Origin: Streptomyces sp. B3I8
Lineage (GTDB): Bacteria; Actinomycetota; Actinomycetes; Streptomycetales; Streptomycetaceae
DNA: 64,000 nucleotides
NCBI RefSeq assembly: GCF_030816915.1
Contig: NZ_JAUSYN010000002.1
Span: forward strand, 372,001-436,000
Reading direction: 5' to 3'
A program made the translations under genes and the position numbers. Below the pieces are notes generated by a model. It was not told the origin of the DNA. It ran no database searches and saw only the letters and a program-made list of their open reading frames with translations. Of this stretch, positions 1 through 64,000 are shown in pieces (the first letter of the stretch is position 1; each line of letters starts with the position of its first letter).

Positions 1-28
1 TGAACCAGGTCCTGGTCCTGTCCGGCAT
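1..28 (-). CDS. Possible 5' end of a divergent SDR oxidoreductase (edge-truncated)
   Basis: Read leftwards, the edge gives a short start reading MPDRTRTWF before the window ends. Three further in-frame ATG codons lie upstream, at 40, 49 and 61. An R-T-W-F run just after the start is typical of short-chain dehydrogenases whose next residues form the ITGxSxGxG cofactor loop, but that loop is outside the window. The gene would face the TetR gene across the operator pair at 87-148, which is a common arrangement for a TetR and its target. Only about nine codons are visible, so the family call is inference. Confidence 0.33.
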
Positions 29-86
29 CGTCCTGGTCATGTTCGTCATCGTCCTGGCCATCTTTCGCAGGTGGGGTCGAGCGTTA

Positions 87-148
87 GTAACCATCCGGTT
101 AGTTACAACTATGCCACGACCGGGCTTGGTATGCAACCGGATGGTTAC
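87..148. promoter_or_regulatory. Paired operator sites in front of the TetR gene
   Basis: A 14-base sequence at 87-100 (GTAACCATCCGGTT) recurs as its exact reverse complement at 135-148. Each copy holds its own small palindrome: TAACC-atcc-GGTTA at 88-101 and AACC-ggat-GGTT at 135-146. Two related palindromes between a TetR gene and a probable divergent gene are the expected layout for autoregulation and control of the neighbour. No binding data are available. Confidence 0.55.
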
Positions 149-161
149 CTACACTGGTGGC

Positions 162-746
162 ATGCCGCCCGACGCAACCCAGACCAAGCGCCGCATCCTC
201 GGTGCCGCGCGCGCGGAGTTCGCCCGGTACGGCCTGGCCGGCGCCCGCGTCGAACGCATCGCGGAGAGCGCCAAGGCGAACAAGCGCTCCCTCTACGTGC
301 ACTTCGGCGCCAAGGAGGAACTGTTCGACCTCGTCGTCGCGCAGAGCCTGATGGAACTCGCCGATGCCGTGCCGTTCGACGCGACGGCGCTGCCGCAGTA
401 CGCGGGCGCGCTGTTCGACAGCCTCCAGGAGCGGCCGGACGTGCTCCGTCTGACCACGTGGGCCGCGCTCGAGAGACCGCAGCCGATCGAGGCCGAGCTC
501 GACTCCTACCGCAGGAAGATCGCCGCCATCCGGGAGGCACAGTCCGCCGGGACCCTCTCGACGGCCCATGACGCCGTGAGCCTGCTCGCGATGGTCCTGG
601 CTCTCGTCACGAGCTGGACCGGTTCCTCGTGGTCACTGCGCGCACTCGGCGACGGCACCGATCCCACGCGGCCGCCCGCGGAGTTCCGTACCCGCATGAC
701 GGCAGCCGTCGAGGCGCTGGTGGCAGGCGCCGGGGCCGGTCGCTGA
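162..746 (+). CDS. TetR/AcrR family transcriptional regulator
   Basis: This is a 194-residue repressor-like protein. Residues about 8-55 form the TetR helix-turn-helix, with the usual ILxAAxxxFAxxG opening and the recognition stretch S-L-Y-V-H-F followed by K-E-E-L-F. The rest is an all-helical ligand-binding domain of normal length. I chose the ATG at 162 because the frame is open further upstream but that part would run through the operator pair; an ATG at 141 is an alternative. Control of a leftward SDR gene at the edge is inferred from the shared operator region. The ligand is unknown. Confidence 0.9.
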   Translation: MPPDATQTKRRILGAARAEFARYGLAGARVERIAESAKANKRSLYVHFGAKEELFDLVVAQSLMELADAVPFDATALPQYAGALFDSLQERPDVLRLTTWAALERPQPIEAELDSYRRKIAAIREAQSAGTLSTAHDAVSLLAMVLALVTSWTGSSWSLRALGDGTDPTRPPAEFRTRMTAAVEALVAGAGAGR

Positions 747-825
747 GCCCGCCCCGGGGCGCGGGAAGCGAACGACGACCGTCCCGCCCGCACCGAGCCG
801 CCGCACCGGAAGGCTCCGCCTCTGC

Positions 826-1245
826 TTGAATGCCCGAGTGATCGAATGTGCGTTCCTCGCGGTCGTCGCGGCCCTCGTCGGATGGCTGATGCGACGGAAG
901 CGGCGGCAACGGTCGGACACGGTGGCTGCCGGGGAGTCCGCCGGGGTGCCGTGCATGCTCAAGTGGGCTGCTCAGAGCGCTCGTTGGCGGGCGGGACGAC
1001 TGCTCGTGGGGCACTCCGGTCCGCTCGTCTGGACGCCTTCCTTCGGTAAGCGCGAGACCGTGCTGCCGGCCGGTCTGCGTCGGGCGGAGGTGCGGACACC
1101 CTCGGTGCGGGAGGCGCTCGCCATCAACCCGGGATCCCGGATCGTGCGGTGCGAGTCGTCCGACGGCGACATCCTGATCGCGGTCATGCCGGACGACTTG
1201 GCCACCATGATCGCCGCTCTCGAGGACGACGTCCGGGACGTGTAG
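826..1245 (+). CDS. Small membrane-anchored protein, DUF2550-like
   Basis: This 139-residue protein has a single hydrophobic segment at about residues 7-22, followed by a strongly basic stretch (RRKRRQR) that would sit on the cytoplasmic side. The remainder is a soluble domain with the pattern 'RWRAGRLLVGHSGPLVW', which resembles the actinobacterial DUF2550 family. The role is unknown. The start is uncertain: TTG at 826 or GTG at 838 are both in frame and neither has a good ribosome-binding site. It ends about 140 bases before the end of the convergent gene at 1390, with a small GC hairpin at 1263-1277 between them. Confidence 0.7.
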   Translation: MNARVIECAFLAVVAALVGWLMRRKRRQRSDTVAAGESAGVPCMLKWAAQSARWRAGRLLVGHSGPLVWTPSFGKRETVLPAGLRRAEVRTPSVREALAINPGSRIVRCESSDGDILIAVMPDDLATMIAALEDDVRDV

Positions 1246-1389
1246 CGAAAGGGGCGCCGACCGCCCGCAGGGCGGGCCGGACGAGCGTGCGCGCCGGACA
1301 TTGCCGAACATTGCCGGACAGGGGGGAGCTTCGGCGACAGACCCCGGCCCAGGTGGGTCACTGCGGGGGCGGGTCGGTCCGGAGGCGGG

Positions 1390-1860
1390 TCAGTCCGGCG
1401 GGGTGTCCGGGCGGGCCGTGTGGTCGGGGTGGCCGCCGGTACGGCGGGACTCCTTCATCTCCGCCTCGTAGAGGTGGTCCTTGCCGTCGGCCAGTTCGTC
1501 GCGGGCGGCCGCCTCCAACGCCTTGAAGGGCTCGTAGTAGGTGGCGTTGTAGGCCTCGACGATCTGGAAGGTCCAGTGTCCCGGGATGACGTTGCGGCCG
1601 AGGATCTCCCGCTGCACCCGGTCGGCCCACCCGTCGTGTCCCGCCGCGCGCAACAACTCGACCGCGCGGTCGAGTTGGAGGTCGGCGGTGCCGGTGAGCT
1701 GGTGCAGTGAGTACAGGTGGCCGCGTGCCCGTTCGGTCGTCTCCAGGGCCTTGGAGAGGGCGCCCAGGGCCTCCACGGTGGTGTCCGTGACTCCGTCGGG
1801 GCGCTGGTGGGCCCGGTCCGGGCCGTCGTCGTGCGTGTGCGTGGCTCCCATGGTTCGCAT
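1390..1860 (-). CDS. Conserved hypothetical protein, helical, His-rich start
   Basis: I do not recognise a domain. The product has about 156 residues, or 153 if the ATG at 1851 is used. It is hydrophilic and probably helical, with a short His/Asp-rich N-terminus and a conserved-looking centre around 'NVIPGHWTFQIVEAY'. There is no signal peptide or membrane segment. Codon use is typical of the window, so the gene is probably real. Just upstream of the start lies a 9-bp hairpin (1862-1885) that would be in its mRNA leader. Confidence 0.7.
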   Translation of the reverse strand: MRTMGATHTHDDGPDRAHQRPDGVTDTTVEALGALSKALETTERARGHLYSLHQLTGTADLQLDRAVELLRAAGHDGWADRVQREILGRNVIPGHWTFQIVEAYNATYYEPFKALEAAARDELADGKDHLYEAEMKESRRTGGHPDHTARPDTPPD

Positions 1861-2248
1861 AGTGCCCCCGGGTCGGCGGGGGCACGCGTCCGGGCGGGAG
1901 GAGGGAAGCCGTTCGGGTGTTCCTCCGCTTGCCCGTGGGGCGCGGGACGTCGGTCCGTCCGGCGAGTTGAGGAAGTCTTTGCCGTTGGCCGATTCCCGTC
2001 CGGTGTCCGTCGTCCGTGTCCGTCGTCCGTGTCCGTCGTTTCCGTCCGGGGGTGCCGGGTGTGGTCCCCCTCCGGGGGCCTCACGGACATCTCGACGAGT
2101 TTTCCCGTACGCAAAGTGCGGCCGAAAGTGCGGGGTTCGACGCGCGTCGACCGGGCCTGTCTCGTTGACCGTGCCGAGGACGTGTCACACGCTCGACGTG
2201 CACCACATAGGTGCTTCATGCAACTGGTTCGGCCAGTGGAGGTAACAC
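1861..2248. promoter_or_regulatory. Divergent intergenic region with leader hairpin
   Basis: This 388-base spacer separates the leftward hypothetical gene from asnB. It holds a perfect hairpin (GTGCCCCCG, 6-base loop, CGGGGGCAC at 1862-1885) next to the leftward start, a short tandem run of GTCCGTCGTCC-type units near 2008-2045, and the asnB ribosome-binding site GGAGGT at about 2239. No further gene is supported. Promoters for both flanking genes should lie here, but I cannot place them confidently. Confidence 0.5.
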
Positions 2249-4093
2249 ATGTGCGGCATCACCGGCTGGGTCTCCTTCGACCGCGAACTGCGCGCCGAGG
2301 ACGCGGCACTGCGCGCGATGACCGAGACGATGGCCTGCCGTGGCCCCGACGACCAGGGCGTCTGGGCCGAGGGTCCCGCGGCCCTCGGACACCGCCGGCT
2401 CGCCGTCATCGACCTGCCCGGCGGCCGGCAGCCGATGACGGTCGACACCCCGCAGGGAACGGTGGCGCTGGTCTACTCCGGGGAGACGTACAACTTCACC
2501 GAGCTGCGCCGCGAACTCACCGACCGCGGGCACCGGTTCACGACCGACTCCGACACCGAGGTCGTGCTCCGCGGTTATCTCGAATGGGGCGACACACTGG
2601 CCGAGCGGCTCAACGGCATGTACGCCTTCGCGCTCTGGGACGGCCGCCGGCAGCGGCTCGTCATGGTCCGCGACCGCATGGGCATCAAGCCGTTCTACTA
2701 CTCCCCCACCGCCGACGGTGTCCTGTTCGGCTCGGAGCCCAAGGCCGTCCTCGCCAACCCGCTGGCCTCCCGCCGGGTCCGCCTGGACGGTCTGCGCGAG
2801 TTGTTCACATTCGTCAAGACTCCGGGGCACGCCGTGTGGGACGGCATGCGCGAGGTCGAGCCCGGCACGGTGGTCACCGTCGACCGCGACGGCGTGCGCG
2901 CCCGCGTCTACTGGGAGCTGGAGACCCGTCCGCACACCGACGACCGGGACACCACGGTCGCCACCGTCCGCACCCTGCTCGACGACATCGTGCGCCGCCA
3001 ACTCGTCGCCGATGTGCCGCGCTGCACCCTGCTCTCCGGTGGTCTGGACTCCTCCGCGCTGACCGCGCTGGCGGCCCGGCAGCTCGACGAGCGGGGCGAG
3101 AAGGTGCGCAGCTTCGCCGTCGACTTCGCCGGCCAGGCGGACAACTTCGTCGCCGACGAACTGCGCGGCACCCCCGACACACCGTTCGTGCACGACGTGG
3201 CCCGCGCCTCGCGCACCGACCACCAGGACATCGTCCTGGACGCGCAGGCGCTCGCCGACCCGGAGGTGCGGGCCACGGTCGTACGCGCCCGGGACCTGCC
3301 GATGGGCTTCGGCGACATGGACGCCTCGCTGTATCTGCTGTTCAAGGCGGTCCGCGGGCAGTCCACCGTCGCCCTGTCCGGGGAGTCGGCGGACGAGGTG
3401 TTCGGCGGTTATCTGCAGTTCTTCGACGAGGAGGCGCGGCGCGCGGACGCCTTCCCCTGGCTGGTGCAGTTCGGCCGCCACTTCGGTGACGACACCGGCG
3501 TACTGCGCCCGGAGCTGACCCGCTCCCTCGATCTGGAGGGGTACGTCGCCGACAACTACCGCACCGCCGTCGCCGGGATCCGGCGGCTGGACGGGGAGAG
3601 CGACTTCGAGTGGCGGATGCGGAGGATGTCCCATCTGCACCTGACCCGGTTCGTGCGGGCACTGCTCGACCGGAAGGACCGGATGAGCATGGCGGTCGGT
3701 CTCGAGGTCCGGGTGCCGTTCTGCGACCACCGGCTGGTCGAGTACGTGTACAACGCGCCCTGGGCGCTGAAGTCGTTCGACGGCCGGGAGAAGACCCTGC
3801 TGCGGGAGGCTACGGCGGACGTGCTGCCGAAGTCGGTGTACGACAGGGTCAAGAGCCCGTATCCGTCCACCCAGGACCCGAAGTACGGCCTCGCCCTCCA
3901 GGACCAGGCCAAGGAGCTGCTCTCCCGGCCCTCGCACCCGGTCTTCGACCTCGTGGACCGCGACCGGCTGCACCGGCTGGCTCACCGCGACAGCCCGTCC
4001 GGCACGCAGGCGGCCCGTCGCGGACTGGAGAAGACGCTGGACCTGGCTGTGTGGATGGACCTGTACGCCCCGGAGCTCGTCCTGGACGAATGA
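2249..4093 (+). CDS. asnB: Asparagine synthase (glutamine-hydrolysing)
   Basis: The enzyme makes asparagine from aspartate, ATP and glutamine. It starts MCGITGW, so Cys2 becomes the N-terminal nucleophile of the class II glutaminase domain (about residues 2-210). The synthetase domain carries the ATP pyrophosphatase loop SGGLDSS near residue 263 and the later block KDRMSMAVGLEVRVPFCDH. The length of 614 residues fits the long actinobacterial form rather than the roughly 550-residue enterobacterial one. The start is fixed by the catalytic Cys and by GGAGGT eight bases upstream. The gene stands alone and is followed by a heptamer repeat and a hairpin. Housekeeping or specialised (antibiotic-linked) use cannot be told apart here. 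Confidence 0.95.
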   Translation: MCGITGWVSFDRELRAEDAALRAMTETMACRGPDDQGVWAEGPAALGHRRLAVIDLPGGRQPMTVDTPQGTVALVYSGETYNFTELRRELTDRGHRFTTDSDTEVVLRGYLEWGDTLAERLNGMYAFALWDGRRQRLVMVRDRMGIKPFYYSPTADGVLFGSEPKAVLANPLASRRVRLDGLRELFTFVKTPGHAVWDGMREVEPGTVVTVDRDGVRARVYWELETRPHTDDRDTTVATVRTLLDDIVRRQLVADVPRCTLLSGGLDSSALTALAARQLDERGEKVRSFAVDFAGQADNFVADELRGTPDTPFVHDVARASRTDHQDIVLDAQALADPEVRATVVRARDLPMGFGDMDASLYLLFKAVRGQSTVALSGESADEVFGGYLQFFDEEARRADAFPWLVQFGRHFGDDTGVLRPELTRSLDLEGYVADNYRTAVAGIRRLDGESDFEWRMRRMSHLHLTRFVRALLDRKDRMSMAVGLEVRVPFCDHRLVEYVYNAPWALKSFDGREKTLLREATADVLPKSVYDRVKSPYPSTQDPKYGLALQDQAKELLSRPSHPVFDLVDRDRLHRLAHRDSPSGTQAARRGLEKTLDLAVWMDLYAPELVLDE

Positions 4094-4094
4094 C

Positions 4095-4164
4095 GCGTGC
4101 GGCGTGCGGCGTGCGGCGTGCGGCGTGCGGCGTGCGGCGTGCGGCGTGCGGCGTGCGGCGTGCG
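4095..4164 (+). repeat. Ten perfect tandem copies of the 7-mer GCGTGCG
   Basis: Ten uninterrupted 7-base units start one base after the asnB stop codon (TGA at 4091-4093) and end just before the hairpin at 4170. They lie outside the coding frame, in the 3' untranslated region. Perfect copies suggest recent expansion by slippage, so the copy number may vary between strains. Confidence 0.95.
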
Positions 4165-4169
4165 GCTAC

Positions 4170-4193
4170 CGTACGTGCCGAGCGGCACGTACG
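4170..4193 (+). terminator. Hairpin after asnB, probable terminator
   Basis: CGTACGTGCC and GGCACGTACG form a perfect 10-bp stem around a GAGC loop. There is no U-tract, as is usual for Streptomyces terminators. It follows the heptamer array and would end the asnB transcript. Confidence 0.65.
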
Positions 4194-4369
4194 TAGCGAC
4201 GCGTAGCGAGCGACGCGTGTGCGTGCGGACCGATGAGTTCGGGGCGCGGGGCCGGTCTCCTCTCCGAACGCCCGTGGTGGATCCGCGGCGTTCACGCCGC
4301 GCGGACCGCCCGCGCGTGCCCGGGACCCGGGAACGAGGCCCGGTGACCGAAGGATGGGGAGGCGGGCTC

Positions 4370-5518
4370 ATGACCGCGCTGGAGGATCTGCTGTCGGGGT
4401 ACATCGGCAAGGGCTGGGCACCGGGGGCGGTGGCGCTGGTTGCCCGGGGCGAGGAGGTCGAGGCGGCGGCCGTCGGCACCCGGGCGGCCGGGGGCTCCGG
4501 CCCGATGACCCGGGACACGCTCTTCCGGATCGCCTCGCTCACCAAGCCGATCACGGCCGCGGCGGTGATGCTGCTGGTCGACGACGGCCGGATCTCCCTG
4601 GACGATCCGGTCGCCACCTGGCTGCCGGAGTTGGCCGAACCGCGCGTCGTACGGACTCCGCGGAGCGAACTGGACGACACGGTGCCCGCGGCCCGGCCGA
4701 TCACCGTGTTCCATCTGCTCTCCTCGCAGGCGGGATACGGCTTGGCCCCCGACTTCTCGCTGCCGCACGTGCGCGGGCTGTTCGGACTGCAGGGCGGGAG
4801 CTGGGAGCCCGCGGGCTTCCCCTCCCCCGACACCTGGCTGGCCCGGCTCGGGGAGTACCCGCTGCTGCACCACCCGGGGGACGCCTGGCTCTACAACACG
4901 TGTTCCGACCTGCAGGGCATGCTCGTCGCCCGGGTGACCGGGCGGTCGCTGCCGGAGTTCCTGGCCGAGCGGATCCTCGCACCGCTCGGCATGTCGGACA
5001 CGGGTTTCTTCGTCCCGCCGAGCAGGCGCGACAGGTTCACCACGTGCTACCGGTCCGATCCGGACGGTGGTCTGGTGGAGACCGACGCGCCCGACGGCAT
5101 GTGGAGCACCGAGCCGGGATTCGCCTCCGGCGCCGGCGGGCTCGTCTCCACCGTCGACGACTGGCTGGCGTTCGCCCGGATGCTGCTGGCCGACGGCGCG
5201 GCGCCGGACGGACGGCGGGTGCTCTCGGCGTCCTCGGTGCGGCTGATGCGCACCGATCACACGAGCGCCCGGCAGCGGGCCGCGAGCGAGCTGTTCCTGC
5301 AGGGGCAGGGCTGGGGCTTCGGTGGCTCGGTGGACCTCGACACGCGCGACCCGTGGACTTCCCCGGGCCGTTACGGGTGGGTCGGCGGCACGGGCACCAC
5401 GGCCCATGTCGATCCCGCCACCGGCACGGTCGCCGTCCTGATGACCCAGCGGTTCATGAACGGCCCGGTCCCGGAGGACGTCATGCGGGACTTCTGGCAG
5501 TACGCGGCCCGGGCGTGA
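4370..5518 (+). CDS. Serine hydrolase, beta-lactamase/EstB-like family
   Basis: This 382-residue protein belongs to the penicillin-binding-protein-like hydrolases, which include class C beta-lactamases, DD-peptidases and family VIII esterases. The SxxK motif is SLTK at residues 56-59. A tyrosine motif appears later as 'WLYNTCSDLQG', and the third box is the glycine-rich 'GGTGTTAHVDP'. No signal peptide is visible, so an intracellular esterase or hydrolase is more likely than a secreted beta-lactamase. The ATG at 4370 is supported by GGGGAGG seven bases upstream; an in-frame GTG at 4343 is less likely. The substrate is unknown. Confidence 0.85.
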   Translation: MTALEDLLSGYIGKGWAPGAVALVARGEEVEAAAVGTRAAGGSGPMTRDTLFRIASLTKPITAAAVMLLVDDGRISLDDPVATWLPELAEPRVVRTPRSELDDTVPAARPITVFHLLSSQAGYGLAPDFSLPHVRGLFGLQGGSWEPAGFPSPDTWLARLGEYPLLHHPGDAWLYNTCSDLQGMLVARVTGRSLPEFLAERILAPLGMSDTGFFVPPSRRDRFTTCYRSDPDGGLVETDAPDGMWSTEPGFASGAGGLVSTVDDWLAFARMLLADGAAPDGRRVLSASSVRLMRTDHTSARQRAASELFLQGQGWGFGGSVDLDTRDPWTSPGRYGWVGGTGTTAHVDPATGTVAVLMTQRFMNGPVPEDVMRDFWQYAARA

Positions 5519-5599
5519 GGGCGTCGTGTCGGTCGGCGAGGAGGTGTGCGGTCGACGAGGGCCCATCCCGGCGTCCGCCGCCGTGCGGTCCGCGGCTGC

Positions 5600-6067
5600 T
5601 CAGCCCCGGTGGTCGGTGGCGGACACGATGCCGTAGGTGACGAGTCCGTAGACGACGTGCGGGACGACGTCGGACAGCCAGTCCTTGGCGGACCATGTAC
5701 GGGGGTCGCTGACGCCTGTGCGGGCGATCGGCAGGTCGGTCGCGGCCATGACCAGGACTCCGGTGACCGGCCCGCCCAGCCGCACGGGTACACGCGCACC
5801 CGCGCGGTGGACGAGTGCGACGGCGGCGCCCGCCACGACGCCGACGGCGATGCCGGACAGGGCACCGAGGCCGGAGAGCCGGTTGTCGCGCAGGTCACCG
5901 GTGCCGGGAACCGGGTGCCCGGTGTCCGTGGTGATCCTGTCCACCACGTCCTGCGGGGCGCTGCTGGTCGGCCTGCCCCGCAGCGCCATGTCGGCGTAGG
6001 TGACGGCATTGAGTGCGGTGGTGCCGGCGGCTCCCGCTGCGCAGCCACGGGCGAGGGTCTGGAACAT
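5600..6067 (-). CDS. Conserved membrane protein, DUF1440-like
   Basis: This 155-residue protein has about four hydrophobic stretches, including 'GLGALSGIAVGVVAGAAVAL' and a C-terminal 'VPHVVYGLVTYGIV'. It ends shortly after the last helix. The pattern resembles small DUF1440-type membrane proteins of unknown function. It lies 77 bases downstream of the lipid kinase gene on the same strand, so it could be the last gene of that transcript. It ends convergently with the serine hydrolase gene. Function is not assigned. Confidence 0.75.
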   Translation of the reverse strand: MFQTLARGCAAGAAGTTALNAVTYADMALRGRPTSSAPQDVVDRITTDTGHPVPGTGDLRDNRLSGLGALSGIAVGVVAGAAVALVHRAGARVPVRLGGPVTGVLVMAATDLPIARTGVSDPRTWSAKDWLSDVVPHVVYGLVTYGIVSATDHRG

Positions 6068-6144
6068 GCCGTGCCGGGTTCCCCGTCGGCCGCGCCGAAA
6101 CCGACGGGCGGGTTCCGTCGGCGTCGTGCGACGGGTCCTGCGGG

Positions 6145-7038
6145 TCAGTACAGCACGCTGAGCGCGCCCGGCAGGACCCGCGCGGTGACGGGCAAGGTGG
6201 CCTCGACCTCGCCGTCCGCCCCGTAGGGGACGGCACGGTCGGCCTCGATGCGGATCTCCCGCCCGCGCAGGACGCGCACCTCAAGGCGGTTGACGTGGGC
6301 GCCGGTGCGCAGTTCCCGCATGAGGGCGAAGAAGAGCCGTCGCGGGGCGTGGCTGATCATCACCACCTCCAGCAGCCCGTCGTCGACCCGGGCGTCGGGC
6401 GCGATGAGGCGGCCCGAGCCGTAGTACGGGGAGTTGGCGGCGACGACGGTGTAGCCGTGGTGGGCGTGCTCCTCGCCGTCGACGGTGACGTGGTACCGGG
6501 CCGGCCGCCAGGTGGCGACGGCGCGCAGGCCTCCGGCGTAGTAGGAGGCGGCGCCTCGCAGCAGTGCCGCGTGGTTGGCGTGCCGGTTGGCCAGGGCGTC
6601 GACGCCGGCGTAGACGCTCCCCAGGACGACGGTGCGGTGGTGGACGGCGGACTCGATCTCGACGGTGTCGACGGGGCGTGGATCGTGGTGGAGGAGAACC
6701 CGGGCGAGGTCGGCCGGGTCGGTGGGCAGACCGAGGGCGCGGGCGAAGTCGTTGCCGCGTCCGGCGGGTACCAGGCCGAGCACGGTGCCGGTACCGCTGA
6801 GGGCGCCGCCGATGCCGCCCGCGATGCCGTCCCCGCCGACGGCGAGGACCACCCGGCCGCGTTCCCCGGCGAGCCGGGCGAGTTCCTGGGCGTGGGACAG
6901 GCTGCGGCTGTACTCGGTCTCCAGTTCGGCGCCCGCCTCGCGCAGCGGTCGGGCGACCTTCAGCAGTGCCTCGGCCGCGGTGGAGCCGCCCGCCGTGGGG
7001 TTGACGACGGCCGTGAACCGTCGCGTCGGGTGGGACAT
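6145..7038 (-). CDS. Diacylglycerol/lipid kinase family protein
   Basis: Members of this family phosphorylate diacylglycerol or related lipids using ATP. The 297-residue protein has the N-terminal NPTAGG nucleotide motif (residues 13-18), the hallmark GGDG (68-71) and the PAGRGNDFAR block (91-100). The C-terminal half is the beta-rich lipid-binding domain. GAGGAG precedes the ATG at a good distance. The gene begins 12 bases after the AgpS-like gene stops, which indicates an operon. A DagK role in phosphatidate recycling is the simplest reading; sphingoid or other lipid substrates cannot be excluded. Confidence 0.9.
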   Translation of the reverse strand: MSHPTRRFTAVVNPTAGGSTAAEALLKVARPLREAGAELETEYSRSLSHAQELARLAGERGRVVLAVGGDGIAGGIGGALSGTGTVLGLVPAGRGNDFARALGLPTDPADLARVLLHHDPRPVDTVEIESAVHHRTVVLGSVYAGVDALANRHANHAALLRGAASYYAGGLRAVATWRPARYHVTVDGEEHAHHGYTVVAANSPYYGSGRLIAPDARVDDGLLEVVMISHAPRRLFFALMRELRTGAHVNRLEVRVLRGREIRIEADRAVPYGADGEVEATLPVTARVLPGALSVLY

Positions 7039-7050
7039 CGGGGTGTCTCC

Positions 7051-8775
7051 TCAGTCGACGGGCGGATCGGCGGGCGGGGCGACGGGTGGAACGGGAAGCG
7101 GGGTGACGGGTGAGGCGGCGGGTCGGGCGGCCGACAGGGTGGAGGTGGGGGTCTGCGTCGGGGTCGACCGCCGGTCGTCGTCGGGGAGCAGGACGCCCGG
7201 GTTGAGTATGCCGTCGGGGTCCAGGCGGCGTTTGACCGCGCGCAGTGCCTCGATCCCCAGGGGGCCCGCCTCGCGGAGGTATCCGTCCCGGTGGTCGGTG
7301 CCGATCCCGTGGTGGTGGCTGATGGTGCCGCCCGCGGCCAGGATCGCCTCACCGGCGGCCCGTTTGGCCGGCGCCCAGTGTGCCACGGGGTCCGCGCCCT
7401 GCGCCGAGACGACCGTGAAGTAGAGCGAGGCGCCGTTCTCGTACACGTGGGAGATGTGGCACATGACCAGGGGCGGGGTCCCGGCGTCGGTGAGCGTCGT
7501 GGTGAGCGCCTCGCGCACGGCGGCGTACAGGCCGGGCAGCCGGGACCAGAACGCGGCGGTCTCCAGTGTCTCGGCGAACGCTCCCGCGTCGAGCAGGGAG
7601 TCGCGCAGGTACGGCGCCGAGTAGCGGCCCTCTGCCCAGTGGGTGCCCGGTTCCTCGCCCAGGTATGTGCCGCCGCACTCGCGCAGGACGGCGGCGGCGT
7701 GCTCGCGGCGGTGGGCGGTGTCCTCCTCGGTGCCCTCGTATCCCGTGACGGCGAGGCAGCCGTCGCCCCCGTGGGCGTCCGGGGAGGCGAGGTGGCCGGG
7801 CCGGGCGAGGCCGGCGAGGGTCTCCGTCTCGTCGGAGAGCCGCAGCACGGTGGGCCGGGGGCCGTCCTGGGCGAGCCGGCGCAGGGCGGTGGCTCCCTCG
7901 TCGAAGGACGCGAACCGCCAGCCCTCGTGGACGCGGCTGCGGGGGGCGGGGCGGACGCGCACCGTCACGGAGGTGATGACGCCGAACGCGCCCTCGGAGC
8001 CGAGGACCAGTTGTCGCAGGTCGGGTCCGGCCGCCGAGCGGGGGGCGCGGCCCGCGTCGAGGGTGCCCTCGGGGGTGGCGAGGGTGAGGCCCAGCACCAT
8101 TTCGTCGAAGCGGCCGTACCCGGCGGAGGCCTGCCCGCTGGAGCGGGCCGCGGCGAAGCCGCCGATGGTGGCCCACTCGTAGGACTGCGGGAAGTGACCG
8201 AGGGTGAAGCCGTGTTCGGCGAGAAGTGCCTCCGCGCGCGGTGCGCGCAGGCCGGGCTGCAGGGTGGCGGTGCGGGAGACGGGGTCCAGGTCGAGCAGCC
8301 GGTCCATGCGGCGCAGGTCCAGGGCGACGAAGGGGGCGCCGCCCTCGGGGGCGAGTCCGCCGACGACGGACGTGCCGCCGCCGAAGGGGACGCAGGACAG
8401 GCCGTGGTCGGCGCAGGCCCGCAGGACGGCGAGCACCTCGTCGTGGTCGGCGGGGAGGACGACGGCGGCCGGGGCCCCGTCGGTGTCGCCGCGCCGGATG
8501 CGCAGCAGGTCGGGTGTGGATTTGCCGCGGGTGTGCCGGACGCGGTTCTCGGCGTCGGTGCGGACATGCTCCGGTCCGTCGCCGACGGCGGCGACCAGGG
8601 CGGCCCGGGCCGCGGGTGTCAGCGGCGACGGGGGGACGGCGAGGTCGTCCAGGGCGAGCGGCGGGTCGGTGCGCGGGGTGACGCCGAGCAGGTCGCGCAG
8701 CAGGTCGGTGACCGTCGCGGGCAGCGCCGTCGCCCGGGCCGGATCGCCCCAGCCGCTCCACAGCATGTCCGACAT
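7051..8775 (-). CDS. FAD-linked oxidase, alkylglycerone-phosphate synthase (AgpS)-like
   Basis: This 574-residue flavoprotein is of the vanillyl-alcohol-oxidase fold. The FAD-binding loop FGGGTSVVGG is at residues 131-140, and the C-terminal half ends with HHHGIG near residue 487 and a closing RLDPDGILNPG. HHHGxG is characteristic of alkyldihydroxyacetonephosphate synthases, which swap an acyl for an alkyl group in ether-lipid synthesis; D-lactate and glycolate oxidases are close relatives. The ATG at 8775 has GAGGA upstream; the open frame further left would run into the divergent TetR gene. It heads an operon with the lipid kinase. Actual ether-lipid synthesis is unproven. Confidence 0.85.
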   Translation of the reverse strand: MSDMLWSGWGDPARATALPATVTDLLRDLLGVTPRTDPPLALDDLAVPPSPLTPAARAALVAAVGDGPEHVRTDAENRVRHTRGKSTPDLLRIRRGDTDGAPAAVVLPADHDEVLAVLRACADHGLSCVPFGGGTSVVGGLAPEGGAPFVALDLRRMDRLLDLDPVSRTATLQPGLRAPRAEALLAEHGFTLGHFPQSYEWATIGGFAAARSSGQASAGYGRFDEMVLGLTLATPEGTLDAGRAPRSAAGPDLRQLVLGSEGAFGVITSVTVRVRPAPRSRVHEGWRFASFDEGATALRRLAQDGPRPTVLRLSDETETLAGLARPGHLASPDAHGGDGCLAVTGYEGTEEDTAHRREHAAAVLRECGGTYLGEEPGTHWAEGRYSAPYLRDSLLDAGAFAETLETAAFWSRLPGLYAAVREALTTTLTDAGTPPLVMCHISHVYENGASLYFTVVSAQGADPVAHWAPAKRAAGEAILAAGGTISHHHGIGTDHRDGYLREAGPLGIEALRAVKRRLDPDGILNPGVLLPDDDRRSTPTQTPTSTLSAARPAASPVTPLPVPPVAPPADPPVD

Positions 8776-8871
8776 CGTGGGTGTCCTCACCGGTCGCTCG
8801 TCCTGCGTGCTGTCTTCTTGTCCGGCCCGGGGTGCGGTCCGTGGTGGCTTGTGTGCGGTCCGTACCCGGGA

Positions 8872-8886
8872 GTTACACTGTGACAC
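8872..8886. promoter_or_regulatory. Near-palindromic operator at the TetR start
   Basis: GTTACACTGTGACAC is a 15-base near-perfect palindrome centred on the T at 8879. A further TGTGAC (8879-8884) is answered by GTCACA (8900-8905) inside the coding start. The site sits between the AgpS-like gene and the tetR-glpD pair and touches the TetR start, so it could control both directions. Confidence 0.5.
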
Positions 8887-9510
8887 ATGACGCCTATCCG
8901 TCACAATGGCTCGCACAGTGATCCAGCGCTCGATCCGGTGCTCGATCCGGTGCTCGACGCGGTGCGCGACCGGGTGCTGGCCGTCGGGGTCCGCCGCACC
9001 ACCCTCACCGACGTGGCCCGCCGTGCGGGCGTGTCCCGGATGACGCTGTACCGGCGCTGGCCCGACGTGCGGACCCTGGTCGGCGATCTGATGACCCGCG
9101 AGTGGATCGCGGCGGCCACCGCGGCGATGCCGGCCCCGACGGCGGACCTCACAGGGCGTGCCCGGATCGTCGAGTCGCTGGTGAACGGGGTCGGGGCCTT
9201 CCGGTCGCACCCGCTTTTCCGCAAGATCGTCGACGTGGATCCGGAGCTGCTCCTGCCGTATGTGCTGGACCGGCGCGGCGCGAGCCAGGACGCCCTGCTG
9301 GAGCTGCTCGCCGCGGCCGTGCGCGAGGGGCACGCGGACGGCTCCGTACGCCCGGGACACGCCGAACGGCAGGCGCGGACGCTGCTGTTGGTCGTGCAGT
9401 CGTTCACGCTGTCGCTGCGCACGATGACGGACGAGGACGACCCCGGGCTGACCACCGCGGCATTCACCGCCGAGCTGCGCACCCTGCTGGAGAGGACCCT
9501 CACCCCGTGA
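8887..9510 (+). CDS. TetR family regulator of the glpD/AgpS region
   Basis: This is a 207-residue TetR protein. The helix-turn-helix lies at about residues 28-70, with 'GVRRTTLTDVARRAGVSRMT' and the recognition stretch LYRRW. The first 25 residues hold a short repeat (DPALDPVLDPVLDAV) ahead of the DNA-binding domain. Its stop overlaps the glpD start (GTGA at 9507-9510), so the two are translationally coupled. Together with the palindrome over its start, this suggests control of glycerol-phosphate or lipid genes on both sides. The effector is unknown. Confidence 0.9.
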   Translation: MTPIRHNGSHSDPALDPVLDPVLDAVRDRVLAVGVRRTTLTDVARRAGVSRMTLYRRWPDVRTLVGDLMTREWIAAATAAMPAPTADLTGRARIVESLVNGVGAFRSHPLFRKIVDVDPELLLPYVLDRRGASQDALLELLAAAVREGHADGSVRPGHAERQARTLLLVVQSFTLSLRTMTDEDDPGLTTAAFTAELRTLLERTLTP

Positions 9511-11072
9511 CCGCCTCCACCGTCCCGGCCGCCCTGCCCGCGACCGCCTCGACCTCGCTGTCCGCCGCCCGCCGGACCCGTGAACTGGCCACGACCGTCG
9601 GTGGTCCGGCCGTCGACGTCCTGGTCGTGGGCCTCGGCGCGACCGGCGCGGGCGTCGCCCTGGACGCCGCCTCCCGAGGGCTCTCGGTCGCCGCGATCGA
9701 CGCCCACGACCTCGCGTTCGGCACTTCCCGCTGGAGCTCCAAGCTGATCCACGGCGGGCTGCGCTACCTCGCGGCCGGGCAGTTCGACGTGGCGTACGAG
9801 AGCGCGGTCGAGCGCGGGGTGCTGATGGAGCGGACCGCCCCCCATCTGGTGCGCGCGCAGCCGTTCGTCCTGCCGCTGACTCCCCTGGTGTCGCGCGGCG
9901 GGGCCGCTCTGGCCTGGGCGGGCTTCCGCGCCGGTGACGCGTTGCGGGTCGCGGCGCGCACCGCCCGGGCCACCCTGCCGGCCCCGCGGCGGCTGACCGC
10001 CGTGGAGACCTGCCGCCTGGCGCCCGCGCTGCGGGACGCCGGGCTGCGCGGCGGGCTGCTGTCCTGGGACGGCCGGCTCGTCGACGACGCCCGTCTGGTG
10101 ACCGCCCTCGCGCGCACCGCGGCCCGCCGGGGCGCCCGGATCCTCACTCGGGTGCGGGCGCTGGAACTCGACGGCTCCGGCGCCCGGGTGCGCGACGAAC
10201 TCACCGGCGAGGAGGGCGTGATCCGGGCCCGGGCGGTGGTCAACGCGGCGGGGGTGTGGGCGGGCGGCCTCGTCGACGGCGTGCGCATCCGGCCCTCGCG
10301 CGGCACCCATCTCGTGCTGCGCGGGGACCTCCTCGGTCCACTGCCGGCCGGGCTGCACATACCGGTGCCCGGGGAGACCAACCGGTTCGTGCTCGTCCTG
10401 CCGCAGGACGACGGGCGGGTGTACGTGGGTCTCACCGACGAGCCGGTGGAGGGGACGGCCGTGCCGGACGTGCCCGAGGTGCCGGAGACCGACATCGGGT
10501 TCCTGCTGGACGTGGTGGGGACCGCGCTGGGGGTGCCGGTCCGGCGGGCGGACGTGGCGGGCGCGTTCGCGGGGCTGCGGCCGTTGCTGGACGGCGGGGC
10601 GGGCTCGGAGGGCGGCACCGCCGACCTCTCGCGGCGGCACGCGGTGCTCACCTCGTCGCAGGGGGTGGTCACCGTGGTCGGCGGCAAGCTGACGACGTAC
10701 CGGCGGATGGCGCAGGACGCGGTCGACGCGCTGGTGGCAGGGGGGCGGGTCGCGGCCGGGCCCTCCAGGACGGCGTCGCTGCCGTTGGTGGGGGCGGGGC
10801 CCGCCCCGGCGGGCGTCCCGCGAAGGCTGGTGCGGCGGTACGGGACGGAGGCCGCGGCGGTGCACGCCCTGGGGGCGGCCGACCCGGAACTGCGGGAGCC
10901 GGTCGTGCCGGGGTATCCGGTGACCCGGGCGGAGCTGTGGTGGGGGGTGCGGCACGAGGGGGCGCTGGACGTGGCGGACCTGCTGGACCGCCGCTGCCGG
11001 CTCGGACTCGTCGCCGGGGAACGGGACGGGGCGGTGGGGGCGGCGCGGGAGGCGCTGAGCGGGGGCGGGTGA
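9507..11072 (+). CDS. glpD: FAD-dependent glycerol-3-phosphate dehydrogenase
   Basis: The enzyme oxidises glycerol-3-phosphate to dihydroxyacetone phosphate and passes electrons to the quinone pool at the membrane. This copy has 521 residues. The Rossmann motif GLGATGAG lies at residues 42-49, followed by the GlpD signature 'FGTSRWSSKLIHGGLRYL' at 71-88, and a C-terminal domain with the 'GGKLTTYRRMA' block. The GTG start overlaps the tetR stop. Its product dihydroxyacetone phosphate is the backbone that an AgpS-like enzyme works on after acylation, which makes the divergent pairing informative. Confidence 0.93.
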   Translation: MTASTVPAALPATASTSLSAARRTRELATTVGGPAVDVLVVGLGATGAGVALDAASRGLSVAAIDAHDLAFGTSRWSSKLIHGGLRYLAAGQFDVAYESAVERGVLMERTAPHLVRAQPFVLPLTPLVSRGGAALAWAGFRAGDALRVAARTARATLPAPRRLTAVETCRLAPALRDAGLRGGLLSWDGRLVDDARLVTALARTAARRGARILTRVRALELDGSGARVRDELTGEEGVIRARAVVNAAGVWAGGLVDGVRIRPSRGTHLVLRGDLLGPLPAGLHIPVPGETNRFVLVLPQDDGRVYVGLTDEPVEGTAVPDVPEVPETDIGFLLDVVGTALGVPVRRADVAGAFAGLRPLLDGGAGSEGGTADLSRRHAVLTSSQGVVTVVGGKLTTYRRMAQDAVDALVAGGRVAAGPSRTASLPLVGAGPAPAGVPRRLVRRYGTEAAAVHALGAADPELREPVVPGYPVTRAELWWGVRHEGALDVADLLDRRCRLGLVAGERDGAVGAAREALSGGG

Positions 11073-11089
11073 GCGCGCGGGCGTGGGTG

Positions 11090-11128
11090 TCCTCTCCCCC
11101 CTTCCCCCCTCCTCCCCCCTTCCTCCTC
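11090..11128 (+). other. Uninterrupted 39-base polypyrimidine tract
   Basis: Every base from 11090 to 11128 is C or T, in the spacer between glpD and the next small gene. Such tracts can adopt unusual DNA structure or act as transcript-release or Rho-type sites. No function is shown. Confidence 0.85.
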
Positions 11129-11166
11129 GACGCGCGCCTCGTCCCCCCGCTGCTTACGATCCGAAC

Positions 11167-11442
11167 GTGGCACACACTCTCGACGAACTGGTGGCGATGC
11201 AACGCGCCGCCGACCAGGCGCACAACCGTGTCGAGGAGCTGCGCGACTCCTTCGGCCCGCCCGCGCACCACAAGTGGACGGAGGTGCAGACGGACACCTA
11301 CGAGACCGCCTGGCGGGCCTGGCGGGACCTCGCCCGGGACGTGCAGGCCGCGGTGACCCGGTACGCCAAGGACGAGGGGAAGCCACGCAGCGCCGTCGAG
11401 GAGGAGGTCAGGCGCACGGCACGGCACCCGCCGGCTCAGTAG
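11167..11442 (+). CDS. Small helical hypothetical protein, possibly leaderless
   Basis: This is a 91-residue soluble, charged, probably coiled-coil protein beginning AHTLDELVAMQRAADQ. I do not recognise a domain. I chose the GTG at 11167 because coding character starts there and the sequence upstream is the polypyrimidine tract. A -10-like TACGAT at 11155-11160 lies six bases before the GTG and no ribosome-binding site is visible, so a leaderless mRNA is plausible. It overlaps the end of the convergent secreted-protein gene by seven bases. Confidence 0.75.
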   Translation: MAHTLDELVAMQRAADQAHNRVEELRDSFGPPAHHKWTEVQTDTYETAWRAWRDLARDVQAAVTRYAKDEGKPRSAVEEEVRRTARHPPAQ

Positions 11443-12095
11443 AGCTTCTTCACCGCCGTGACGGTCGTGGCCTCGAAGTCCGCGACCGGTGCCTGCGCGA
11501 ACGTCCCCATCTGCCCCCATCGCACGACCGTCACGGTGGTGCCGTCACGGCCGACGGAGAAGAGGCTGATGTCGGAGGCACCGTAGGACGACTCCGTGTG
11601 GACGCCGAACACGTCGGCGCCCTCCTCCACGTTCAGCCGCCCGTAGTACTCGACGCGCGCGGTGATGTCCGGGTTCTCCGCCGCCACCTTCCGTGCGCAG
11701 CCGGCGAGGTCCTTGCGCAGCAGCGCGGCGAACTCCTGCGCCCGCCGCACACTGCGCTCCACGACCGTCGCCTGCAGGGCGCCGGTGTCGTACTCGGTCC
11801 AGAACCGGCGGTGGGCGGTGGTCGACGGCAGCGCCTCGCCCACGCAGAACGGCAGCGGGTCCGGCCGGCCCTCGGTCACGTCCCCGGCGTACCAGTCGGA
11901 GGACGGGTGCGAAGGCAGTTCGCCCGGCTCCAGGAACCGCGGCACGCCGGGATCGGACGTCGCGGCCGTCGCCGGGACGGCGGCCGGACCGACGGCGACG
12001 GCGACGGCGACGACGGCCACGACGGCCACGGATGCGGCCGGCGCCACCTGGACGCGGCGGATGCCGCGCCGGGCCCGGCGGATATGAATGGTCAT
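11436..12095 (-). CDS. Secreted hypothetical protein
   Basis: This is a 219-residue exported protein. It has a basic N-terminus (RRARRGIRR), a long alanine/valine-rich hydrophobic core and a probable signal-peptidase site near residue 45 (ATAATS). The mature part of about 175 residues has two cysteines far apart that could form a disulfide, and resembles the extracellular sensor-type domains seen in actinobacterial PknH-like proteins, though that is only an impression. It stands between the small helical gene and the SDR gene. No function is assigned. Confidence 0.78.
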   Translation of the reverse strand: MTIHIRRARRGIRRVQVAPAASVAVVAVVAVAVAVGPAAVPATAATSDPGVPRFLEPGELPSHPSSDWYAGDVTEGRPDPLPFCVGEALPSTTAHRRFWTEYDTGALQATVVERSVRRAQEFAALLRKDLAGCARKVAAENPDITARVEYYGRLNVEEGADVFGVHTESSYGASDISLFSVGRDGTTVTVVRWGQMGTFAQAPVADFEATTVTAVKKLY

Positions 12096-12213
12096 GATCG
12101 TTCCCCCTGTTGGTGGTACGAGGCGCGCACCGCTTGTTGGCGATACACGCCCCCTACGACCCGCGAGCCCACCGGTCGGTTGCCCCGTTTCACCGGGAAT
12201 CGGGCGGTCCCGC

Positions 12214-12325
12214 GTTCACCAGGGCACGGGCCTGCCGTTCATCACGGCATCGGTCCGCCGTTCGCCAGGGCACCGATCCGCCGACGCCGGGGCATCGGCG
12301 CCGTTCACCACGGCATGGGTGTGCC
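12214..12325 (-). repeat. Five degenerate 20-23 bp tandem units over the SDR gene's stop codon
   Basis: Units start at 12214, 12237, 12260, 12283 and 12303. Four are 23 bp long and one is 20 bp. They share the pattern GTTCaCCAcGGCAtcGGtccGCC. The unit at 12303-12325 contains the last codons and the stop of the SDR gene that ends at 12305; the other four are copies in the spacer beyond it. The gene's 3' end therefore appears to have been duplicated repeatedly. Confidence 0.88.
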
Positions 12326-13024
12326 GTCCCAGGAGAAGAAGCCGCCGGTCGGACCGTCGTCCGGGAGCGTGGCGAGCCGCACCGCGCCCGCCGCCGCCTC
12401 CGCCGGGTCCCCGGCCGTCGCCAGGGCCGCCCGGGGGTGCAGATCCGTCGCCCGCAGCCCGGGGGCCATTGCGTTAACCTTGAAGCCCTCCTCCTCAAGT
12501 GCCTGTCCGTAGTACAGGGTCAGCGCGTTGAGCGCCGCCTTGCCGGAACGGTAGGCCGCGCCCTGCCCCCGGAACGCGGCGAACTCGCGCTCCGGGTCCG
12601 CGCTCCAGGCCAGCGAGCCGGTGCCGCTGGAGATGTTGACGATGCGGGGCGCCGGGGAGCGGCGCAGCGCGGGCAGGAAGGCGTTGGTGACGGCGAGGAC
12701 ACCGAACAGATTGGTCTCGTAGGTGCGGCGCATGCCGTCCAGGCCGAGCTCGGGCGGCCGGCTGTCGTCCACCACGACGCCCGCGTTGTTGACCAGGACG
12801 TCCAGCGTGCCGATCCGCGCCGCAGCGGCGGCGATGCCGTCTGCGTCGGTGACGTCGAGCACGACGAGCCGGGCGCTCCCGCCGATCTCCTCGACCGCCT
12901 TCTTCCCCCGGCCGGCGTCCCGCGAGCCCACGTGGACGGTGTAACCCTCGGCGACCAGGAGGCGGGCGATCTCCTTGCCGATTCCCTTGTTGGCACCGGT
13001 GACCAGTGCTGTGCGATCGTTCAT
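12305..13024 (-). CDS. Short-chain dehydrogenase/reductase (SDR)
   Basis: This is a classical NAD(P)-dependent SDR of 239 residues. The cofactor loop is GANKGIG (10-16), NNAG is at 79-82, and the catalytic Ser (132-133), Tyr158 and Lys162 are in place. A roughly 15-residue insert between Ser and Tyr recalls carbonyl-reductase-like SDRs. It is transcribed away from the XRE regulator gene across a 124-base spacer, and such regulator/SDR pairs are common in Streptomyces. The substrate is unknown. The last codons and stop lie in a tandem repeat. Confidence 0.92.
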   Translation of the reverse strand: MNDRTALVTGANKGIGKEIARLLVAEGYTVHVGSRDAGRGKKAVEEIGGSARLVVLDVTDADGIAAAAARIGTLDVLVNNAGVVVDDSRPPELGLDGMRRTYETNLFGVLAVTNAFLPALRRSPAPRIVNISSGTGSLAWSADPEREFAAFRGQGAAYRSGKAALNALTLYYGQALEEEGFKVNAMAPGLRATDLHPRAALATAGDPAEAAAGAVRLATLPDDGPTGGFFSWDGTPMPW

Positions 13025-13105
13025 GGCATCGACGATTCCCCGCCCGCGAGCGGCCCGCCAGGGACAACCTGTACCAGGCAGGCCGGGCGCCGCAGAGGGG
13101 AATCT

Positions 13106-13135
13106 CACGGAAGAGAGCGCCACGGAAGAGAGCGC
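13106..13135 (+). repeat. Two perfect 15-bp tandem copies in the XRE gene leader
   Basis: CACGGAAGAGAGCGC occurs at 13106-13120 and again at 13121-13135, followed by a diverged CACAGGAGACAGC that ends at the start codon. The last, diverged unit supplies the ribosome-binding site AGGAG, so the repeat overlaps the translation-initiation region. Confidence 0.85.
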
Positions 13136-13148
13136 CACAGGAGACAGC

Positions 13149-14051
13149 ATGCCGAGGCAGGAACTGGCCCGTTTTCTGCGGGACCGCCGCGAACGACTGC
13201 GTCCCGGGGAGTTCGGGCTGGCCGACGACGACCACCGCCGCACCCCCGGACTGCGCCGGGAGGAGGTGGCCGAGCTGGCCCACATGTCCGTCGACTACTA
13301 CGTCCGGCTCGAACAGGCCCGCGGGCCGCGCCCGTCACCGCGCATCCTGGACGGACTGGCCGGGGCGCTGCGGCTGGCCCCGGCCGAGCGCAGTCATCTC
13401 TTCCGGCTCGCGGGGACGAGTCCGCCGCCGGGCACCCGCGCGGTGCGGCGGGTGCGCCCGCACGTGGCCGGGATGCTGCACCGGCTGCCGGACACGGGAG
13501 CGGTCGTCACCGACGCCGCCTACGACATCGTGGCCTGCAACCCCCTGGCCCGCGCGCTGATGAGCGACGGCCCCGGGGGCGAGAGCAATCTGGCCCGGCG
13601 CCGTTTCCTCGGCGAGGGACGGACCCCTTCCAGCAGCGGCAACGAGGAGTTCGGGCGCATCGCGGTGGCCCGGCTGCGCCGGTCGGCGCAGCGCTATCCC
13701 CGGGACGCGGCGCTGGCCGCGCTGCTGGCCGAACTGCACGCCGGCAGTGAGGAGTTCCGGCAGCTGTGGGAGGAACGGCCGGTCCACGCCCCGGGGCACC
13801 GCGCGAAGACCCTCGACCACCCGACAGCGGGACGGCTGCGCCTCAACTGCGACGTCCTGCTGGTGCCGGAGGAGGACCAGGAGGTCGTGCTCATCACGGC
13901 GGACGCCGGATCGTCCACCGCGCGCTCCTTCCACCGCCTCGCGGCGCACACCGCGCAGACGGCCGCGGAGACGGCCGGGCACACCGGTCCGGACCGGCCG
14001 TCGGCCCGGCGGAACACCCGCGGTGCGGCCGGCGTCCGCGGCGCCGGCTGA
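13149..14051 (+). CDS. XRE-family regulator with MmyB-like ligand-binding domain
   Basis: This 300-residue DNA-binding protein has an N-terminal XRE helix-turn-helix (about residues 8-75), with the typical 'RRTPGLRREEVAELAHMSVD' and 'YYVRLEQ' segments. It is followed by an MmyB-like C-terminal domain (about 100-265) that can bind a fatty-acid-like ligand in characterised relatives. The tail is Thr/Ala/Arg-rich and probably disordered. The ATG at 13149 has AGGAG upstream. It faces the SDR gene, which is its likely target. The stop lies in a loose GTCCGCGGCGCCG repeat (14034, 14056, 14082). Confidence 0.92.
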   Translation: MPRQELARFLRDRRERLRPGEFGLADDDHRRTPGLRREEVAELAHMSVDYYVRLEQARGPRPSPRILDGLAGALRLAPAERSHLFRLAGTSPPPGTRAVRRVRPHVAGMLHRLPDTGAVVTDAAYDIVACNPLARALMSDGPGGESNLARRRFLGEGRTPSSSGNEEFGRIAVARLRRSAQRYPRDAALAALLAELHAGSEEFRQLWEERPVHAPGHRAKTLDHPTAGRLRLNCDVLLVPEEDQEVVLITADAGSSTARSFHRLAAHTAQTAAETAGHTGPDRPSARRNTRGAAGVRGAG

Positions 14052-14120
14052 CACGGTCCGCGGCGCCGCGCCCGCACGGGAGCCGCGGCGCCGGCCGGCG
14101 CCGGCTTCCCGCGTCGACGT

Positions 14121-14429
14121 TCAGGGAAGATCACCGTGCCAGTCGAACCGGCGCGGGTCGTCGGGGCGCGGGGCATACTGGGCGCGGCCGCCCGGGCCGA
14201 AGCGGCCTATCTCCGTGGGCAGCGCGATGCCGCCGTCCGGCCCGGAGGCGGGAGCGTCGGTGGCGTCGCCGACCTCGGTGACGTCGAGGAGCAGACCGTC
14301 CAGCGGGCCGCCCACCAGTTGTGCGTAGGTACGCCCCGGTCGCGGCCCGCCGTCCTCGGGGTCGGCGCCGTAGACCCTGCCGCGCATGAACTCCAGCTCA
14401 TCCATACCGGGCAGCTTCGCATCCACCAC
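14121..14429 (-). CDS. Small conserved hypothetical protein
   Basis: I do not recognise a family. The product has up to 102 residues from a GTG at 14429, or 94 from an ATG at 14405. It is acidic with many Gly/Pro residues and a patch 'VGGPLDGLLLDVTEVG', and has no signal or membrane segment. A purine-rich GAGAGGGG lies upstream of the GTG. It lies between the XRE regulator gene (convergent) and the SOS-associated peptidase gene (same strand, upstream). Confidence 0.6.
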   Translation of the reverse strand: MVDAKLPGMDELEFMRGRVYGADPEDGGPRPGRTYAQLVGGPLDGLLLDVTEVGDATDAPASGPDGGIALPTEIGRFGPGGRAQYAPRPDDPRRFDWHGDLP

Positions 14430-14497
14430 TGACAGTGACCCCTCTCCCGCCGGACGGCCCGCCTGCAGAACGGGCCGCCGCCCTCCCGATGCCGGTG

Positions 14498-15256
14498 CTA
14501 CCGACCCACCGCCTCCAGCAGGTGCGGTCCGTTGTTGCGGACGTTGTTGACGGCCGTGGAGACCTCACGGGCGTCGAGGCGGCCCTCGGCCGGCCGGGAG
14601 AGCAGGGCCCGCAGGACGTCGGGGTCCCGATGGGCGGGGTCGAGCCAGGCGTCGTAGTGCTCGGGGGTCAGGGCGAGCGGCATACGGGGGTGGACGCGGC
14701 CGGCCTCGTCGGTCGCCTCGGTGGTGAGGATCGTGCAGGTCGTCAGCCAGGCGCCGGGGTCGTCGTCGTGGGCGACGGCGGGGTCCCGCCAGTACTCGTA
14801 GAGTCCGGCGAGCGCCATCACCTGGTCGTCCTCGGGGTGGATGAAGTACGGCTGCTTACGGGGCTTGCCGCCCCCTTCGGCGGTGATCTGCTGCCACTCG
14901 TAGAAGCCGTCGGCGGGCAGCAGGCAGCGGCGCCGCACGAAGGCGCGGCGGAAGGCCGGCTTCTCGTGGACGGTCTCGACGCGTGCGTTGATCATCCGCG
15001 CGCCGATCTTGACGTCCTTCGCCCAGGAGGGCACGAGTCCCCAGCGCAGGGGGCGCAGTTGGCGTCGTACGGTCCCGGGGGCCCCGTCGTCGCCGTCGCC
15101 GTCGGGGCGCGGGCCACGTTCCAGGACGGCCCAGACCTGGTCCGTCGGGGCGACGTTCCAGCTGGGGGCGAGTGTTTCCTCGGGGCGCGGGTCGGTGACC
15201 TCGAAGAGTCGGGTCAGGTCCTCGGGGCTTCTGGTGGAGGCGTAGCGGCCGCACAT
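14498..15256 (-). CDS. yedK: SOS response-associated peptidase (SRAP, YedK/HMCES family)
   Basis: SRAP proteins cap abasic sites in single-stranded DNA by forming a thiazolidine link through their N-terminal cysteine. The 252-residue protein starts MCGRYA, so Cys2 is exposed after Met removal. The other family landmarks are present: NARVET, GFYEW and the late HPRMPL. The start is fixed by Cys2. The gene is likely a single unit. No LexA-type box was recognised in its upstream spacer, so damage control is not shown by the sequence. Confidence 0.93.
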   Translation of the reverse strand: MCGRYASTRSPEDLTRLFEVTDPRPEETLAPSWNVAPTDQVWAVLERGPRPDGDGDDGAPGTVRRQLRPLRWGLVPSWAKDVKIGARMINARVETVHEKPAFRRAFVRRRCLLPADGFYEWQQITAEGGGKPRKQPYFIHPEDDQVMALAGLYEYWRDPAVAHDDDPGAWLTTCTILTTEATDEAGRVHPRMPLALTPEHYDAWLDPAHRDPDVLRALLSRPAEGRLDAREVSTAVNNVRNNGPHLLEAVGR

Positions 15257-15375
15257 ACCGCCACTCTGCCACGGCCGCCGCGGGCGGTGGGCCGGGTCGG
15301 CGCGGCCCGGCGGCCCCGGGCAGGGCGCCGGTACGCACGACGGCCCGGCCCGCCGGAACGGGACCGGGCCGTGAA

Positions 15376-15404
15376 CGGCCGCCGGGGTGCGGCCCCGGCG
15401 GCCG
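15376..15404 (-). terminator. Hairpin terminator after rpmE2
   Basis: CGGCCGCCGGGG (15376-15387) and CCCCGGCGGCCG (15393-15404) form a perfect 12-bp stem with a 5-base loop. It starts seven bases past the rpmE2 stop in the direction of transcription. Confidence 0.7.
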
Positions 15405-15410
15405 GCCGGC

Positions 15411-15671
15411 TCAGCCGGAGGTGCGGGCTCCGCGGCCGTAGCGGCGCTCGAAGCGCTCGACGCGGCCGGCGGTGTCGACCACGCGCTGTGCGCCGGTGTA
15501 GAACGGGTGGCTCGCCGACGAGATCTCGACGTCGACCAGCGGGTAGGTGTTCCCGTCCGCCCACTCGATCGTCTTCGACGTCCGCGCGGTGGAGCGGGTC
15601 AGGAAGGCGGTGTCGGCGGCACGGTCGCGGAAGACGACCGGGCGGGTCTCGGGGTGGATACCGGGCCTCAT
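15411..15671 (-). CDS. rpmE2: Ribosomal protein L31, zinc-independent type B
   Basis: This 86-residue L31 has the type B sequence ([16 protein letters not shown]...) and contains no cysteine, so it lacks the zinc ribbon of the usual L31. Such paralogues replace the zinc form when zinc is short and free ribosomal zinc for reuse. AGGAGG precedes the ATG. It follows the similarly cysteine-free L33 gene on the same strand. In S. coelicolor comparable paralogues are controlled by Zur, but I could not recognise a Zur box here. Confidence 0.95.
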
Positions 15672-15792
15672 GGTGTTTCCCTCCTCATGGTCGTCCGCCG
15701 GGCGGACGGCCGGTGGTGCGGTGTGGCGGTGCGGTACGCGGCGCTCCTCGCGAGCGATCGGCTCGTGGGCGATCGGCGTACCGCGTGCGGTT

Positions 15793-15957
15793 CTAGCGCT
15801 CCTCGCGGAACAGGACGTGCTCCCCGGCCACCGCGTCGTACTTGCGCAGTACGAGGCGGTCGGGGTCGTTGCGGCGGTTCTTGCGCGTCACGTAGGTGAC
15901 GCCCGTTCCGGCCGTCGACCTGAGCTTGACGACGGGGCGCAGGGTGCTGCGTGCCAT
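15793..15957 (-). CDS. rpmG: Ribosomal protein L33, cysteine-free paralogue
   Basis: This is a 54-residue L33 with the standard core '[20 protein letters not shown]' and no CxxC pairs, so it is a zinc-free copy. It is the first gene of a two-gene unit with rpmE2. The 121 bases between the two genes contain a long inverted repeat (CGGTACGC at 15732-15739 with GCGTACCG at 15776-15783) and a GTCCGCC hairpin near 15690, which could affect how much rpmE2 is read. The unit probably responds to zinc limitation (inference). Confidence 0.93.
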
Positions 15958-16064
15958 GAGGGGTCTCCTTCCACCGACACCACCCGGGATTGTCTCGGGC
16001 ATGTCAGTCACGTGGGGTGTAACGCGGCTCCCCCGCCGGGCATTCCCGCCGTACCCTGGGCGCC

Positions 16065-16644
16065 GTGCATCTCTGTTTCGTGTGCAGCGGGAACATCTGC
16101 CGGTCGCCCTCCGCCGCGCTCGTCTTCGCCGAGCACGCACCTGCGCCGGGCCGGTCTGGACGGCGCGGTCGAGGTCACCAGCGCGGGGATCGGGCCCTGG
16201 CACGCCGGGGAACCCATCGACGAGCGGTCCGGCGAGGTGCTGGCCCGGCACGGCTACCCGGTGGAGCACGTCGCCGCGCAGGTCGGTGCCGAGCACCTGG
16301 ACGCCGATCTCTTCCTGGCCATGGACCGGGGCCACGAGAAGGCACTGCGCGGCCTCGTCGCGGACCCCTCCCGGGTGCGGATGCTGCGGTCCTTCGTCCC
16401 GGGCGCGCCCACGACCGGCGACCTCGACGTGCCGGACCCGTACTACGGCGGGCCCGAGGGATTCGACGAGGTGCTGTCCATGATCGAGGCGACGGTGCCG
16501 GGGCAGCTCGCGTACGTGCGCGAGCGTCTTGACGCCGACGCCGACGCCGACACCGATGCCGATGCCGACACCGATGCCGATGCCGATGCCGGCACCGGTG
16601 GCCGTGGCGGTGGCGGCCCGGACGCCCGCCCCGGCGGCGCGTGA
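16065..16644 (+). pseudogene. Low-molecular-weight protein tyrosine phosphatase, frameshifted by a 4-bp duplication
   Basis: The first 24 codons from the GTG at 16065 read [20 protein letters not shown]..., including the catalytic P-loop CSGNICRS. The frame then breaks at GCACGCAC (16133-16140). Removing one GCAC joins it exactly to the rest of the enzyme: [20 protein letters not shown] and the general-acid region [13 protein letters not shown]. The restored protein would be about 190 residues with a low-complexity Asp/Ala/Thr tail coded by GAC/GCC repeats (16531-16590). This is either a real inactivating mutation or a sequence error. It is followed by a fructosamine-kinase-family gene. Confidence 0.85.
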
Positions 16645-16654
16645 CCGGCCCCGC

Positions 16655-16677
16655 GGCCGCCCGGTCGGCGGGCGGCC
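16655..16677 (+). terminator. Hairpin after the phosphatase gene
   Basis: GGCCGCCCG (16655-16663) and CGGGCGGCC (16669-16677) form a perfect 9-bp stem with a 5-base loop just past the phosphatase stop. It may end or attenuate the transcript before the kinase gene. Confidence 0.5.
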
Positions 16678-16749
16678 CCCACCGAGCCCTCGTGCGGACG
16701 CACAGCGGCACGGGAAGCCCCGCGGTCCCGCGGCGAGTGGAGACTCCTC

Positions 16750-17643
16750 ATGGCTGAGCGTGCCGCTTCCCGAGGCCCCGCGGGGCACGACGAGAACCCC
16801 GGGGCGGTCACCGCGCGGTTCACCGGGCGGGCGGTGCTCGCTGAACGGCCGTTTTCCGGAGGGCTCACGGAGGTCGTGCTCGACGGCGGCCGGTCGGTGA
16901 TGGTCAAGCGCGGTGACGGGGCCGGCGCGGTGCGGGCCGAGGCGGCCGGGCTGCGCCGGCTGGCCGCCGCCGACGCGATCCACGTACCGGCCGTGCGTGG
17001 CGAGGACGCGGACCGGCTGGTGATCGACCGGGTGCCCACGGGCGCGTCCACCGCCGGGGCGGCCGAGCGGTTCGGCCGGGAGCTGGCCGCGCTGCACGCG
17101 ACCGGCGCCGCCGCGTTCGGTGCCCCGCCGCCCGGAGGCCCGCGCGAGGCGTACATCGGACGTGCCCCGATGCGCAACGTCCCCGGCGGGGACTGGCCGC
17201 GCTGGTACGCCGAGCACCGGGTGCTGCCGTATCTGCGCCGTGCGGTCGACGACGGCGTCCTACGGCCGGCCGAGGCGGAACTGGTCGAGCAGGTGTGCGT
17301 GCGGCTGCCCGAGCCGGCCGGTCCCCCGGAGCCGCCCGCCCGGCTGCACGGCGACCTGTGGAACGGCAACGTGCTGTGGGGCGCCGACGGGCGGGTCTGG
17401 CTGATCGACCCGGCCGCGCACGGCGGCCACCGGGAGACCGACCTGGCCATGCTCCGGTTGTTCGGCTGCCCGTGGCGTACCCGCGTCCTCGACGCCTACC
17501 GGGAGGCGGCCCCGCTCGCCGACGGATGGCAAGACCGGATCGGCCTGCACCAGCTCTTCCCGCTCCTGGTGCACACGGTGCTGTTCGGACGCGGGTACGC
17601 CGGGCAGACCCTGTCGGCGGCCCGTTCGGCGCTGCGCGCGTGA
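16750..17643 (+). CDS. Fructosamine kinase family protein
   Basis: This family phosphorylates sugar residues on glycated proteins or ketosamines, which leads to removal of the sugar. The protein has 297 residues of the aminoglycoside-phosphotransferase fold. Catalytic-loop residues sit in [11 protein letters not shown] near residue 200, and the metal-binding segment is [16 protein letters not shown] soon after. The ATG at 16750 has GGAG upstream. It follows the phosphatase gene on the same strand. The true substrate of bacterial members is rarely known. Confidence 0.92.
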
Positions 17644-17662
17644 CCCAGGACGCCCCGGGACG

Positions 17663-17762
17663 CGGCTGCCGCGCCCGAGTTCCGGCTACCGCGCTCAGGG
17701 CGTGGCTACCGCCCCCGGGAACTGGCGACCGCCCCCGGGAGGTGGCTACCGCTACCGCGCCG
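17663..17762. repeat. Five degenerate 20-bp tandem units at the SDR gene's 3' end
   Basis: Five consecutive 20-base units (17663, 17683, 17703, 17723, 17743) share YGGCTACCGCsCcCrGG. The last contains the final codons and stop of the leftward SDR gene ending at 17752; the rest fill the spacer to the kinase gene. Units at 17703 and 17723 are the closest pair. This is another gene-end duplication like that at 12214. Confidence 0.85.
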
Positions 17763-18513
17763 TCATGCGCAGCGCCCCGTCCATGCGGATCGTCTCGCCG
17801 TTGAGGTAGTCGTGCTCGGCGACCATCGTGACCAGGCGGGCGTACTCCTCCGGGCGGGCCAGGCGCTGCGGGAAGGGGACGCTCGCGCCGAGCCCGGCGC
17901 GCACCTCGTCGCTGAAACCCGCCATCATCGGGGTGTCGACGATGCCGGGCGCGATCGTGACGACACGGATGCCGTACTGGGCGAGGTCCCGCGCCGCGGT
18001 GACCGTCATGCCCGCGACACCGGCCTTGGACGCGGCATAGGCGATCTGGCCGATCTGACCCTCGTACGCGGCGATCGAGGCGGTGTTGACGACGAGTCCC
18101 CGCTGCCCGTCGGCGTCGGGCTCCTGCCGGGCGAGAGCGGCCGCGGCCAGTCGCATCACGTTGAACGTGCCCACCAGGTTGACGTCGACGACCGTGCGGA
18201 AGAGGTCCAGGTCGTGCGGCCCCCGGCGGCCGACGACGCGGGCGGAGGGGGCGATGCCGGCGCAGTTGACGGCGAGCCGGAGCACCGCCCCGCCGGCCTC
18301 GATCCGGTCGAGGGCGGCGCGCACCGGCGCCTCCTGGGTGACGTCGGCGGCGAGCAGGGTGACGCCGTCGGGGAGGGGCCCGGCCCCGGCGACGGCCTTG
18401 TCGAGGTCGAGGCCGTGAACGGTGACGCCGCGGGCCGCGAGCGCGGCGGCGGTGGCGGCGCCGAGACCGGAGGCGGCGCCGGTGACGAGGGCCGCGGTTC
18501 CTGCGAGGTTCAT
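17752..18513 (-). CDS. SDR oxidoreductase, 3-hydroxyacyl-CoA dehydrogenase-like
   Basis: This is a classical SDR of 253 residues with TGAASGLG (11-18), catalytic Ser146, Tyr159 and Lys163, and the 'APGIVDTPMM' segment. The sequence is closest in feel to the type II 3-hydroxyacyl-CoA dehydrogenases (HSD17B10-like) that act in fatty-acid and isoleucine breakdown. It lies 97 bases downstream of an acyl-CoA dehydrogenase gene on the same strand, and the pair could carry out two successive beta-oxidation steps. Control by the divergent TetR protein is likely. Confidence 0.9.
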   Translation of the reverse strand: MNLAGTAALVTGAASGLGAATAAALAARGVTVHGLDLDKAVAGAGPLPDGVTLLAADVTQEAPVRAALDRIEAGGAVLRLAVNCAGIAPSARVVGRRGPHDLDLFRTVVDVNLVGTFNVMRLAAAALARQEPDADGQRGLVVNTASIAAYEGQIGQIAYAASKAGVAGMTVTAARDLAQYGIRVVTIAPGIVDTPMMAGFSDEVRAGLGASVPFPQRLARPEEYARLVTMVAEHDYLNGETIRMDGALRMTAR

Positions 18514-18610
18514 GGGGTCTTCCCACTCCTGGGGTGTGCGGACGCCCGGGGGCGAACGGGCGTCCGGGGTGTACGGACGGGGGCGACGGCGTGCGGTGGC
18601 AGGGGTGCGC

Positions 18611-19750
18611 TCAGGCGGCCAGGCCGCGGCTGATGACCAGCCGCTGGATCTGGTTCGTGCCTTCGAAGATCTGCATGATCTTGGCCTCCCTCATGTAGCG
18701 CTCGACGGGGAAGTCGCGCGTGTAGCCGTACCCGCCGAGCACCTGGACGGCGTCGGTGGTGACCTTCATGGCGGCGTCGGTGGCGACCAGCTTGGCCACG
18801 CTCGCCTGCCGGCTGAAGGGGTGCCCGCGGTCGCGGCGGCGGGCCGCGTCGAGGTAGGTGGCGCGGGCCGAGTCGACGGCGGCGGTCATGTCGGCGAGCA
18901 GGAAGCCGAGCCCCTGGTGGTCGACGAGGCGCCGGCCGAAGGTGGTGCGCTCGTTGGCGTAGTCGACGGCGACGTCGAGCGCGGCCTGGGCGAGTCCGGT
19001 GGCGCAGGCGGCGATGCCGAGCCGGCCGCAGTCCAGGGCGCTGAAGGCGATGGCGAGTCCCTGTCCCTCCGCGCCGATCAGCCGGTCGGCGTCGAGCAGG
19101 GCGCCGTCCCAGTGGGCGGCGGCGGTGGGCACGGCGTGCAGGCCCATCTTGCGCTCGGGCAGGCCGAAGCTCAGTCCGTCGACGGCTCCGGGGGCGAGGA
19201 AGCAGGACACGCCGTGCGGGCCGGGGGCGGTGCGGGCGAAGAGGGAGTAGAAGTCGGCCTTGCCGCCGTGGGTGACCCACGCCTTGGTGCCGGTGATCCG
19301 GTAGCCGTCGGCCGTGGGCTCGGCCTTGCAGGTCAGGGCGGCCGCGTCGGAACCGGCGCCGGGCTCGGAGAGGCTGTAGCCGCCGATCCACTCGCCCGCG
19401 AGCATGGCGGGCAGCCAGCGCTGCTTCTGCTCCTCGGTGCCGTAAGCGTGCAGCGGATGACAGGCGAGGGTGTGGACGCTGGTCGCCACCGCGACGGACG
19501 CCCAGCGGGCGGCGAGCTCCTCCAGGACCTGGAGATACACCTCGTAGGGCTGGTCCCCGCCGCCGTACTCCTCCGGGTAGACCAGGCCGAGCAGCCCGGC
19601 CTCGCCGAGGGTGGCGAACAGGCCCTCGGGGTAGCTCTCGGCCCGCTCGTGCTCCTCGACGCGCGGGGCGAGTTCCTTGCCGGCGATCTCCCTGGTGAGG
19701 GCGATCAGATCCGCGGCTTCGGGGGTGGGAAGCAGTCGGTCGACGTCCAT
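18611..19750 (-). CDS. Acyl-CoA dehydrogenase
   Basis: This FAD enzyme introduces the alpha-beta double bond in acyl-CoA. Its 379 residues fit short- or branched-chain family members. Visible blocks are 'SLSEPGAGSDAAAL' near residue 130, 'ERTTFGRRLVDHQ' in the middle, and the C-terminal EGTNQIQR, whose Glu is the catalytic base in many short-chain enzymes. AGGAG lies before the ATG. The start region carries a perfect inverted repeat (19761-19792), which implies repression by the adjacent TetR protein. The chain-length preference is unknown. Confidence 0.94.
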   Translation of the reverse strand: MDVDRLLPTPEAADLIALTREIAGKELAPRVEEHERAESYPEGLFATLGEAGLLGLVYPEEYGGGDQPYEVYLQVLEELAARWASVAVATSVHTLACHPLHAYGTEEQKQRWLPAMLAGEWIGGYSLSEPGAGSDAAALTCKAEPTADGYRITGTKAWVTHGGKADFYSLFARTAPGPHGVSCFLAPGAVDGLSFGLPERKMGLHAVPTAAAHWDGALLDADRLIGAEGQGLAIAFSALDCGRLGIAACATGLAQAALDVAVDYANERTTFGRRLVDHQGLGFLLADMTAAVDSARATYLDAARRRDRGHPFSRQASVAKLVATDAAMKVTTDAVQVLGGYGYTRDFPVERYMREAKIMQIFEGTNQIQRLVISRGLAA

Positions 19751-19760
19751 GGCGACTCCT

Positions 19761-19792
19761 AGCGGTACTCCTGGTGGTACCAGAGTACCGCT
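19761..19792. promoter_or_regulatory. Perfect 10-bp inverted repeat, TetR operator
   Basis: AGCGGTACTC (19761-19770) and GAGTACCGCT (19783-19792) are exact reverse complements, 12 bases apart. The site lies between the divergent acyl-CoA dehydrogenase and TetR genes and covers the leader of the dehydrogenase. It is the best-formed operator in the window. Confidence 0.75.
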
Positions 19793-19831
19793 CTACGTGT
19801 CGCCCGCCACATTTCTTGGAATACTGGCCGG

Positions 19832-20434
19832 GTGATCGACACCTCGGCCGTGGACGGCCCCAAACCGACCGGGCGGGGCGCCGCGCGCCGGTCCGAGCTG
19901 TTCGACGAGTTGGTCGACCTCCTGGTCGCCGAGGGGTTCGCCCATCTGACGCTGGACGACCTGGCCGCCCGCCTGCACTGCTCCAAGCGCACCCTGTACG
20001 GCCTGGCCGGAAGCAAGGAACAGCTCGTACGGACCGCGGTGGTGCACTTCTTCCGGCGGGCGACGGCACATGTGGAGGGCGCGCTCGCCGCCGAGAGCGA
20101 GCCCGCGCGACGGCTCGCCGCCTATCTGGGCGCGGTCTCGGCGGAGCTGGCACCGGCCTCGCCGCGCTTCTTCGACGACGTGGCCGCGTTCGAGCCGGCC
20201 GCGGAGGTCTACGACCGCAACACCCGGGCCGCCGCGCAGCGCATCCAGCAGCTCATCGACGAAGGCATGGCCTCGGGCGCCTTCCGCGAGGTCCACGTGG
20301 CGTTCGCGGCGGACGTGATCAGTTCGGTGATGGTGCGCATACAGCGCCGCCAGGTGGCCGCCACCACCGGGCTGACCGACGCCCAGGCCTACGCCCACCT
20401 GACGGAACTGCTGCTGCACGGCCTGGCCCGCTGA
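19832..20434 (+). CDS. TetR family regulator of the acyl-CoA dehydrogenase unit
   Basis: This is a 200-residue TetR protein starting at GTG 19832. The helix-turn-helix spans about residues 22-65, with 'LTLDDLAARLHCSKRTLYGL' and KEQLV following. The C-terminal domain is all helical. It is divergent from the acyl-CoA dehydrogenase gene with a perfect palindrome between them, so it probably represses acyl-CoA catabolism until an acyl-CoA ligand is present (family inference). It ends 15 bases before the end of the convergent hydrolase gene. Confidence 0.92.
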   Translation: MIDTSAVDGPKPTGRGAARRSELFDELVDLLVAEGFAHLTLDDLAARLHCSKRTLYGLAGSKEQLVRTAVVHFFRRATAHVEGALAAESEPARRLAAYLGAVSAELAPASPRFFDDVAAFEPAAEVYDRNTRAAAQRIQQLIDEGMASGAFREVHVAFAADVISSVMVRIQRRQVAATTGLTDAQAYAHLTELLLHGLAR

Positions 20435-20449
20435 ACCCGGCGGACCTGC

Positions 20450-21193
20450 TCAGACGCGGGCCGGCTGCTCACCCTCGAAGGGCGGGGGCAACGGGCGCCC
20501 GGGGTCCGGGGCCAGCAGCGCGGCGACCGCCGTCCCCGCCAGCCGGTGCCAGGTCGAGGCCCGGCGCAGCATCGCGTGCTCGCCGCCGGTGACCAGCGCG
20601 ATCCGGGCACGGGCGCCCGCCTCGCCGGCCCGGCGGGCGAGGTCGACCGAGGTCTCCGGATCGGTGATCCGGTCGTTGTCGCCGTGCAGGATCAGGACGG
20701 TCCGGTCCCGCAGGTGGCCGACCGGCTCCTGCGTCGGACACCACGGGGCCAGGGCCACCACACCCGACACCCGGGGGTGCGCCGCGGCCCGGAGCGCGGC
20801 CCGGCCGCCCATCGAGTGCCCGACGAGGACGACCGGCACGTCACCGTGCAGCCGGTCCAGTTCCGCCAGGGCCCGCTCGGCGTCCCGCACCGGATCGGCC
20901 CGGTCGCCGTTCCAGCCGCGGTGCCGGTAGGTGACGCCGCCGAGCAGCAGCCGTAACCCGGCGGGCGCCTCGCGGGTGATCGCCCGGGCGAAGGGGCGCA
21001 TGCGGAGGGCGGCCGGATCCCAGGCCCGGGGGACCTCCAGTCCGTCCGCACGCCCGCCGTGCAGCAACAGCACGGCCGCCTGCGGGGCGGTTGTGCCCCG
21101 GATCACCCGGAGCGCCGGTGCGTGCTGCCCCGACGCCGTCTCGGGAGTGTCGGGCCCTTCGGGGGTCCTCGGCGTCTGCGGTATCTCTGTCAA
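20450..21193 (-). CDS. Alpha/beta hydrolase
   Basis: This hydrolase has about 247 residues from a TTG at 21193. The nucleophile elbow is GHSMGG, preceded by the oxyanion-region 'LLLHGG'. The acid is probably in 'LHGDNDRITDPETS' and the catalytic His in 'GGEHAML'. It resembles dienelactone-hydrolase or small carboxylesterase types and has no signal peptide. The start is uncertain; coding character fades above 21193. It sits downstream of an SDR gene on the same strand. The substrate is not assigned. Confidence 0.85.
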   Translation of the reverse strand: MTEIPQTPRTPEGPDTPETASGQHAPALRVIRGTTAPQAAVLLLHGGRADGLEVPRAWDPAALRMRPFARAITREAPAGLRLLLGGVTYRHRGWNGDRADPVRDAERALAELDRLHGDVPVVLVGHSMGGRAALRAAAHPRVSGVVALAPWCPTQEPVGHLRDRTVLILHGDNDRITDPETSVDLARRAGEAGARARIALVTGGEHAMLRRASTWHRLAGTAVAALLAPDPGRPLPPPFEGEQPARV

Positions 21194-21306
21194 CTTGTCG
21201 TCCCGCCACTTCTCCCGGCGCACCGGGTCGTCGATGGCGCATGCCCGTGCGCACGCGCCCCTCCATGATCCGGGGCCGCGCGGCCCGCGGTGCGGCCGGG
21301 GGCGGT

Positions 21307-22152
21307 TCAGCCCCGTGCCCCGCGGCCCGCCGAGCGGATGGCCAGTTCGGCGGCTTCCAGGGTGACGAGCGGGGACGTGCCCTCCACCCCTGGCACACAG
21401 ATCACCGTGCCCTTCTCCAGATCCCGCAGGGAGGCGTCGACGACCTGGTCCACGGGCATCCCGCCCTCCTCCTGCACCGCCTGCTCGCGCCCGGGCACGG
21501 GGGCCTCGCCCCGCGACAGGTGGAACTCGGTGGCCGTCAGACCGGGACACAGCACCTGGAGGCGCAGCGGGGTCCCGCCGAGCTCGGCCGCCAGGGTGCG
21601 CGTGAAGGTGACCACGTATCCCTTGGAGCCGCCGTACACCGCCCGCTCGGGCAGCGGATGCGGCGGCAGGGCGCCGGCGAAGGCGAGCTGGGAGGCGACG
21701 TTCACCACCGTGCCGCGGCCGAGCTCCAGCATGGCGGGTACCGCCGCACGCGTCAGGGCGGTCACGGCGAGGACGTTGACGTGCAGGACCTCGGCCATCA
21801 GGGTCGGTTCCAGCCCGGCGAACGGACCGTATCCGTTGATCCCCGCGTTGTTCAGCAGGAAGCCGACATCGCCGCGCGCCACCCGTTCGACCACCCGGGA
21901 CAGATCGTCGGGTGCGGCGAGGTCGGCGACGAGGGGCTCGGCCGCGGTACCGGTCTCCTCGCGGAGGCGGGCCGCCAGATCGTCCAGGCGGCCGGCGCGC
22001 CGGGCCACCAGGACGGTGTCCCAGCCGTCGGCCGCGAGCCGTTGCGCGTAGGCGGCGCCGATGCCGGAGGAGGCACCGGTCACCAGTGCCGTACCGCGCC
22101 CTCCGCGCCCGGCCGTCCGTCCGTTTCCGCGTCCGTTCCCGCCTGCGTCCAT
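21307..22152 (-). CDS. SDR oxidoreductase, DltE/YqjQ-like
   Basis: This is a 281-residue classical SDR. After a Gly/Arg-rich N-terminus of about 20 residues comes TGASSGIG, later NNAG, VNVASQLAF and the catalytic YGGSK. The closing region 'CPGLTATEFH' is common in SDRs of this subgroup. The ATG at 22152 has AAGGG at a workable distance; a GTG at 22164 is the alternative. The spacer upstream (22153-22409) holds no gene. The substrate is unknown. Confidence 0.88.
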   Translation of the reverse strand: MDAGGNGRGNGRTAGRGGRGTALVTGASSGIGAAYAQRLAADGWDTVLVARRAGRLDDLAARLREETGTAAEPLVADLAAPDDLSRVVERVARGDVGFLLNNAGINGYGPFAGLEPTLMAEVLHVNVLAVTALTRAAVPAMLELGRGTVVNVASQLAFAGALPPHPLPERAVYGGSKGYVVTFTRTLAAELGGTPLRLQVLCPGLTATEFHLSRGEAPVPGREQAVQEEGGMPVDQVVDASLRDLEKGTVICVPGVEGTSPLVTLEAAELAIRSAGRGARG

Positions 22153-22409
22153 CGGCTCGCTCACCCTTCGTCGTGCCCACTGATCCGTGTGCGGTCCGTG
22201 TGTCCCCCCCCCTCCACCGTGGTCCCCCCTTCGGCCCGTCATGACCCGGACAGCCCTTCGTGACGTGTCGTGGCCCGTCGTGCCCCGGGGGCCGTCGGCC
22301 CTTCGTATCCCGGGTTCCTCCGTCGCGGCTGTCGACACTCCGACGTCACGGGTGCCCGGTGCGCGACGGCACGGCGGCCGAGGCGCGGGGACCGGGGGGC
22401 GCGGTCCGG

Positions 22410-23333
22410 TCAGTGGGCGGAGCGGCCGACGGTGTGCAGGTGTTCGAGGGCGTCGAGGACGACGGTGCGGCGGTACCAGGACAGCCAGCGGCCCGCCGCC
22501 TCGCCGGTCTCCGCCAGCGACCGGAGCTGGGCGTGGGTGAACCCGGCGAGCGGGCGGGTGTGGTGGGAGGAGACGACTCCGAGCACCGGTCCGGCCCGGT
22601 CGACCAGCGGCACGCTGTGACAGGCGCGGCTGCCCGCCTGGAGGATCGCAGCGCGGGACTCCTCGTCGAAGACGTCCGCGGCGGCCACGTCCGGCACGGT
22701 CACCTGGCGGCGCTGTTCCGAGGCCTCGGAGCAGGAGGTGGTGGACCCCTCGACGAAGGCGAAGAAGTCGGTGAACCGGCGGTTCAGCCCGGTGTGCTTC
22801 TCCAGGCGCAGCACCCCGCCCTCCACCAACTGGACGTTGCCCATGCCCGCCTGGGTGATGCTCAGCACCCGGCGCAGTACCCCGGACAGGACCGCGCCGT
22901 GACTGGTGCGGTCGGCCGGGGCCACCGGCACTCCCGGCAGCGGGGGCGGGCTGTAGCGGGCGCGGCCGGGGAACCAGACGGCGGCGTCGTGGTCGGGGGC
23001 GGGGGTGCGGATCACCGCGTCGGCGAGTGTGTGCAGCTTGATGTTGCGGCGTTGCGAGGCCTCCCGCAGCAGCGTGAACGCCGTGGCGGGGTCGGGCAGC
23101 CGGTAACGCCCCATCAGGATGCCCTGGGCCAAGGAGATGCCGGGGCGGGCGTGCAGCCGGTTGCGCAGTTCGGTCGTGCGCCGGAGCAGTTCGGCGTTCT
23201 TGTGCCGCAGGGCGTCCAGGTCCGCCTCGAGTGCGTCACCGGGGTCGTCGGTCCGGGGGGTGCCGGTGTTCCGGGTGCTGGTGCTCCGGCCGCCCATGCC
23301 GCGCAGCGGCGGATACTCCGGTTCCTGGCTCAT
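22410..23333 (-). CDS. ANTAR-GAF regulatory protein with the ANTAR domain first
   Basis: This 307-residue protein has a predicted coiled coil (about 33-60), then an ANTAR-like RNA-binding domain (about 61-110, including 'GISLAQGILMGRYRLPDPAT'), then a GAF-like sensor (about 125-300). ANTAR domains bind paired hairpins in nascent RNA to prevent termination. They usually lie at the C-terminus after the sensor; here the order is reversed. AGGAG precedes the ATG. It is upstream on the same strand of nothing obvious, but the HATPase gene sits behind it, so a shared signalling role is possible. Confidence 0.85.
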   Translation of the reverse strand: MSQEPEYPPLRGMGGRSTSTRNTGTPRTDDPGDALEADLDALRHKNAELLRRTTELRNRLHARPGISLAQGILMGRYRLPDPATAFTLLREASQRRNIKLHTLADAVIRTPAPDHDAAVWFPGRARYSPPPLPGVPVAPADRTSHGAVLSGVLRRVLSITQAGMGNVQLVEGGVLRLEKHTGLNRRFTDFFAFVEGSTTSCSEASEQRRQVTVPDVAAADVFDEESRAAILQAGSRACHSVPLVDRAGPVLGVVSSHHTRPLAGFTHAQLRSLAETGEAAGRWLSWYRRTVVLDALEHLHTVGRSAH

Positions 23334-23534
23334 ACGGGGGGCACTCCTGGGGTACGGGGTCTGCAGGCGGTGACACGACCACGCGGCATCACGTCCGGCC
23401 CGGCCGGCCCTGCGGATGTCCCGGGGGGTGTGCCTGCTTCCCAAGCACCTTTCGCGAGGCCACCCCGACCCGCGCTCCGCACTCCGGACGGTTCGCGCCC
23501 GCACCGGCGCTCCCGCACCGCCCTGCGGCGCCGG

Positions 23535-24053
23535 TCACCACGGCGCACCCTGGGTCCCCGCTCCGGGCGACTCGTCGACGTAGGCGATCAGGGCGGTGAC
23601 GCGCTTGCCGACGGCCTCGCGGCGGACCTGGAGGTCCTGTGCGAGCGCGTGCACGATCTCCAGGCCGTGCTGGCCCACCCGTTGGGGGTCCGCCGTCCTG
23701 GCCGTCGGCAGCGCCGGATCACTGTCCCAGACGGCCACCTCGACCATGGTCCCGACGATCCGCAGGCTGAGCACCACCGGTCCGGGCGCGTACTTCCGGG
23801 CGTTGGTGACCAGTTCACTGACGACGAGCTGGGTGATCTCCAGCGCCCGTTCGGCGATCGGCAGGGCGTGCTCGGTGCGTGCCGAGGTGAGGAAGTCGAC
23901 GGCGAGCCGCCGGGCGTCCGCGATGGAGGCCGACGGGCCGTCCAGTGCGGCGGAGGTCCGCGGGGGACCACCGCCCGACGCCGTACTGCCCTCGTCGCCG
24001 GGTACCGCATCCATACAGGCCGCCTTCGTTGCCCCCGTCACGCGCTCGCACAT
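23535..24053 (-). CDS. RsbW-like anti-sigma/HATPase regulatory protein
   Basis: This is a small ATP-binding protein of the anti-sigma-factor kinase type. It has 173 residues from the ATG at 24053, or 160 from 24014. The N-box is ELVTNARKYA and the later G-box is GQHGLEIV; there is no membrane segment and no histidine phosphoacceptor. Streptomyces have many such proteins that bind sigma factors or phosphorylate STAS partners. No sigma or STAS gene adjoins it. The partner is unknown. Confidence 0.88.
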   Translation of the reverse strand: MCERVTGATKAACMDAVPGDEGSTASGGGPPRTSAALDGPSASIADARRLAVDFLTSARTEHALPIAERALEITQLVVSELVTNARKYAPGPVVLSLRIVGTMVEVAVWDSDPALPTARTADPQRVGQHGLEIVHALAQDLQVRREAVGKRVTALIAYVDESPGAGTQGAPW

Positions 24054-24087
24054 ACCCCCGAAATCCGGTTCACACGCCTGTGACACG

Positions 24088-24717
24088 TCACACCGCACCG
24101 CCGGCCGTGGCGTAGCGCGTGACCATTGCCACGAGTTCGGTCTCCAGCCGGGTGGCCTCGATCGGGTCGGGGGCGGCGGTGAGCTGGTGGACGAGGAGTT
24201 CGACCGTGGCGACGATCAGCCGGGCCGCGACGTAGGTGTCGTCGACGCGGGCGTCGGGGTGCCGGGTGAGGAGTTCTTCGACGTAGGCGACGCGCTCCCG
24301 CTCGTAGCGGGAGACCCGCTCGAACACCTCCGAGGACCGGGGCGTCTGCTCGGCCATGACCTGGAGCAGGTGCGGGTCGTGCCGGTGGTTCTCGATCACG
24401 ATGCGTACGTGGGCGCGGAAGATGCCTTCCAGGGTGCCGGGGAGTGCCTCGTCCCGCAGGCGGCGCAGCGCCTCCCGCCCGTCGTCGAGGTGACGGGTCA
24501 CCAGCTCGAGCAGGATCGCATCCTTGTTCGGGTAGTACTGGTAGAGCGAGCCGATGGAGACGCGCGCCCGTTCGGCGATCCGGTTGGTGGTCCCGGCGGC
24601 GTATCCCAGCTCGCCGAAAACGTGAGCAGCGGCGGTGAGGATGCGCTGCCGGGTGAGCTCGGCCCGGGCCTGGCGGGGCTGTTTACGTGGGTGGAAGCGG
24701 CGTCGGTCCGAGGTCAC
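24088..24717 (-). CDS. TetR family regulator of the PPOX/VanB unit
   Basis: This is a 209-residue TetR protein from a GTG at 24717 with GGAGG upstream. It has a basic N-terminal arm (PRKQPRQAR) and a helix-turn-helix at about 23-68, with 'TTNRIAERARVSIGSLYQYY' followed by KDAIL. The C-terminal domain is helical. It is divergent from the flavoprotein/reductase pair, and an ATTG-ctca-CAAT palindrome lies between them. It is the probable local repressor; the ligand is unknown. Confidence 0.92.
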   Translation of the reverse strand: MTSDRRRFHPRKQPRQARAELTRQRILTAAAHVFGELGYAAGTTNRIAERARVSIGSLYQYYPNKDAILLELVTRHLDDGREALRRLRDEALPGTLEGIFRAHVRIVIENHRHDPHLLQVMAEQTPRSSEVFERVSRYERERVAYVEELLTRHPDARVDDTYVAARLIVATVELLVHQLTAAPDPIEATRLETELVAMVTRYATAGGAV

Positions 24718-24766
24718 GGCACCTCCTGGGCGGGGCGTGGAACGCGAGTGGCGGACGACCTGAATA

Positions 24767-24778
24767 ATTGCTCACAAT
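24767..24778. promoter_or_regulatory. Palindrome in the divergent TetR/PPOX promoter region
   Basis: ATTG-ctca-CAAT lies within an unusually AT-rich stretch (24759-24781) of the 173-base spacer. It is a reasonable operator for the TetR protein at 24088. Its likeness to half of the lac operator is coincidental in this context. Confidence 0.5.
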
Positions 24779-24890
24779 AGTGCCATGACCTGCGGCGCCG
24801 CGGTGTCCTACCGCGTGGCGCCGCCGTCGGTGGGTGGCGGGGCCGTACGGCTCCGGGCGCCTGCCGACGCCCGCTGTGGAAGGAGCCCTC

Positions 24891-25520
24891 ATGGCGCACA
24901 CCCGCACCCTCCCCCGACCGCTCTCGCCCGAGCAGGTCCTCGCCCTGATCGGCGAGCCCGACCCCATGGCCAAGAACAAGATCATCGATCACATCGACGA
25001 GCAGTACCACCGCTTCATCGCGCACTCGCCCTTCCTGACGATGGCGACGTCCGACGCCGCGGGCAGCGCCGACTGCTCGCCGCGCGGCGACTACCCGGGG
25101 TTCGTGAAGGTCCTGGACCCGCACACGCTCGTCATCCCGGACCGGCCCGGCAACCGGATCGCCGACGCCTTCCGCAATCTCGCCGGGAACGACGGCATCG
25201 GACTGCTGTTCCTCATCCCCGGCATGCGGGAGACCCTGCGGGTCAACGGCCGCGCGTACCCCACCGACGAACCCGAGGTGCTCGCCCGGCTGCAGGCCGA
25301 GGGCCGCACGCCACGGCTGGCGATCGTCGTCCGGGTGGAGCAGGCGTACGCGCACTGCGGCCGCGCGCTCGTCCGGTCCCGGCTGTGGGATCCGGCGAGC
25401 CGGGCGCTGGCGGACGAGATGCCGACGCCCGGGGAGATGTTCACCGCCCAGCTCGGGCTCGACATCGATCCCCGGGTGATCGACGCGGGCCTCGAGGAGA
25501 CCTACCGGAAGCTGTACTGA
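24891..25520 (+). CDS. Pyridoxamine 5'-phosphate oxidase-family flavoprotein (MSMEG_1061-type)
   Basis: This is a 209-residue PPOX-fold protein expected to bind FMN or F420. The family region runs from about residue 50 ('FLTMATSDAAGSADCSPRGD') through 'GNRIADAFRNLAGNDGIGLL' to the C-terminal 'EMFTAQLGLDIDP'. Members of this subgroup are oxidoreductases of uncertain substrate and are not vitamin B6 enzymes. The ATG at 24891 has GGAAGGAG upstream. It is paired with the VanB-type reductase downstream, which could supply electrons. Confidence 0.9.
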   Translation: MAHTRTLPRPLSPEQVLALIGEPDPMAKNKIIDHIDEQYHRFIAHSPFLTMATSDAAGSADCSPRGDYPGFVKVLDPHTLVIPDRPGNRIADAFRNLAGNDGIGLLFLIPGMRETLRVNGRAYPTDEPEVLARLQAEGRTPRLAIVVRVEQAYAHCGRALVRSRLWDPASRALADEMPTPGEMFTAQLGLDIDPRVIDAGLEETYRKLY

Positions 25521-25639
25521 CGATGCCGCCGACCACGCCGCCGTCCGGGCCGCCCACCGCACCAGCGCCGATGCCGCCCACCGCACCACCGACCGTGCCG
25601 TCGTCCCTTTCCCCGACCAGCCGACAAGGCGGAGCACCT

Positions 25640-26545
25640 GTGCAGCAGACCCTTCTCGAACGGGTGGAGCCGCTCACCCCGGACGTCGTCTCCCTCGTGC
25701 TGCGCGGGGCCGACGGCCCGCTCGCGCCATGGGAGCCGGGGGCGCACGTCGATCTGCGGCTGCCGAACTGGCTCACCCGGCAGTACTCGCTCTGCGGGGA
25801 CCCGGCCGACCGGGAGACCTACCGCGTCGCGGTACGCCACGAGCGGCTCAGCCGGGGCGGCTCGGAGTACGTGCACCGGTTCCTGCGCCCGGGACGGCCC
25901 CTTCAGGTGTCGCTGCCGCGGAACAACTTCCCGCTGCTGTCCGCGCCGGAGTACCTGTTCCTGGCCGGCGGCATCGGCATCACCCCGCTGCTGCCGATGC
26001 TGCGCGCGGCCGTGGACGCCCGGATCCCGGCCTCCCTCGTGTACGCGGGCAGGTCGGCCGCCTCCATGCCGTTCCAGGACGAGGTGCGCTCGTGGGGCGA
26101 CCGGGTGCACGTCGTCGCCACCGGGGAGCGGGGCAGGCCCGACCTCGCCGCGCACGCCGCCGCGCTGGGCCCCGACGCCCTTGTCTACTGCTGCGGTCCC
26201 GCGCCGATGCTCCGCGCGGCCGAGGCCGTGTTCCCCGCCGGGCGGCTGCACGTGGAGCGGTTCCGTCCCGAGGCCCGCCGGTTCGCGCCCGACACCGCGT
26301 TCGAGGCGGTGTGCGCACGCTCCGGGGACACCCTCCGGGTACCGGCGGACGAGTCGCTGCTGGACGTGCTCCGGCACGCGGGGCACGCGGTGCCGTCCGG
26401 CTGCCACGAGGGCGTCTGCGGAAGCTGCGAACTCACCGTCCTCGGCGGCGATCCCGAGCACCGCGACGACATCGGCGCTCCCGCCGGGCGCATGTATCCG
26501 TGCGTGTCCCGCGCGTTGTCCCCGCGGCTCGTCCTGGACCTGTGA
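25640..26545 (+). CDS. PDR/VanB-family oxidoreductase (FMN reductase-ferredoxin fusion)
   Basis: This single-chain electron-transfer protein passes NADH electrons through FMN to a 2Fe-2S centre. It has 301 residues from the GTG at 25640. The FMN/NAD part carries 'RQYSLCGDP' and 'LAGGIGITPLLPML'; the C-terminal ferredoxin has the cluster ligands in CHEGVCGSC with a further Cys in MYPCVS. An in-frame ATG at 25523 would add 39 Pro/Thr-rich residues coded by a direct repeat (25550-25564, 25574-25588), which I think is untranslated. The partner oxygenase is not obvious; the upstream flavoprotein is the best candidate. Confidence 0.88.
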   Translation: MQQTLLERVEPLTPDVVSLVLRGADGPLAPWEPGAHVDLRLPNWLTRQYSLCGDPADRETYRVAVRHERLSRGGSEYVHRFLRPGRPLQVSLPRNNFPLLSAPEYLFLAGGIGITPLLPMLRAAVDARIPASLVYAGRSAASMPFQDEVRSWGDRVHVVATGERGRPDLAAHAAALGPDALVYCCGPAPMLRAAEAVFPAGRLHVERFRPEARRFAPDTAFEAVCARSGDTLRVPADESLLDVLRHAGHAVPSGCHEGVCGSCELTVLGGDPEHRDDIGAPAGRMYPCVSRALSPRLVLDL

Positions 26546-26605
26546 CCCACCGCCCCGCCGCGGCGCACCCGTTCGCCCGGCCCCGCCGCGGTCCGGCGTT
26601 CCCTC

Positions 26606-28420
26606 TCACCCTGCGGGGTCCGAGGCCGACCGGTCGAGGGCGGCCCGCAGTTGGTGGAGCCGGACCGCCAGATGCAGGCGCAGCGAGGAGTCCGGGGAGC
26701 GCCAGTCCTCGCCGAGCAGCACACCGATCCGGTGCAGACGCTTCAGCAACGTGTTCATGTGGACGTGCAGGGCGGTGGCCGTCTGGCGCAGATTGCCGGA
26801 GTGGGCGAAGTAGGCGGCCGTCGTGGCGACCAGGTCGGTGGCGCGCCGCCGGTCGTAGTCGAGAAGCACACCGAGTTCGTCGGTGAGGAACCGGTCGAGG
26901 TCGTGGGTGCGCTGGGGGTCGAACACGAGCGCGTACATCGCGTACTGGCGGGTCGTCGCCCCCCGGTCCTCCTCCCCCAGCGCGCGCATCACCTCCACGC
27001 ACCGCTGGGCCAGCGAGAACGAGCGGGAGCGTTCCTGCCCCGTGACCCGGTCCGCGACCAGCAGCAGCGGCGCGCCCAGGGCGCGCCGCAGTCCCTGGTG
27101 CAGGGCGCGGGCCGCCTCCTCCACGTCGTCGGCGCGCAGCAGCATCGTCGCCCGGCCGAGGTACTCCCCCGCCAGCCCCGACCACTCGGGCGAGACGGCG
27201 TTGAGCCGGCGCACCACATCACTGGCGGGCCTGCCCGGGCAGTCGGCCACGACCAGGACGTCGAGGTGGTCGACGTCGACCCCCCGGGCCAGCGCCCGGT
27301 CGCGGTGGGCGGGGTGCAGGGGGGCACGGGAGAGCAGTTCGGTGAGCAGTTCGCCACGTACCCGTTCCTCCGCCTCGACACGGGCGTCACGCATGAGGAC
27401 CAGCAGGCCCATGATCTGGGCCGCGCGTTCCAGCATGCGGATGTCCGCCGGGTCCGGCGCGGCACTCCGGGCCAGGGACAGCGAGCCGAGGTGGCTGCCG
27501 CCGGCGTGGACGGCCGCCACGCTGCGCACCACCCCGTCCGCACCCCGCGCGGAGGCGCACCGCCCGGTGCTGCGCGCCTCCTCCAGCAGTGCCCGGACGG
27601 GTTCCCGGTCCGGGTCGGCCGGCTGCCCTTCGGCGCACCGGACGGCGACGATCCGGTCGTCCCGGTCCAGGACGGTGACGGTGCCGCGCAGGTGCTCGAC
27701 CAGGAGTCGCGCGATGTCACCGGGCCCGCCCCCGGTGAGCACGACGTGGGTCAGCGCCTCGTGCACGGCGGCGGCCCGCTCCACGGACGTGACCTGCTCC
27801 TCGATCGTGCGGTACGCCTCCCGCAGCCGTCGCAGCGAGACGCGGCTCTCCTCGTACAGGCGGGCGTTGTTGAGGGCGATCGCGGCGTGGTCGGCGAAGG
27901 CGCTGAGGAGGGCCACCTCGTCCTTCTCGAAGGGACGTTCGGTGCGGTCTGCGGCGAAGAGGACGCCGACGACTTTCTCGCCCACCAGGAGCGGCACGCC
28001 GAGCAGCGCGACGAGTCCCTCGTCGGGCACGAGCGAGTCGAACACGGAGCGGTGGCTGAGGACCTGGGCCTCGCGGTAGTTGCTCACCCAGAACGGGGCC
28101 CGCGACTCGATCACCCGGGCCCCGAGTCCGCCGCCGGGCGGCATCCACGCCGTGGAGAACTCGTGCGAGATCGTGCCCGCCGACGCGCTCAGTTTCAGGT
28201 TGCCCTCCGCGTCCAGCAGGGAGAGGTAGGCGATGTCGCTGCCGATCAGCTCGTGGGCGTGCCGGACGATCGAGGAGAGCACCTCGCCCACCTCACCGAG
28301 CGCGGCCAGGGAGCGGGCCGTCGCGTACAGGCTGCTCAACTCCCGTTCGCGGCGCAGCCGGTAGGAGACGAGTTCTCCGTGGTCCCGGGCGCCGTCCGCG
28401 CCGGGATCGCTCAGCGGCAT
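26606..28420 (-). CDS. GAF-domain transcriptional regulator, PucR/CdaR family
   Basis: This 604-residue regulator has an N-terminal GAF domain (about 40-180) that may sense a small molecule, a short coiled coil, a central PucR-like region, and a C-terminal helix-turn-helix 'NLRQTATALHVHMNTLLKRL' near residue 550. Relatives with this layout control uptake and use of aromatic or other organic acids. The ATG at 28420 opens away from the MHS transporter gene, so transporter and ligase are its likely targets. It ends convergently with the reductase gene. Confidence 0.9.
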   Translation of the reverse strand: MPLSDPGADGARDHGELVSYRLRRERELSSLYATARSLAALGEVGEVLSSIVRHAHELIGSDIAYLSLLDAEGNLKLSASAGTISHEFSTAWMPPGGGLGARVIESRAPFWVSNYREAQVLSHRSVFDSLVPDEGLVALLGVPLLVGEKVVGVLFAADRTERPFEKDEVALLSAFADHAAIALNNARLYEESRVSLRRLREAYRTIEEQVTSVERAAAVHEALTHVVLTGGGPGDIARLLVEHLRGTVTVLDRDDRIVAVRCAEGQPADPDREPVRALLEEARSTGRCASARGADGVVRSVAAVHAGGSHLGSLSLARSAAPDPADIRMLERAAQIMGLLVLMRDARVEAEERVRGELLTELLSRAPLHPAHRDRALARGVDVDHLDVLVVADCPGRPASDVVRRLNAVSPEWSGLAGEYLGRATMLLRADDVEEAARALHQGLRRALGAPLLLVADRVTGQERSRSFSLAQRCVEVMRALGEEDRGATTRQYAMYALVFDPQRTHDLDRFLTDELGVLLDYDRRRATDLVATTAAYFAHSGNLRQTATALHVHMNTLLKRLHRIGVLLGEDWRSPDSSLRLHLAVRLHQLRAALDRSASDPAG

Positions 28421-28742
28421 AAGTGTCCCTGTCTGTCGCGTGTCGTCGCGTGTCGTCGCGTGTCGTCGCGTGGCGGTCGCATGCCGGTCGTACATCGGCC
28501 GTACGGCGGTCGCACGCGCGGAAGCCTGGTGGAGGGGCCGGCCGGGGTGGATGTCACTCACACCCGGGAGCGGCCACAAGTGTACGTACGTTCCATCCTA
28601 CGGAGCCCTCGCTCAGCCCTACTCTCAGCCCACACGGACGGTGGCGATGCGGGTCGCGGCCGCCCGGCACAGCAGCGGCGCCCGGCGGCCGGCGGGCGAA
28701 CGTCCCTCGCTCACCTCTTCCTCACCCCAGGGGGCACCACCC
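28421..28742. promoter_or_regulatory. Divergent spacer between PucR-type regulator and MHS transporter
   Basis: This 322-base spacer contains three perfect 10-bp tandem copies TGTCGTCGCG at 28441-28470 with diverged copies on both sides, close to the regulator's start, and the self-complementary GTGTACGTAC region near 28579. No gene is supported inside. Regulator binding sites are expected here; the decamer array and the TACGTA site are the candidates. Confidence 0.5.
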
Positions 28743-30188
28743 ATGACTTCCTCCGCTCACGCACACCTCCCCGACAGCGACAGCGGCCAAGACAGCGACA
28801 GCGGCCGTGACAGCGGCGCCGACACGGGCGCCCACGCCGGCGCCGCGCCCTCTGCCGCCGACGAACGCCGCGCCCACCGCAGGCTGCTCGCGGCGGGACT
28901 GCTGGGCAGTTCGATCGAGTGGTACGACTTCTTCCTGTACGGGACGGCGGCGGCGCTGGTCTTCCCCGACGTCTTCTTCCCGCACTCCTCCGCCCTGACG
29001 GGCACCCTGCTGTCCTTCAGCACGTTCTGGGCGGGTTTCGTGGCCCGTCCGCTCGGCGGGCTCCTCGCCGGTCACTTCGGTGACAAGTACGGCCGCAAGC
29101 CCACCGTCGTCGTCTGTCTCCTCGGCATGGCGCTCGCCACGTTCCTGATCGGCTGTCTGCCGAGCGCCGGGACCGTCGGCGTGCTCGCCCCGACCCTGCT
29201 GGTGCTGCTGCGCTTCGTGCAGGGCATCGCGGCGGGCGGCCAGTGGGGCGGGATCGCGCTGCTCCTGACGGAGTCGTCCGGGCCCAAGCGACGGGGGTTC
29301 GCGGGTACGTTCGGCCAGACCAGTGTGCCCGTCGCGGTCATCATCTCCACCCTGGTGTTCACCTCGGTCAGCGCCTCCCTGTCGGACGACGCCCTGATCG
29401 ACTGGGGCTGGCGCATCCCGTTCCTGCTCAGCGCGGTCATGTTCCCGGTGGTGCTGTACATCCAGCGCAAGGTCGAGGACACCCCGGACTTCCGCAAGCT
29501 CCAGGAGCGGGCGGCGCGCAAGCAGGAGGCGGTCGTGGTGCGGGCGCCGCTGGCCGAGGCGGTGCGCCGCAACTGGCGCGTCATCCTGCTCGCCTGCGGC
29601 ACCCTGTCCGCCACCAACAGCCTGTTCTACGTCAGCATCACCGGGCTGCTGAGCTACGGCACCAAGACGCTGGACATGAACCGGAACTCACTGCTGACGG
29701 CCACGCTGCTGAGCGCGGTCGTGATGACGGCGCTGCTCCCGTACACGGGGAAGCTGTCGGACCGTTACGGCCGGCGGACCCTCATCCTCGTCGGCGGGCT
29801 CGGCGTGGTCGCCTGGGCCTTCCCCTACTTCGCGCTGGTGGGGACGGCGTCAGTACCGATGATCTTCATCGCGGTCACGGTCGGCTTCGTCTTCCAGGGG
29901 CTGACCTACGGCCCGATGGCGGCCTACTTCGGCGAGCTGTTCGCGCCGAACGTCCGCTACTCCAGCGCCTCCCTGGCGTACCAGCTCTCCGCCATCGTCG
30001 TCAGCGGCAGCACGCCGGTCCTGATGACGTGGCTGATCGCGAAGACGGACAGCACCGTCCTGGTCGCGGCGTTCATCGCCCTGATGGGTGCGGTCACCTT
30101 CGTCTGCGCCTGGTTCCTGCCGGAGACCAACACCGCCGAGGTGCGCCGGGATCCCGAGGCGCTCCCCGGGGCGCACCTGTACCGCTGA
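28743..30188 (+). CDS. MFS transporter, metabolite:H+ symporter (MHS) family
   Basis: This is a 481-residue, 12-helix transporter of the MHS subgroup, which imports organic acids and zwitterions with protons. The signature loop 'GHFGDKYGRK' follows helix 2, and 'SIEWYDFFLYG' opens helix 1, both typical of the subgroup. The first 45 residues are an unusual Asp/Ser/Gly-rich repeat (DSDSGQDSDSGRDS) that is probably cytoplasmic and disordered. It is followed at 64 bases by an acyl-CoA ligase gene, suggesting import then activation of the same acid. Confidence 0.93.
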   Translation: MTSSAHAHLPDSDSGQDSDSGRDSGADTGAHAGAAPSAADERRAHRRLLAAGLLGSSIEWYDFFLYGTAAALVFPDVFFPHSSALTGTLLSFSTFWAGFVARPLGGLLAGHFGDKYGRKPTVVVCLLGMALATFLIGCLPSAGTVGVLAPTLLVLLRFVQGIAAGGQWGGIALLLTESSGPKRRGFAGTFGQTSVPVAVIISTLVFTSVSASLSDDALIDWGWRIPFLLSAVMFPVVLYIQRKVEDTPDFRKLQERAARKQEAVVVRAPLAEAVRRNWRVILLACGTLSATNSLFYVSITGLLSYGTKTLDMNRNSLLTATLLSAVVMTALLPYTGKLSDRYGRRTLILVGGLGVVAWAFPYFALVGTASVPMIFIAVTVGFVFQGLTYGPMAAYFGELFAPNVRYSSASLAYQLSAIVVSGSTPVLMTWLIAKTDSTVLVAAFIALMGAVTFVCAWFLPETNTAEVRRDPEALPGAHLYR

Positions 30189-30252
30189 CGTGCGGCCGGG
30201 AACCGGGATCCACGGTGCCCGGCCACTTCCGAACAACGAGGAGACGGCACAT

Positions 30253-31746
30253 ATGTTCACCCCTGAACCCGGATACCCGCTCGGTGACATCCCCGGGGAG
30301 TACGCGGCGGAGCGCCCGGAGGCGGTCGCGGTGCGGGCGGAGGACGAGGAGCTGAGCTGGGACGAGCTGTACCGGGCGAGCAACGCGGTGGCACGCGGCC
30401 TGCGACTGGCCGGTGCCGGGCCCGGACGCATCGTCCCGCTGATGCTGCCCAACAGTGTGGACGTGATCGTGGCGGCCTTCGCCTGCCTGAAGATCGGGGC
30501 CGTTCCGCAGCCGCTCTCGACGCGGCTCGCGCCCCCCGAGGAGCAGGCCGTCCTCGAGCTGTCCGATCCGGCGGTCGTCGTCGGCCGGGAGGAGGGCGCA
30601 CCCGTGGGCGACGGCCGGTTGCGGGTCACCACCGTGGCCGCGCTGCGTCGGCTCGGCGGCACGGACGACGACCTGCCGACGGAGGTCGGCTCCTCCTGGA
30701 AGGCACCGACGTCCGGCGGCTCCACCGGCCGCCCGAAGATCATCCTGTCGGGTTCGTCGGGCACGTTCCACGCCTTCGACAGCGAGGCGTGGGGAATCGG
30801 CAGCCGGGAGCGGGCGCTCATCACCGCCCCGGTCCACCACAACGCGCCGTTCTCCACGGCCATGACGGTCCTCTTCAACGGCGGCACGGTCACCCTGCTC
30901 GGCAGGTTCGACGCGGAGCGGGTGCTGGCCGAGGTGGAACGGCACGCGATCACCTGGATGTACCTGGTGCCGACGATGATGCGGCGCATCCTGGCGCTGC
31001 CCGAGGCGACCCGGCACCGCTACGACCTCTCCTCGCTGGTGTCGGTGTGGCACTGCGCGGAACCGTGCCCGCCGGCGATCAAGCAGGCGTGGATCGACTG
31101 GCTCGGCGCCGAGCGGATCTTCGAGCTCTACGCCGGGACCGAGGCGCAGGCCGGCTGCACCATCTCGGGCCCCGAATGGCTCGAGCACCGCGGCTCGGTG
31201 GGCCGCACCACCTGGGGCGAGATCAGAATCGTGGCGCTGGACGGGACCCCGGTCACCGAGTCCGGCCGCAGCGGTGAGGTCTTCATGCGGGTCCCGCCGG
31301 GCAATCCGCCCGCCTTCAGCTACCTGGGCGCGGAGGTGGAGGAGGTCGACGGGTGGTCGACGCTCGGCGACATCGGCGAGTTCGACGCCGACGGGTATCT
31401 GTACCTGCACGACCGGCGGTCGGACATGCTGCTGGTGGGCGGCGTGAACGTCTACCCCGCCGAGATCGAGGGCGCCCTCGCCGAACACCCCGACGTGCTC
31501 TCCAGCGCGGTGATCGGGCTGCCCGACGCGGACCGCGGCAACCGGATCCACGCGATCGTCCAGGTGGAGGAGGGGTCAACGGCGACGGCCGAGGAGATCG
31601 GCTCGTTCCTGACCGGGCGGCTCTCCCCGCACAAGCGGCCCCGGTCGATCGAGCTCGTCGACACACCGCTGCGCAGCCCGGCGGGCAAGATCAGGCGCTC
31701 CGCCCTGCGCGCGGAACGCCTGGCCGGGGCCGAGGCGGCCCGCTGA
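30253..31746 (+). CDS. Acyl/aryl-CoA ligase (AMP-dependent synthetase family)
   Basis: The enzyme activates a carboxylic acid through an acyl-adenylate to its CoA thioester. Its 497 residues carry the ATP loop TSGGSTGRPK, the A5 motif 'YAGTEAQAG', the A7-A8 region 'GDIGEFDADGYLYLHDR' and 'GGVNVYPAEIE', and the C-terminal lysine motif SPAGKIRR. GAGGAG precedes the ATG. Coupling to an MHS permease and a PucR-type regulator points to a catabolic organic or aromatic acid. The exact substrate cannot be read from the sequence. Confidence 0.92.
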   Translation: MFTPEPGYPLGDIPGEYAAERPEAVAVRAEDEELSWDELYRASNAVARGLRLAGAGPGRIVPLMLPNSVDVIVAAFACLKIGAVPQPLSTRLAPPEEQAVLELSDPAVVVGREEGAPVGDGRLRVTTVAALRRLGGTDDDLPTEVGSSWKAPTSGGSTGRPKIILSGSSGTFHAFDSEAWGIGSRERALITAPVHHNAPFSTAMTVLFNGGTVTLLGRFDAERVLAEVERHAITWMYLVPTMMRRILALPEATRHRYDLSSLVSVWHCAEPCPPAIKQAWIDWLGAERIFELYAGTEAQAGCTISGPEWLEHRGSVGRTTWGEIRIVALDGTPVTESGRSGEVFMRVPPGNPPAFSYLGAEVEEVDGWSTLGDIGEFDADGYLYLHDRRSDMLLVGGVNVYPAEIEGALAEHPDVLSSAVIGLPDADRGNRIHAIVQVEEGSTATAEEIGSFLTGRLSPHKRPRSIELVDTPLRSPAGKIRRSALRAERLAGAEAAR

Positions 31747-31760
31747 CGAACCCGCGCTCC

Positions 31761-31794
31761 GGGGCGCCACCGCCGGTCGCTGCGGTGGCGCCCC
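31761..31794 (+). terminator. Strong hairpin terminator after the CoA ligase gene
   Basis: GGGGCGCCACCGC (31761-31773) and GCGGTGGCGCCCC (31782-31794) form a perfect 13-bp stem with an 8-base loop, 14 bases after the stop codon. Confidence 0.8.
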
Positions 31795-31882
31795 TGAGTG
31801 CCGGGCCGGCGGGCGGGGCGCGGCCGCGGGCGCGCCCCGCCGCACGGCACCACCGCCCGCGGTCCACAGCCCGCCCACGCAC

Positions 31883-31914
31883 CGGACTCGGGGACTCGGG
31901 GACTCGGAGACTCG
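31883..31914 (+). repeat. Four tandem 8-bp units (gGGACTCG)
   Basis: Four consecutive octamers, two identical and two with one change each, lie in the spacer upstream of the secreted phosphohydrolase gene. They are non-coding on present evidence. Confidence 0.85.
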
Positions 31915-32041
31915 GGGTGAGCGCCTCGCCTCCTCCCTTCGCCCCGTCGAACGCCGAGGAGCGCTCTACGATGGCCGGGGCACGGCCCGCGCGGTTCCGC
32001 CCGGTCGTCGCCGCCCGGTCCGTCCGTGCGAGGAGGCGAGG

Positions 32042-32893
32042 GTGCAGGCAAGGGGCACATGGTGGCTCGTGGGCGCCGTCATCGCCGTCTGGATCGTGGC
32101 CTCGGGCCCCGGCCTTCCGCACGGCGGCTCGTCCGCCGGGTCGCAGCCTCGGGCGTCCGACCGCCACGTCGTACCGAACCGGGTCATGACGTGGAACATC
32201 TGCAACCCGTGCAAGAGCGGCGACTTCGATCTGGCGGCGGAGATCGCCGAGTCGGCACCCCAGGTCATCGGTCTGCAGGAGTCGTGCACGGGCCAGGTCG
32301 AGCGGATCCGCGATGCGCTGAAGAACCGTTACGGGCTCGATTACCACGTCGCGTACGGGACCGTCCTGCACAGTTGGGGCCGCTGCGGAGGGGCGCCGTG
32401 GAAGCCGGGCGGCTACGGAGAAGCCATCCTCTCGGCGGCGCCGATGACCGACGCCGTCGCCGTCGAATACCCCGACGGCGGGTCCGAGGACCGGGGGTAC
32501 ATGGCGGTCACGACCACGGTAGGCGGCCGGCACGTCAGGGTCTTCAACACACATCTCGCCGAACGGCGACAGGAACCGGTCCGGGCGAAGCAGGTGGACG
32601 TCCTCGCCAAGGTGGTCGCCCGCCACGACCCCGCGATCGTCCTGGGCGACTTCAACGCCGTGCCGTACGCCTCCGAACTCCACGCGATGTGGCCGCTGGT
32701 CAAGGACTCCGACCCCGGGTGCCGCCCCTCGTCCACCGACGGCTGCGAGCCCACCACCGATTGGCACAGCAAGTTCGACTACGTCTTCCTGCGGGGCGTC
32801 GAGGCACGCGACCACCGCGTCCGGCCGAGCGCCCACTCGGACCACCACATGCTGTACGCCGACCTGCGGCCCGTCGGGGCCGGCGTCTCCTAG
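32042..32893 (+). CDS. Secreted or membrane-anchored endonuclease/exonuclease/phosphatase-family protein
   Basis: This 283-residue metal-dependent phosphohydrolase belongs to the DNase I/sphingomyelinase superfamily. An N-terminal hydrophobic segment (about 7-22) acts as a signal or anchor. Catalytic landmarks are MTWNICN near residue 49, LQES, 'NTHL', GDFNAVP and the closing SDHH. Four to six cysteines suggest disulfides after export. The GTG at 32042 has GAGGAG upstream. Nuclease, phosphodiesterase or lipase activity are all possible. It overlaps the end of the convergent phosphatase gene by four bases. Confidence 0.88.
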   Translation: MQARGTWWLVGAVIAVWIVASGPGLPHGGSSAGSQPRASDRHVVPNRVMTWNICNPCKSGDFDLAAEIAESAPQVIGLQESCTGQVERIRDALKNRYGLDYHVAYGTVLHSWGRCGGAPWKPGGYGEAILSAAPMTDAVAVEYPDGGSEDRGYMAVTTTVGGRHVRVFNTHLAERRQEPVRAKQVDVLAKVVARHDPAIVLGDFNAVPYASELHAMWPLVKDSDPGCRPSSTDGCEPTTDWHSKFDYVFLRGVEARDHRVRPSAHSDHHMLYADLRPVGAGVS

Positions 32894-34218
32894 CGCGTCC
32901 GCGCACGTCCTCGAGGGTCACGCCGGCGTCCGCTCCCGGCCGTCCCCGCGGTCCCGCCGCCCTCGCGCGGGCCGTGGGCCGACACCCCCACGGCCTCGGC
33001 CGCCCGCGCGACGGGTTCCAGGTGGGGGCCGATCCACTCGCACAGCAGGACGGTGGCGTCGTCCTCGAGGTGGCCGTCGTGGTGGTCGAGGACGGCGTTG
33101 ACGAGCCGGCGCAGGGTCTCGGGGACGGGCAGGCCGTCGGCGTGGTGGCGGACGAGGAAGTCGACGAAGCGTTCGAGGCCGAACTCCGGTCCGCCGCGCC
33201 GGCGGGCCTCCGTGATGCCGTCGGTGTGCAGGACGAGGCGGTCGCCGGGCTGCAACTGCTCGCGGCACACGGTGGAGGGCAGGCCCAGGTCGGTGCCCAT
33301 GGGGTGGGCGGGAGGGCAGGCCAACGGTGTGATCCAGCGGTTGCCGCGGATCACGATGGGCGGGTGGTGTCCGCGGTTGACCCACTCCAGGACGCCGGTG
33401 CGGGTGTCGAGGACGGCCAGGATCCCGGTGACGTAGCGCCGCCGGTCGTACTGCTCGATGAGCGCCGCCTCGACGGCCTCCCCCGTGCCGACGAGACCGG
33501 CTCCCTGCCGGCGTGCGTTGCGGCAGGCGCCCAGGGCGAGGGCGGCGGAGAGTCCGGCGGCGGTGTCGTGGCCCATCGCGTCGAGGACGGCGAGGTGGAC
33601 GAGGGGCCCGTCGACGGCGTACTCGAAGGCGTCCCCGCTGATCCGGTAGGCGGGTTCCATGGCGGCGGAGATCGCCACCCGGCCGTCCGCGTAGGTGCGC
33701 GAGGCCATCAGGTTCCACTGCATCTCCGCGGCCACGCTCAGCGGTCGGGCACGCACCAGCCTGGCCATGGTGTCGCTGGTGTCCCGTTTGCTGACGACGA
33801 TGAGCGAGACGAGCCCGGCCAGTGCCTCCATGTCGGCGTGGACGTCGGCGTCCTCGCGCGCGCCGGCCACCCGCAGCACTCCGATGCGCTCGGTGCCGTC
33901 GAGCAGCGGGACCCACCACGCGGCGACACCGTCGGCGGCCGGCACGGCGGGCAGGGCGTCGCAGTACTGGAAGGCCCGCCCGGCGACCGTTCCCCGGATC
34001 GGCACAGTGTCCTGCGCGTCGAGGGGCGCGGGTCCCTCGGCCGGGAGGAGGCGCAGGACCTTGCGCTGGAGATCGGCGAGGTAGATCAGCACCGCGCGGA
34101 ACCCGGCGGCCCGCGCGCACTCGGCGGCCTTGGCCGGCAGCAGTTCGATGGGCATGAGGTGGCTGGCGGCGAGCAGTTCCGTCAGCATCCTCCGGCCGTC
34201 CCGGCCGCGTTCCTCCAT
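32890..34218 (-). CDS. PP2C/SpoIIE-type phosphatase with N-terminal GAF-like domain
   Basis: This is a 442-residue Mn/Mg-dependent serine phosphatase. Residues about 20-160 form a GAF-like sensor; the PPM/SpoIIE catalytic domain follows, with acidic metal ligands in 'ISGDAFEYAVDG', 'VLDAMGHDTAAG', 'HTDGITEAR' and 'EDDATVLL'. Such enzymes dephosphorylate STAS anti-anti-sigma factors in Streptomyces. The Arg/Gly tail is low complexity. GGAGG lies ahead of the ATG. No STAS partner adjoins it, so its target is unknown. Confidence 0.91.
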   Translation of the reverse strand: MEERGRDGRRMLTELLAASHLMPIELLPAKAAECARAAGFRAVLIYLADLQRKVLRLLPAEGPAPLDAQDTVPIRGTVAGRAFQYCDALPAVPAADGVAAWWVPLLDGTERIGVLRVAGAREDADVHADMEALAGLVSLIVVSKRDTSDTMARLVRARPLSVAAEMQWNLMASRTYADGRVAISAAMEPAYRISGDAFEYAVDGPLVHLAVLDAMGHDTAAGLSAALALGACRNARRQGAGLVGTGEAVEAALIEQYDRRRYVTGILAVLDTRTGVLEWVNRGHHPPIVIRGNRWITPLACPPAHPMGTDLGLPSTVCREQLQPGDRLVLHTDGITEARRRGGPEFGLERFVDFLVRHHADGLPVPETLRRLVNAVLDHHDGHLEDDATVLLCEWIGPHLEPVARAAEAVGVSAHGPREGGGTAGTAGSGRRRDPRGRARTR

Positions 34219-34570
34219 CGGCGTGCACCTCCGGTCCTCGCCGTCCCCCTGTCGGGGGCGGGCACTGCGCCGGCGGTACGGGCGCGCTCCGCCGCGTCAC
34301 ACCGGCCCCCCTCGTCTACCCCGCATCGGCCGCACGGTGCCTGTCCGGTGCCGCCCGTCGGAAGGAGCGGGCCCGGCCCCGGGCGCGGATGCGGGGCACC
34401 CGGGTGGCCCCATCCTGGACCGGTGGGTCGTACTCCGCCTTTCGGCATGCGGGCGGCCCGGCCCGCGCGGCCGAGGCCGCCGGTCTCCTGAGCGGCCTTG
34501 CCACGCCGTACGAAAGGACCGAGGGCCGGGACGACGCGCGGCCGGGGCGCGGGCGCGCGAGGATCGGTGG
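34219..34570. other. Spacer without recognised gene
   Basis: This 352-base divergent spacer contains the ribosome-binding site for the leftward phosphatase, a small CCCCC-TGT-CGGGGG hairpin near 34246, and no convincing coding region on either strand. Promoters for both neighbours must lie here, but none stands out. Confidence 0.5.
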
Positions 34571-35452
34571 ATGGGTGTGCGACCGGGACTCGTGCTGTCG
34601 GTGGTCTTCGCGCTGTGTGCGGCGTTCAGCAACGCGCTGGCCACCGTGCTGCAACGGCGGGCCGCGTTGAGTGTCCCCGAGTCGCGGGGGTTCCGCTTCG
34701 GGCTGGTCGTCGACCTGCTGCACCGGCCGGTCTGGGTCGCCGGGATGCTCGCGGTGGTGGCGGCGGGGATCGGACAGGCGGCGGCGCTGGCCACCGGGCC
34801 GCTCTCGCTCGTCCAGCCGCTGTTCGTGCTGGAGCTGCCACTGGCCCTGCTGCTCGCCTCGCTGATGACGCGCAACCGGATGCCGGGCGCGCTGTGGCTG
34901 GCCGTGGCGGCGGTGGTCGCCGGGCTGGGCGTCGCGCTGGCGGCCGCCGCGCCCTCGGGACACCGCGAACAGGTGTCCCCCCACCGGTGGATCCCGACGC
35001 TGGTCGCCTGCGCCGGACTGGTGGCGCTGCTGGTCGCGGCCGGGCTCAGAAGGCCGAACGGCAAGGCGCGGGCCGGCTGCCTCGGCGCGGCCACCGCCGT
35101 CTGCTACGCGCTGACCGCCGGGTTGATGAAGGCCGCCGTGGCGGTACTGGACTCCGACGGACTTCTCGCCTTCCTCACCGTGTGGCAGACGTACGCGTTC
35201 GCGGCGGCCGGGGTGTGCGCGGTGCTGCTGCTGGAGCACTCGATGCAGGGCGGTCCGCTGGTCGCCTCCCAGCCGGCGCTCACCCTCGGGGACGCGACGG
35301 TGAGCCTGCTGCTGGGGGTGGTGCTGTACCAGGAGCACATCCGCACCGGCTGGTGGCTGCTGCCGCAGCTGCTGGGCGTGGGCCTGATCATCGGGGGTGT
35401 GCTGGTGCTCGCGCGCCGGGGGACGGATCTGCGCGCGACCGCGACTTCTTGA
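34571..35452 (+). CDS. DMT-superfamily (EamA/NIPA-like) membrane transporter
   Basis: This 293-residue protein is almost entirely hydrophobic, with about nine or ten membrane helices. Paired EamA-like halves are suggested by repeated 'TGPLSLVQPLFVLELPLALL' and 'ASQPALTLGDATVSLLLGV' segments. Members export or import metabolites or divalent cations. The ATG at 34571 is chosen because hydrophobic coding begins there. It is a single gene, convergent with the dehydrogenase gene. The substrate is unknown. Confidence 0.88.
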   Translation: MGVRPGLVLSVVFALCAAFSNALATVLQRRAALSVPESRGFRFGLVVDLLHRPVWVAGMLAVVAAGIGQAAALATGPLSLVQPLFVLELPLALLLASLMTRNRMPGALWLAVAAVVAGLGVALAAAAPSGHREQVSPHRWIPTLVACAGLVALLVAAGLRRPNGKARAGCLGAATAVCYALTAGLMKAAVAVLDSDGLLAFLTVWQTYAFAAAGVCAVLLLEHSMQGGPLVASQPALTLGDATVSLLLGVVLYQEHIRTGWWLLPQLLGVGLIIGGVLVLARRGTDLRATATS

Positions 35453-35484
35453 GGGGGGACGGGCGACGTGGCCGCCCGCCCCCT
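35453..35484. terminator. GC hairpin between convergent genes
   Basis: GGGGGGACGGGCG pairs with CGCCCGCCCCC around an ACGTGGC loop, with one bulge, just after the DMT transporter stop. It lies between two converging genes and may serve both. Confidence 0.55.
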
Positions 35485-35498
35485 GCCACCCCCGCCCG

Positions 35499-36722
35499 TC
35501 AGCGCGTCTGCGCCCGCTCGAAGTACGCGACCAGTTCCGGGTCCAGCTCGGGGACCTCGCGGGGTGTGCCGCCGTCGCGCAGTGACTCGGTGGCCCGCAC
35601 TCCGGCGGCGACGGCCATCCGCGCGGCGACGGGCGAGGTGTCCGTGGTGCCGCCCTCGCGCACGAACCTGAGGAACTCGTCGATCAGCAGCGGGTCGGCG
35701 CCACCGTGCTCCTCGCCGTCCTCGCCCTCCTCCCCGGGCACGGTGTTCTCGGTGAGCGGCACGGCGTACTCCGCGTCGGGTTCGGCCCGGTAGGCGGAGC
35801 GGCGGGAGTTCCACACCCGGACCACCGCCCCCTCCTCGTCGCCGAAGTTCTCCAGGCGGCCCGCGTCACCGATGACGGTGTAGTTGCGCCAGTAGTCGGG
35901 GGTGAAGTGGCACTGCTGGTAGGCGGCCAGTACCCCGTTGTCCAGACGCATGTTGAGCAGCGACACGTCCTCCACGTCGATGACCGGGTTGAGTCCGCGC
36001 TGGGTGTGCGGCGGCCAGTGGCCGTCGGCGGTGTGCCAGTCGGCGTGCTTGGGCTCGCCGGGGGCCCTGCGGTTCGGGTTGTCCCCGTAGACCATCAGGT
36101 CGCCGAGGGCCTGCACCCGCTGTGCGTAGCCGCCCGCGAGCCAGTGCAGCACGTCGATGTCGTGGGCCGCCTTCTGGAGCAGCAGTCCGGTGGTGTGCCG
36201 GCGCTCCGCGTGCCAGTCCTTGAAGTACCAGTCGCCGCCGTACCCCACGAAGTGCCGCACCCAGACGGTCTTGACCTCGCCGATCTCGCCGCGCGTGATG
36301 ATGTCGCGCATCAGCCGGATCACCGGCATGTGCCGCATGTTGTGTCCGACGTAGAGACGGGTGCCGGTCTCGTACGCCGTGCGCAGGATCGCGTCGCACC
36401 GCTCGACGGTGATGTCGAGGGGCTTCTCGACGAAGACGGGCTTGCCCGCTTCGAGCGCCTCGCGGGCGAGGTCGGCGTGGGTGTGGTCGGGGGTGAGGAC
36501 CAGGACGGCGTCGACGTCCGGGGCGTGGAGCACCTTCCTGTGGTCCTCGGTCAGGCGGACTCCGGGGAACGCCGCCGCGGCCTCCTTGCGGGCCGCCCCG
36601 TCGGGGTCGGCGAGCGCGACGATCCGGGATCCGTGGCCCGGCCGGTGCGCGGTACGTGCGAGCGAGCCGCGCAGCCCGAAGCCGAGGACACCGAGCCGGA
36701 GGTCGTGGGGGGCGTCGGTCAT
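35499..36722 (-). CDS. Gfo/Idh/MocA-family oxidoreductase
   Basis: This is a 407-residue NAD(P)-dependent dehydrogenase, usually acting on sugars, inositols or their derivatives. The N-terminal Rossmann motif is 'LGVLGFGLRGS' and the family's catalytic EKPLDIT motif follows near residue 98. The C-terminal domain includes an acidic loop (EEGEDGEEHGG). It starts 67 bases after the secreted DUF4832 gene on the same strand, so they are probably cotranscribed, and both face the sugar ABC transporter. It may process a released or imported sugar. Confidence 0.92.
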   Translation of the reverse strand: MTDAPHDLRLGVLGFGLRGSLARTAHRPGHGSRIVALADPDGAARKEAAAAFPGVRLTEDHRKVLHAPDVDAVLVLTPDHTHADLAREALEAGKPVFVEKPLDITVERCDAILRTAYETGTRLYVGHNMRHMPVIRLMRDIITRGEIGEVKTVWVRHFVGYGGDWYFKDWHAERRHTTGLLLQKAAHDIDVLHWLAGGYAQRVQALGDLMVYGDNPNRRAPGEPKHADWHTADGHWPPHTQRGLNPVIDVEDVSLLNMRLDNGVLAAYQQCHFTPDYWRNYTVIGDAGRLENFGDEEGAVVRVWNSRRSAYRAEPDAEYAVPLTENTVPGEEGEDGEEHGGADPLLIDEFLRFVREGGTTDTSPVAARMAVAAGVRATESLRDGGTPREVPELDPELVAYFERAQTR

Positions 36723-36789
36723 GACAGTTGCGCCTTTCTGATGGGTGGTGCGTGTCGCTTCGTGCCGGGTCCGTGGTGTGCGGCGGGGG

Positions 36790-38814
36790 TCAGTTCACGG
36801 TGATCCTGTCGATGTCGGGTGCCCAGCCGTCGGGGTTGGCGAGGGTGACGGTGTTGTCCGTACCCGCCCGCAGGTCCAGCCGCACCGTGGTGGTCCCGGT
36901 GGTGTTCCAGTCGGCGGTCGGGGCGAAGGAGAGGGTGCGGTCGGCGCCGTCGTCGGCCCGGACGGTGGCGGTGCGGGCGGTCTGGGTGGCGTAGTGCACG
37001 GTGACGGTGCGGGTGCCTCCGGTGCCGCCGTCGACATGACGGAAGGTGAGGGTGGCGCCGTTGCCGAGGTAGCCCACCTTGCGGCCGCCGGAGCAGCCGG
37101 AGCAGTCGGCCACGACGGCCCCGCCGGTGAGCGTGTTGCCGGAGTCCTCGGCCTCGTAGTCCGCGGGATCGGGGCTCTGGCCGGAGCCGACGGTCATCGC
37201 GCCGAGGTCGAGCCAACCGTCGCTGTTCTGGGCGGCGTTGGCGAAGCGCAGCTTCTTGGCGCGGAGGCTCACCTTCTCCAGGGGATTGTCGACCTTCATC
37301 ACGAGCCGGTAGCCGCCCCGGTCGACGCCGGTGAGGTCGACGGAGGCGTCGAAGTAACGCGGGCTGCCGAAGTCGAGGTAGGCGGGGTCGGCGCCCACTC
37401 CCCAGTCCGGGAAGGCCCTGATCCTGGTGGGCATGACCGTGCGCAGGTCCCAGGAGGTGTCCCAGTCCTCGACGACGTCGCCGGAGGCGTCCTTCAGGCC
37501 CAGGCGGACCTTCCAGGGGTAGTAGAAGGGTGCGACGCCGGTGTTGGCGATCCGCACGCCGACCTTGGTGGTGCCCTCGGCGGTGTCGTGGAAGTAGGCG
37601 TCGGTGACACCCAGGTTGTAGCCCATCAGCCGGACCGCGGCGGCCACGTTCGGGTCGGTGGCGGAGTAGTTCGCGCTGCCCTCGTTGATCTTCCAGGTGG
37701 TGTGCTCCAGCTCGACGCACGCCTTCATCCCGTCCACGCCGCCGGACCCGCCGGGCCAGTTCGCGAAGGCGTTCGGCTGGATCTCGGGCCGTACCTCGCC
37801 GCCCATGGAGGCGGTGGTCCAGCGGTTCTCGACGCCGTGTTCGAGGGCCTTCTGCAGCTGTGCCCAGGGGGCGCCGCCCATCGACTCGGGGAGTGTGACG
37901 CCCTGTGCGGGTGAGCCCTCCCGGTAGCAGAAGGAGTCGTCGTGGTAGCCGACGTCAGGCCGGCCGTCGGCGGCGCCGCCCGCGGAGTCGGCGTACCGCA
38001 GCTCGATCTTGGTGTGGGTGAAGGCCTGGTCATAGGCGTCGACGATCTCGGCGGCGTGGGCGTCGGTGGGCATGTGGTTCGGGTACGAGTCGCCCGAGGT
38101 GTCGGTGTCGTAGGGCCAGGTGTGCCACTCGCCCCACAGGCCGATCAGCCCGAGGTGGATGTAGCCCAGGCGTGGATCGCCGTCGTAGCGCGCGCCGAAG
38201 GCGGCGACGAACCTCTTGAGCGCGTCGAGCAGGTAGGGGCTGTCGTAGTCGGGGCTGGTGGTGCCCCAGTAGGCGTTGTCGCGGTTGTTCACGTGCCCGG
38301 CGAAGCAGGGGGGAATGGCGTTGGCGGGGTGGCTGCCGGAGCCGCCCGGATACTCCATGTAGAAGCGGACCGCTGCCTGGTTGCCGGCCGCGGCGATGGC
38401 GTCCAGCGAGTCGTCCAGGGCGCTCCAGTCGTAACGGCCGCAGTCGGAGGCGTCCTTCATGACCTCCGACAGGCCGAAGTAGGACCAGGTCAGCGAGTGC
38501 GGGTAGCCGGTGTTCTGGTCGCCCCCGGGCTGGTAGAAGCGGGCGAATCCCTTGAGCGGGTTGTCCAACGGTGCGTCACCGGCGGCCAGGGCGTGGACCG
38601 GGAGCGTGGGGTCCGGGTCCGGGCCGGGCGCCGGGCGGTCGGGCACGCCGGCGGCGGACGCGGCGGCGCCGGTGCCGGCACCGGGGCCGGCACCGGGGCC
38701 GCCGTCGGGGGTGGCCCGGGCGGTGCCGGGCAGTGCCGTGAGGGTGAGGGCGAGTGCCGCCGAGCTGAGAGCGGCCCACAGTCTTCTGCGGCGTCCGGGC
38801 GTGTACGTGCGCAT
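36790..38814 (-). CDS. Secreted DUF4832 protein with C-terminal carbohydrate-binding-like module
   Basis: This is a 674-residue exported protein. The signal peptide covers about residues 1-34 (RRRRLWAALSSAALALTLTALPGTARA), followed by a Gly/Pro/Ala linker. The DUF4832 region (about 75-520), with 'GLIGLWGEWHTWPYD', looks like a glycoside-hydrolase TIM barrel in which Glu residues could be catalytic. The last 120 residues, after 'ADYEAEDSGN', resemble a CBM6/CBM35 module. It is divergent from the sugar permease operon, so it probably attacks an extracellular polysaccharide whose products the transporter takes up (inference). Confidence 0.87.
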   Translation of the reverse strand: MRTYTPGRRRRLWAALSSAALALTLTALPGTARATPDGGPGAGPGAGTGAAASAAGVPDRPAPGPDPDPTLPVHALAAGDAPLDNPLKGFARFYQPGGDQNTGYPHSLTWSYFGLSEVMKDASDCGRYDWSALDDSLDAIAAAGNQAAVRFYMEYPGGSGSHPANAIPPCFAGHVNNRDNAYWGTTSPDYDSPYLLDALKRFVAAFGARYDGDPRLGYIHLGLIGLWGEWHTWPYDTDTSGDSYPNHMPTDAHAAEIVDAYDQAFTHTKIELRYADSAGGAADGRPDVGYHDDSFCYREGSPAQGVTLPESMGGAPWAQLQKALEHGVENRWTTASMGGEVRPEIQPNAFANWPGGSGGVDGMKACVELEHTTWKINEGSANYSATDPNVAAAVRLMGYNLGVTDAYFHDTAEGTTKVGVRIANTGVAPFYYPWKVRLGLKDASGDVVEDWDTSWDLRTVMPTRIRAFPDWGVGADPAYLDFGSPRYFDASVDLTGVDRGGYRLVMKVDNPLEKVSLRAKKLRFANAAQNSDGWLDLGAMTVGSGQSPDPADYEAEDSGNTLTGGAVVADCSGCSGGRKVGYLGNGATLTFRHVDGGTGGTRTVTVHYATQTARTATVRADDGADRTLSFAPTADWNTTGTTTVRLDLRAGTDNTVTLANPDGWAPDIDRITVN

Positions 38815-39066
38815 CGGTCGACCTCCGGGGTGCGGTTGCGGTGGGGGTGGCCGGTGACCCGGCCGTCGGTCCGGTCGGTGCGTCCGGGAACCGCCGTACC
38901 GCGGTTCCCGGACGCACCGGGGAGGCTGCTCCGCTCGTCCGTCGAGCGTGGCTGAATTTCGATCAATTATGCGCCACCATTGACAAAGTTTCGCTGTTGC
39001 TCATCAATATGTGGGCACAGCGCTCCACTGGCAAGAGGTGCGGCGCAGATCTTCTTCGGAGGCGTG
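38815..39066. promoter_or_regulatory. Divergent sugar-locus control region with HrdB-like promoter
   Basis: This 252-base spacer has a marked AT-rich island (38955-39012). On the plus strand a perfect -35 TTGACA at 38980-38985 is followed, 17 to 19 bases on, by ATCAATAT at 39003-39010 as a -10 candidate. GGAGG precedes the permease start. I could not recognise the ROK operator here. Confidence 0.6.
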
Positions 39067-40023
39067 ATGATGGGCGCCAACACGACAGTCGCGCCACCCC
39101 GGCCACGTGCCGGCGATGGCACGGGCAAGGGTGCGAGCCCGGGGCAGCCCCGCAGGGCGCGCGACGACCGGAAGGCGGCCTGGCTGTTCCTCGCCCCGGC
39201 GCTGGCCGGTTTCGCACTGTTCTACGCGTATCCGACCGCCCGGGGCGTCTACTACTCGCTCACCGACTACAGCCTGCTCGACGACCCGCACTTCACCGGC
39301 ACGGAGAACTACCGCGAACTGATCGGCGACGACCAGTTCTGGAACGCGCTCAAGGTCACCGGGTACTACGTCGTGCTGAACATCGGCGCGCAGACGGTCC
39401 TCGCCCTGGGGCTCGCCACCCTGATGCACCGGCTGACCCGCTCGGTGGCGCTGCGCGCGATGCTGCTCGTGCCGTGGCTGGTGCCCAACGTCACCGTCGG
39501 CCTGCTGTGGATGTGGATGCTCGACGCCAACCTCGGCCTCGTGAACCACGTGCTCGGCGCCCTCGGCGTGGGCCCCACCGGCTTCCTCACCTCACCGACC
39601 TGGGCGATGCCCACCGTCGCCGGCATCAACGTCTGGGCCTACACCGGCTACACGGCGCTGCTGCTGTACGCGGGCATGCTGCAGATCCCGCAACACCTCT
39701 ACGAGAGCGCCTCGTTGGACGGCGCGGGCGAGTGGCGGACGTTCACCCGCATCACCCTGCCGCTGCTGCGCCCGGTCCTGGCGCTGGTCCTGGTGGTCTC
39801 CCTGATCGGCTCGTTCCAGATCTTCGACACGATCGCCGTCACCACCAAGGGCGGGCCGATCGGCGCCACGCGGGTCATCTACTTCTACATCTACGAACAG
39901 GCCTTCACCAACTTCCACATGGGGTACGCCTCCGCGATCGCCGTGATCCTCGCGCTGCTCCTCGGTGTGCTGACCGCCGTGCAGATGCGGCTGCTGCGCG
40001 CGTCCCGTTCGGACCTGGCCTGA
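39067..40023 (+). CDS. Sugar ABC transporter permease (MalF-like)
   Basis: This is one of two inner-membrane subunits of a CUT1-type carbohydrate importer. It has 318 residues and six membrane helices after a hydrophilic 30-residue N-terminus. The cytoplasmic EAA loop is 'YESASLDGAGEWRTFTRITL', which contacts the ATPase. It is first in an operon with the second permease, a binding lipoprotein and alpha-galactosidase. No ATPase gene is present; Streptomyces commonly use the shared MsiK ATPase for such systems. Confidence 0.94.
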   Translation: MMGANTTVAPPRPRAGDGTGKGASPGQPRRARDDRKAAWLFLAPALAGFALFYAYPTARGVYYSLTDYSLLDDPHFTGTENYRELIGDDQFWNALKVTGYYVVLNIGAQTVLALGLATLMHRLTRSVALRAMLLVPWLVPNVTVGLLWMWMLDANLGLVNHVLGALGVGPTGFLTSPTWAMPTVAGINVWAYTGYTALLLYAGMLQIPQHLYESASLDGAGEWRTFTRITLPLLRPVLALVLVVSLIGSFQIFDTIAVTTKGGPIGATRVIYFYIYEQAFTNFHMGYASAIAVILALLLGVLTAVQMRLLRASRSDLA

Positions 40024-40032
40024 GGAGCGACC

Positions 40033-40983
40033 ATGACACGCACGCGCACCGGCGACCGCACGCACACCCGCACGCACATCCACTCCCGCACCCGCACCCG
40101 CACCCGCGGCCGTCTCACGCCGGGCCGGGTCCTCGCCTGGACACTGATGACCGTCGCCCTGGTGGCGACCCTCTTCCCCTTCTACTGGATGGTCCGTACC
40201 GCGCTGACCCCCGCGGCCGACCTCTACTCCGACTCCACCGGCCCCTTCCCCCGGCACCCTACGATGATCAACTTCTGGCGGGTGCTCGGACTCACCAGCC
40301 AGGAGGAGGCCAGGGCCGCCGGCGGCTCGGGCGCGCAGGTCGACTTCCTGCGCTACCTGCTCAACTCGGTCGTCTACAGCGGTCTCATCGCCTTCCTGCA
40401 GACGCTGTTCTGCGCGATGGCCGGCTACGCCTTCGCCCGACTCCGCTTTCCCGGCCGGGACGCGGTCTTCGGCGTGCTGATCGCCGCGCTGATGGTGCCG
40501 CCGATCTTCACCGTGCTGCCCAACTTCGTGCTCGTGAAGAACCTCGGCTGGCTCAACACCTTCGCCGGCATGGTCGCGCCGAGCGTGCTCATGACGCCGT
40601 TCGCCGTCTTCTTCCTGCGCCAGTTCTTCCTGTCCATTCCGCGCGAGGTCGAGGAGGCCGCCGTCCTGGACGGGGTCGGCCCCTGGGGCGTCTTCTGGCG
40701 CGTGGTCATGCCGATGAGCCGGGGCCCCCTGCTCACCATCGGGCTGACGACCGCGGTGTGGGCCTGGAAGGACTACCTGTGGCCGCTGCTGACCGGCCGT
40801 GAGGAGGAGACCCGCGTCCTGACGGTCGCGCTCGGCATCTTCCAGCAGCAGTCCCCCAACACCCAGCCGGACTGGACCGGTCTGATGGCCGGCTCCACCC
40901 TCTCCGTGCTGCCCGTCCTCGTCGTCCTGATCCTCCTCGGCCGCCGGCTGGTCGAGTCCCTGAACTTCACCGGCATCAAGTGA
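40033..40983 (+). CDS. Sugar ABC transporter permease (MalG-like)
   Basis: This second CUT1 permease has 316 residues. The EAA loop is 'VEEAAVLDGVGPWGVFWRVV'. The first 27 residues are odd: an Arg/Thr/His repeat (RTRTGDRTHTRTHIHSRTRT) coded by CGCAC-type repeats, before the first helix. It begins nine bases after the first permease stops. Its own stop lies in a 17-18 bp tandem repeat (40968-41019). Confidence 0.94.
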   Translation: MTRTRTGDRTHTRTHIHSRTRTRTRGRLTPGRVLAWTLMTVALVATLFPFYWMVRTALTPAADLYSDSTGPFPRHPTMINFWRVLGLTSQEEARAAGGSGAQVDFLRYLLNSVVYSGLIAFLQTLFCAMAGYAFARLRFPGRDAVFGVLIAALMVPPIFTVLPNFVLVKNLGWLNTFAGMVAPSVLMTPFAVFFLRQFFLSIPREVEEAAVLDGVGPWGVFWRVVMPMSRGPLLTIGLTTAVWAWKDYLWPLLTGREEETRVLTVALGIFQQQSPNTQPDWTGLMAGSTLSVLPVLVVLILLGRRLVESLNFTGIK

Positions 40984-41019
40984 GCACCGGGCGTCAGGTG
41001 CTCACCGTCATCAAGTGAC
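40968..41019 (+). repeat. Three 17-18 bp tandem units over the permease stop codon
   Basis: Units at 40968-40984 (CACCGGCATCAAGTGAG), 40985-41002 (diverged) and 41003-41019 (CACCGTCATCAAGTGAC) follow head to tail. The first contains the last codons and the TGA of the permease gene; the third nearly repeats it. Confidence 0.82.
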
Positions 41020-41073
41020 CGGCACTCCCGCGTGCCCGCACATTCCCCAGTTCCTCCAGAGAGGCACCCCGAC

Positions 41074-42417
41074 ATGCGATCCACCCACCGGCGCGCCGGC
41101 GCGGCACTGCTGTGCCTGGCCGCCACCGCGACCTTCGTCTCCTGCGGCAGCTCCGACGAGGGCTCCGGCTCCGCCACGCTCGACTACTGGCTCTGGGACG
41201 ACAAGCAGCTCCCCGCCTACCAGGAGTGCGCGGACGCCTTCCACAAGGCCAACCCGGACATCACCGTCAAGATCACTCAGACGGCGTGGGCCCAGTACTG
41301 GCAGAACCTGACCACCCAGCTCACCTCAGGCGACGCCCCGGACGTGTGGACCAACCAGAGCTCGTACTATCCGCAGTTCGCCACCAGCAACCAGCTCCTG
41401 GACCTCGAACCGCTGGCCGAGCGCGACAAGGTGGACCTGTCCGCCTACCAGGACGGCCTGGCCGACGTCTGGACCAAGGACGGCAAGCGCTACGGCCTGC
41501 CCAAGGACTGGGACACCATGGCACTCGTCTACAACACCACGATGCTGAAGAAGCAGGGCATCGACAAGGCCCAACTGGACAAGCTCACCTGGAACCCGTC
41601 GGACGGTGGCACGCTGGAGCGGGCGATCGCCAAGTCCACCGTCGACAGCGAGGGCCGCGACGGACTCGACCCGGACTTCGACAAGAACCACATCAAGGTC
41701 TACGGGTTCCTGCCCGAGTGGGCCGACGGCTCCCAGGGGCAGAACGGCTGGGGCGACCTGGCCGCCGCCAACGGGTTCACCTACCTCGACAAGAACCCCT
41801 GGGGCACCCACTACCGCTACGACGACCCGAAGCTCGCCGACACCATCGGCTGGTTCAAGCACCTGATCGACAAGGGGTACGCGCCCCGCTTCGACAAGCA
41901 GTCCACGGTCGCCAACTCGGAACTCCTCCTGGCCGGCAAGGGCGCGATCATGGTCACCGGCTCGTGGACCATCTCCACCTTCACCGACCCCAAGGTGAAG
42001 GGGAAGTTGGCCTTCGCGCCGCTGCCGGTCGGGCCCGCGGGGCGCAAGAGCGCCATCAACGGGCTCGCCGACTCCATCTGGGCCGGCACCAAGCACCAGG
42101 AGCAGGCCTGGAGTTGGGTGAAGTACCTGGGCTCCGCCGACTGCCAGGACCGGGTGGCCGAGCACGCCGTGGTCTTCCCCGCCCTCAAGGAGGCCACCCG
42201 CAAGGCGCTGGCCGCGCACAAGGCCAAGGGGCACGACGTCAGCGTGTTCACCGACGTCACGGCGGCGAAGGAGACCTTCCCGCTGCCCGTCACCGAACAC
42301 GGCACGGAGATCAACCCCCTGGTGCAGGACGCCATCCAGTCCGCCGTCCTCGGCCGGGCCACGCCGCAGAAGGCGCTGAAGGACGTCAACGACAAGGTCA
42401 ACGCCCTCTTCAAGTAG
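41074..42417 (+). CDS. Extracellular sugar-binding lipoprotein (family 1)
   Basis: This captures the sugar outside the membrane and delivers it to the two permeases. It has 447 residues. The signal peptide ends in a lipobox with Cys24 (TFVSC), so the mature protein is lipid-anchored. Later segments such as 'MVTGSWTISTF' are typical of family 1 binding proteins. The start follows GAGAGGC at about 12 bases. A hairpin directly after the gene (42425-42446) may protect its mRNA and raise its level over the next gene. Confidence 0.94.
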   Translation: MRSTHRRAGAALLCLAATATFVSCGSSDEGSGSATLDYWLWDDKQLPAYQECADAFHKANPDITVKITQTAWAQYWQNLTTQLTSGDAPDVWTNQSSYYPQFATSNQLLDLEPLAERDKVDLSAYQDGLADVWTKDGKRYGLPKDWDTMALVYNTTMLKKQGIDKAQLDKLTWNPSDGGTLERAIAKSTVDSEGRDGLDPDFDKNHIKVYGFLPEWADGSQGQNGWGDLAAANGFTYLDKNPWGTHYRYDDPKLADTIGWFKHLIDKGYAPRFDKQSTVANSELLLAGKGAIMVTGSWTISTFTDPKVKGKLAFAPLPVGPAGRKSAINGLADSIWAGTKHQEQAWSWVKYLGSADCQDRVAEHAVVFPALKEATRKALAAHKAKGHDVSVFTDVTAAKETFPLPVTEHGTEINPLVQDAIQSAVLGRATPQKALKDVNDKVNALFK

Positions 42418-42424
42418 GCCTCCC

Positions 42425-42446
42425 GGCAGCCGGCGTCCCGGCTGCC
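42425..42446 (+). terminator. Intercistronic hairpin after the binding-protein gene
   Basis: GGCAGCCGG (42425-42433) and CCGGCTGCC (42438-42446) form a perfect 9-bp stem with a CGTC loop, between the lipoprotein and alpha-galactosidase genes. Such hairpins often stabilise or partly terminate the message so that binding protein is made in excess. Confidence 0.6.
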
Positions 42447-42478
42447 CACTTCCCCCACCGGTTCACGCAAGGAGATCC

Positions 42479-43978
42479 ATGGCCCAGCTCCTCACCCTCG
42501 ACGCGCGCACCTTCGCCGTCGAACTGGAGGACCACGCTCCGCCGCAGGCCGTCGGCGGCGGCCTGCTGCTGCCCCCGGGACGCGTCGCCGTCCTGCACGG
42601 GCTGGGCGACGCCCACTTCTACCGGCACGGACACAACTCCTGGAGCCCCTGCGGCTGGCGCCGCCTCTCGGAGCCGCCGCTGCGCATCGAGAGCGCCGAG
42701 CGCCGGCTGACCGCCGACGACACGACGTGGGACGACCCCGCCCGGCACCACTCCTCCGCCGTCGCCGCCCTCCAGGGCGCCGACGGGCGGGTGCTCCTGC
42801 TGGGCGCCCTCGGCCTCGACGTCCCGCGGCTCACCGCCGACCGCGACACCCTCGCCGGCTGGTACGAGCACGCCACCGCCCCCTGGTTCCTGGCGTACGG
42901 CACCGAGGAGGACGTCTTCGCCGCCTACGCCCGCCACCTCGGCACCCGGCTGGGTCGCTCCACCCGGCGCGCGGGCAACGTGTGGTGCAGCTGGTACGCC
43001 TACTACGAGAACATCACCGAGGAACAGCTCACCAAGGACATCACCGCCCTGCGCGGCCTTCCCTTCGACGTCGTCCAGGTCGACGACGGCTGGGAACGGA
43101 CGGTGGGCGACTGGGAGGCCAACGACAAGTTCCCCTCCGGAATGCGCAGTCTCGCGGAGCGCGTCACCGGCGCTGGGCTGCGCCCGGGGCTGTGGATCGC
43201 GCCGTTCATCGTGCTCCCCGGCTCCCGCACCGCCCGCGAGCGTCCCGAACTGCTCCTGCGCGACGACGACGGCCGGCCCGCGGTGGCCGGCCACAACTGG
43301 GGCAGCCCCTACTGGGTCCTCGACCTGACCCTGCCCGCGGCCCGGGACCACCTGCGGGAGACCGTCCGCCGCGTCACCCACGAGTGGGGGTACACCTACC
43401 TCAAGCTGGACTTCCTCCAGGCCGCCACCACACCGGGGCGGCACGCCGAGCCCATGGGCCGCGAGGAGGTCTTCCGCACCGGGCTGCGGATCATCCGTGA
43501 GGAGGCGGGCCCCGACGTCTACCTCCTCGCCAGTGGAGCACCGCTGCTGCCCTCGCTCGGGCTGGCCGACGGGCTGCGCAGCGGCCCCGACGTGGCGCCG
43601 CTGTGGGAGCACTACGCCACCCAGGACCCCTCCGACGCCCTGGCCCGCAACGCCGTCGTCAACACGCTGCACCGGCTGTGGCAGTCGCCGTTGCTGGAGG
43701 TCGACCCGGACGTCGTGTACTTCCGCAGCCGGCTGAACCTGCTCACCGACCAGCAGCAGGGCCTGCTGCGCGACCTCGCCGACATCTGCGGGTTCCGGGC
43801 CGTCTCCGACCCGCCCGGCTGGCTGCGCCCGGACGAACTGGAGGCGATGACAAGGTACTTGCGGGCCCGCCCCGAGATCCGGCGCACCGGTCGCTACCGG
43901 TTCCTGCTCGACGGGCGGGAGGTCGACTTCGGGCCGGTCGCGCACCCGGGGCAGGAGCAGCGCTACCCCATCGCCTGA
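42479..43978 (+). CDS. Alpha-galactosidase-like glycoside hydrolase, GH36/clan D
   Basis: This is a 499-residue intracellular glycosidase with no signal peptide. The central barrel shows 'WCSWYAYYENITEEQL' and 'VQVDDGWERTVGDW'. The likely nucleophile is Asp311 in YLKLDF and the acid/base Asp371 in RSGPDV (positions assigned by family pattern). It is shorter than classic 700-residue GH36 enzymes. As the last gene of the transport operon it probably splits the imported alpha-galactoside. Other clan-D activities, such as alpha-N-acetylgalactosaminidase, remain possible. Confidence 0.9.
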   Translation: MAQLLTLDARTFAVELEDHAPPQAVGGGLLLPPGRVAVLHGLGDAHFYRHGHNSWSPCGWRRLSEPPLRIESAERRLTADDTTWDDPARHHSSAVAALQGADGRVLLLGALGLDVPRLTADRDTLAGWYEHATAPWFLAYGTEEDVFAAYARHLGTRLGRSTRRAGNVWCSWYAYYENITEEQLTKDITALRGLPFDVVQVDDGWERTVGDWEANDKFPSGMRSLAERVTGAGLRPGLWIAPFIVLPGSRTARERPELLLRDDDGRPAVAGHNWGSPYWVLDLTLPAARDHLRETVRRVTHEWGYTYLKLDFLQAATTPGRHAEPMGREEVFRTGLRIIREEAGPDVYLLASGAPLLPSLGLADGLRSGPDVAPLWEHYATQDPSDALARNAVVNTLHRLWQSPLLEVDPDVVYFRSRLNLLTDQQQGLLRDLADICGFRAVSDPPGWLRPDELEAMTRYLRARPEIRRTGRYRFLLDGREVDFGPVAHPGQEQRYPIA

Positions 43979-44005
43979 TCCGGCACGCGTCCGGCCCTGA
44001 ACCGG

Positions 44006-44047
44006 AGTTAGTAAACTGCCTAGCGATATTCAGCGGTGAGTACCGCT
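44006..44047. promoter_or_regulatory. Two palindromes upstream of the ROK regulator gene
   Basis: AGTT-agta-AACT at 44006-44017 and AGCGGT-gagt-ACCGCT at 44032-44047 are both perfect inverted repeats in the 90-base spacer before the regulator start. The first, AT-rich one is the better candidate for a ROK operator. Confidence 0.5.
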
Positions 44048-44068
44048 ACCCACTGCAGGGAGCTGCAC

Positions 44069-45229
44069 ATGGTGACGACCGGAACGGATCCGGCCCGGAT
44101 GCGCGAGATGAACCAGCTGACCGTCGTGTGGGCCCTGCGCGGCAACCCGCCCTCGACGGTCACCGAGCTCGCCGGCCGGACGGGGCTGTCCCGGCCCGCC
44201 GTCGACGTGCTGGTGCAGCAGCTCGTGACCGAGGGCTGGGCCGAGGTCGAGGAACCGGGGACCAGCAGTACCGTCGGACGGCCCGCCCGGCGGTACCGCT
44301 TCCGCGCCGGCGCCGGACACGTGCTCGGCATCGACGTCGGCGTGCACAAGATCCTCGTCATGCTCAGCGACCTGGAGGGCAGCCCCGTCCAGGCGCTGCG
44401 CCGGCCCGCCGATCCGGAGGCCGGCGCCGACGAGCGGCTGGCGACGGTCGACGCGTGCATCGACGAGGTGCTGCGCCGCGCCGGGATGACGGCGGCCGAC
44501 ATCTGGGCGGTCACCGTCGGTGTGACCGGCCCCGTCGACTCCAGCGGCCGCACCTCGTTCTTCACTCCCTTGCCGGGCTGGGACTCGGCGGACCCCGTGG
44601 CTCACCTGCGGACCCGCTTCGGCTGCCCCGTCCAGGTCGAGAACGACTGCAAGCTCGCCGCGGTCGCCGAGCGCTGGAAGGGGGTGGCGCAGGACGCCGA
44701 CGACATCGTGTACATCCTGGCCGGCATCCGCACCGGCGCCGGTCTGATCATCGACGGGACGCTGCGCCGCGGGCACGGCGGGGCGGCGGGAGAGATCGGC
44801 GCGCTGAAGGCCGTGCGCTGGCTCGACGCCCCGAGCCACCTCGCCGACTGCCCCGGGGTGCCCGCGTCGGCCGCGCAGGGCGAGGCCGCCGCCTGGGTGT
44901 TCCAGGCGGCGCGCACCGGCGACCGGGCCGCGCGGACGGCGGTCCGGCGCTACGCGCGCGACCTCGCCGTGGGCATGGCCGCGCTCACTCTCACACTCGA
45001 TCCGCAGGTCGTCGTCTTCGGCGGCGGCTTCTCCCGGTCGGCCGACGTGGTCCTGCCGCCGCTGCGGCAGGAGCTCGCCAGGCACTGCCTGCGCCTTCCG
45101 GAGCTGCGCACCTCGACGCTGGGCGACGAGAGCGTGGCGCTGGGAGCGCTGCGGCTGGCCCTGGACGAGGTCGACGACCGGCTGCTCAGCGGCCGGCTCG
45201 CGGCACCGGCCGCCCCGCGCGTGCAGTGA
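44069..45229 (+). CDS. ROK-family transcriptional regulator
   Basis: This is a 386-residue sugar-responsive repressor. The N-terminal winged helix (about 20-70) has 'TVTELAGRTGLSRPAVDVLV'. The ROK part carries the phosphate-1-like 'LGIDVGVHK', 'VENDCKLAAVAE' and 'GAGLIIDGTLRRGHGGAAGE'. The zinc motif (HxCxG...GCxE) usual in ROK proteins is mostly lost; only 'SHLADCPG' remains in that area. It follows the alpha-galactosidase gene and probably controls the sugar operon, while its ligand may differ in kind from zinc-dependent relatives. Confidence 0.91.
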   Translation: MVTTGTDPARMREMNQLTVVWALRGNPPSTVTELAGRTGLSRPAVDVLVQQLVTEGWAEVEEPGTSSTVGRPARRYRFRAGAGHVLGIDVGVHKILVMLSDLEGSPVQALRRPADPEAGADERLATVDACIDEVLRRAGMTAADIWAVTVGVTGPVDSSGRTSFFTPLPGWDSADPVAHLRTRFGCPVQVENDCKLAAVAERWKGVAQDADDIVYILAGIRTGAGLIIDGTLRRGHGGAAGEIGALKAVRWLDAPSHLADCPGVPASAAQGEAAAWVFQAARTGDRAARTAVRRYARDLAVGMAALTLTLDPQVVVFGGGFSRSADVVLPPLRQELARHCLRLPELRTSTLGDESVALGALRLALDEVDDRLLSGRLAAPAAPRVQ

Positions 45230-45259
45230 GGCGGCCCCTCCCCGTGCCGCTCGCCGGGC

Positions 45260-46906
45260 TCAGCCCAGGTCGAGCAGGAGCGACAGGGTCCGGTGGAGCA
45301 CGTCCCCGGGCTCCTCGTGGTCCCCGGGCAGGGCCGGGGAGCGCCAGGCCACGAAGCCGTCGGGGCGGACGAGGACCGCGCCCTTCGGGGTGACCCCGTG
45401 CGCCTCGGCCCAGTCGCCCTCGGGCTCCAGGTCGGCTCCGGGCGCGGTGCCCAGCCGGTAGGCGCGCAGCGGGATCGACAGGACGGCGGCGACCTTCCGC
45501 GCGGCCTCGTGCCAGACGGGCGTGGTGGCGTCGCACAGCAGCACCGGCGTGCGCTCGTACAGGTCGAGCGTCGACAGCCGTTCGGCTCCCCGCCGCAGCC
45601 ACAGGTGCGGGGCGCGGCTGCCCGGTTCGCCGGTGAGCCGCAGCTCCTCGGGGACGGCGGGGCCGTCGGGCGCGGCACCGACGACGGCGCCGCGCGGGTA
45701 GCGGTGGCCGAGGACGACGTTGAGGATGCCGCCGGGCCGCCGGCCGCCGCCGGCCGCCGGGGGCGGTGCGTCGTAGCCGGGGTGGCTGTGTTCGCCGGAG
45801 CGGTCGGCGGCGCGGGCGGCGGTCGCCTCGGCGACGGGGCGGCGTTCGGCGTCGTAGCTGTCCAGCAGGCCGGGGCCGGCCCAGCCGTTGAGGACGGCGG
45901 CGAGTTTCCAGGCCAGGTTGTGCGCGTCCTGGATGCCGGTGTTGGAGCCGAAGGCGCCGGTGGGTGACATCTCGTGGGCGGAGTCCCCGGCCAGGAAGAC
46001 ACGGCCGGAGCCGTAGGAACGGGCCACCCGCTGGGCGGCGTGCCAGGGTGCCCTGCCGGTGATCTGCACGTCGAGGTCCGGGTCGCCGACGGCGCGGCGG
46101 ATGTGGTCGGCGCAGCGCTCGTCGGTGAAGGCCTCGAGGCTCTCGCCGCGCTCGGGGTGCCAGGGTGCGTGGAAGACCCACTGGGTGCGGTTGTCGACCG
46201 GGAGCAGTGCTCCGTCGGCCTCGGGCGAGGTCAGGTAGCAGACGATGAACCGGCGGTCGCCGACGATCGCGGCCAGGCCCTGGGAGCGGAAGGTGATGCT
46301 CACGTTGTGGAACAGGTCGCCGGGGCCCGACCGGGTGATGCCGAGGGATTCGCGGATCGGGCTGCGGGGGCCGTCCGCGGCGATCAGGTACTCGGCGCGG
46401 ACGGTGGTGTGCTCGCCGGTGTCGCGGCTCTTGACCAGCGCGGTCACCCCGTCCGCGTCCTGCTCGTAGGACATCAGCTCGGTGGCGAACCTGAGGTCGG
46501 CGCCGGGAGTCGCGCGGGCGTGCTCCAGCAGGACGGGCTCCAGGTCGTTCTGGCTGCACAGGCACCAGCCGCTGGGACTGAACCGGGCCAGACCGCCGCC
46601 GGGGTCGATCTCCCGGAACAGCCACTCGCCGGCGTCACCGACGAGCGCGGGTGCCTGGAGGATGCCGTGGTTGCCGGCGAGGACGGAGGCCGCCTCGCGG
46701 ACCGCGGGCTCCACGCGGGCGGTCCGGAACAGTTCCATCGTGCGGACGTTGTTGCCGCGGCCCTTGGGGTGGGTGGAGGTGTGCTTGTGCTTCTCGACGA
46801 GGAGGTGCGGCACCCCCAGCCGGCCCAGGAAGACCGAGGCCGACAGCCCGACCAGGGAGCCACCGACCACAAGGACCGGCACTTCGGTGTCAGCGCCTTT
46901 GCGCAT
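45260..46906 (-). CDS. Spore-pigment polyketide hydroxylase, FAD-dependent (WhiE ORF VIII-like)
   Basis: This is a 548-residue aromatic-ring monooxygenase. The FAD motif GGSLVGLSAS is near residue 15, and the second FAD motif 'GDSAHEMSPTGAFGSNTGIQ' is near 290; the thioredoxin-like C-terminal domain lacks obvious redox Cys. It is transcribed away from the pigment operon, as in the S. coelicolor whiE locus, where this hydroxylase is made late in sporulation. AGGAAAGG lies before the ATG at 46906. It should hydroxylate the polyketide after cyclisation. Confidence 0.92.
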   Translation of the reverse strand: MRKGADTEVPVLVVGGSLVGLSASVFLGRLGVPHLLVEKHKHTSTHPKGRGNNVRTMELFRTARVEPAVREAASVLAGNHGILQAPALVGDAGEWLFREIDPGGGLARFSPSGWCLCSQNDLEPVLLEHARATPGADLRFATELMSYEQDADGVTALVKSRDTGEHTTVRAEYLIAADGPRSPIRESLGITRSGPGDLFHNVSITFRSQGLAAIVGDRRFIVCYLTSPEADGALLPVDNRTQWVFHAPWHPERGESLEAFTDERCADHIRRAVGDPDLDVQITGRAPWHAAQRVARSYGSGRVFLAGDSAHEMSPTGAFGSNTGIQDAHNLAWKLAAVLNGWAGPGLLDSYDAERRPVAEATAARAADRSGEHSHPGYDAPPPAAGGGRRPGGILNVVLGHRYPRGAVVGAAPDGPAVPEELRLTGEPGSRAPHLWLRRGAERLSTLDLYERTPVLLCDATTPVWHEAARKVAAVLSIPLRAYRLGTAPGADLEPEGDWAEAHGVTPKGAVLVRPDGFVAWRSPALPGDHEEPGDVLHRTLSLLLDLG

Positions 46907-47215
46907 GTCTGCCTTTCCTGTCGGGCGGCCGCGCGGGTGCGCGGCCGCCGTATGTGACGACACGTCCTGCGGGAGTTCCTACGCCCGGCTCGGCCGCGAC
47001 GACCCCCGCGTCCGGCTCTGCATGCATGCCCCGGCGGGGCGCTCGTCGCGGGGGATTCACTCGGTTGATCGTCCGGAATCGCGCGCGGGCGGCACGCGGA
47101 ACACGATCGAGCACACAGCCTTCACAACCGCCCCTGCCGTGCGGCCGCCCGCCGGCCTGGCACGGCCGCGGGGCGTGGCACCCACCGCTGCCCCCGAAGA
47201 AAGGGTGTTCCTCCG
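46907..47215. promoter_or_regulatory. Divergent whiE-type control region
   Basis: This 309-base spacer separates the hydroxylase gene from the pigment operon. It contains a perfect 11-bp hairpin (GGCGGCCGCGC 46924-46934, GCGCGGCCGCC 46939-46949) in the hydroxylase leader. In S. coelicolor the two directions use different sporulation promoters; I could not identify matching boxes by eye. No gene is seen inside. Confidence 0.55.
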
Positions 47216-48349
47216 ATGACAGCCTCCCCCGCCGTGTCGACGGCTCCGAACCGGGTCAGCACGTCGGCGTTCGACGGCTCCCGGCTGCGGGTCGTGCTGA
47301 TGCTCGACATCCACGACGGCGCCCAGCAGGAGTTCCTCGCCGCCTACGAGCGCATGTGCGACGCGGTCGCGTCGGTCCCGGGACACCTCAGCGACCAGCT
47401 CTGCCAGTCCATCGAGAATCCCTCCCAGTGGCTGATCACCAGCGAGTGGGAGAGCGCCCCGCCGTTCCTGGCCTGGGTCAACAGCGAGGAGCACATCGAG
47501 ACGGTGAAGCCGCTGCACAGCTGCGTGCGGGACACCCGCTCGATGCGGTACAGCGTGCTGCGCGAGACCACGCACGACGGTTCCGGCATCCGCGTGGAGA
47601 CCCTGCAGATCACTCCCCGGGTCGGCGACGGCGTGGTGCGGCACGCGCTGACGTTCACCGTCAGGCCGGGCACCGAGACGGAGGTGGCCCGGCATCTGTC
47701 GGAGTACGCCTCCCCCAGTCCCCAGGTGGACGAGACAACCCGGCTGCGCCGCACTTCCCTGTTCATGCACGGCAACCGGATCGTCCGGGCGGTGGAGGTG
47801 GAGGGCGACCTGATGGCGGCGCTGCGCCACGTGTCGCGCCAGCCGGAGGTGCGGGCGGTGGAGGAGGCCATCAACCCCTACCTGGAGCAGGAACGCGACA
47901 TGGGCGACCCGCAGTCGGCGCGGATCTTCTTCACCCGTGCCGCGCTGCCCGCCGTCCACCACGTCACCGCCGGGCCGGACGTCGCCTCGGCGCACCGCGA
48001 GGGCCTGTTCCTGCCGGCCCGGCCGGGCTGCGGCATGCGGCTCGCGCGGGTGCTGGCGGAGCAGGACGAGCGGGCCGCCGGCGACCCGCGCAGCCCGGTG
48101 CTCGGCGCCTCTCTCTACCAGCGCGACGACATCGTCGTCCGTGTCGTGGACGTGGCCGGCGACCCGGACGCCGAGCCGGCGGCCGTGCTGGGTCTGGCCG
48201 AGCCGGCGGTCCGGGCGGAGGTGCTCCCATTGCTGGACACCGCCGCGCTCGACGCGCCGCAGACCCTCGGTGACGACCGGGCCCTGGCCGGGCTGCTGGC
48301 CCGCGTCCGGATGCGGCCGCTGACCGACCGCACCTCCGAGCCCCGCTGA
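47216..48349 (+). CDS. SchA/CurD-like spore-pigment protein (WhiE ORF I-like)
   Basis: This is a 377-residue cytoplasmic protein found at the head of spore-pigment operons. The N-terminal part (about 20-110) looks like an antibiotic-biosynthesis-monooxygenase ferredoxin-like fold ('[20 protein letters not shown]'). A second similar unit (about 135-220) is followed by the SchA/CurD region. The biochemical role is unknown, but such genes are conserved in pigment clusters. It leads the operon here. Confidence 0.88.
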
Positions 48350-48402
48350 CCAGGGCGTCCGGACCCGTACCCGATCCCTTCCGCGAGACCACGGAGCACC
48401 AC

Positions 48403-48840
48403 ATGAGCCAACAGCACGTCCGCATCGTCGACCTGAGCGAGACTCCGCACAACACCCGTCGGGGAGGTGACCTGCGCGCCATGCTCACCCCCACGGCGGT
48501 GGGCGCGACCAGCGGTTTCATGGGGCTGGCCACCGTGGCGCCGGGGGACCGGATCGGCGAGCACTACCACCCGTACTCCGAGGAGTTCGTGTACGTCGTC
48601 GCCGGGGAGCTGGAGGTGGACCTGGACGGCGAGCCGCACCCGCTCCGCCCGGACCAGGGCCTGATGATCCCGGCGTACACGCGTCACCGTTTCCGCAACG
48701 TGGGCCGCGCCGAGGCGCGCCTGGTGTTCCACCTGGGCCCGTTGGCGCCGAGCCCGGAGCTGGGCCACGTCGACACCGAGGAGACCCAGGGGGCGGAGGG
48801 GGCCGGGGAGCACGAGCGGCCCGTGGGGGCGGCCTCATGA
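48403..48840 (+). CDS. Cupin-fold spore-pigment protein (WhiE ORF II-like)
   Basis: This is a 145-residue single-domain cupin. Metal-binding residues appear in '[18 protein letters not shown]' (two His and Glu) with the later His in 'YTRHRF'. Homologues CurC and SchB are pigment-cluster members whose role in polyketide folding or tailoring is not settled. The tail is acidic and disordered. Its stop overlaps the KS-alpha start by four bases, so translation is coupled. Confidence 0.9.
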
Positions 48841-50105
48841 GCCGCCGGGTCGCGGTCACCGGCATAGGCGTCGTCGCCCCCGGCGGGATCGGGGTCCCGG
48901 CCTTCTGGGACCTGCTGTCGAACGGGCGCACGGCCACTCGGGACATCACCTTCTTCGACCCGAGCGGTCTGCGGTCCAGGATCGCCGCCGAGTGCGACTT
49001 CGACCCGGCCGCGCACGGCCTGGACCCGCGCACCGTCGAACGCAACGACCGCTACGTGCAGTTCGCGCTGGCGGCGAGCGCTGAGGCGGTGCGGGACGCG
49101 GGTCTGGACGGGCCGCCGGACGACCCGTGGCGGTTCGGCGTGAGCCTGGGCACCGCGGTGGGCGGCACCACGCGGCTGGAGCACGACTACGTGCTGGTCA
49201 GCGAGAAGGGCGCCCGCTGGGACGTCGACCACCGGCAGGCCGAACCGCATCTGCACCGGGCGTTCGCGCCCAGCACGCTGGCCTCCGCGGTGGCCGAGGT
49301 GTTCGGGGCGAGGGGCCCGGTGCAGACCGTGTCGACGGGCTGCACCTCCGGCCTTGACGCGGTGGGCTACGCGGTCCAGGCGATTGCCGAGGGCCGGATG
49401 GACGCCTGCCTGGCCGGCGCCTCCGACTCGCCGATCTCCCCGATCACCATGGCCTGCTTCGACGCCATCAAGGCCACCTCCCCGAACAACGACGACCCGG
49501 CGCACGCCTCCCGCCCCTTCGACGCCGACCGGGACGGCTTCGTGATGGGCGAGGGGTGCGCGGTGCTGGTCCTGGAGGAGCTGGAGTCGGCCCGGGCGCG
49601 CGGAGCGGAGGTGTACTGCGAGATCTCCGGCTACGCCACCTACGGCAACGCCTACCACATGACGGGCCTGACCAAGGAGGGCCTGGAGATGTCCCGGGCC
49701 ATCGACACCGCGCTGGCCCAGGCCCGGCTGGCCCCGGAGGACATCGACTACGTCAACGCGCACGGCTCGGGCACCAAGCAGAACGACCGGCACGAGACCG
49801 CGGCCGTGAAGCGCTCGCTGGGCGCGCACGCGTACGCCACCCCGATGAGCTCCATCAAGTCGATGGTGGGTCACTCGCTGGGCGCGATCGGCTCCATCGA
49901 GGTCGCCGCGTGCGTGCTGGCCATGGCCCACCAGGTCGTGCCGCCCACGGCGAACTACACCACCCCGGACCCCGAGTGCGACCTGGACTACGTGCCGCGC
50001 GAGGCCCGCGAGCGGCGGCTGCGCGGGGTGCTGTCCGTCGGCAGCGGCTTCGGCGGTTTCCAGTCCGCGGTCGTACTGACCCGACCGACCGGGAGGACAC
50101 CATGA
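48837..50105 (+). CDS. Type II polyketide ketosynthase alpha (WhiE ORF III-like)
   Basis: This catalyses chain extension of the minimal PKS as a dimer with the chain-length factor. It has 422 residues. The active-site Cys169 is in [11 protein letters not shown], His309 in NAHGSGTK and His346 in GHSLGAIGS, so all catalytic residues are present. The ATGA overlaps on both sides couple it to the cupin and chain-length-factor genes, giving equal amounts of the two KS subunits. Confidence 0.97.
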
Positions 50106-51352
50106 CAGCAGGCGACAAGCGGCGCGCCGTCGTCACCGGCATCGGCGTCGTCGCGCCCACGGGCGTCGGCGTCGAGGCGTACTGGAAGGCCACGGCCGAG
50201 GGCGCCACCGCGCTCGGTCCCGTCACCCGGGAGGGGTGTGGGCACTTCCCCGTGCGAGTGGCCGGCGAGGTCCGCGGGTTCGACCCGCAGGCGATGGTCG
50301 AGGACACCTTCCTGGTGCAGACGGACCGGTTCAGCCACTTCGCGATGGCCGCGGCCCAGATGGCCCTGGCCGACGCCCGGCTGGGCCGCGGCGACCTCAC
50401 CGACCCGTTCTCGGTCGGTGTGGTCACCGCGGCCGGCTCCGGCGGCGGCGAGTTCGGCCAGCGGGAGCTGCAGAAACTGTGGGCCAACGGGCCCAAGCAC
50501 GTGGGCCCGTACCAGTCGATCGCCTGGTTCTACGCGGCCAGCACCGGCCAGATCTCCATCCGTGGCGGCTTCAAGGGCCCCTGCGGGGTCGTCGCGAGCG
50601 ACGAGGCGGGCGGTCTGGACGCGCTGGCGCACGGCGAGCGGGAGGTGCGCCGGGGCACCGACACGCTGATCGTCGGGGCGGCCGAGGCGCCTCTCGCCCC
50701 GTACTCGATGGCCTGCCAGCTCGGGTACGCCGAGCTGAGCCGGGAGAGCGACCCCGACCGCGCCTACCGGCCGTTCACGCCCTCCGCCTGCGGTTTCGTG
50801 CCCGCCGAGGGCGGTGCGGTGCTGCTCCTGGAGGAGGCGGGCACCGCCCGGGCGCGCGGCGCGGACCTGCGGGCAACGGTGGCCGGGCACGCGGCCACCT
50901 TCACCGGGGCCTCCCAGTGGGAGAAGACCCGCGAGGGACTCGCGCACGCCATCGAGGGGGCGCTCGCGCAGTCGGGCTGCCGCCCGGGGGACGTGGACGT
51001 GGTGTTCGCCGACGCGCTCGGCACCCCCGAGGCGGACCGGGCGGAGGCGCTGGCGCTGGCCGACGCGCTCGGCCCGCACGCCCGCCGGGTGCCGGTGACC
51101 GCCCCCAAGACCGGTACCGGACGGGCCTATTGCGGCTCGGCGGTGCTGGACGTGGCGGCGGCCGTGCTCGCCATGGAGCACGGCCTGGTGCCGCCGACCC
51201 CGAACGTCTTCGACGTCTGCCACGACCTGGACCTCGTCGCCGGCCGAGCCCGGCCCGCCGAGCTGCGCACCGCCCTGGTGCTCAGCCGGGGACTGATGGG
51301 GTCCAACTCGGCGCTCGTGCTGCGGCACGGCGCCACCGGTTCCGACGAGTGA
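50102..51352 (+). CDS. Ketosynthase beta/chain-length factor (WhiE ORF IV-like)
   Basis: This is the partner of KS-alpha and sets polyketide length. It has 416 residues. The residue aligned with the KS cysteine is Glu168, in '[13 protein letters not shown]', where most chain-length factors have Gln. The late [13 protein letters not shown] segment replaces one KS histidine region. Spore-pigment systems make long chains of about 24 carbons; this member's product length is inferred from cluster type only. Confidence 0.96.
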
Positions 51353-51366
51353 AGGAGTCAGACAGC

Positions 51367-52150
<784 letters not shown>

Positions 52151-52181
52151 CCGAGACCCCCGACGACAGGAGAGGAACCCT

Positions 52182-52535
52182 GTGCACCACACGATGATCG
52201 TCGCGAGGATGAAGCCGGGCGCGGCCCCGGACATCGCGAAGGTGTTCGCCGAGTCCGACCGGGGCGAACTGCCGCACCTGGTGGGCGTGAAGGCCCGCAG
52301 CCTGTTCCAGTTCGGTGACGTGTATCTGCACCTCATCGAGAGTGAGCAGGACCCGGGCCCGGCCATCGCCCGGCTCGCCGAGCACCCGGAGTTCCGGGGG
52401 ATCAGCGAGCGGCTGGAGGCCTACGTCATGCCCTACGACCCCGAGACGTGGCGCGGCCCGAAGGACGCGATGGCCCGGCGGTTCTACCACTGGGACCGTG
52501 ACGCGGAGCGGGAAGCGGCGGCGGCCACCGGCTGA
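52182..52535 (+). CDS. TcmI-type polyketide cyclase (WhiE ORF VII-like)
   Basis: This is a 117-residue ferredoxin-like cyclase that closes later rings. It opens HHTMIVARMKPGAAPDIAKV and contains 'YLHLIESEQDPGPAIARL', as in the TcmI/WhiE VII family. The GTG at 52182 has AGGAG upstream. It is the last gene of the operon, ending 20 bases before a strong palindromic terminator. Confidence 0.93.
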   Translation: MHHTMIVARMKPGAAPDIAKVFAESDRGELPHLVGVKARSLFQFGDVYLHLIESEQDPGPAIARLAEHPEFRGISERLEAYVMPYDPETWRGPKDAMARRFYHWDRDAEREAAAATG

Positions 52536-52555
52536 CGGGCCCGCACCACCACCAA

Positions 52556-52595
52556 GGCCGCCGGCCCCCGCCTCGTGAGGCGGGGGCCGGCGGCC
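52556..52595. terminator. Perfect 19-bp palindromic bidirectional terminator
   Basis: GGCCGCCGGCCCCCGCCTC (52556-52574) and GAGGCGGGGGCCGGCGGCC (52577-52595) are exact reverse complements with only GT between them. The site lies between the converging pigment operon and methyltransferase gene and should serve both. Confidence 0.9.
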
Positions 52596-52612
52596 GTCCT
52601 GCGGGTCCGGGC

Positions 52613-53689
52613 TCACCCGGGGACGCGGCACTCGAAGGCGTGCAGGTACGGGGTGACCGGGCGGACGGTGTCGATGACGAGGCCCGCCGCGTCCAGCCGC
52701 TCCGTCAGGCTCCGCTCGGTGTGCTTGGCGCCGCCCACGTTGAGCAGGAGCAGCAGGTCCATGGCGCGGGTGAACGGCATGGACGGAGTGTCGTCGACGA
52801 GGTTCTCGATCGCCACCACCCGGGCACCGGGCCGGGCCACCGCCCGGATGTTGGCCAGGGTACGGCGGGTGCTGTCGTCGTCCCACTCCAGGACGTTCTT
52901 GATGACGTAGACGTCGGCGTGGACGGGGATGTCCTCGCGGCAGTCGCCGCCCACGGTGCGGGCCCGGTCGGCGAGCGCGCCGCCGGGGCGCAGCCGGGCG
53001 TCGGCCCGTTCCACCACCTTGGGCAGGTCCAGGAGCACGCCCCGCGCGTCCGGGTACTTCTCCAGCAGGCAGGCCAGTACGTGGCCCTGGCCGCCGCCGA
53101 TGTCGACGATCGACTCGGCGCCGGTCAGGTCCAGGGCGGCCGCCACGTCCCGCGCGGACTGCTCGCTGGAGCGGGTCATGGCACGGTTGAAGACGGCGGC
53201 GGAGGCGGGCGCGTCCTCGTTCAGGTACTGGAAGAAGCCCTTGCCGTAGAGGCCCTCGGCGACGTTGCCGCCGGTGCGGACGGCCTCGTCGAGCAGGGGC
53301 CACACCTCCCAGGTCCAGGGTTCGGTGCACCACAGGACGACGTCCCTGAGGCTGTGCTCGTCGTCCTCGCGCAGCAGCAGCGACAGGTCGGTGTGGGCGA
53401 AGGTGCCGTCGACGCGTTCGGTGAAGACGTCCTGGCAGGCCAGGGCGCGCAGCAGACGTCGCAGCGGCCCTGGTTCGGCCCTGACGGAGCGGGCCAGTTC
53501 CTCGACGGTGGCGGGGGCCGGGCCGAGCGCGTCGGCCACGCCGAGCCGGACGGCGGCGCGCAGGGCGGCGGAGCGGGCGGCGCCGAAGGCCAGTTCGCGC
53601 AGCAGCATGGGGGCGGGAGTGCCGGCGCGCGCCGTCCCGGCGCCGGTGTCCGCGGCCGGCGCCGGGGAGTCGGTCCGGGCGGTCGTCAT
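52613..53689 (-). CDS. O-methyltransferase, polyketide tailoring type
   Basis: This is a 358-residue SAM-dependent methyltransferase of the DnrK/TcmO class. The N-terminal dimerisation helices include 'LRRLLRALACQDVF', the SAM motif is VDIGGGQGHVLA, and the acidic 'LLDLPKVVERA' and 'KNVLEWDDD' blocks follow; the latter replaces the usual catalytic His of plant-type enzymes. It faces the pigment operon and is translationally coupled (ATGA) to the beta-helix gene. Methylation of the spore pigment is a reasonable inference. Confidence 0.92.
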   Translation of the reverse strand: MTTARTDSPAPAADTGAGTARAGTPAPMLLRELAFGAARSAALRAAVRLGVADALGPAPATVEELARSVRAEPGPLRRLLRALACQDVFTERVDGTFAHTDLSLLLREDDEHSLRDVVLWCTEPWTWEVWPLLDEAVRTGGNVAEGLYGKGFFQYLNEDAPASAAVFNRAMTRSSEQSARDVAAALDLTGAESIVDIGGGQGHVLACLLEKYPDARGVLLDLPKVVERADARLRPGGALADRARTVGGDCREDIPVHADVYVIKNVLEWDDDSTRRTLANIRAVARPGARVVAIENLVDDTPSMPFTRAMDLLLLLNVGGAKHTERSLTERLDAAGLVIDTVRPVTPYLHAFECRVPG

Positions 53690-54801
53690 CGGCGGCCTCC
53701 CGGGTGCGCCGCGGCGGGCAGGGTGCGGTTGCCGCACAGGGCGGCGGGTTCGGAGGTGCCGCAGGTGTTGCCCCGGAAGGTGTTGGTCTTGGCGGTGTCG
53801 CGGTCGGCGAGGTCGGCGGGGCCGTTGTCCTTGAGGGCGTTGTCCTCGATCGTGTTGTTCTGGTTGCGGGCGCCCACCAAGCTCTTGAACAGCACGATGC
53901 CGCCCGACATCGGGGAGGCGCCCTTGTTGTCCTCTACGGTGTTGCGGACGACGTGGACCTTCTCGGCGCCGGTCAGGACGATGCCGGAGCCCTGGAGGAA
54001 CGGCAGCCGTGCGGTGGCGGCGCAGTACTTGTTGTTGTGGTGGACGTGGTTGAGGCGGATGGTGACGTCGCCGACGCGGGGCTTGTTCTCGTCACCGACG
54101 ACGAACACGCCGGCGCAGTTGGCGGTGACGTCGTTGGCCTCGACCATCACCTCGCGCAGCCGGCGCACGGTGAGGCCGATGCGGTTGCCGACGAGGTCGT
54201 TGCCGCGGACCAGGGTGCCGTCGGTGTCGGTGGCGCCGGCCTCGGTGGTGACGGCGTTGGCCAGGAAGATCCCGGCGTCACCGTTGGCGCGTGCGGTGTT
54301 GTTGACGAAGCGGCCCCTGGTGGAGCGCTCCTGGGCGATGCCCCAGGTGCCGTTCTTCTCCGCGGTCACGTGGTGCACGACCAACTGGTCGGTGCGGCTG
54401 GCCCACACGCCGTTCTCCTTGAACCCGCGTACCGTCAGGTCGCTGATGCGGACACCCTGGAGCGGGTGGGCGGCGGTGCCCTCGACGCAGATGCCGTTGC
54501 CCGCGGCGGCGCAGGCGTCGGCCTTGCGCGCCTTGGTGGTGGCCGGGAGGAGGACGGTGCGGTCACCGGCGCCGCGCACGGTGACACCGGACTTCTTGAC
54601 CTGGATGCTCTCCCGGTAGGTGCCGGGACCGAGGTACACGGTGTCACCGGGCCGGGCGGCGTCGAGGGCCCGTTGGACCGACTCCCCGGCGTCCACTCTG
54701 AGGACGGTGCCGGCGGCGTGGGCCGGTGATGCCCAGGCGAGGCCGAGGACGGCGGAGGTGGCGGCGGACAGCGCGAGGACACGCAGGTGAGGTTTGGTCA
54801 T
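53686..54801 (-). CDS. Secreted right-handed parallel beta-helix protein
   Basis: This is a 371-residue exported protein. A signal peptide (about 1-29, ending SPAHA) precedes a pectate-lyase-like repeat fold: an N-terminal 'SVQRALDAARPGDTVYLGPG' cap and then coils such as 'GVRISDLTVRGFKENGVWAS' rich in Asn/Gly turns. Conserved catalytic residues of lyases are not obvious. It shares four bases with the methyltransferase start, so the two are made together. A structural or polysaccharide-binding role on the spore surface is possible but unproven. Confidence 0.88.
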   Translation of the reverse strand: MTKPHLRVLALSAATSAVLGLAWASPAHAAGTVLRVDAGESVQRALDAARPGDTVYLGPGTYRESIQVKKSGVTVRGAGDRTVLLPATTKARKADACAAAGNGICVEGTAAHPLQGVRISDLTVRGFKENGVWASRTDQLVVHHVTAEKNGTWGIAQERSTRGRFVNNTARANGDAGIFLANAVTTEAGATDTDGTLVRGNDLVGNRIGLTVRRLREVMVEANDVTANCAGVFVVGDENKPRVGDVTIRLNHVHHNNKYCAATARLPFLQGSGIVLTGAEKVHVVRNTVEDNKGASPMSGGIVLFKSLVGARNQNNTIEDNALKDNGPADLADRDTAKTNTFRGNTCGTSEPAALCGNRTLPAAAHPGGRR

Positions 54802-54925
54802 AGGACGAAGTTATGACCGTTATGACCGATTTCGCCATACAGGCGCGCGTTCGTGTCACCCGTGCGTGCGGCACGGGTCCGCGGGGGTGCTGTCCGCCGG
54901 CCGCTGTCCGCCGGCCGGTCCCCGG

Positions 54926-55411
54926 TCAGCCCCGCCGGTCCTCCGGGAGGACCGCGTCGTCGTCGATCGTGTGCATCGCCGCCTCCTCGGCCCCGGCGGC
55001 CCCGCCGTCGATGCCCTCGTCCTCGGCGACGAGTTCCTTCGTGGTGTCCGCGCGGGCGCCCTGGTCGGGGGCGACCAGACGGCCGGAGCGGGCGTCGCCG
55101 GCCTCGGGGTCGACGGGCTCGCCGTCGGTGTCGGAGGCGTCGCCGATGCCGTCGCCGGACACGGGGGTCACGTCCGGGACCTCCTGTGCCAGTCGCTCGT
55201 CGAGCGTCTCGCCCTCGTGCTGCTCGGCGGCGGTCGTGCCGGTCTTGGTCACACCGAGGGGCTTCTCGGGGGGTGAGTAGCCCTCGTCGAGTGTGTCGTC
55301 GTACGTGCGTTCGCCGACGGCGTCCTGCATGTCCAGTGGGGCGGCGTCCTCCTGCTCCTCGTTGGTGCCGGTGGGCTGGTAGACGTCGTCTCCCATGCGG
55401 TCGGCGGCCAT
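54926..55411 (-). CDS. DUF5709 protein, acidic and probably disordered
   Basis: This is a 161-residue, highly acidic protein of the actinobacterial DUF5709 family, with conserved blocks 'GDDVYQPTGT', 'LDEGYSPPEKP', 'GETLDERLAQEVPDV' and a C-terminal 'EEAAMHTIDDD'. No membrane segment or signal is present. Function is unknown. The ATG at 55411 has GGAGG upstream; the open frame above it is the repeat-rich spacer. Confidence 0.88.
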   Translation of the reverse strand: MAADRMGDDVYQPTGTNEEQEDAAPLDMQDAVGERTYDDTLDEGYSPPEKPLGVTKTGTTAAEQHEGETLDERLAQEVPDVTPVSGDGIGDASDTDGEPVDPEAGDARSGRLVAPDQGARADTTKELVAEDEGIDGGAAGAEEAAMHTIDDDAVLPEDRRG

Positions 55412-55744
55412 CGGGGCGCCTCCTCTCCGGGGGTGGTCCGTACGGTGCGTACGGGTCGCTGTGACCCGTGTTTCCGTGATCGGGGCCGGTAACCCTCCGG
55501 GGGTTGCCCGGCCGTTCTCGCGCCCCCGCCACCCCTTCCCGTCCCGGCCCCGGGGGGGGCTCCGCCCCCGGACCCCCGAAAGGTCGTGCGGTTCCCCGCG
55601 CCCCTGATCAGGGGCACGGGGCCGTGCCGGCACGCGGCTCCGCCGCGTGGGCGCGAGCAGCCCCACCCACCCCCACGTCCAAGGTCCAAGGTCCAAGGGG
55701 CAGCGCCCCTCGAGGGGCGAGAAAAAGGCTCGCGACCCCGACGC
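55412..55744. repeat. Spacer with dispersed Streptomyces-type GC repeat
   Basis: This 333-base spacer contains several hairpins of the kind scattered through Streptomyces genomes: GGGGGC-tcc-GCCCCC (55555-55569), the palindrome GCCCCTGATCAGGGGC (55600-55615) within a CCCCGCGCCCC block, CACGCGG/CCGCGTG near 55632-55650, and GGGGC-agc-GCCCC near 55699-55711. A triple AAGGTCC run lies at about 55681-55700. It probably ends transcription of the leftward NLP gene. No coding region is supported. Confidence 0.7.
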
Positions 55745-56518
55745 TCAGGCGTTGGGGTCGAACGGTACGCCCGCCGGGAGCGCCTTCTGCAGGTGGGACG
55801 CGAAACTGTCGTCCCGCAGGCCGAAGTGCGCGCTGCCGAAGTCCGCCTGGCTCAGCTTGTCCCGCAGCCCCGGCGGGTACCCCTCCCACCCCACGAGCGG
55901 CGGGTACTGCCACGTGTGCTGATGATTCTCCGGCGGCTCGTCGCCCGCCGTGGCGGGCCGGAAGCAGTGGGTGCCGATCCCGTCCTTGTGGTAGACGACC
56001 TTCGGATGCGTCCCCTCCCAGCGGATCTGGTCGGCGGCGTAGACATCGAAGTTCCCGTGCGCGGAGGTCGCCACGTACTTCGCCGTGCCGTCCTGCACCC
56101 ACACCACCACGTGCTCCCAGTCGTGCCGGTGCCCGCCGAGCTCGATGCCCGGAAGCGCCTGGTCCTTCTCGAAGTAGCTCCCGTAGAGGATCGCGCACCA
56201 GCCGCTGTCGCACTTCTCGCGCGAGTAACCGTTGGTGTTCTCCAGGTCGGAGGCGTCGCGGCAGTTCCCGTTGAGGGCGCCGGTCGGCTTCAGACCGGGG
56301 TTGAGGGTACCGTCGGGGCCGATGGCGGGGGTGGCGTAGCAGCCGTCGGTGTCGTAGTCGTAGGCCGGCTGGAAGGTCCGCTCCAGGGTGTCCGCGTTCG
56401 CGGGCAGCGCGGTGGGCGGGGCGGCGAACGCGACGCCGGACGCCGCCACGACGAGCGTGACGGCGGCGCCGAGGGTGAGGGTTGCTCTGCGGATCCGGAT
56501 GCGCGAGCGGGTCTTCAC
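55745..56518 (-). CDS. NPP1/NLP-family (necrosis-inducing-protein-like) secreted protein
   Basis: This is a 257-residue exported protein. The GTG at 56518 is preceded by AGGAGG and followed by a signal peptide (to about residue 33, FAAP). The mature protein has the NLP heptapeptide GHRHDWE at 129-135, which carries the metal-binding and activity residues in plant-pathogen toxins, and several Cys (60, 86, 103, 108) that could form disulfides. Toxic NLPs act on plant membrane sphingolipids; many bacterial members are uncharacterised, so cytolytic activity is inference. Confidence 0.9.
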   Translation of the reverse strand: MKTRSRIRIRRATLTLGAAVTLVVAASGVAFAAPPTALPANADTLERTFQPAYDYDTDGCYATPAIGPDGTLNPGLKPTGALNGNCRDASDLENTNGYSREKCDSGWCAILYGSYFEKDQALPGIELGGHRHDWEHVVVWVQDGTAKYVATSAHGNFDVYAADQIRWEGTHPKVVYHKDGIGTHCFRPATAGDEPPENHQHTWQYPPLVGWEGYPPGLRDKLSQADFGSAHFGLRDDSFASHLQKALPAGVPFDPNA

Positions 56519-56777
56519 GTAGTCCTCCTGGGAGCCACGGGGCCACTGCGTGGCCTGGGCGACGACCGGGGTACGGGTGCGGGACGCACGGCATGAGCCG
56601 GGCAAGGATTGACATGCCCAAGTCACTCTGCCCGTACGCGCGGAACGCTGGACGGGGCGCGGAGTGACGCCCCGGTGAAACGTCGGAGAACGGCGCGCCC
56701 GGTGCGCGCCCCGGGCGCGGCAGCGCCCTCGCCCCCACCCCCTTCCGGGAGTTGGTCCCGGCTGACAGACTTCACAG
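56519..56777. promoter_or_regulatory. Divergent spacer between NLP gene and sthA
   Basis: This 259-base spacer holds a GGCCAC-tgc-GTGGCC hairpin (56541-56555) in the NLP gene leader and a perfect TTGACA (56609-56614) pointing right, which may be the sthA -35 box although no good -10 follows. No gene is seen. Confidence 0.4.
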
Positions 56778-58181
56778 GTGTTCGACTACGACATGATCGT
56801 CATCGGATCCGGCCCCGGCGGCCAGAAGGCCGCCATCGCCGCGGCCAAGCTCGGCCGCACGGTCGCCGTGATCGACCGCCCCGACCGGCTCGGCGGGGTC
56901 TCCCTGCACACCGGCACCATCCCCTCCAAGACCCTGCGCGAGGCCGTCCTCTACCTCACCGGTCTCACCCAGCGCGATCTGTACGGCCAGAGCTACCGGC
57001 TCAAGGAGAACATCACCGTCGCCGACCTGACCGCCCGCACCGAGCACGTCGTGGGCCGCGAGGTCGACGTCATCCGCAGCCAGTTGACCCGCAACCACGT
57101 CGCGCTGCTGAGCGGTACCGCCCGGTTCGAGGACGAGCACACCCTCGCCCTTCAGGAGCCGGACGGCGACGGGCGGACGCTCAGCGCCGAGCACATCGTC
57201 ATCGCCACCGGCACCCGCCCGGCCCGCCCGGCGAGCGTCGAGTTCGACGGGCGGACCATCCTGGACTCCGACAACGTGCTGCACCTGGAGCGGGTGCCGC
57301 GGTCCATGGTCATCGTCGGCGCGGGCGTCATCGGCATGGAGTACGCCTCCATGTTCGCCGCGCTCGGCAGCAAAATCACCGTCGTCGAACAGCGGCCGGG
57401 AATGCTCGACTTCTGCGACGCGGAGGTCGTGGAGTCGCTCAAGTACCACCTGCGGGACCTCGCGGTCACCTTCCGGTTCGGGGAGACGGTGAGCGCGGTC
57501 GAGCGGCACCCGGGCGGCACGCTCACGGTGCTGGCGAGCGGCAAGAAGATCCCCGCCGACGCGGTGATGTACTCCGCGGGCCGGCAGGGCCTGACCGACG
57601 AACTGGCCCTGGAGAAGGCGGGGCTGACCGCCGACAGGCGCGGCCGGATCACCGTCGACGAGCACTACCGCACCTCGGTCCCGCACATCTACGCCGTCGG
57701 GGACGTCATCGGATTTCCGGCGCTCGCGGCGACCTCCATGGAACAGGGCCGGGCGGCGGCGTACCACGCCTGCGGGGAGCCGGTGCATCCGATGCACGAC
57801 CTGCAGCCCATCGGCATCTACACCATCCCCGAGATCAGCTTCATCGGGCGCACCGAGGCCCGGCTGACCGAGGAATGCGTGCCGTTCGAGGTCGGGATGT
57901 CCCGCTACCGGGAGCTGGCCCGGGGGCAGATCATCGGCGACTCGCACGGCATGCTGAAGCTGCTCGTCTCCCCGCAGGACCGCAAGCTGCTCGGGGTGCA
58001 CTGCTTCGGCACCGGTGCGACCGAGCTCATCCACATCGGGCAGACCGTGATGGGCTGCGGCGGCACGGTGGACTATCTCGTCGACGCGGTGTTCAACTAC
58101 CCGACGCTCGCCGAGTCGTACAAGGTGGCCGCGCTGGACGCGACCAACCGGATCCGGCAGATCGACCGCCTGGAGGGCTGA
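56778..58181 (+). CDS. sthA: Soluble pyridine nucleotide transhydrogenase
   Basis: This flavoprotein exchanges hydride between NADPH and NAD+. It has 467 residues of the disulfide-reductase fold. FAD motif GSGPGG is at 10-15; the second nucleotide motif is [13 protein letters not shown]. The redox-Cys region reads [13 protein letters not shown], with Ser42 and Thr47 where reductases have two Cys, so no disulfide forms, consistent with a transhydrogenase. The C-terminal interface domain is complete. It starts at a GTG and is a single gene or heads the following pair after 88 bases. Confidence 0.92.
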
Positions 58182-58269
58182 GCGCCGAGCGCCCCGGCGA
58201 CGTATGGGAGGGTGCGGGCAGGGTGCCCGCACCCCGCCCGCCGTCCCGCCCGCCGGAGGTACCGCGTCC

Positions 58270-59292
58270 GTGACCACCCTCGACCCCACCGCCCCGCCCC
58301 GGTCCGGGCGGCGCGACGCGGAGGAACCGCCGCCGGACGCGCGGGGCCCGCGGCTCGACTCCTCGCTCGGCCTGGCCCTGCTGCTGTTGCCGGCGGTCGT
58401 GCTCCAGGGGCCGATCCGGCGGGCGCTGGGCGCGCCGGTGATGCAGAGCTGGATGACCGTGTTCGTGGCGGTGGTGGTCCAGGCCCTGCCCTTCCTCGTC
58501 CTCGGGGTGCTGCTGTCGGCCGCGCTCGCCGTGTTCGTCCCACCGTCGTTCTTCGCCCGCGCGCTGCCGTCCCGGCCGGCCCTCGCGGTGCCGGTGGCCG
58601 GGATGGCCGGGGCGGTGCTGCCCGGCTGCGAGTGTGCCTCCGTGCCGGTGGCCGGGGCGCTGGTACGGCGCGGGGTGGCGCCGTCGGCGGCGCTGGCGTT
58701 CCTGCTGTCGGCGCCCGCCATCAACCCGATCGTGCTGACCGCCACGGCCGTCGCCTTTCCCGGCCACCCGGAGATGGTGGCCGCGCGGTTCGGGGCGAGT
58801 CTGCTGGTGGCGTGCGCGATGGGCTGGCTGTGGCAGCGGCTGGGCCGCGCCGACTGGCTGCGCCTGCCCCACCCCCCGGCCGGTGGCCGGAGCAAGGGTG
58901 AGGCGTTCTGGGACTCGGTGCGGCACGACGTGATGCACGCCGGAGGTTTCCTGGTGCTGGGGGCGACGGCCGCCGCGACCCTGAAGTCGATGGTCCCGGC
59001 CGCGTGGCTGCGGGACGCGGCCGGCAACCCCGCGGTGGCGGTACTGGCGCTGGCCGCGCTGGCGGTGCTGCTGTCGATCTGCTCGGAGGCGGACGCCTTC
59101 GTGGCCTCCTCGCTGTCCCAGTTCTCGCTCACCGCGCGGCTGGTGTTCCTGGTCGTCGGGCCGATGATCGACCTGAAGCTGTTCGCCATGCAGGCGGGCA
59201 CGTTCGGCCGCGGGTTCGCACTGCGGTTCGCGCCGGCGACGCTCGTGCTGGCCGTGGTCGTGCCGACGGCGGTGGGGACGGTGATCTGGTGA
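58270..59292 (+). CDS. Permease of the DUF318/YraQ (YcgR-like) family
   Basis: This is a 340-residue membrane protein with about eight helices. The two-fold repeat carries 'GAVLPGCECASVPVAGALVR' and, later, 'LLSICSEADAFVASSL', where the cysteine-centred motifs CxCxSxP and CSEADA are hallmarks of the family. The first 35 residues are Pro/Arg-rich. GTG 58270 has GGAGG upstream. It overlaps the TIGR03943 gene by four bases. Such pairs often occur with metal-homeostasis genes; the transported species is unknown. Confidence 0.92.
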   Translation: MTTLDPTAPPRSGRRDAEEPPPDARGPRLDSSLGLALLLLPAVVLQGPIRRALGAPVMQSWMTVFVAVVVQALPFLVLGVLLSAALAVFVPPSFFARALPSRPALAVPVAGMAGAVLPGCECASVPVAGALVRRGVAPSAALAFLLSAPAINPIVLTATAVAFPGHPEMVAARFGASLLVACAMGWLWQRLGRADWLRLPHPPAGGRSKGEAFWDSVRHDVMHAGGFLVLGATAAATLKSMVPAAWLRDAAGNPAVAVLALAALAVLLSICSEADAFVASSLSQFSLTARLVFLVVGPMIDLKLFAMQAGTFGRGFALRFAPATLVLAVVVPTAVGTVIW

Positions 59293-60027
59293 ACCGGCAC
59301 GCGCAGGCGGTCGTCCTGTTCCTGACCGGCACGGCCCTGTTGCACGCCGGGCTGACCGATCTGTATCTGCGGTACGTCAAGGCCGGGCTGCGCCCGCTGC
59401 TGCTGGCGGCCGGTGCCGTCCTGATCGTCACCTCGGCGGCCACCGTCTGGTACGACCTGCGGCGGGCCCGGGCCGCCCGCCGGGGCCGCGCGGAGGAGCG
59501 GGGAGGCGGGGCACGTCCACCGCGAACCCCGGGTCTCCTGGCTGCTGGTGCTGCCGCTGCTCGCCCTGATCCTGGTCGCGCCGCCCGCCCTCGGCTCCTA
59601 CAGCGCGATGCGCACCGGTACGGCCCTGCAGGCCCCGTTCGGCTATGCTCCGCTGCCCGCCAAGAACCCGGTCCCGCTCGACCTGGTCGACTACGCGGGC
59701 CGGGCGGCGTACGGGCACGGGCGCACCCTGGGCGACCGGAAGGTCCGGATCACCGGATTCGTCGCGCTCGACGGCGCCGGACGGCCGTATCTCGTGCGGA
59801 TGGCGCTGAGTTGCTGCGCCGCCGACGCGCAGCCGGTGAAGGTCGGACTGAGCGGGCGGGTGCCTCCCGTGCTGCAGCCCGACAGTTGGCTGACTGTGGT
59901 CGGGACCTATACGCCGAGGCACATCGAGGACCCCGTGAACGGCCGGACCATCCCCTATCTCGACGTGAGCCTCGCCACAGTGGTGCCGGTACCGCACGAT
60001 CCGTACGACGAGAGCTGGAACACCTGA
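59289..60027 (+). pseudogene. TIGR03943 (YcgQ/DUF1980) protein, frameshifted at a G-run
   Basis: The gene starts at the GTG overlapping the permease stop and reads NRHAQAVVLFLTGTALLHAG with two membrane helices, as in the family. Near GGGG at 59508-59511 the frame shifts: the rest of the protein (HREPRVSWLLVLPLLALILV, then the soluble domain with 'LSCCAADAQPVKV' and 'PYLDVSLATVV') continues in the next frame to 60027. Deleting one G restores about 245 residues. It is either a true mutation, phase-variable run or sequence error. The normal partner is the DUF318 permease. Confidence 0.85.
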
Positions 60028-60278
60028 AAAGGCGTCTCCTCGACGTCCTTCCCACGTCCCGCCCCTGTTCCACGCGCGCTCCGGGGGCGCCTCGGGCGCC
60101 TCTGGGACCCCCCTGGGACGAGTCCCGCCCCAACTGCCCCAATGGTTACGGAGCGTGAGGCAACCATTCACTCGTTCGATTCGTATATCCACGTGGAAGC
60201 GGCGCGGGGCCCCCGGTCACGGGGGGCATCCGGAGCACCACCGACCGCTTCTCCGAGGTTCTCGAGCGAGGAGAAACG
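60028..60278 (+). promoter_or_regulatory. Upstream region of the graspetide genes
   Basis: This 251-base spacer has an AT-rich island (60138-60195) containing AATGGTT (60141-60147) answered by AACCATT (60162-60168), 14 bases apart, followed by 'TCGATTCGTATATCC' that could hold a -10 box. GAGGAG lies eight bases before the precursor ATG. The palindrome is the best operator candidate for this cluster. Confidence 0.5.
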
Positions 60279-60470
60279 ATGCAGTTGTTCGCCCTCAACT
60301 ATGCCGTCCCTGTGAAAGAGTTCGAGGTCAGCGCTCCGTACATCTACGACTCCGCACTGCAGTTGAACCTCTTGGCCAACGGCCGCATCGCAGCCCACGA
60401 CGCCGCGCTGATGCGCGAACTGGGCGCGACCACCTCGACGGCCGGGTCCAAGACCCACTTCGACGACTGA
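60279..60470 (+). CDS. ATP-grasp-modified RiPP (graspetide) precursor peptide
   Basis: This is a 63-residue precursor. Its leader starts MQLFALNYAVPV, matching the family's conserved 'FALxxAVP' element, and has a central PYIYDSALQLN segment. The core is the C-terminal TTSTAGSKTHFDD (51-63), in which five hydroxyl residues plus Lys58 can be linked to Asp62 and Asp63. This fits the putative ATP-grasp target family (TIGR04186 as I recall). GAGGAG precedes the ATG. It lies 15 bases ahead of the ligase gene. No Cys is present. Base composition is less GC-rich than in neighbours. Confidence 0.85.
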   Translation: MQLFALNYAVPVKEFEVSAPYIYDSALQLNLLANGRIAAHDAALMRELGATTSTAGSKTHFDD

Positions 60471-60485
60471 ACACGGGGCGCGACG

Positions 60486-61478
60486 ATGACGGTGCTGATC
60501 CTCACCGGCGAGGAGGACGTGACGGCGGATCTGGTGGTGGCCCAGCTCCACGCCCTGGGCGCCCCGGTGGTCCGGCTCGATCCCGCCGACCTGCCGGGAG
60601 CGGTGTCCCTCTCCGGCGAGTACGTGCACGGCGGCTTCCGCGGCCATCTCTCCGCCGGCGGCAGACTGGTGAGCATGGACGGGCTGAGATCCGTCTGGGT
60701 GCGCAGACCGGGCACGCCCGGTACCCGCGCCGGTTGGCCGTCCGACTGGCTGAGCGAGGAGTCCGGGCAAGCCCTGTACGGCATGCTGCGCAGCGCGGAC
60801 GTCCGCTGGATGAATCACCCGGACGCGGCCCGGCGCGCCCGGTACAAGCCCTGGCAGCTACGGCTGGCCCAGCGCGGCGGACTGCCGGTGCCGGCCACGC
60901 TGATCACGACGTTCCCGCAGGCCGCGCGTGACTTCGCCGCCCGCTACCCGGACCTGGTCGTCAAGCCGGTGTCGGGCACGCATCCGCAGCATCCGCCCCG
61001 CGCGGTGCCGACCAGCAGGGTCGCCCCGGGCACGGACTTCGCGGCGGTCGCCCACGGGCCGACGCTGCTGCAGCGCCGCGTACCCAAGCGTGCCGACATC
61101 CGACTGACCGCCGTCGGCGGCCGGTTGCTCGCCGCCCGCAAGGAGGTCCCCTCCGACGCCGACCCGGACGAGGTCGACGTCCGCTTCACCCGGACCGACA
61201 CGCCCTGGAATCCGGTGGACACACCGCCGAGGGTCGCCGGGGCCGTGCGCGCCTATCTGCGGGAGGCGGAACTGGCCTACGGGGCCTTCGACTTCGCCGA
61301 GGACACCGACGGTATCTGGTGGTTCCTGGAGTGCAACCAGTCGGGCCAGTTCGGCTTCGTCGAGGCGGAGACGGAGCAGCCGATCGCCCGCACGGTGGCC
61401 CGGTGGCTGGCCTGTCAGGAGGACGCCGAGCCGGACGCCGGGGGCGGCGGGTCCACCGCCCCCCGCGTCGCTCAGTGA
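60486..61478 (+). CDS. ATP-grasp RiPP maturase (SAV_5884-type, graspetide ligase)
   Basis: This 330-residue ligase would activate Asp/Glu side chains of the precursor with ATP and join them to Ser/Thr/Lys, making macrolactones or macrolactams. The N-terminal part contains 'VWVRRPGTPG'. The ATP-grasp region has the ATP-binding Lys in DLVVKPVSGTH, the 'LLQRRVPKRADIRLTAVGG' strand and the metal-binding ECNQSGQF motif near residue 285, as in MvdD/TgnB-type enzymes. It ends with a disordered Gly/Ala tail that overlaps the convergent livK stop by seven bases. No methyltransferase or transporter follows. Confidence 0.88.
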   Translation: MTVLILTGEEDVTADLVVAQLHALGAPVVRLDPADLPGAVSLSGEYVHGGFRGHLSAGGRLVSMDGLRSVWVRRPGTPGTRAGWPSDWLSEESGQALYGMLRSADVRWMNHPDAARRARYKPWQLRLAQRGGLPVPATLITTFPQAARDFAARYPDLVVKPVSGTHPQHPPRAVPTSRVAPGTDFAAVAHGPTLLQRRVPKRADIRLTAVGGRLLAARKEVPSDADPDEVDVRFTRTDTPWNPVDTPPRVAGAVRAYLREAELAYGAFDFAEDTDGIWWFLECNQSGQFGFVEAETEQPIARTVARWLACQEDAEPDAGGGGSTAPRVAQ

Positions 61479-62764
61479 CGGGAGGCCAGATACGCCCGCA
61501 CGTCCGGTGCCTCGTGCGCGTCCTCCTCGTTCACCAGACCGCCCACCGCGTTCGGGTCCGGCTTGAGCACATACGTCTTCAGGCTCGCCGGTAGCGCCTT
61601 GTCCGAGAAGTCCTGCGGCGTGCCGAGCCCGGTGTCGAGGTTCTTCTGCGTGCGGTGTGCCGCGACCACGTCCGCCCGGTCCAGGCTGCCCTTCCGGCAT
61701 GCCTTCTTCAGGTCCGCGCCCATGAGCTGGGCCGCGTTGTACCCGGAGAGCACGCCCGAGTCGACGACGGCACCCGGGTACTTCTTCCCGTACGCCGCGA
61801 CCATGCGCTTCACCCCCGGGATGTCGGCGCTGACCGCGGGGGCCGCGCCGACCACGTGCAGCATCCCTTCGAGCGCCTTCGCGGCGGGGGTCTTGAGGAG
61901 TTGGGGCGCGAAGCCGGGGGCACTGCTGACGATCGGCACCTTCAGGCCGCGGGCGGCGGCGACCCCCGCGAGGGAGGCGGTCTGGGCGGGGCCCGCGCTG
62001 ATCAGCAGGGCCTTGACACCCTCCTTGCGCAGGGCGGTGACCTGGGCGGACAGATCGGTGTCGGTGGCCTTGACCTTCTGCCCGACCACCTTCATGCCGG
62101 CCCGCTCCGCCGCCCAGGTGGAGCCCTCCAGGGCGTTGGCGCCGTAGTCGCCCTCGAAGTAGACGTGACCGAGGGTGTCGCCCTTGCCGAGCTTCTTCGC
62201 GCGGGTGAGGTAGTCGACGGCGGCGAGCATGTCGACGTCGTAGGTGGTGCCCACGACCTGCACGGCGTCCTTGCCGAGCAGGGCGGCGGACCAGGCCTGC
62301 GGGAAGGTGAGCATGTGGTCGCGCTGGAGGTCGTCGAGGAGGGCGGCGACCACCGGTGAGCCGACCACCTGCGGCAGCGCCACCACGTTCGTGGAGAGAT
62401 CGGCGTAGGCGCTGACGGCCTTCTGCACGTCGTAGCCGTGGTCCTTGACGGTGATGCGGATGTCTCGGCCGCAGATCCCGCCGTCGGCGTTGGTCTCGTC
62501 GGCCCACAACTGCTGGGCCTGCACGATGCTCTTGCCGAGCGTGGCGTAGGGGCCGGACAGGTCGGTCAAGGCGCCGAGCCGGATGACACCGTCGCTGACG
62601 CCGGGTCCGGTGCGGACGCCGTCGGCGCCGTCGGCGCCCGGGGAACCTTCCGACTTGGAGCTGCACGCGGCGCCGGCCAGCAGGACGGCCGTCAGGGCGG
62701 CGGCGAGGACGGGACGGCGGACGCGGCGGGCGTGCGGCGGGCGCCGGGTGGACGGGACGTTCAC
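61472..62764 (-). CDS. livK: Branched-chain amino acid ABC transporter, substrate-binding lipoprotein
   Basis: This is a 430-residue periplasm-side binding protein of the LivK/HAAT family. The signal peptide ends in LAGAAC with Cys34 for lipid attachment. The ligand-binding domain opens 'IRLGALTDLSGPYATLGK' and contains 'GVLSGYNAAQLM'. It starts at a GTG that overlaps the LivM stop (GTGA), so it is translated with the permeases. The true ligand could be branched-chain amino acids, amides or urea-like compounds. Confidence 0.92.
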   Translation of the reverse strand: MNVPSTRRPPHARRVRRPVLAAALTAVLLAGAACSSKSEGSPGADGADGVRTGPGVSDGVIRLGALTDLSGPYATLGKSIVQAQQLWADETNADGGICGRDIRITVKDHGYDVQKAVSAYADLSTNVVALPQVVGSPVVAALLDDLQRDHMLTFPQAWSAALLGKDAVQVVGTTYDVDMLAAVDYLTRAKKLGKGDTLGHVYFEGDYGANALEGSTWAAERAGMKVVGQKVKATDTDLSAQVTALRKEGVKALLISAGPAQTASLAGVAAARGLKVPIVSSAPGFAPQLLKTPAAKALEGMLHVVGAAPAVSADIPGVKRMVAAYGKKYPGAVVDSGVLSGYNAAQLMGADLKKACRKGSLDRADVVAAHRTQKNLDTGLGTPQDFSDKALPASLKTYVLKPDPNAVGGLVNEEDAHEAPDVRAYLASRH

Positions 62765-63957
62765 GAGGTGGGCTCCTTGGTTCGGGCGGCGGAGGCCGTC
62801 GGGTGGGGTGGCGGCGGGCCGGTGTCCTCGGGGGCACGCCGGGGCCGGCGGGGGCGGAGCCGGGCGGCGGCGCGGCGCAGGCGGGCCGCCGATCCGTGCA
62901 GTCCCTCGGGGGCGTGGAGCAGGACGAGGACGACGGCGGCGCCGTAGAGGTAGCGGGAGGCCTCGGTGGGACCGACGGCCCCCTCCGTGCCGCCGGGGGT
63001 GGCGACGAACGGGATGTGGTCGGCGTACCGGGCCATCAGCGGCGGCAGCGCGGTCACGAAGCAGGCCCCGGCGGCGGCGCCGGCCACCGAGCCGAGGCCA
63101 CCGATGACGATCATGGCGAGGTAGTCGACGGAGAGCGCGAGCCCGAAGTAGTCGGGCACGACCCGGCGGAAGGCGAGGGCGAGCAGCACCCCGGCGAGGC
63201 CCGCGTACATGGAGGAGACGACGAAGGCCGCCGAGCGGTGGCGGGCGACGGCCACGCCGAGCACCGCCGCCGCCCGCTCGCTGTCACGCAGCGCCGCCAG
63301 CGCCCGGCCCGGACGGCCGCGCAGCAGGTTGCGCGCGGTCCACCAGGAGCCGGCGAACAGTACGAGCCCCAGGTACCACAGCCGCTCCTCCGCGCCGAAC
63401 GGCACGCCGAGGACGACGAGTTCGGGATCGTAGGCGGTGAAGGCGAACCCGCCGACGGCCATCGGCGGCACCGAGCGGCCGTTGAAGCCGCCGGTGACGG
63501 TGTCGGCGGCGAGCAGCAGATGGTGGCCGAGGAAGACCAGCGCGAGGGTGGCGACGCCGAGGTAGATGCCGCGCACCCGGCCGGCCACGGGGCTGAACAG
63601 CAGCCCGGCCAGCCCGGTGAGCGCGACGGCGAGGACGAGGGCGAGCGGCGGCGGCAGCCCGGGGCCGGGTTCGCCGGCCAGCCAGACGTAGCCGTAGGCG
63701 CCGACAGCGAGGAAGAAGGCGTGGCCCAGGGAGAGCTGGCCCGCGGTGCCGGTGAGCAGGGACAGGCCGACGGCGCCGATGGCGGCCGCCATGCAGAACA
63801 GCCCGGTGCGCAGCCAGAAGGCGTCCAGGTAGAAGGGGACCGCGCAGAGCAGCAGGGGCACGGCCACGAGGAGGACGGTGCGGGGCGGCGGCGGGCGGTG
63901 TCCCGCCCGGCGTCCCCCCGCCGTGGAGGGCCGGGCGGGCCCGGAGGGTTCAGACAC
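62761..63957 (-). CDS. livM: Branched-chain amino acid ABC transporter permease LivM
   Basis: This is a 398-residue inner-membrane subunit with about ten helices. The family blocks are 'GLSLLTGTAGQLSLGHAFFL' near residue 63 and 'GVAVARHRSAAFVVSSMYAG' in the EAA-like loop. N- and C-termini are Pro/Arg-rich. The GTG at 63957 overlaps the end of the upstream LivH gene by eight bases. The ATPase genes livF/livG are not in the window and probably lie beyond the right edge or elsewhere. Confidence 0.93.
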   Translation of the reverse strand: MSEPSGPARPSTAGGRRAGHRPPPPRTVLLVAVPLLLCAVPFYLDAFWLRTGLFCMAAAIGAVGLSLLTGTAGQLSLGHAFFLAVGAYGYVWLAGEPGPGLPPPLALVLAVALTGLAGLLFSPVAGRVRGIYLGVATLALVFLGHHLLLAADTVTGGFNGRSVPPMAVGGFAFTAYDPELVVLGVPFGAEERLWYLGLVLFAGSWWTARNLLRGRPGRALAALRDSERAAAVLGVAVARHRSAAFVVSSMYAGLAGVLLALAFRRVVPDYFGLALSVDYLAMIVIGGLGSVAGAAAGACFVTALPPLMARYADHIPFVATPGGTEGAVGPTEASRYLYGAAVVLVLLHAPEGLHGSAARLRRAAARLRPRRPRRAPEDTGPPPPHPTASAARTKEPTS

Positions 63958-64000
63958 GGACGGCTCCCTTCCCGCCGAACAGTCCGGTGGGCCGCACCAG
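63950..64000 (-). CDS. livH: LivH-type permease, C-terminal end (edge-truncated)
   Basis: Only the last 16 codons are present, reading LVRPTGLFGGKGAVRV and a stop. RPTGLFGGK is the usual C-terminus of LivH permeases. It overlaps the LivM start, which agrees with a livH-livM-livK order. Confidence 0.7.
   Translation of the reverse strand: MVRPTGLFGGKGAVRV

Follow-up and report, generated by a model that had tools for sequence, protein, structure and literature searches.

The question raised by this locus is whether a short reading frame followed directly by an ATP-grasp ligase gene, with no methyltransferase gene beside it, represents an unusual peptide pathway in Streptomyces sp. B3I8, and which of its features are worth pursuing. 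The window considered here is the whole stretch of 64,000 nucleotides that was analyzed, and all positions refer to it unless another locus is named. A sequence-only reading had described a two-gene graspetide (ATP-grasp RiPP) cluster near the end of the window and had treated the missing methyltransferase as its distinguishing point.

A precursor and ligase cassette and its known relatives

The two-gene graspetide locus was confirmed in its coordinates, core, 15-base gap, and gene order. The precursor reading frame (60279-60470, + strand) encodes 63 amino acids and has TTSTAGSKTHFDD as its C-terminal end, and a putative ribosome-binding site, GGAG, can be read directly from the sequence at 60270..60273 (+ strand). 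Beyond the gap after the precursor stop codon, an ATG at 60486 opens the ligase gene (60486-61478, + strand; 330 amino acids), the end of which overlaps by 7 bases with a convergent gene (61472-62764, − strand) encoding a periplasmic binding protein (PF13458). The genome of strain B3I8 itself contains one TIGR04187 ligase and one PF14404 match. Among relatives, precursor and ligase co-occur in all 80 loci that were chosen by the ligase alone (the best 80 of 431 relatives), and this joint recurrence shows that the pairing exceeds chance.

The precursor matches PF14404 (Strep_pep) with 112.8 bits (cut-off 25) over positions 1-63, and PMC8939145 counts this family among the precursor families first described in 2009. 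With this full-length match, there is no material difference between the window and the Pfam Strep_pep or NCBI tgmA-tgmB entries, and homologues are named ATP-grasp-modified RiPP or ATP-grasp target RiPP at NCBI and JGI. The profile search that had been suggested succeeded for the ligase, which is over the TIGR04187 cut-off, but fell just short for the precursor, which reaches 23.8 bits against TIGR04186 (cut-off 25, a shortfall of 1.2 bits). The leader is assigned to precursor residues 1-50 (60279..60428, + strand) from the PF14404 match and column counts, with a predicted boundary to the core, and Q28, L29, N30, and G35 are invariant among 75 homologues of 63 residues from a protein search. 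Far from being unconserved, a concern raised in the earlier reading, the precursor frame is strongly conserved among relatives.

The ligase is identified as a graspetide ligase, a tgmB/PruB-type ATP-grasp enzyme, with a score of 381.3 bits against TIGR04187 (cut-off 350); its scores against MvdC (127 bits) and MvdD (98 bits) are each far under their own cut-offs. A different identity was also weighed, namely that the enzyme is of the RimK/glutathione type and acts on a small molecule, the short reading frame being spurious. The similarity to the RimK family that would favor this is weak (33 bits, cut-off 143), and glutathione synthase gives 16.7 bits (cut-off 299), against which stand the TIGR04187 score and the short frame itself, which is found in 80/80 ligase-selected loci and is among the most conserved coding sequences there. 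We give this identity a negligible chance of being correct, and on profile scores the enzyme belongs to the MvdC/MvdD/TIGR04187 kind to which it had been assigned.

Six residues of the ligase (K121, K160, D204, R206, E282, and N284) do not vary across 23 aligned ligases, and we take K121, K160, E282, and N284 to be ATP/Mg residues of graspetide synthetases. D204 and R206 form the DxR motif, which reads DIR in the window ligase and DFR in PMC13097080, where it is described as important in graspetide synthetases. Over 309 residues, the window ligase is 77% identical to PDB chain 9bou_A, a crystallized MvdD-like pre-ATP grasp domain-containing protein from another strain, and 9bou is in turn 99.4% identical to the ligase of a sampled locus (L048) with the window's core in its precursor; a full-text search for the entry code found no paper naming 9bou. 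MvdC/MvdD, MdnC, and PsnB share the ATP-grasp macrocyclase fold family with the window ligase, but the microviridin-type systems differ from the window in their scores (127 and 98 bits, and at most 95 bits in a PDB search), their multi-gene clusters, and their cores. Among the PDB entries, 5ig8/5ig9 are presumably MdnC and 7drm is presumably PsnB.

Prunipeptin is, according to a title cited in PMC13097080, a bicyclic peptide from a cryptic cluster of S. prunicolor. There are three TIGR04187 ligases in the genome of S. prunicolor NBRC 13075, and a single PF14404 precursor; two of the ligases adjoin homologues of the methyltransferase query, at 46% and 50% identity, and the third (L102) follows the PF14404 precursor, which has the same 13-residue core, with one histidine in it. 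In the work of Unno and Kodani from 2021, prunipeptin reportedly came from just two genes, pruA and pruB, and contained an ester and an isopeptide bond, one of each; the same study is said to include a variant, 15HW. We take L102 to be the prunipeptin locus and its precursor to be PruA, and since L102 is the sole two-gene candidate in S. prunicolor, the window cassette is regarded as a pruAB orthologue. On this assignment, prunipeptin (pruA/pruB, BGC0002725) shares with the window the two-gene layout and the same 13 C-terminal residues, and the two ligases are 78% identical; the leaders differ, and at residue 50 the window has A where S. prunicolor has T. It is highly probable that the window locus is a prunipeptin-type graspetide cassette, and the cassette, which had been correctly read from the sequence, belongs to a kind that is well established and abundant.

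Of 295 Streptomyces genomes sampled, 161 had a PF14404 match over cut-off. An order-level sample gave 97 of 197 genomes over cut-off, all of them Streptomyces (a match in one of six genera, the 197 genomes being counted across the order as a whole), and PMC11888242 reports 3,589 clusters for the prunipeptin family (BGC0002725), 99.5% of them in Streptomyces, across six genera. One Strep_pep homologue (P0071) is filed under Stenotrophomonas sp. NPDC087984, and this record is probably a mislabelled Streptomyces.

The flanking transporter, which had been set apart from the cassette, is indeed not part of a conserved neighborhood. The binding protein recurs in the DNA around the cassette in 9/80 loci, the ABC permease and the oxidoreductase in 8/80 each, and the upstream permease with its DUF1980 protein in 3/80, with several of these matches lying kilobases away from the cassette. 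Conserved neighbors as partners (a protease or an exporter) were therefore rejected, since the window flanks recur in few of the 80 loci. The flanking genes of the window adjoin the cassette also in its two nearest relatives (L068 and L069), and the permease and DUF1980 pair is found near the cassette in L069. In the window, this pair lies directly upstream (58204-60027, + strand) and consists of a permease related to the Cu/Zn efflux family SO_0444/SaoE (below cut-off) and then a DUF1980 C-terminal domain protein. The gene at 56778-58181 (+ strand) encodes a Si-specific NAD(P)(+) transhydrogenase, which scores 680 bits against a cut-off of 465.

The methyltransferase and the two ligase clades

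No methyltransferase is linked to the window cassette, the downstream neighbor being the convergent binding-protein gene, and to this extent the sequence-only reading was right. However, the absence is not unusual, as the lack of a linked methyltransferase is the norm of the window's clade (79/80 loci). A tgmC query gave a single match in the best 80 of 431 ligase relatives (L136, 36% identical, ~8 kb from the ligase), with flanks that reached 5 kb or more on the upstream side in 73 loci and on the downstream side in 76, and ~9 kb or more in both directions in 62. The same query matched 29 of the 30 loci (L008-L037) of the top-scoring TIGR04187 ligases and was therefore sensitive enough. The window ligase shares 33-36% identity with these 30 enzymes, whose precursors end quite differently. 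In a tree, the window ligase stands apart from the methyltransferase-linked ligases with full support; 3 of those 30 ligases are in the tree, which left out 28 of 95 attempted loci (27 of them from the methyltransferase clade), so that the clade comparison rests mainly on the identities. Because the methyltransferase split follows the ligase clades, the contrast drawn earlier is one between two clades and is not peculiar to the window locus.

The same comparisons bear on the possibility that the window holds a group 13 graspetide (graspimiditide) cassette from which the methyltransferase has been lost or in which it is encoded elsewhere. Fuscimiditide and the graspimiditides share the TIGR04187 ligase subfamily and the precursor-ligase order with the window, and the B3I8 genome has two PIMT-like genes, both on contig C2: one at ~2.38 Mb (L231 4548-5603, − strand; 275 bits against TIGR04188) and one at ~5.98 Mb (L232 7908-9536, − strand; 180 bits). 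Both are, however, below the TIGR04188 cut-off of 380 and megabases away, and the genome is without a second TIGR04187 ligase. Group 13 systems also differ from the window in having a PIMT-like methyltransferase, different cores, and ligases that are ~35% identical, and both the low identity to the mostly methyltransferase-linked set of 30 and the fully supported separation in the tree, for the three of that set it includes, argue against a group 13 origin. Moreover, the window core has no internal Asp for an aspartimide apart from the terminal DD. A group 13 cassette is therefore very unlikely. Since the genome has one TIGR04187 ligase, there is none beside either PIMT-like gene, and these two genes may belong to other peptide pathways, e.g., pamtides or lanthipeptides.

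With PF14404 and TIGR04187 both over cut-off, the earlier prediction of an ester- or amide-linked graspetide made without a methyltransferase holds as predicted chemistry. This kind of cassette has already been described, and its two-gene, methyltransferase-free layout is not novel.

Constraint on the core and exchange of possible ring donors

What is new in the peptide itself is that the 13-residue core stays fixed as the leader drifts, and that diverged members of the family swap possible ring donors. The core (residues 51-63; 60429..60467, + strand) is identical in all 80 ligase-selected loci (the best 80 of 431). Across 78 distinct coding sequences, each of positions 51-63 holds one amino acid with a mean of 2.8 codons, while leader positions 2-49 average 6.2 codons for 3.4 amino acids. 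In these 78 sequences, which are ligase neighbors extracted via the core sequence already found in all 80 loci, core and leader are alike in pairwise pS (0.415 and 0.416) but differ in pN (0.002 and 0.148). A protein search favors shared core words, and the ligase-selected loci were therefore taken as the main evidence of invariance; the protein search returned one metagenomic sequence ending in DV and one with S at position 56.

Since only the best 80 of 431 relatives had been kept, second copies of PF14404 were used to look separately for more distant cores, and core variants do appear there. Among 118 distinct precursors (157 loci), residues 52/54/58 are T/T/K in 77, T/T/Q in 16, A/T/K in 10, T/T/A in 10, T/K/A in 4, and T/K/Q in 1, and T51, S53, A55, G56, S57, T59, H60, D62, and D63 are constant. 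Position 54 is always T or K, T52 can be replaced by A, and K58 can be replaced by Q or A. The list of ring donors proposed earlier (T51, T52, S53, T54, S57, K58, and T59) thus stands for T51, S53, S57, and T59, which are constant, and for position 54 as T or K, but not for the replaceable T52 and K58. Both proposed acceptors, D62 and D63, are constant, and the C-terminal carboxylate is to be added as a further possible acceptor; a C-terminal carboxylate has been proposed in an ester of the Streptomyces graspetide SsfA (PMC10787088).

K58 is the sole lysine of the core, and as it is Q or A in 31 of the 118 distinct precursors, an amide ring cannot be a feature of the whole family. An essential donor role for K58 was consequently rejected family-wide, although it is invariant in the window's clade. 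None of the 118 precursors has lost both T52 and K58 (10 have A52 and 31 are without K58; ~2.6 would be expected if the losses were independent, and the rows are related), which is at most suggestive of a rule by which either T52 or K58 is kept. In the tree, the A52 and K58 set (L162, L164, and L165) nests among rows with T52 and Q58 or A58, and this fits an exchange of donors, but the events are few. A distant cassette found through its ligase lies on a plasmid of Streptomyces sp. NBC_01240 (L149 3798-5340), where a third small gene overlaps the ligase end; its core, TTSTAGSATHNDDD, has F61 replaced by N and an extra D, and its ligase is 49-50% identical to that of the window.

The enzymatic logic of the family, ring closure by an ATP-grasp enzyme, is treated as established in PMC13097080. 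For the window product, we infer the chemistry and ring number, as well as the regulators and role discussed below, as follows. The leader of the 63-residue precursor (tgmA/PruA) would be recognized by the single ATP-grasp ligase (tgmB/PruB), which would phosphorylate the side-chain carboxylates of D62 and D63 and possibly also the C-terminal carboxylate. Hydroxyl and amine side chains of the core would attack the activated carboxylates, giving about two rings, with ester links and, where K58 serves, an amide link. No aspartimide step would come afterwards, and leader removal and export would be carried out by enzymes encoded outside the cassette.

The upstream element and the possible role of the peptide

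Also new is a private upstream element that, where found, always stands before this precursor. An upstream alignment of 81 loci contains a common block that, in the window, ends ~90 bases short of the start codon. Within it are a putative BldD-box-like pseudo-palindrome, TTACGGAGCGTGA (60146..60158, + strand), which has 0 mismatches in the window to TNAC-N5-GTNA, the BldD box as defined in PMC4151990, and an adjoining promoter-like element of the ECF sigma type, GGCAACC-N16-CGTATA (60159..60187, + strand), read from the alignment, with a candidate −35 at 60159-60165 and a candidate −10 at 60182-60187. At the aligned place, the BldD-like box has at most one mismatch of its six fixed letters in 72/81 loci and two to four in the other 9. 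The composite of box and promoter-like part has 0-1 mismatch in 72/81 loci, and 0/243 dinucleotide shuffles came under 3 mismatches; since the composite was set after viewing the alignment, this match shows the presence of the element and not the identity of the factor.

The element core (GGMAACC-N16-CGTATA, at most one mismatch) was found in 49 of 150 genomes, with one match each, and all 49 matches are on the same strand and 31-101 bases before the PF14404 match, mostly at ~32 or 90. A reversed control of the element gave no match in the genomes listed from this 150-genome scan. PF14404 is over cut-off in 76 of the 150 genomes, and 27 have the precursor but not this version of the element; the B3I8 genome has a single element match at up to 3 mismatches. 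Second precursor copies (L156-L195; K58Q/A and T52A types) occur in several genomes with conserved upstream blocks of their own, that of the Q58 set being GTGATGAATTCCTTACG and then ACGTA.

Other readings of the block were also considered. An RNA element was rejected, as Rfam gave no match at 59900-61700, and the distance of 31-101 bases to the start codon is more in keeping with a promoter than with a leader RNA. GlnR- and PhoP-type readings were dropped after by-eye comparison with their consensus sequences. The element resembles an ECF sigma promoter beside a BldD box, and regulation through both may be proposed from this likeness. The chances are about even, however, that the element is instead a simple housekeeping promoter or another operator that is not under ECF/BldD control. 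This would suit the 9/81 loci with no good BldD-like box at the aligned place, the T52A subfamily, where the composite is no better than shuffles in 10/10, the K58Q/A subfamilies, where it is mostly at 3 or more mismatches, and the post hoc definition of the composite. In favor of ECF/BldD control are the conservation of the composite in 72/81 loci versus the shuffles, the AAC-N17-CGT spacing, which equals that of the sigmaE-type promoters given in PMC6767563, and the separate T54K/K58A subfamily, whose 4 loci keep the same layout with 0, 0, 1, and 2 mismatches. Among the papers listed by literature searches that combined graspetides with BldD, with ECF sigma factors, or with PF14404, none treats the regulation of the prunipeptin-type family.

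The near-absolute purifying selection on the core, together with a promoter-like element of its own, points to one fixed target or role, and judging from these sequence patterns, the product probably has such a fixed target or role in Streptomyces. Since the core does not drift, a dedicated single-target role is favored over that of a variable antimicrobial. An ECF promoter next to a BldD box would give developmental, c-di-GMP-gated expression. In a fuller picture, which we consider improbable as a whole, the invariant cross-linked peptide would be a genus-specific developmental factor: (i) a BldD operator would overlap its private ECF promoter, letting c-di-GMP-loaded BldD silence it vegetatively and an ECF sigma factor switch it on; (ii) the core would act on one conserved target; (iii) the cassette would move between genomic contexts; and (iv) diverged paralogues would keep the layout and exchange donors (an amide via K58 for an ester via T52 or T/K54).

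Taken by itself, the locus is one more copy of a widespread family, and what would matter is that an invariant core goes together with a private promoter. Ribosomal peptide weapons mostly vary, and a core that is fixed across the species examined is what would be expected of a signal, a cofactor-like molecule, or a housekeeping inhibitor. Three features deserve further attention, namely the invariance of the core, the donor swaps, and the private element. The natural donor swaps provide a ready set of variants for finding the ring-closing residues, and the role of the prunipeptin family in Streptomyces, including whether BldD and an ECF sigma factor switch it, becomes a testable question.
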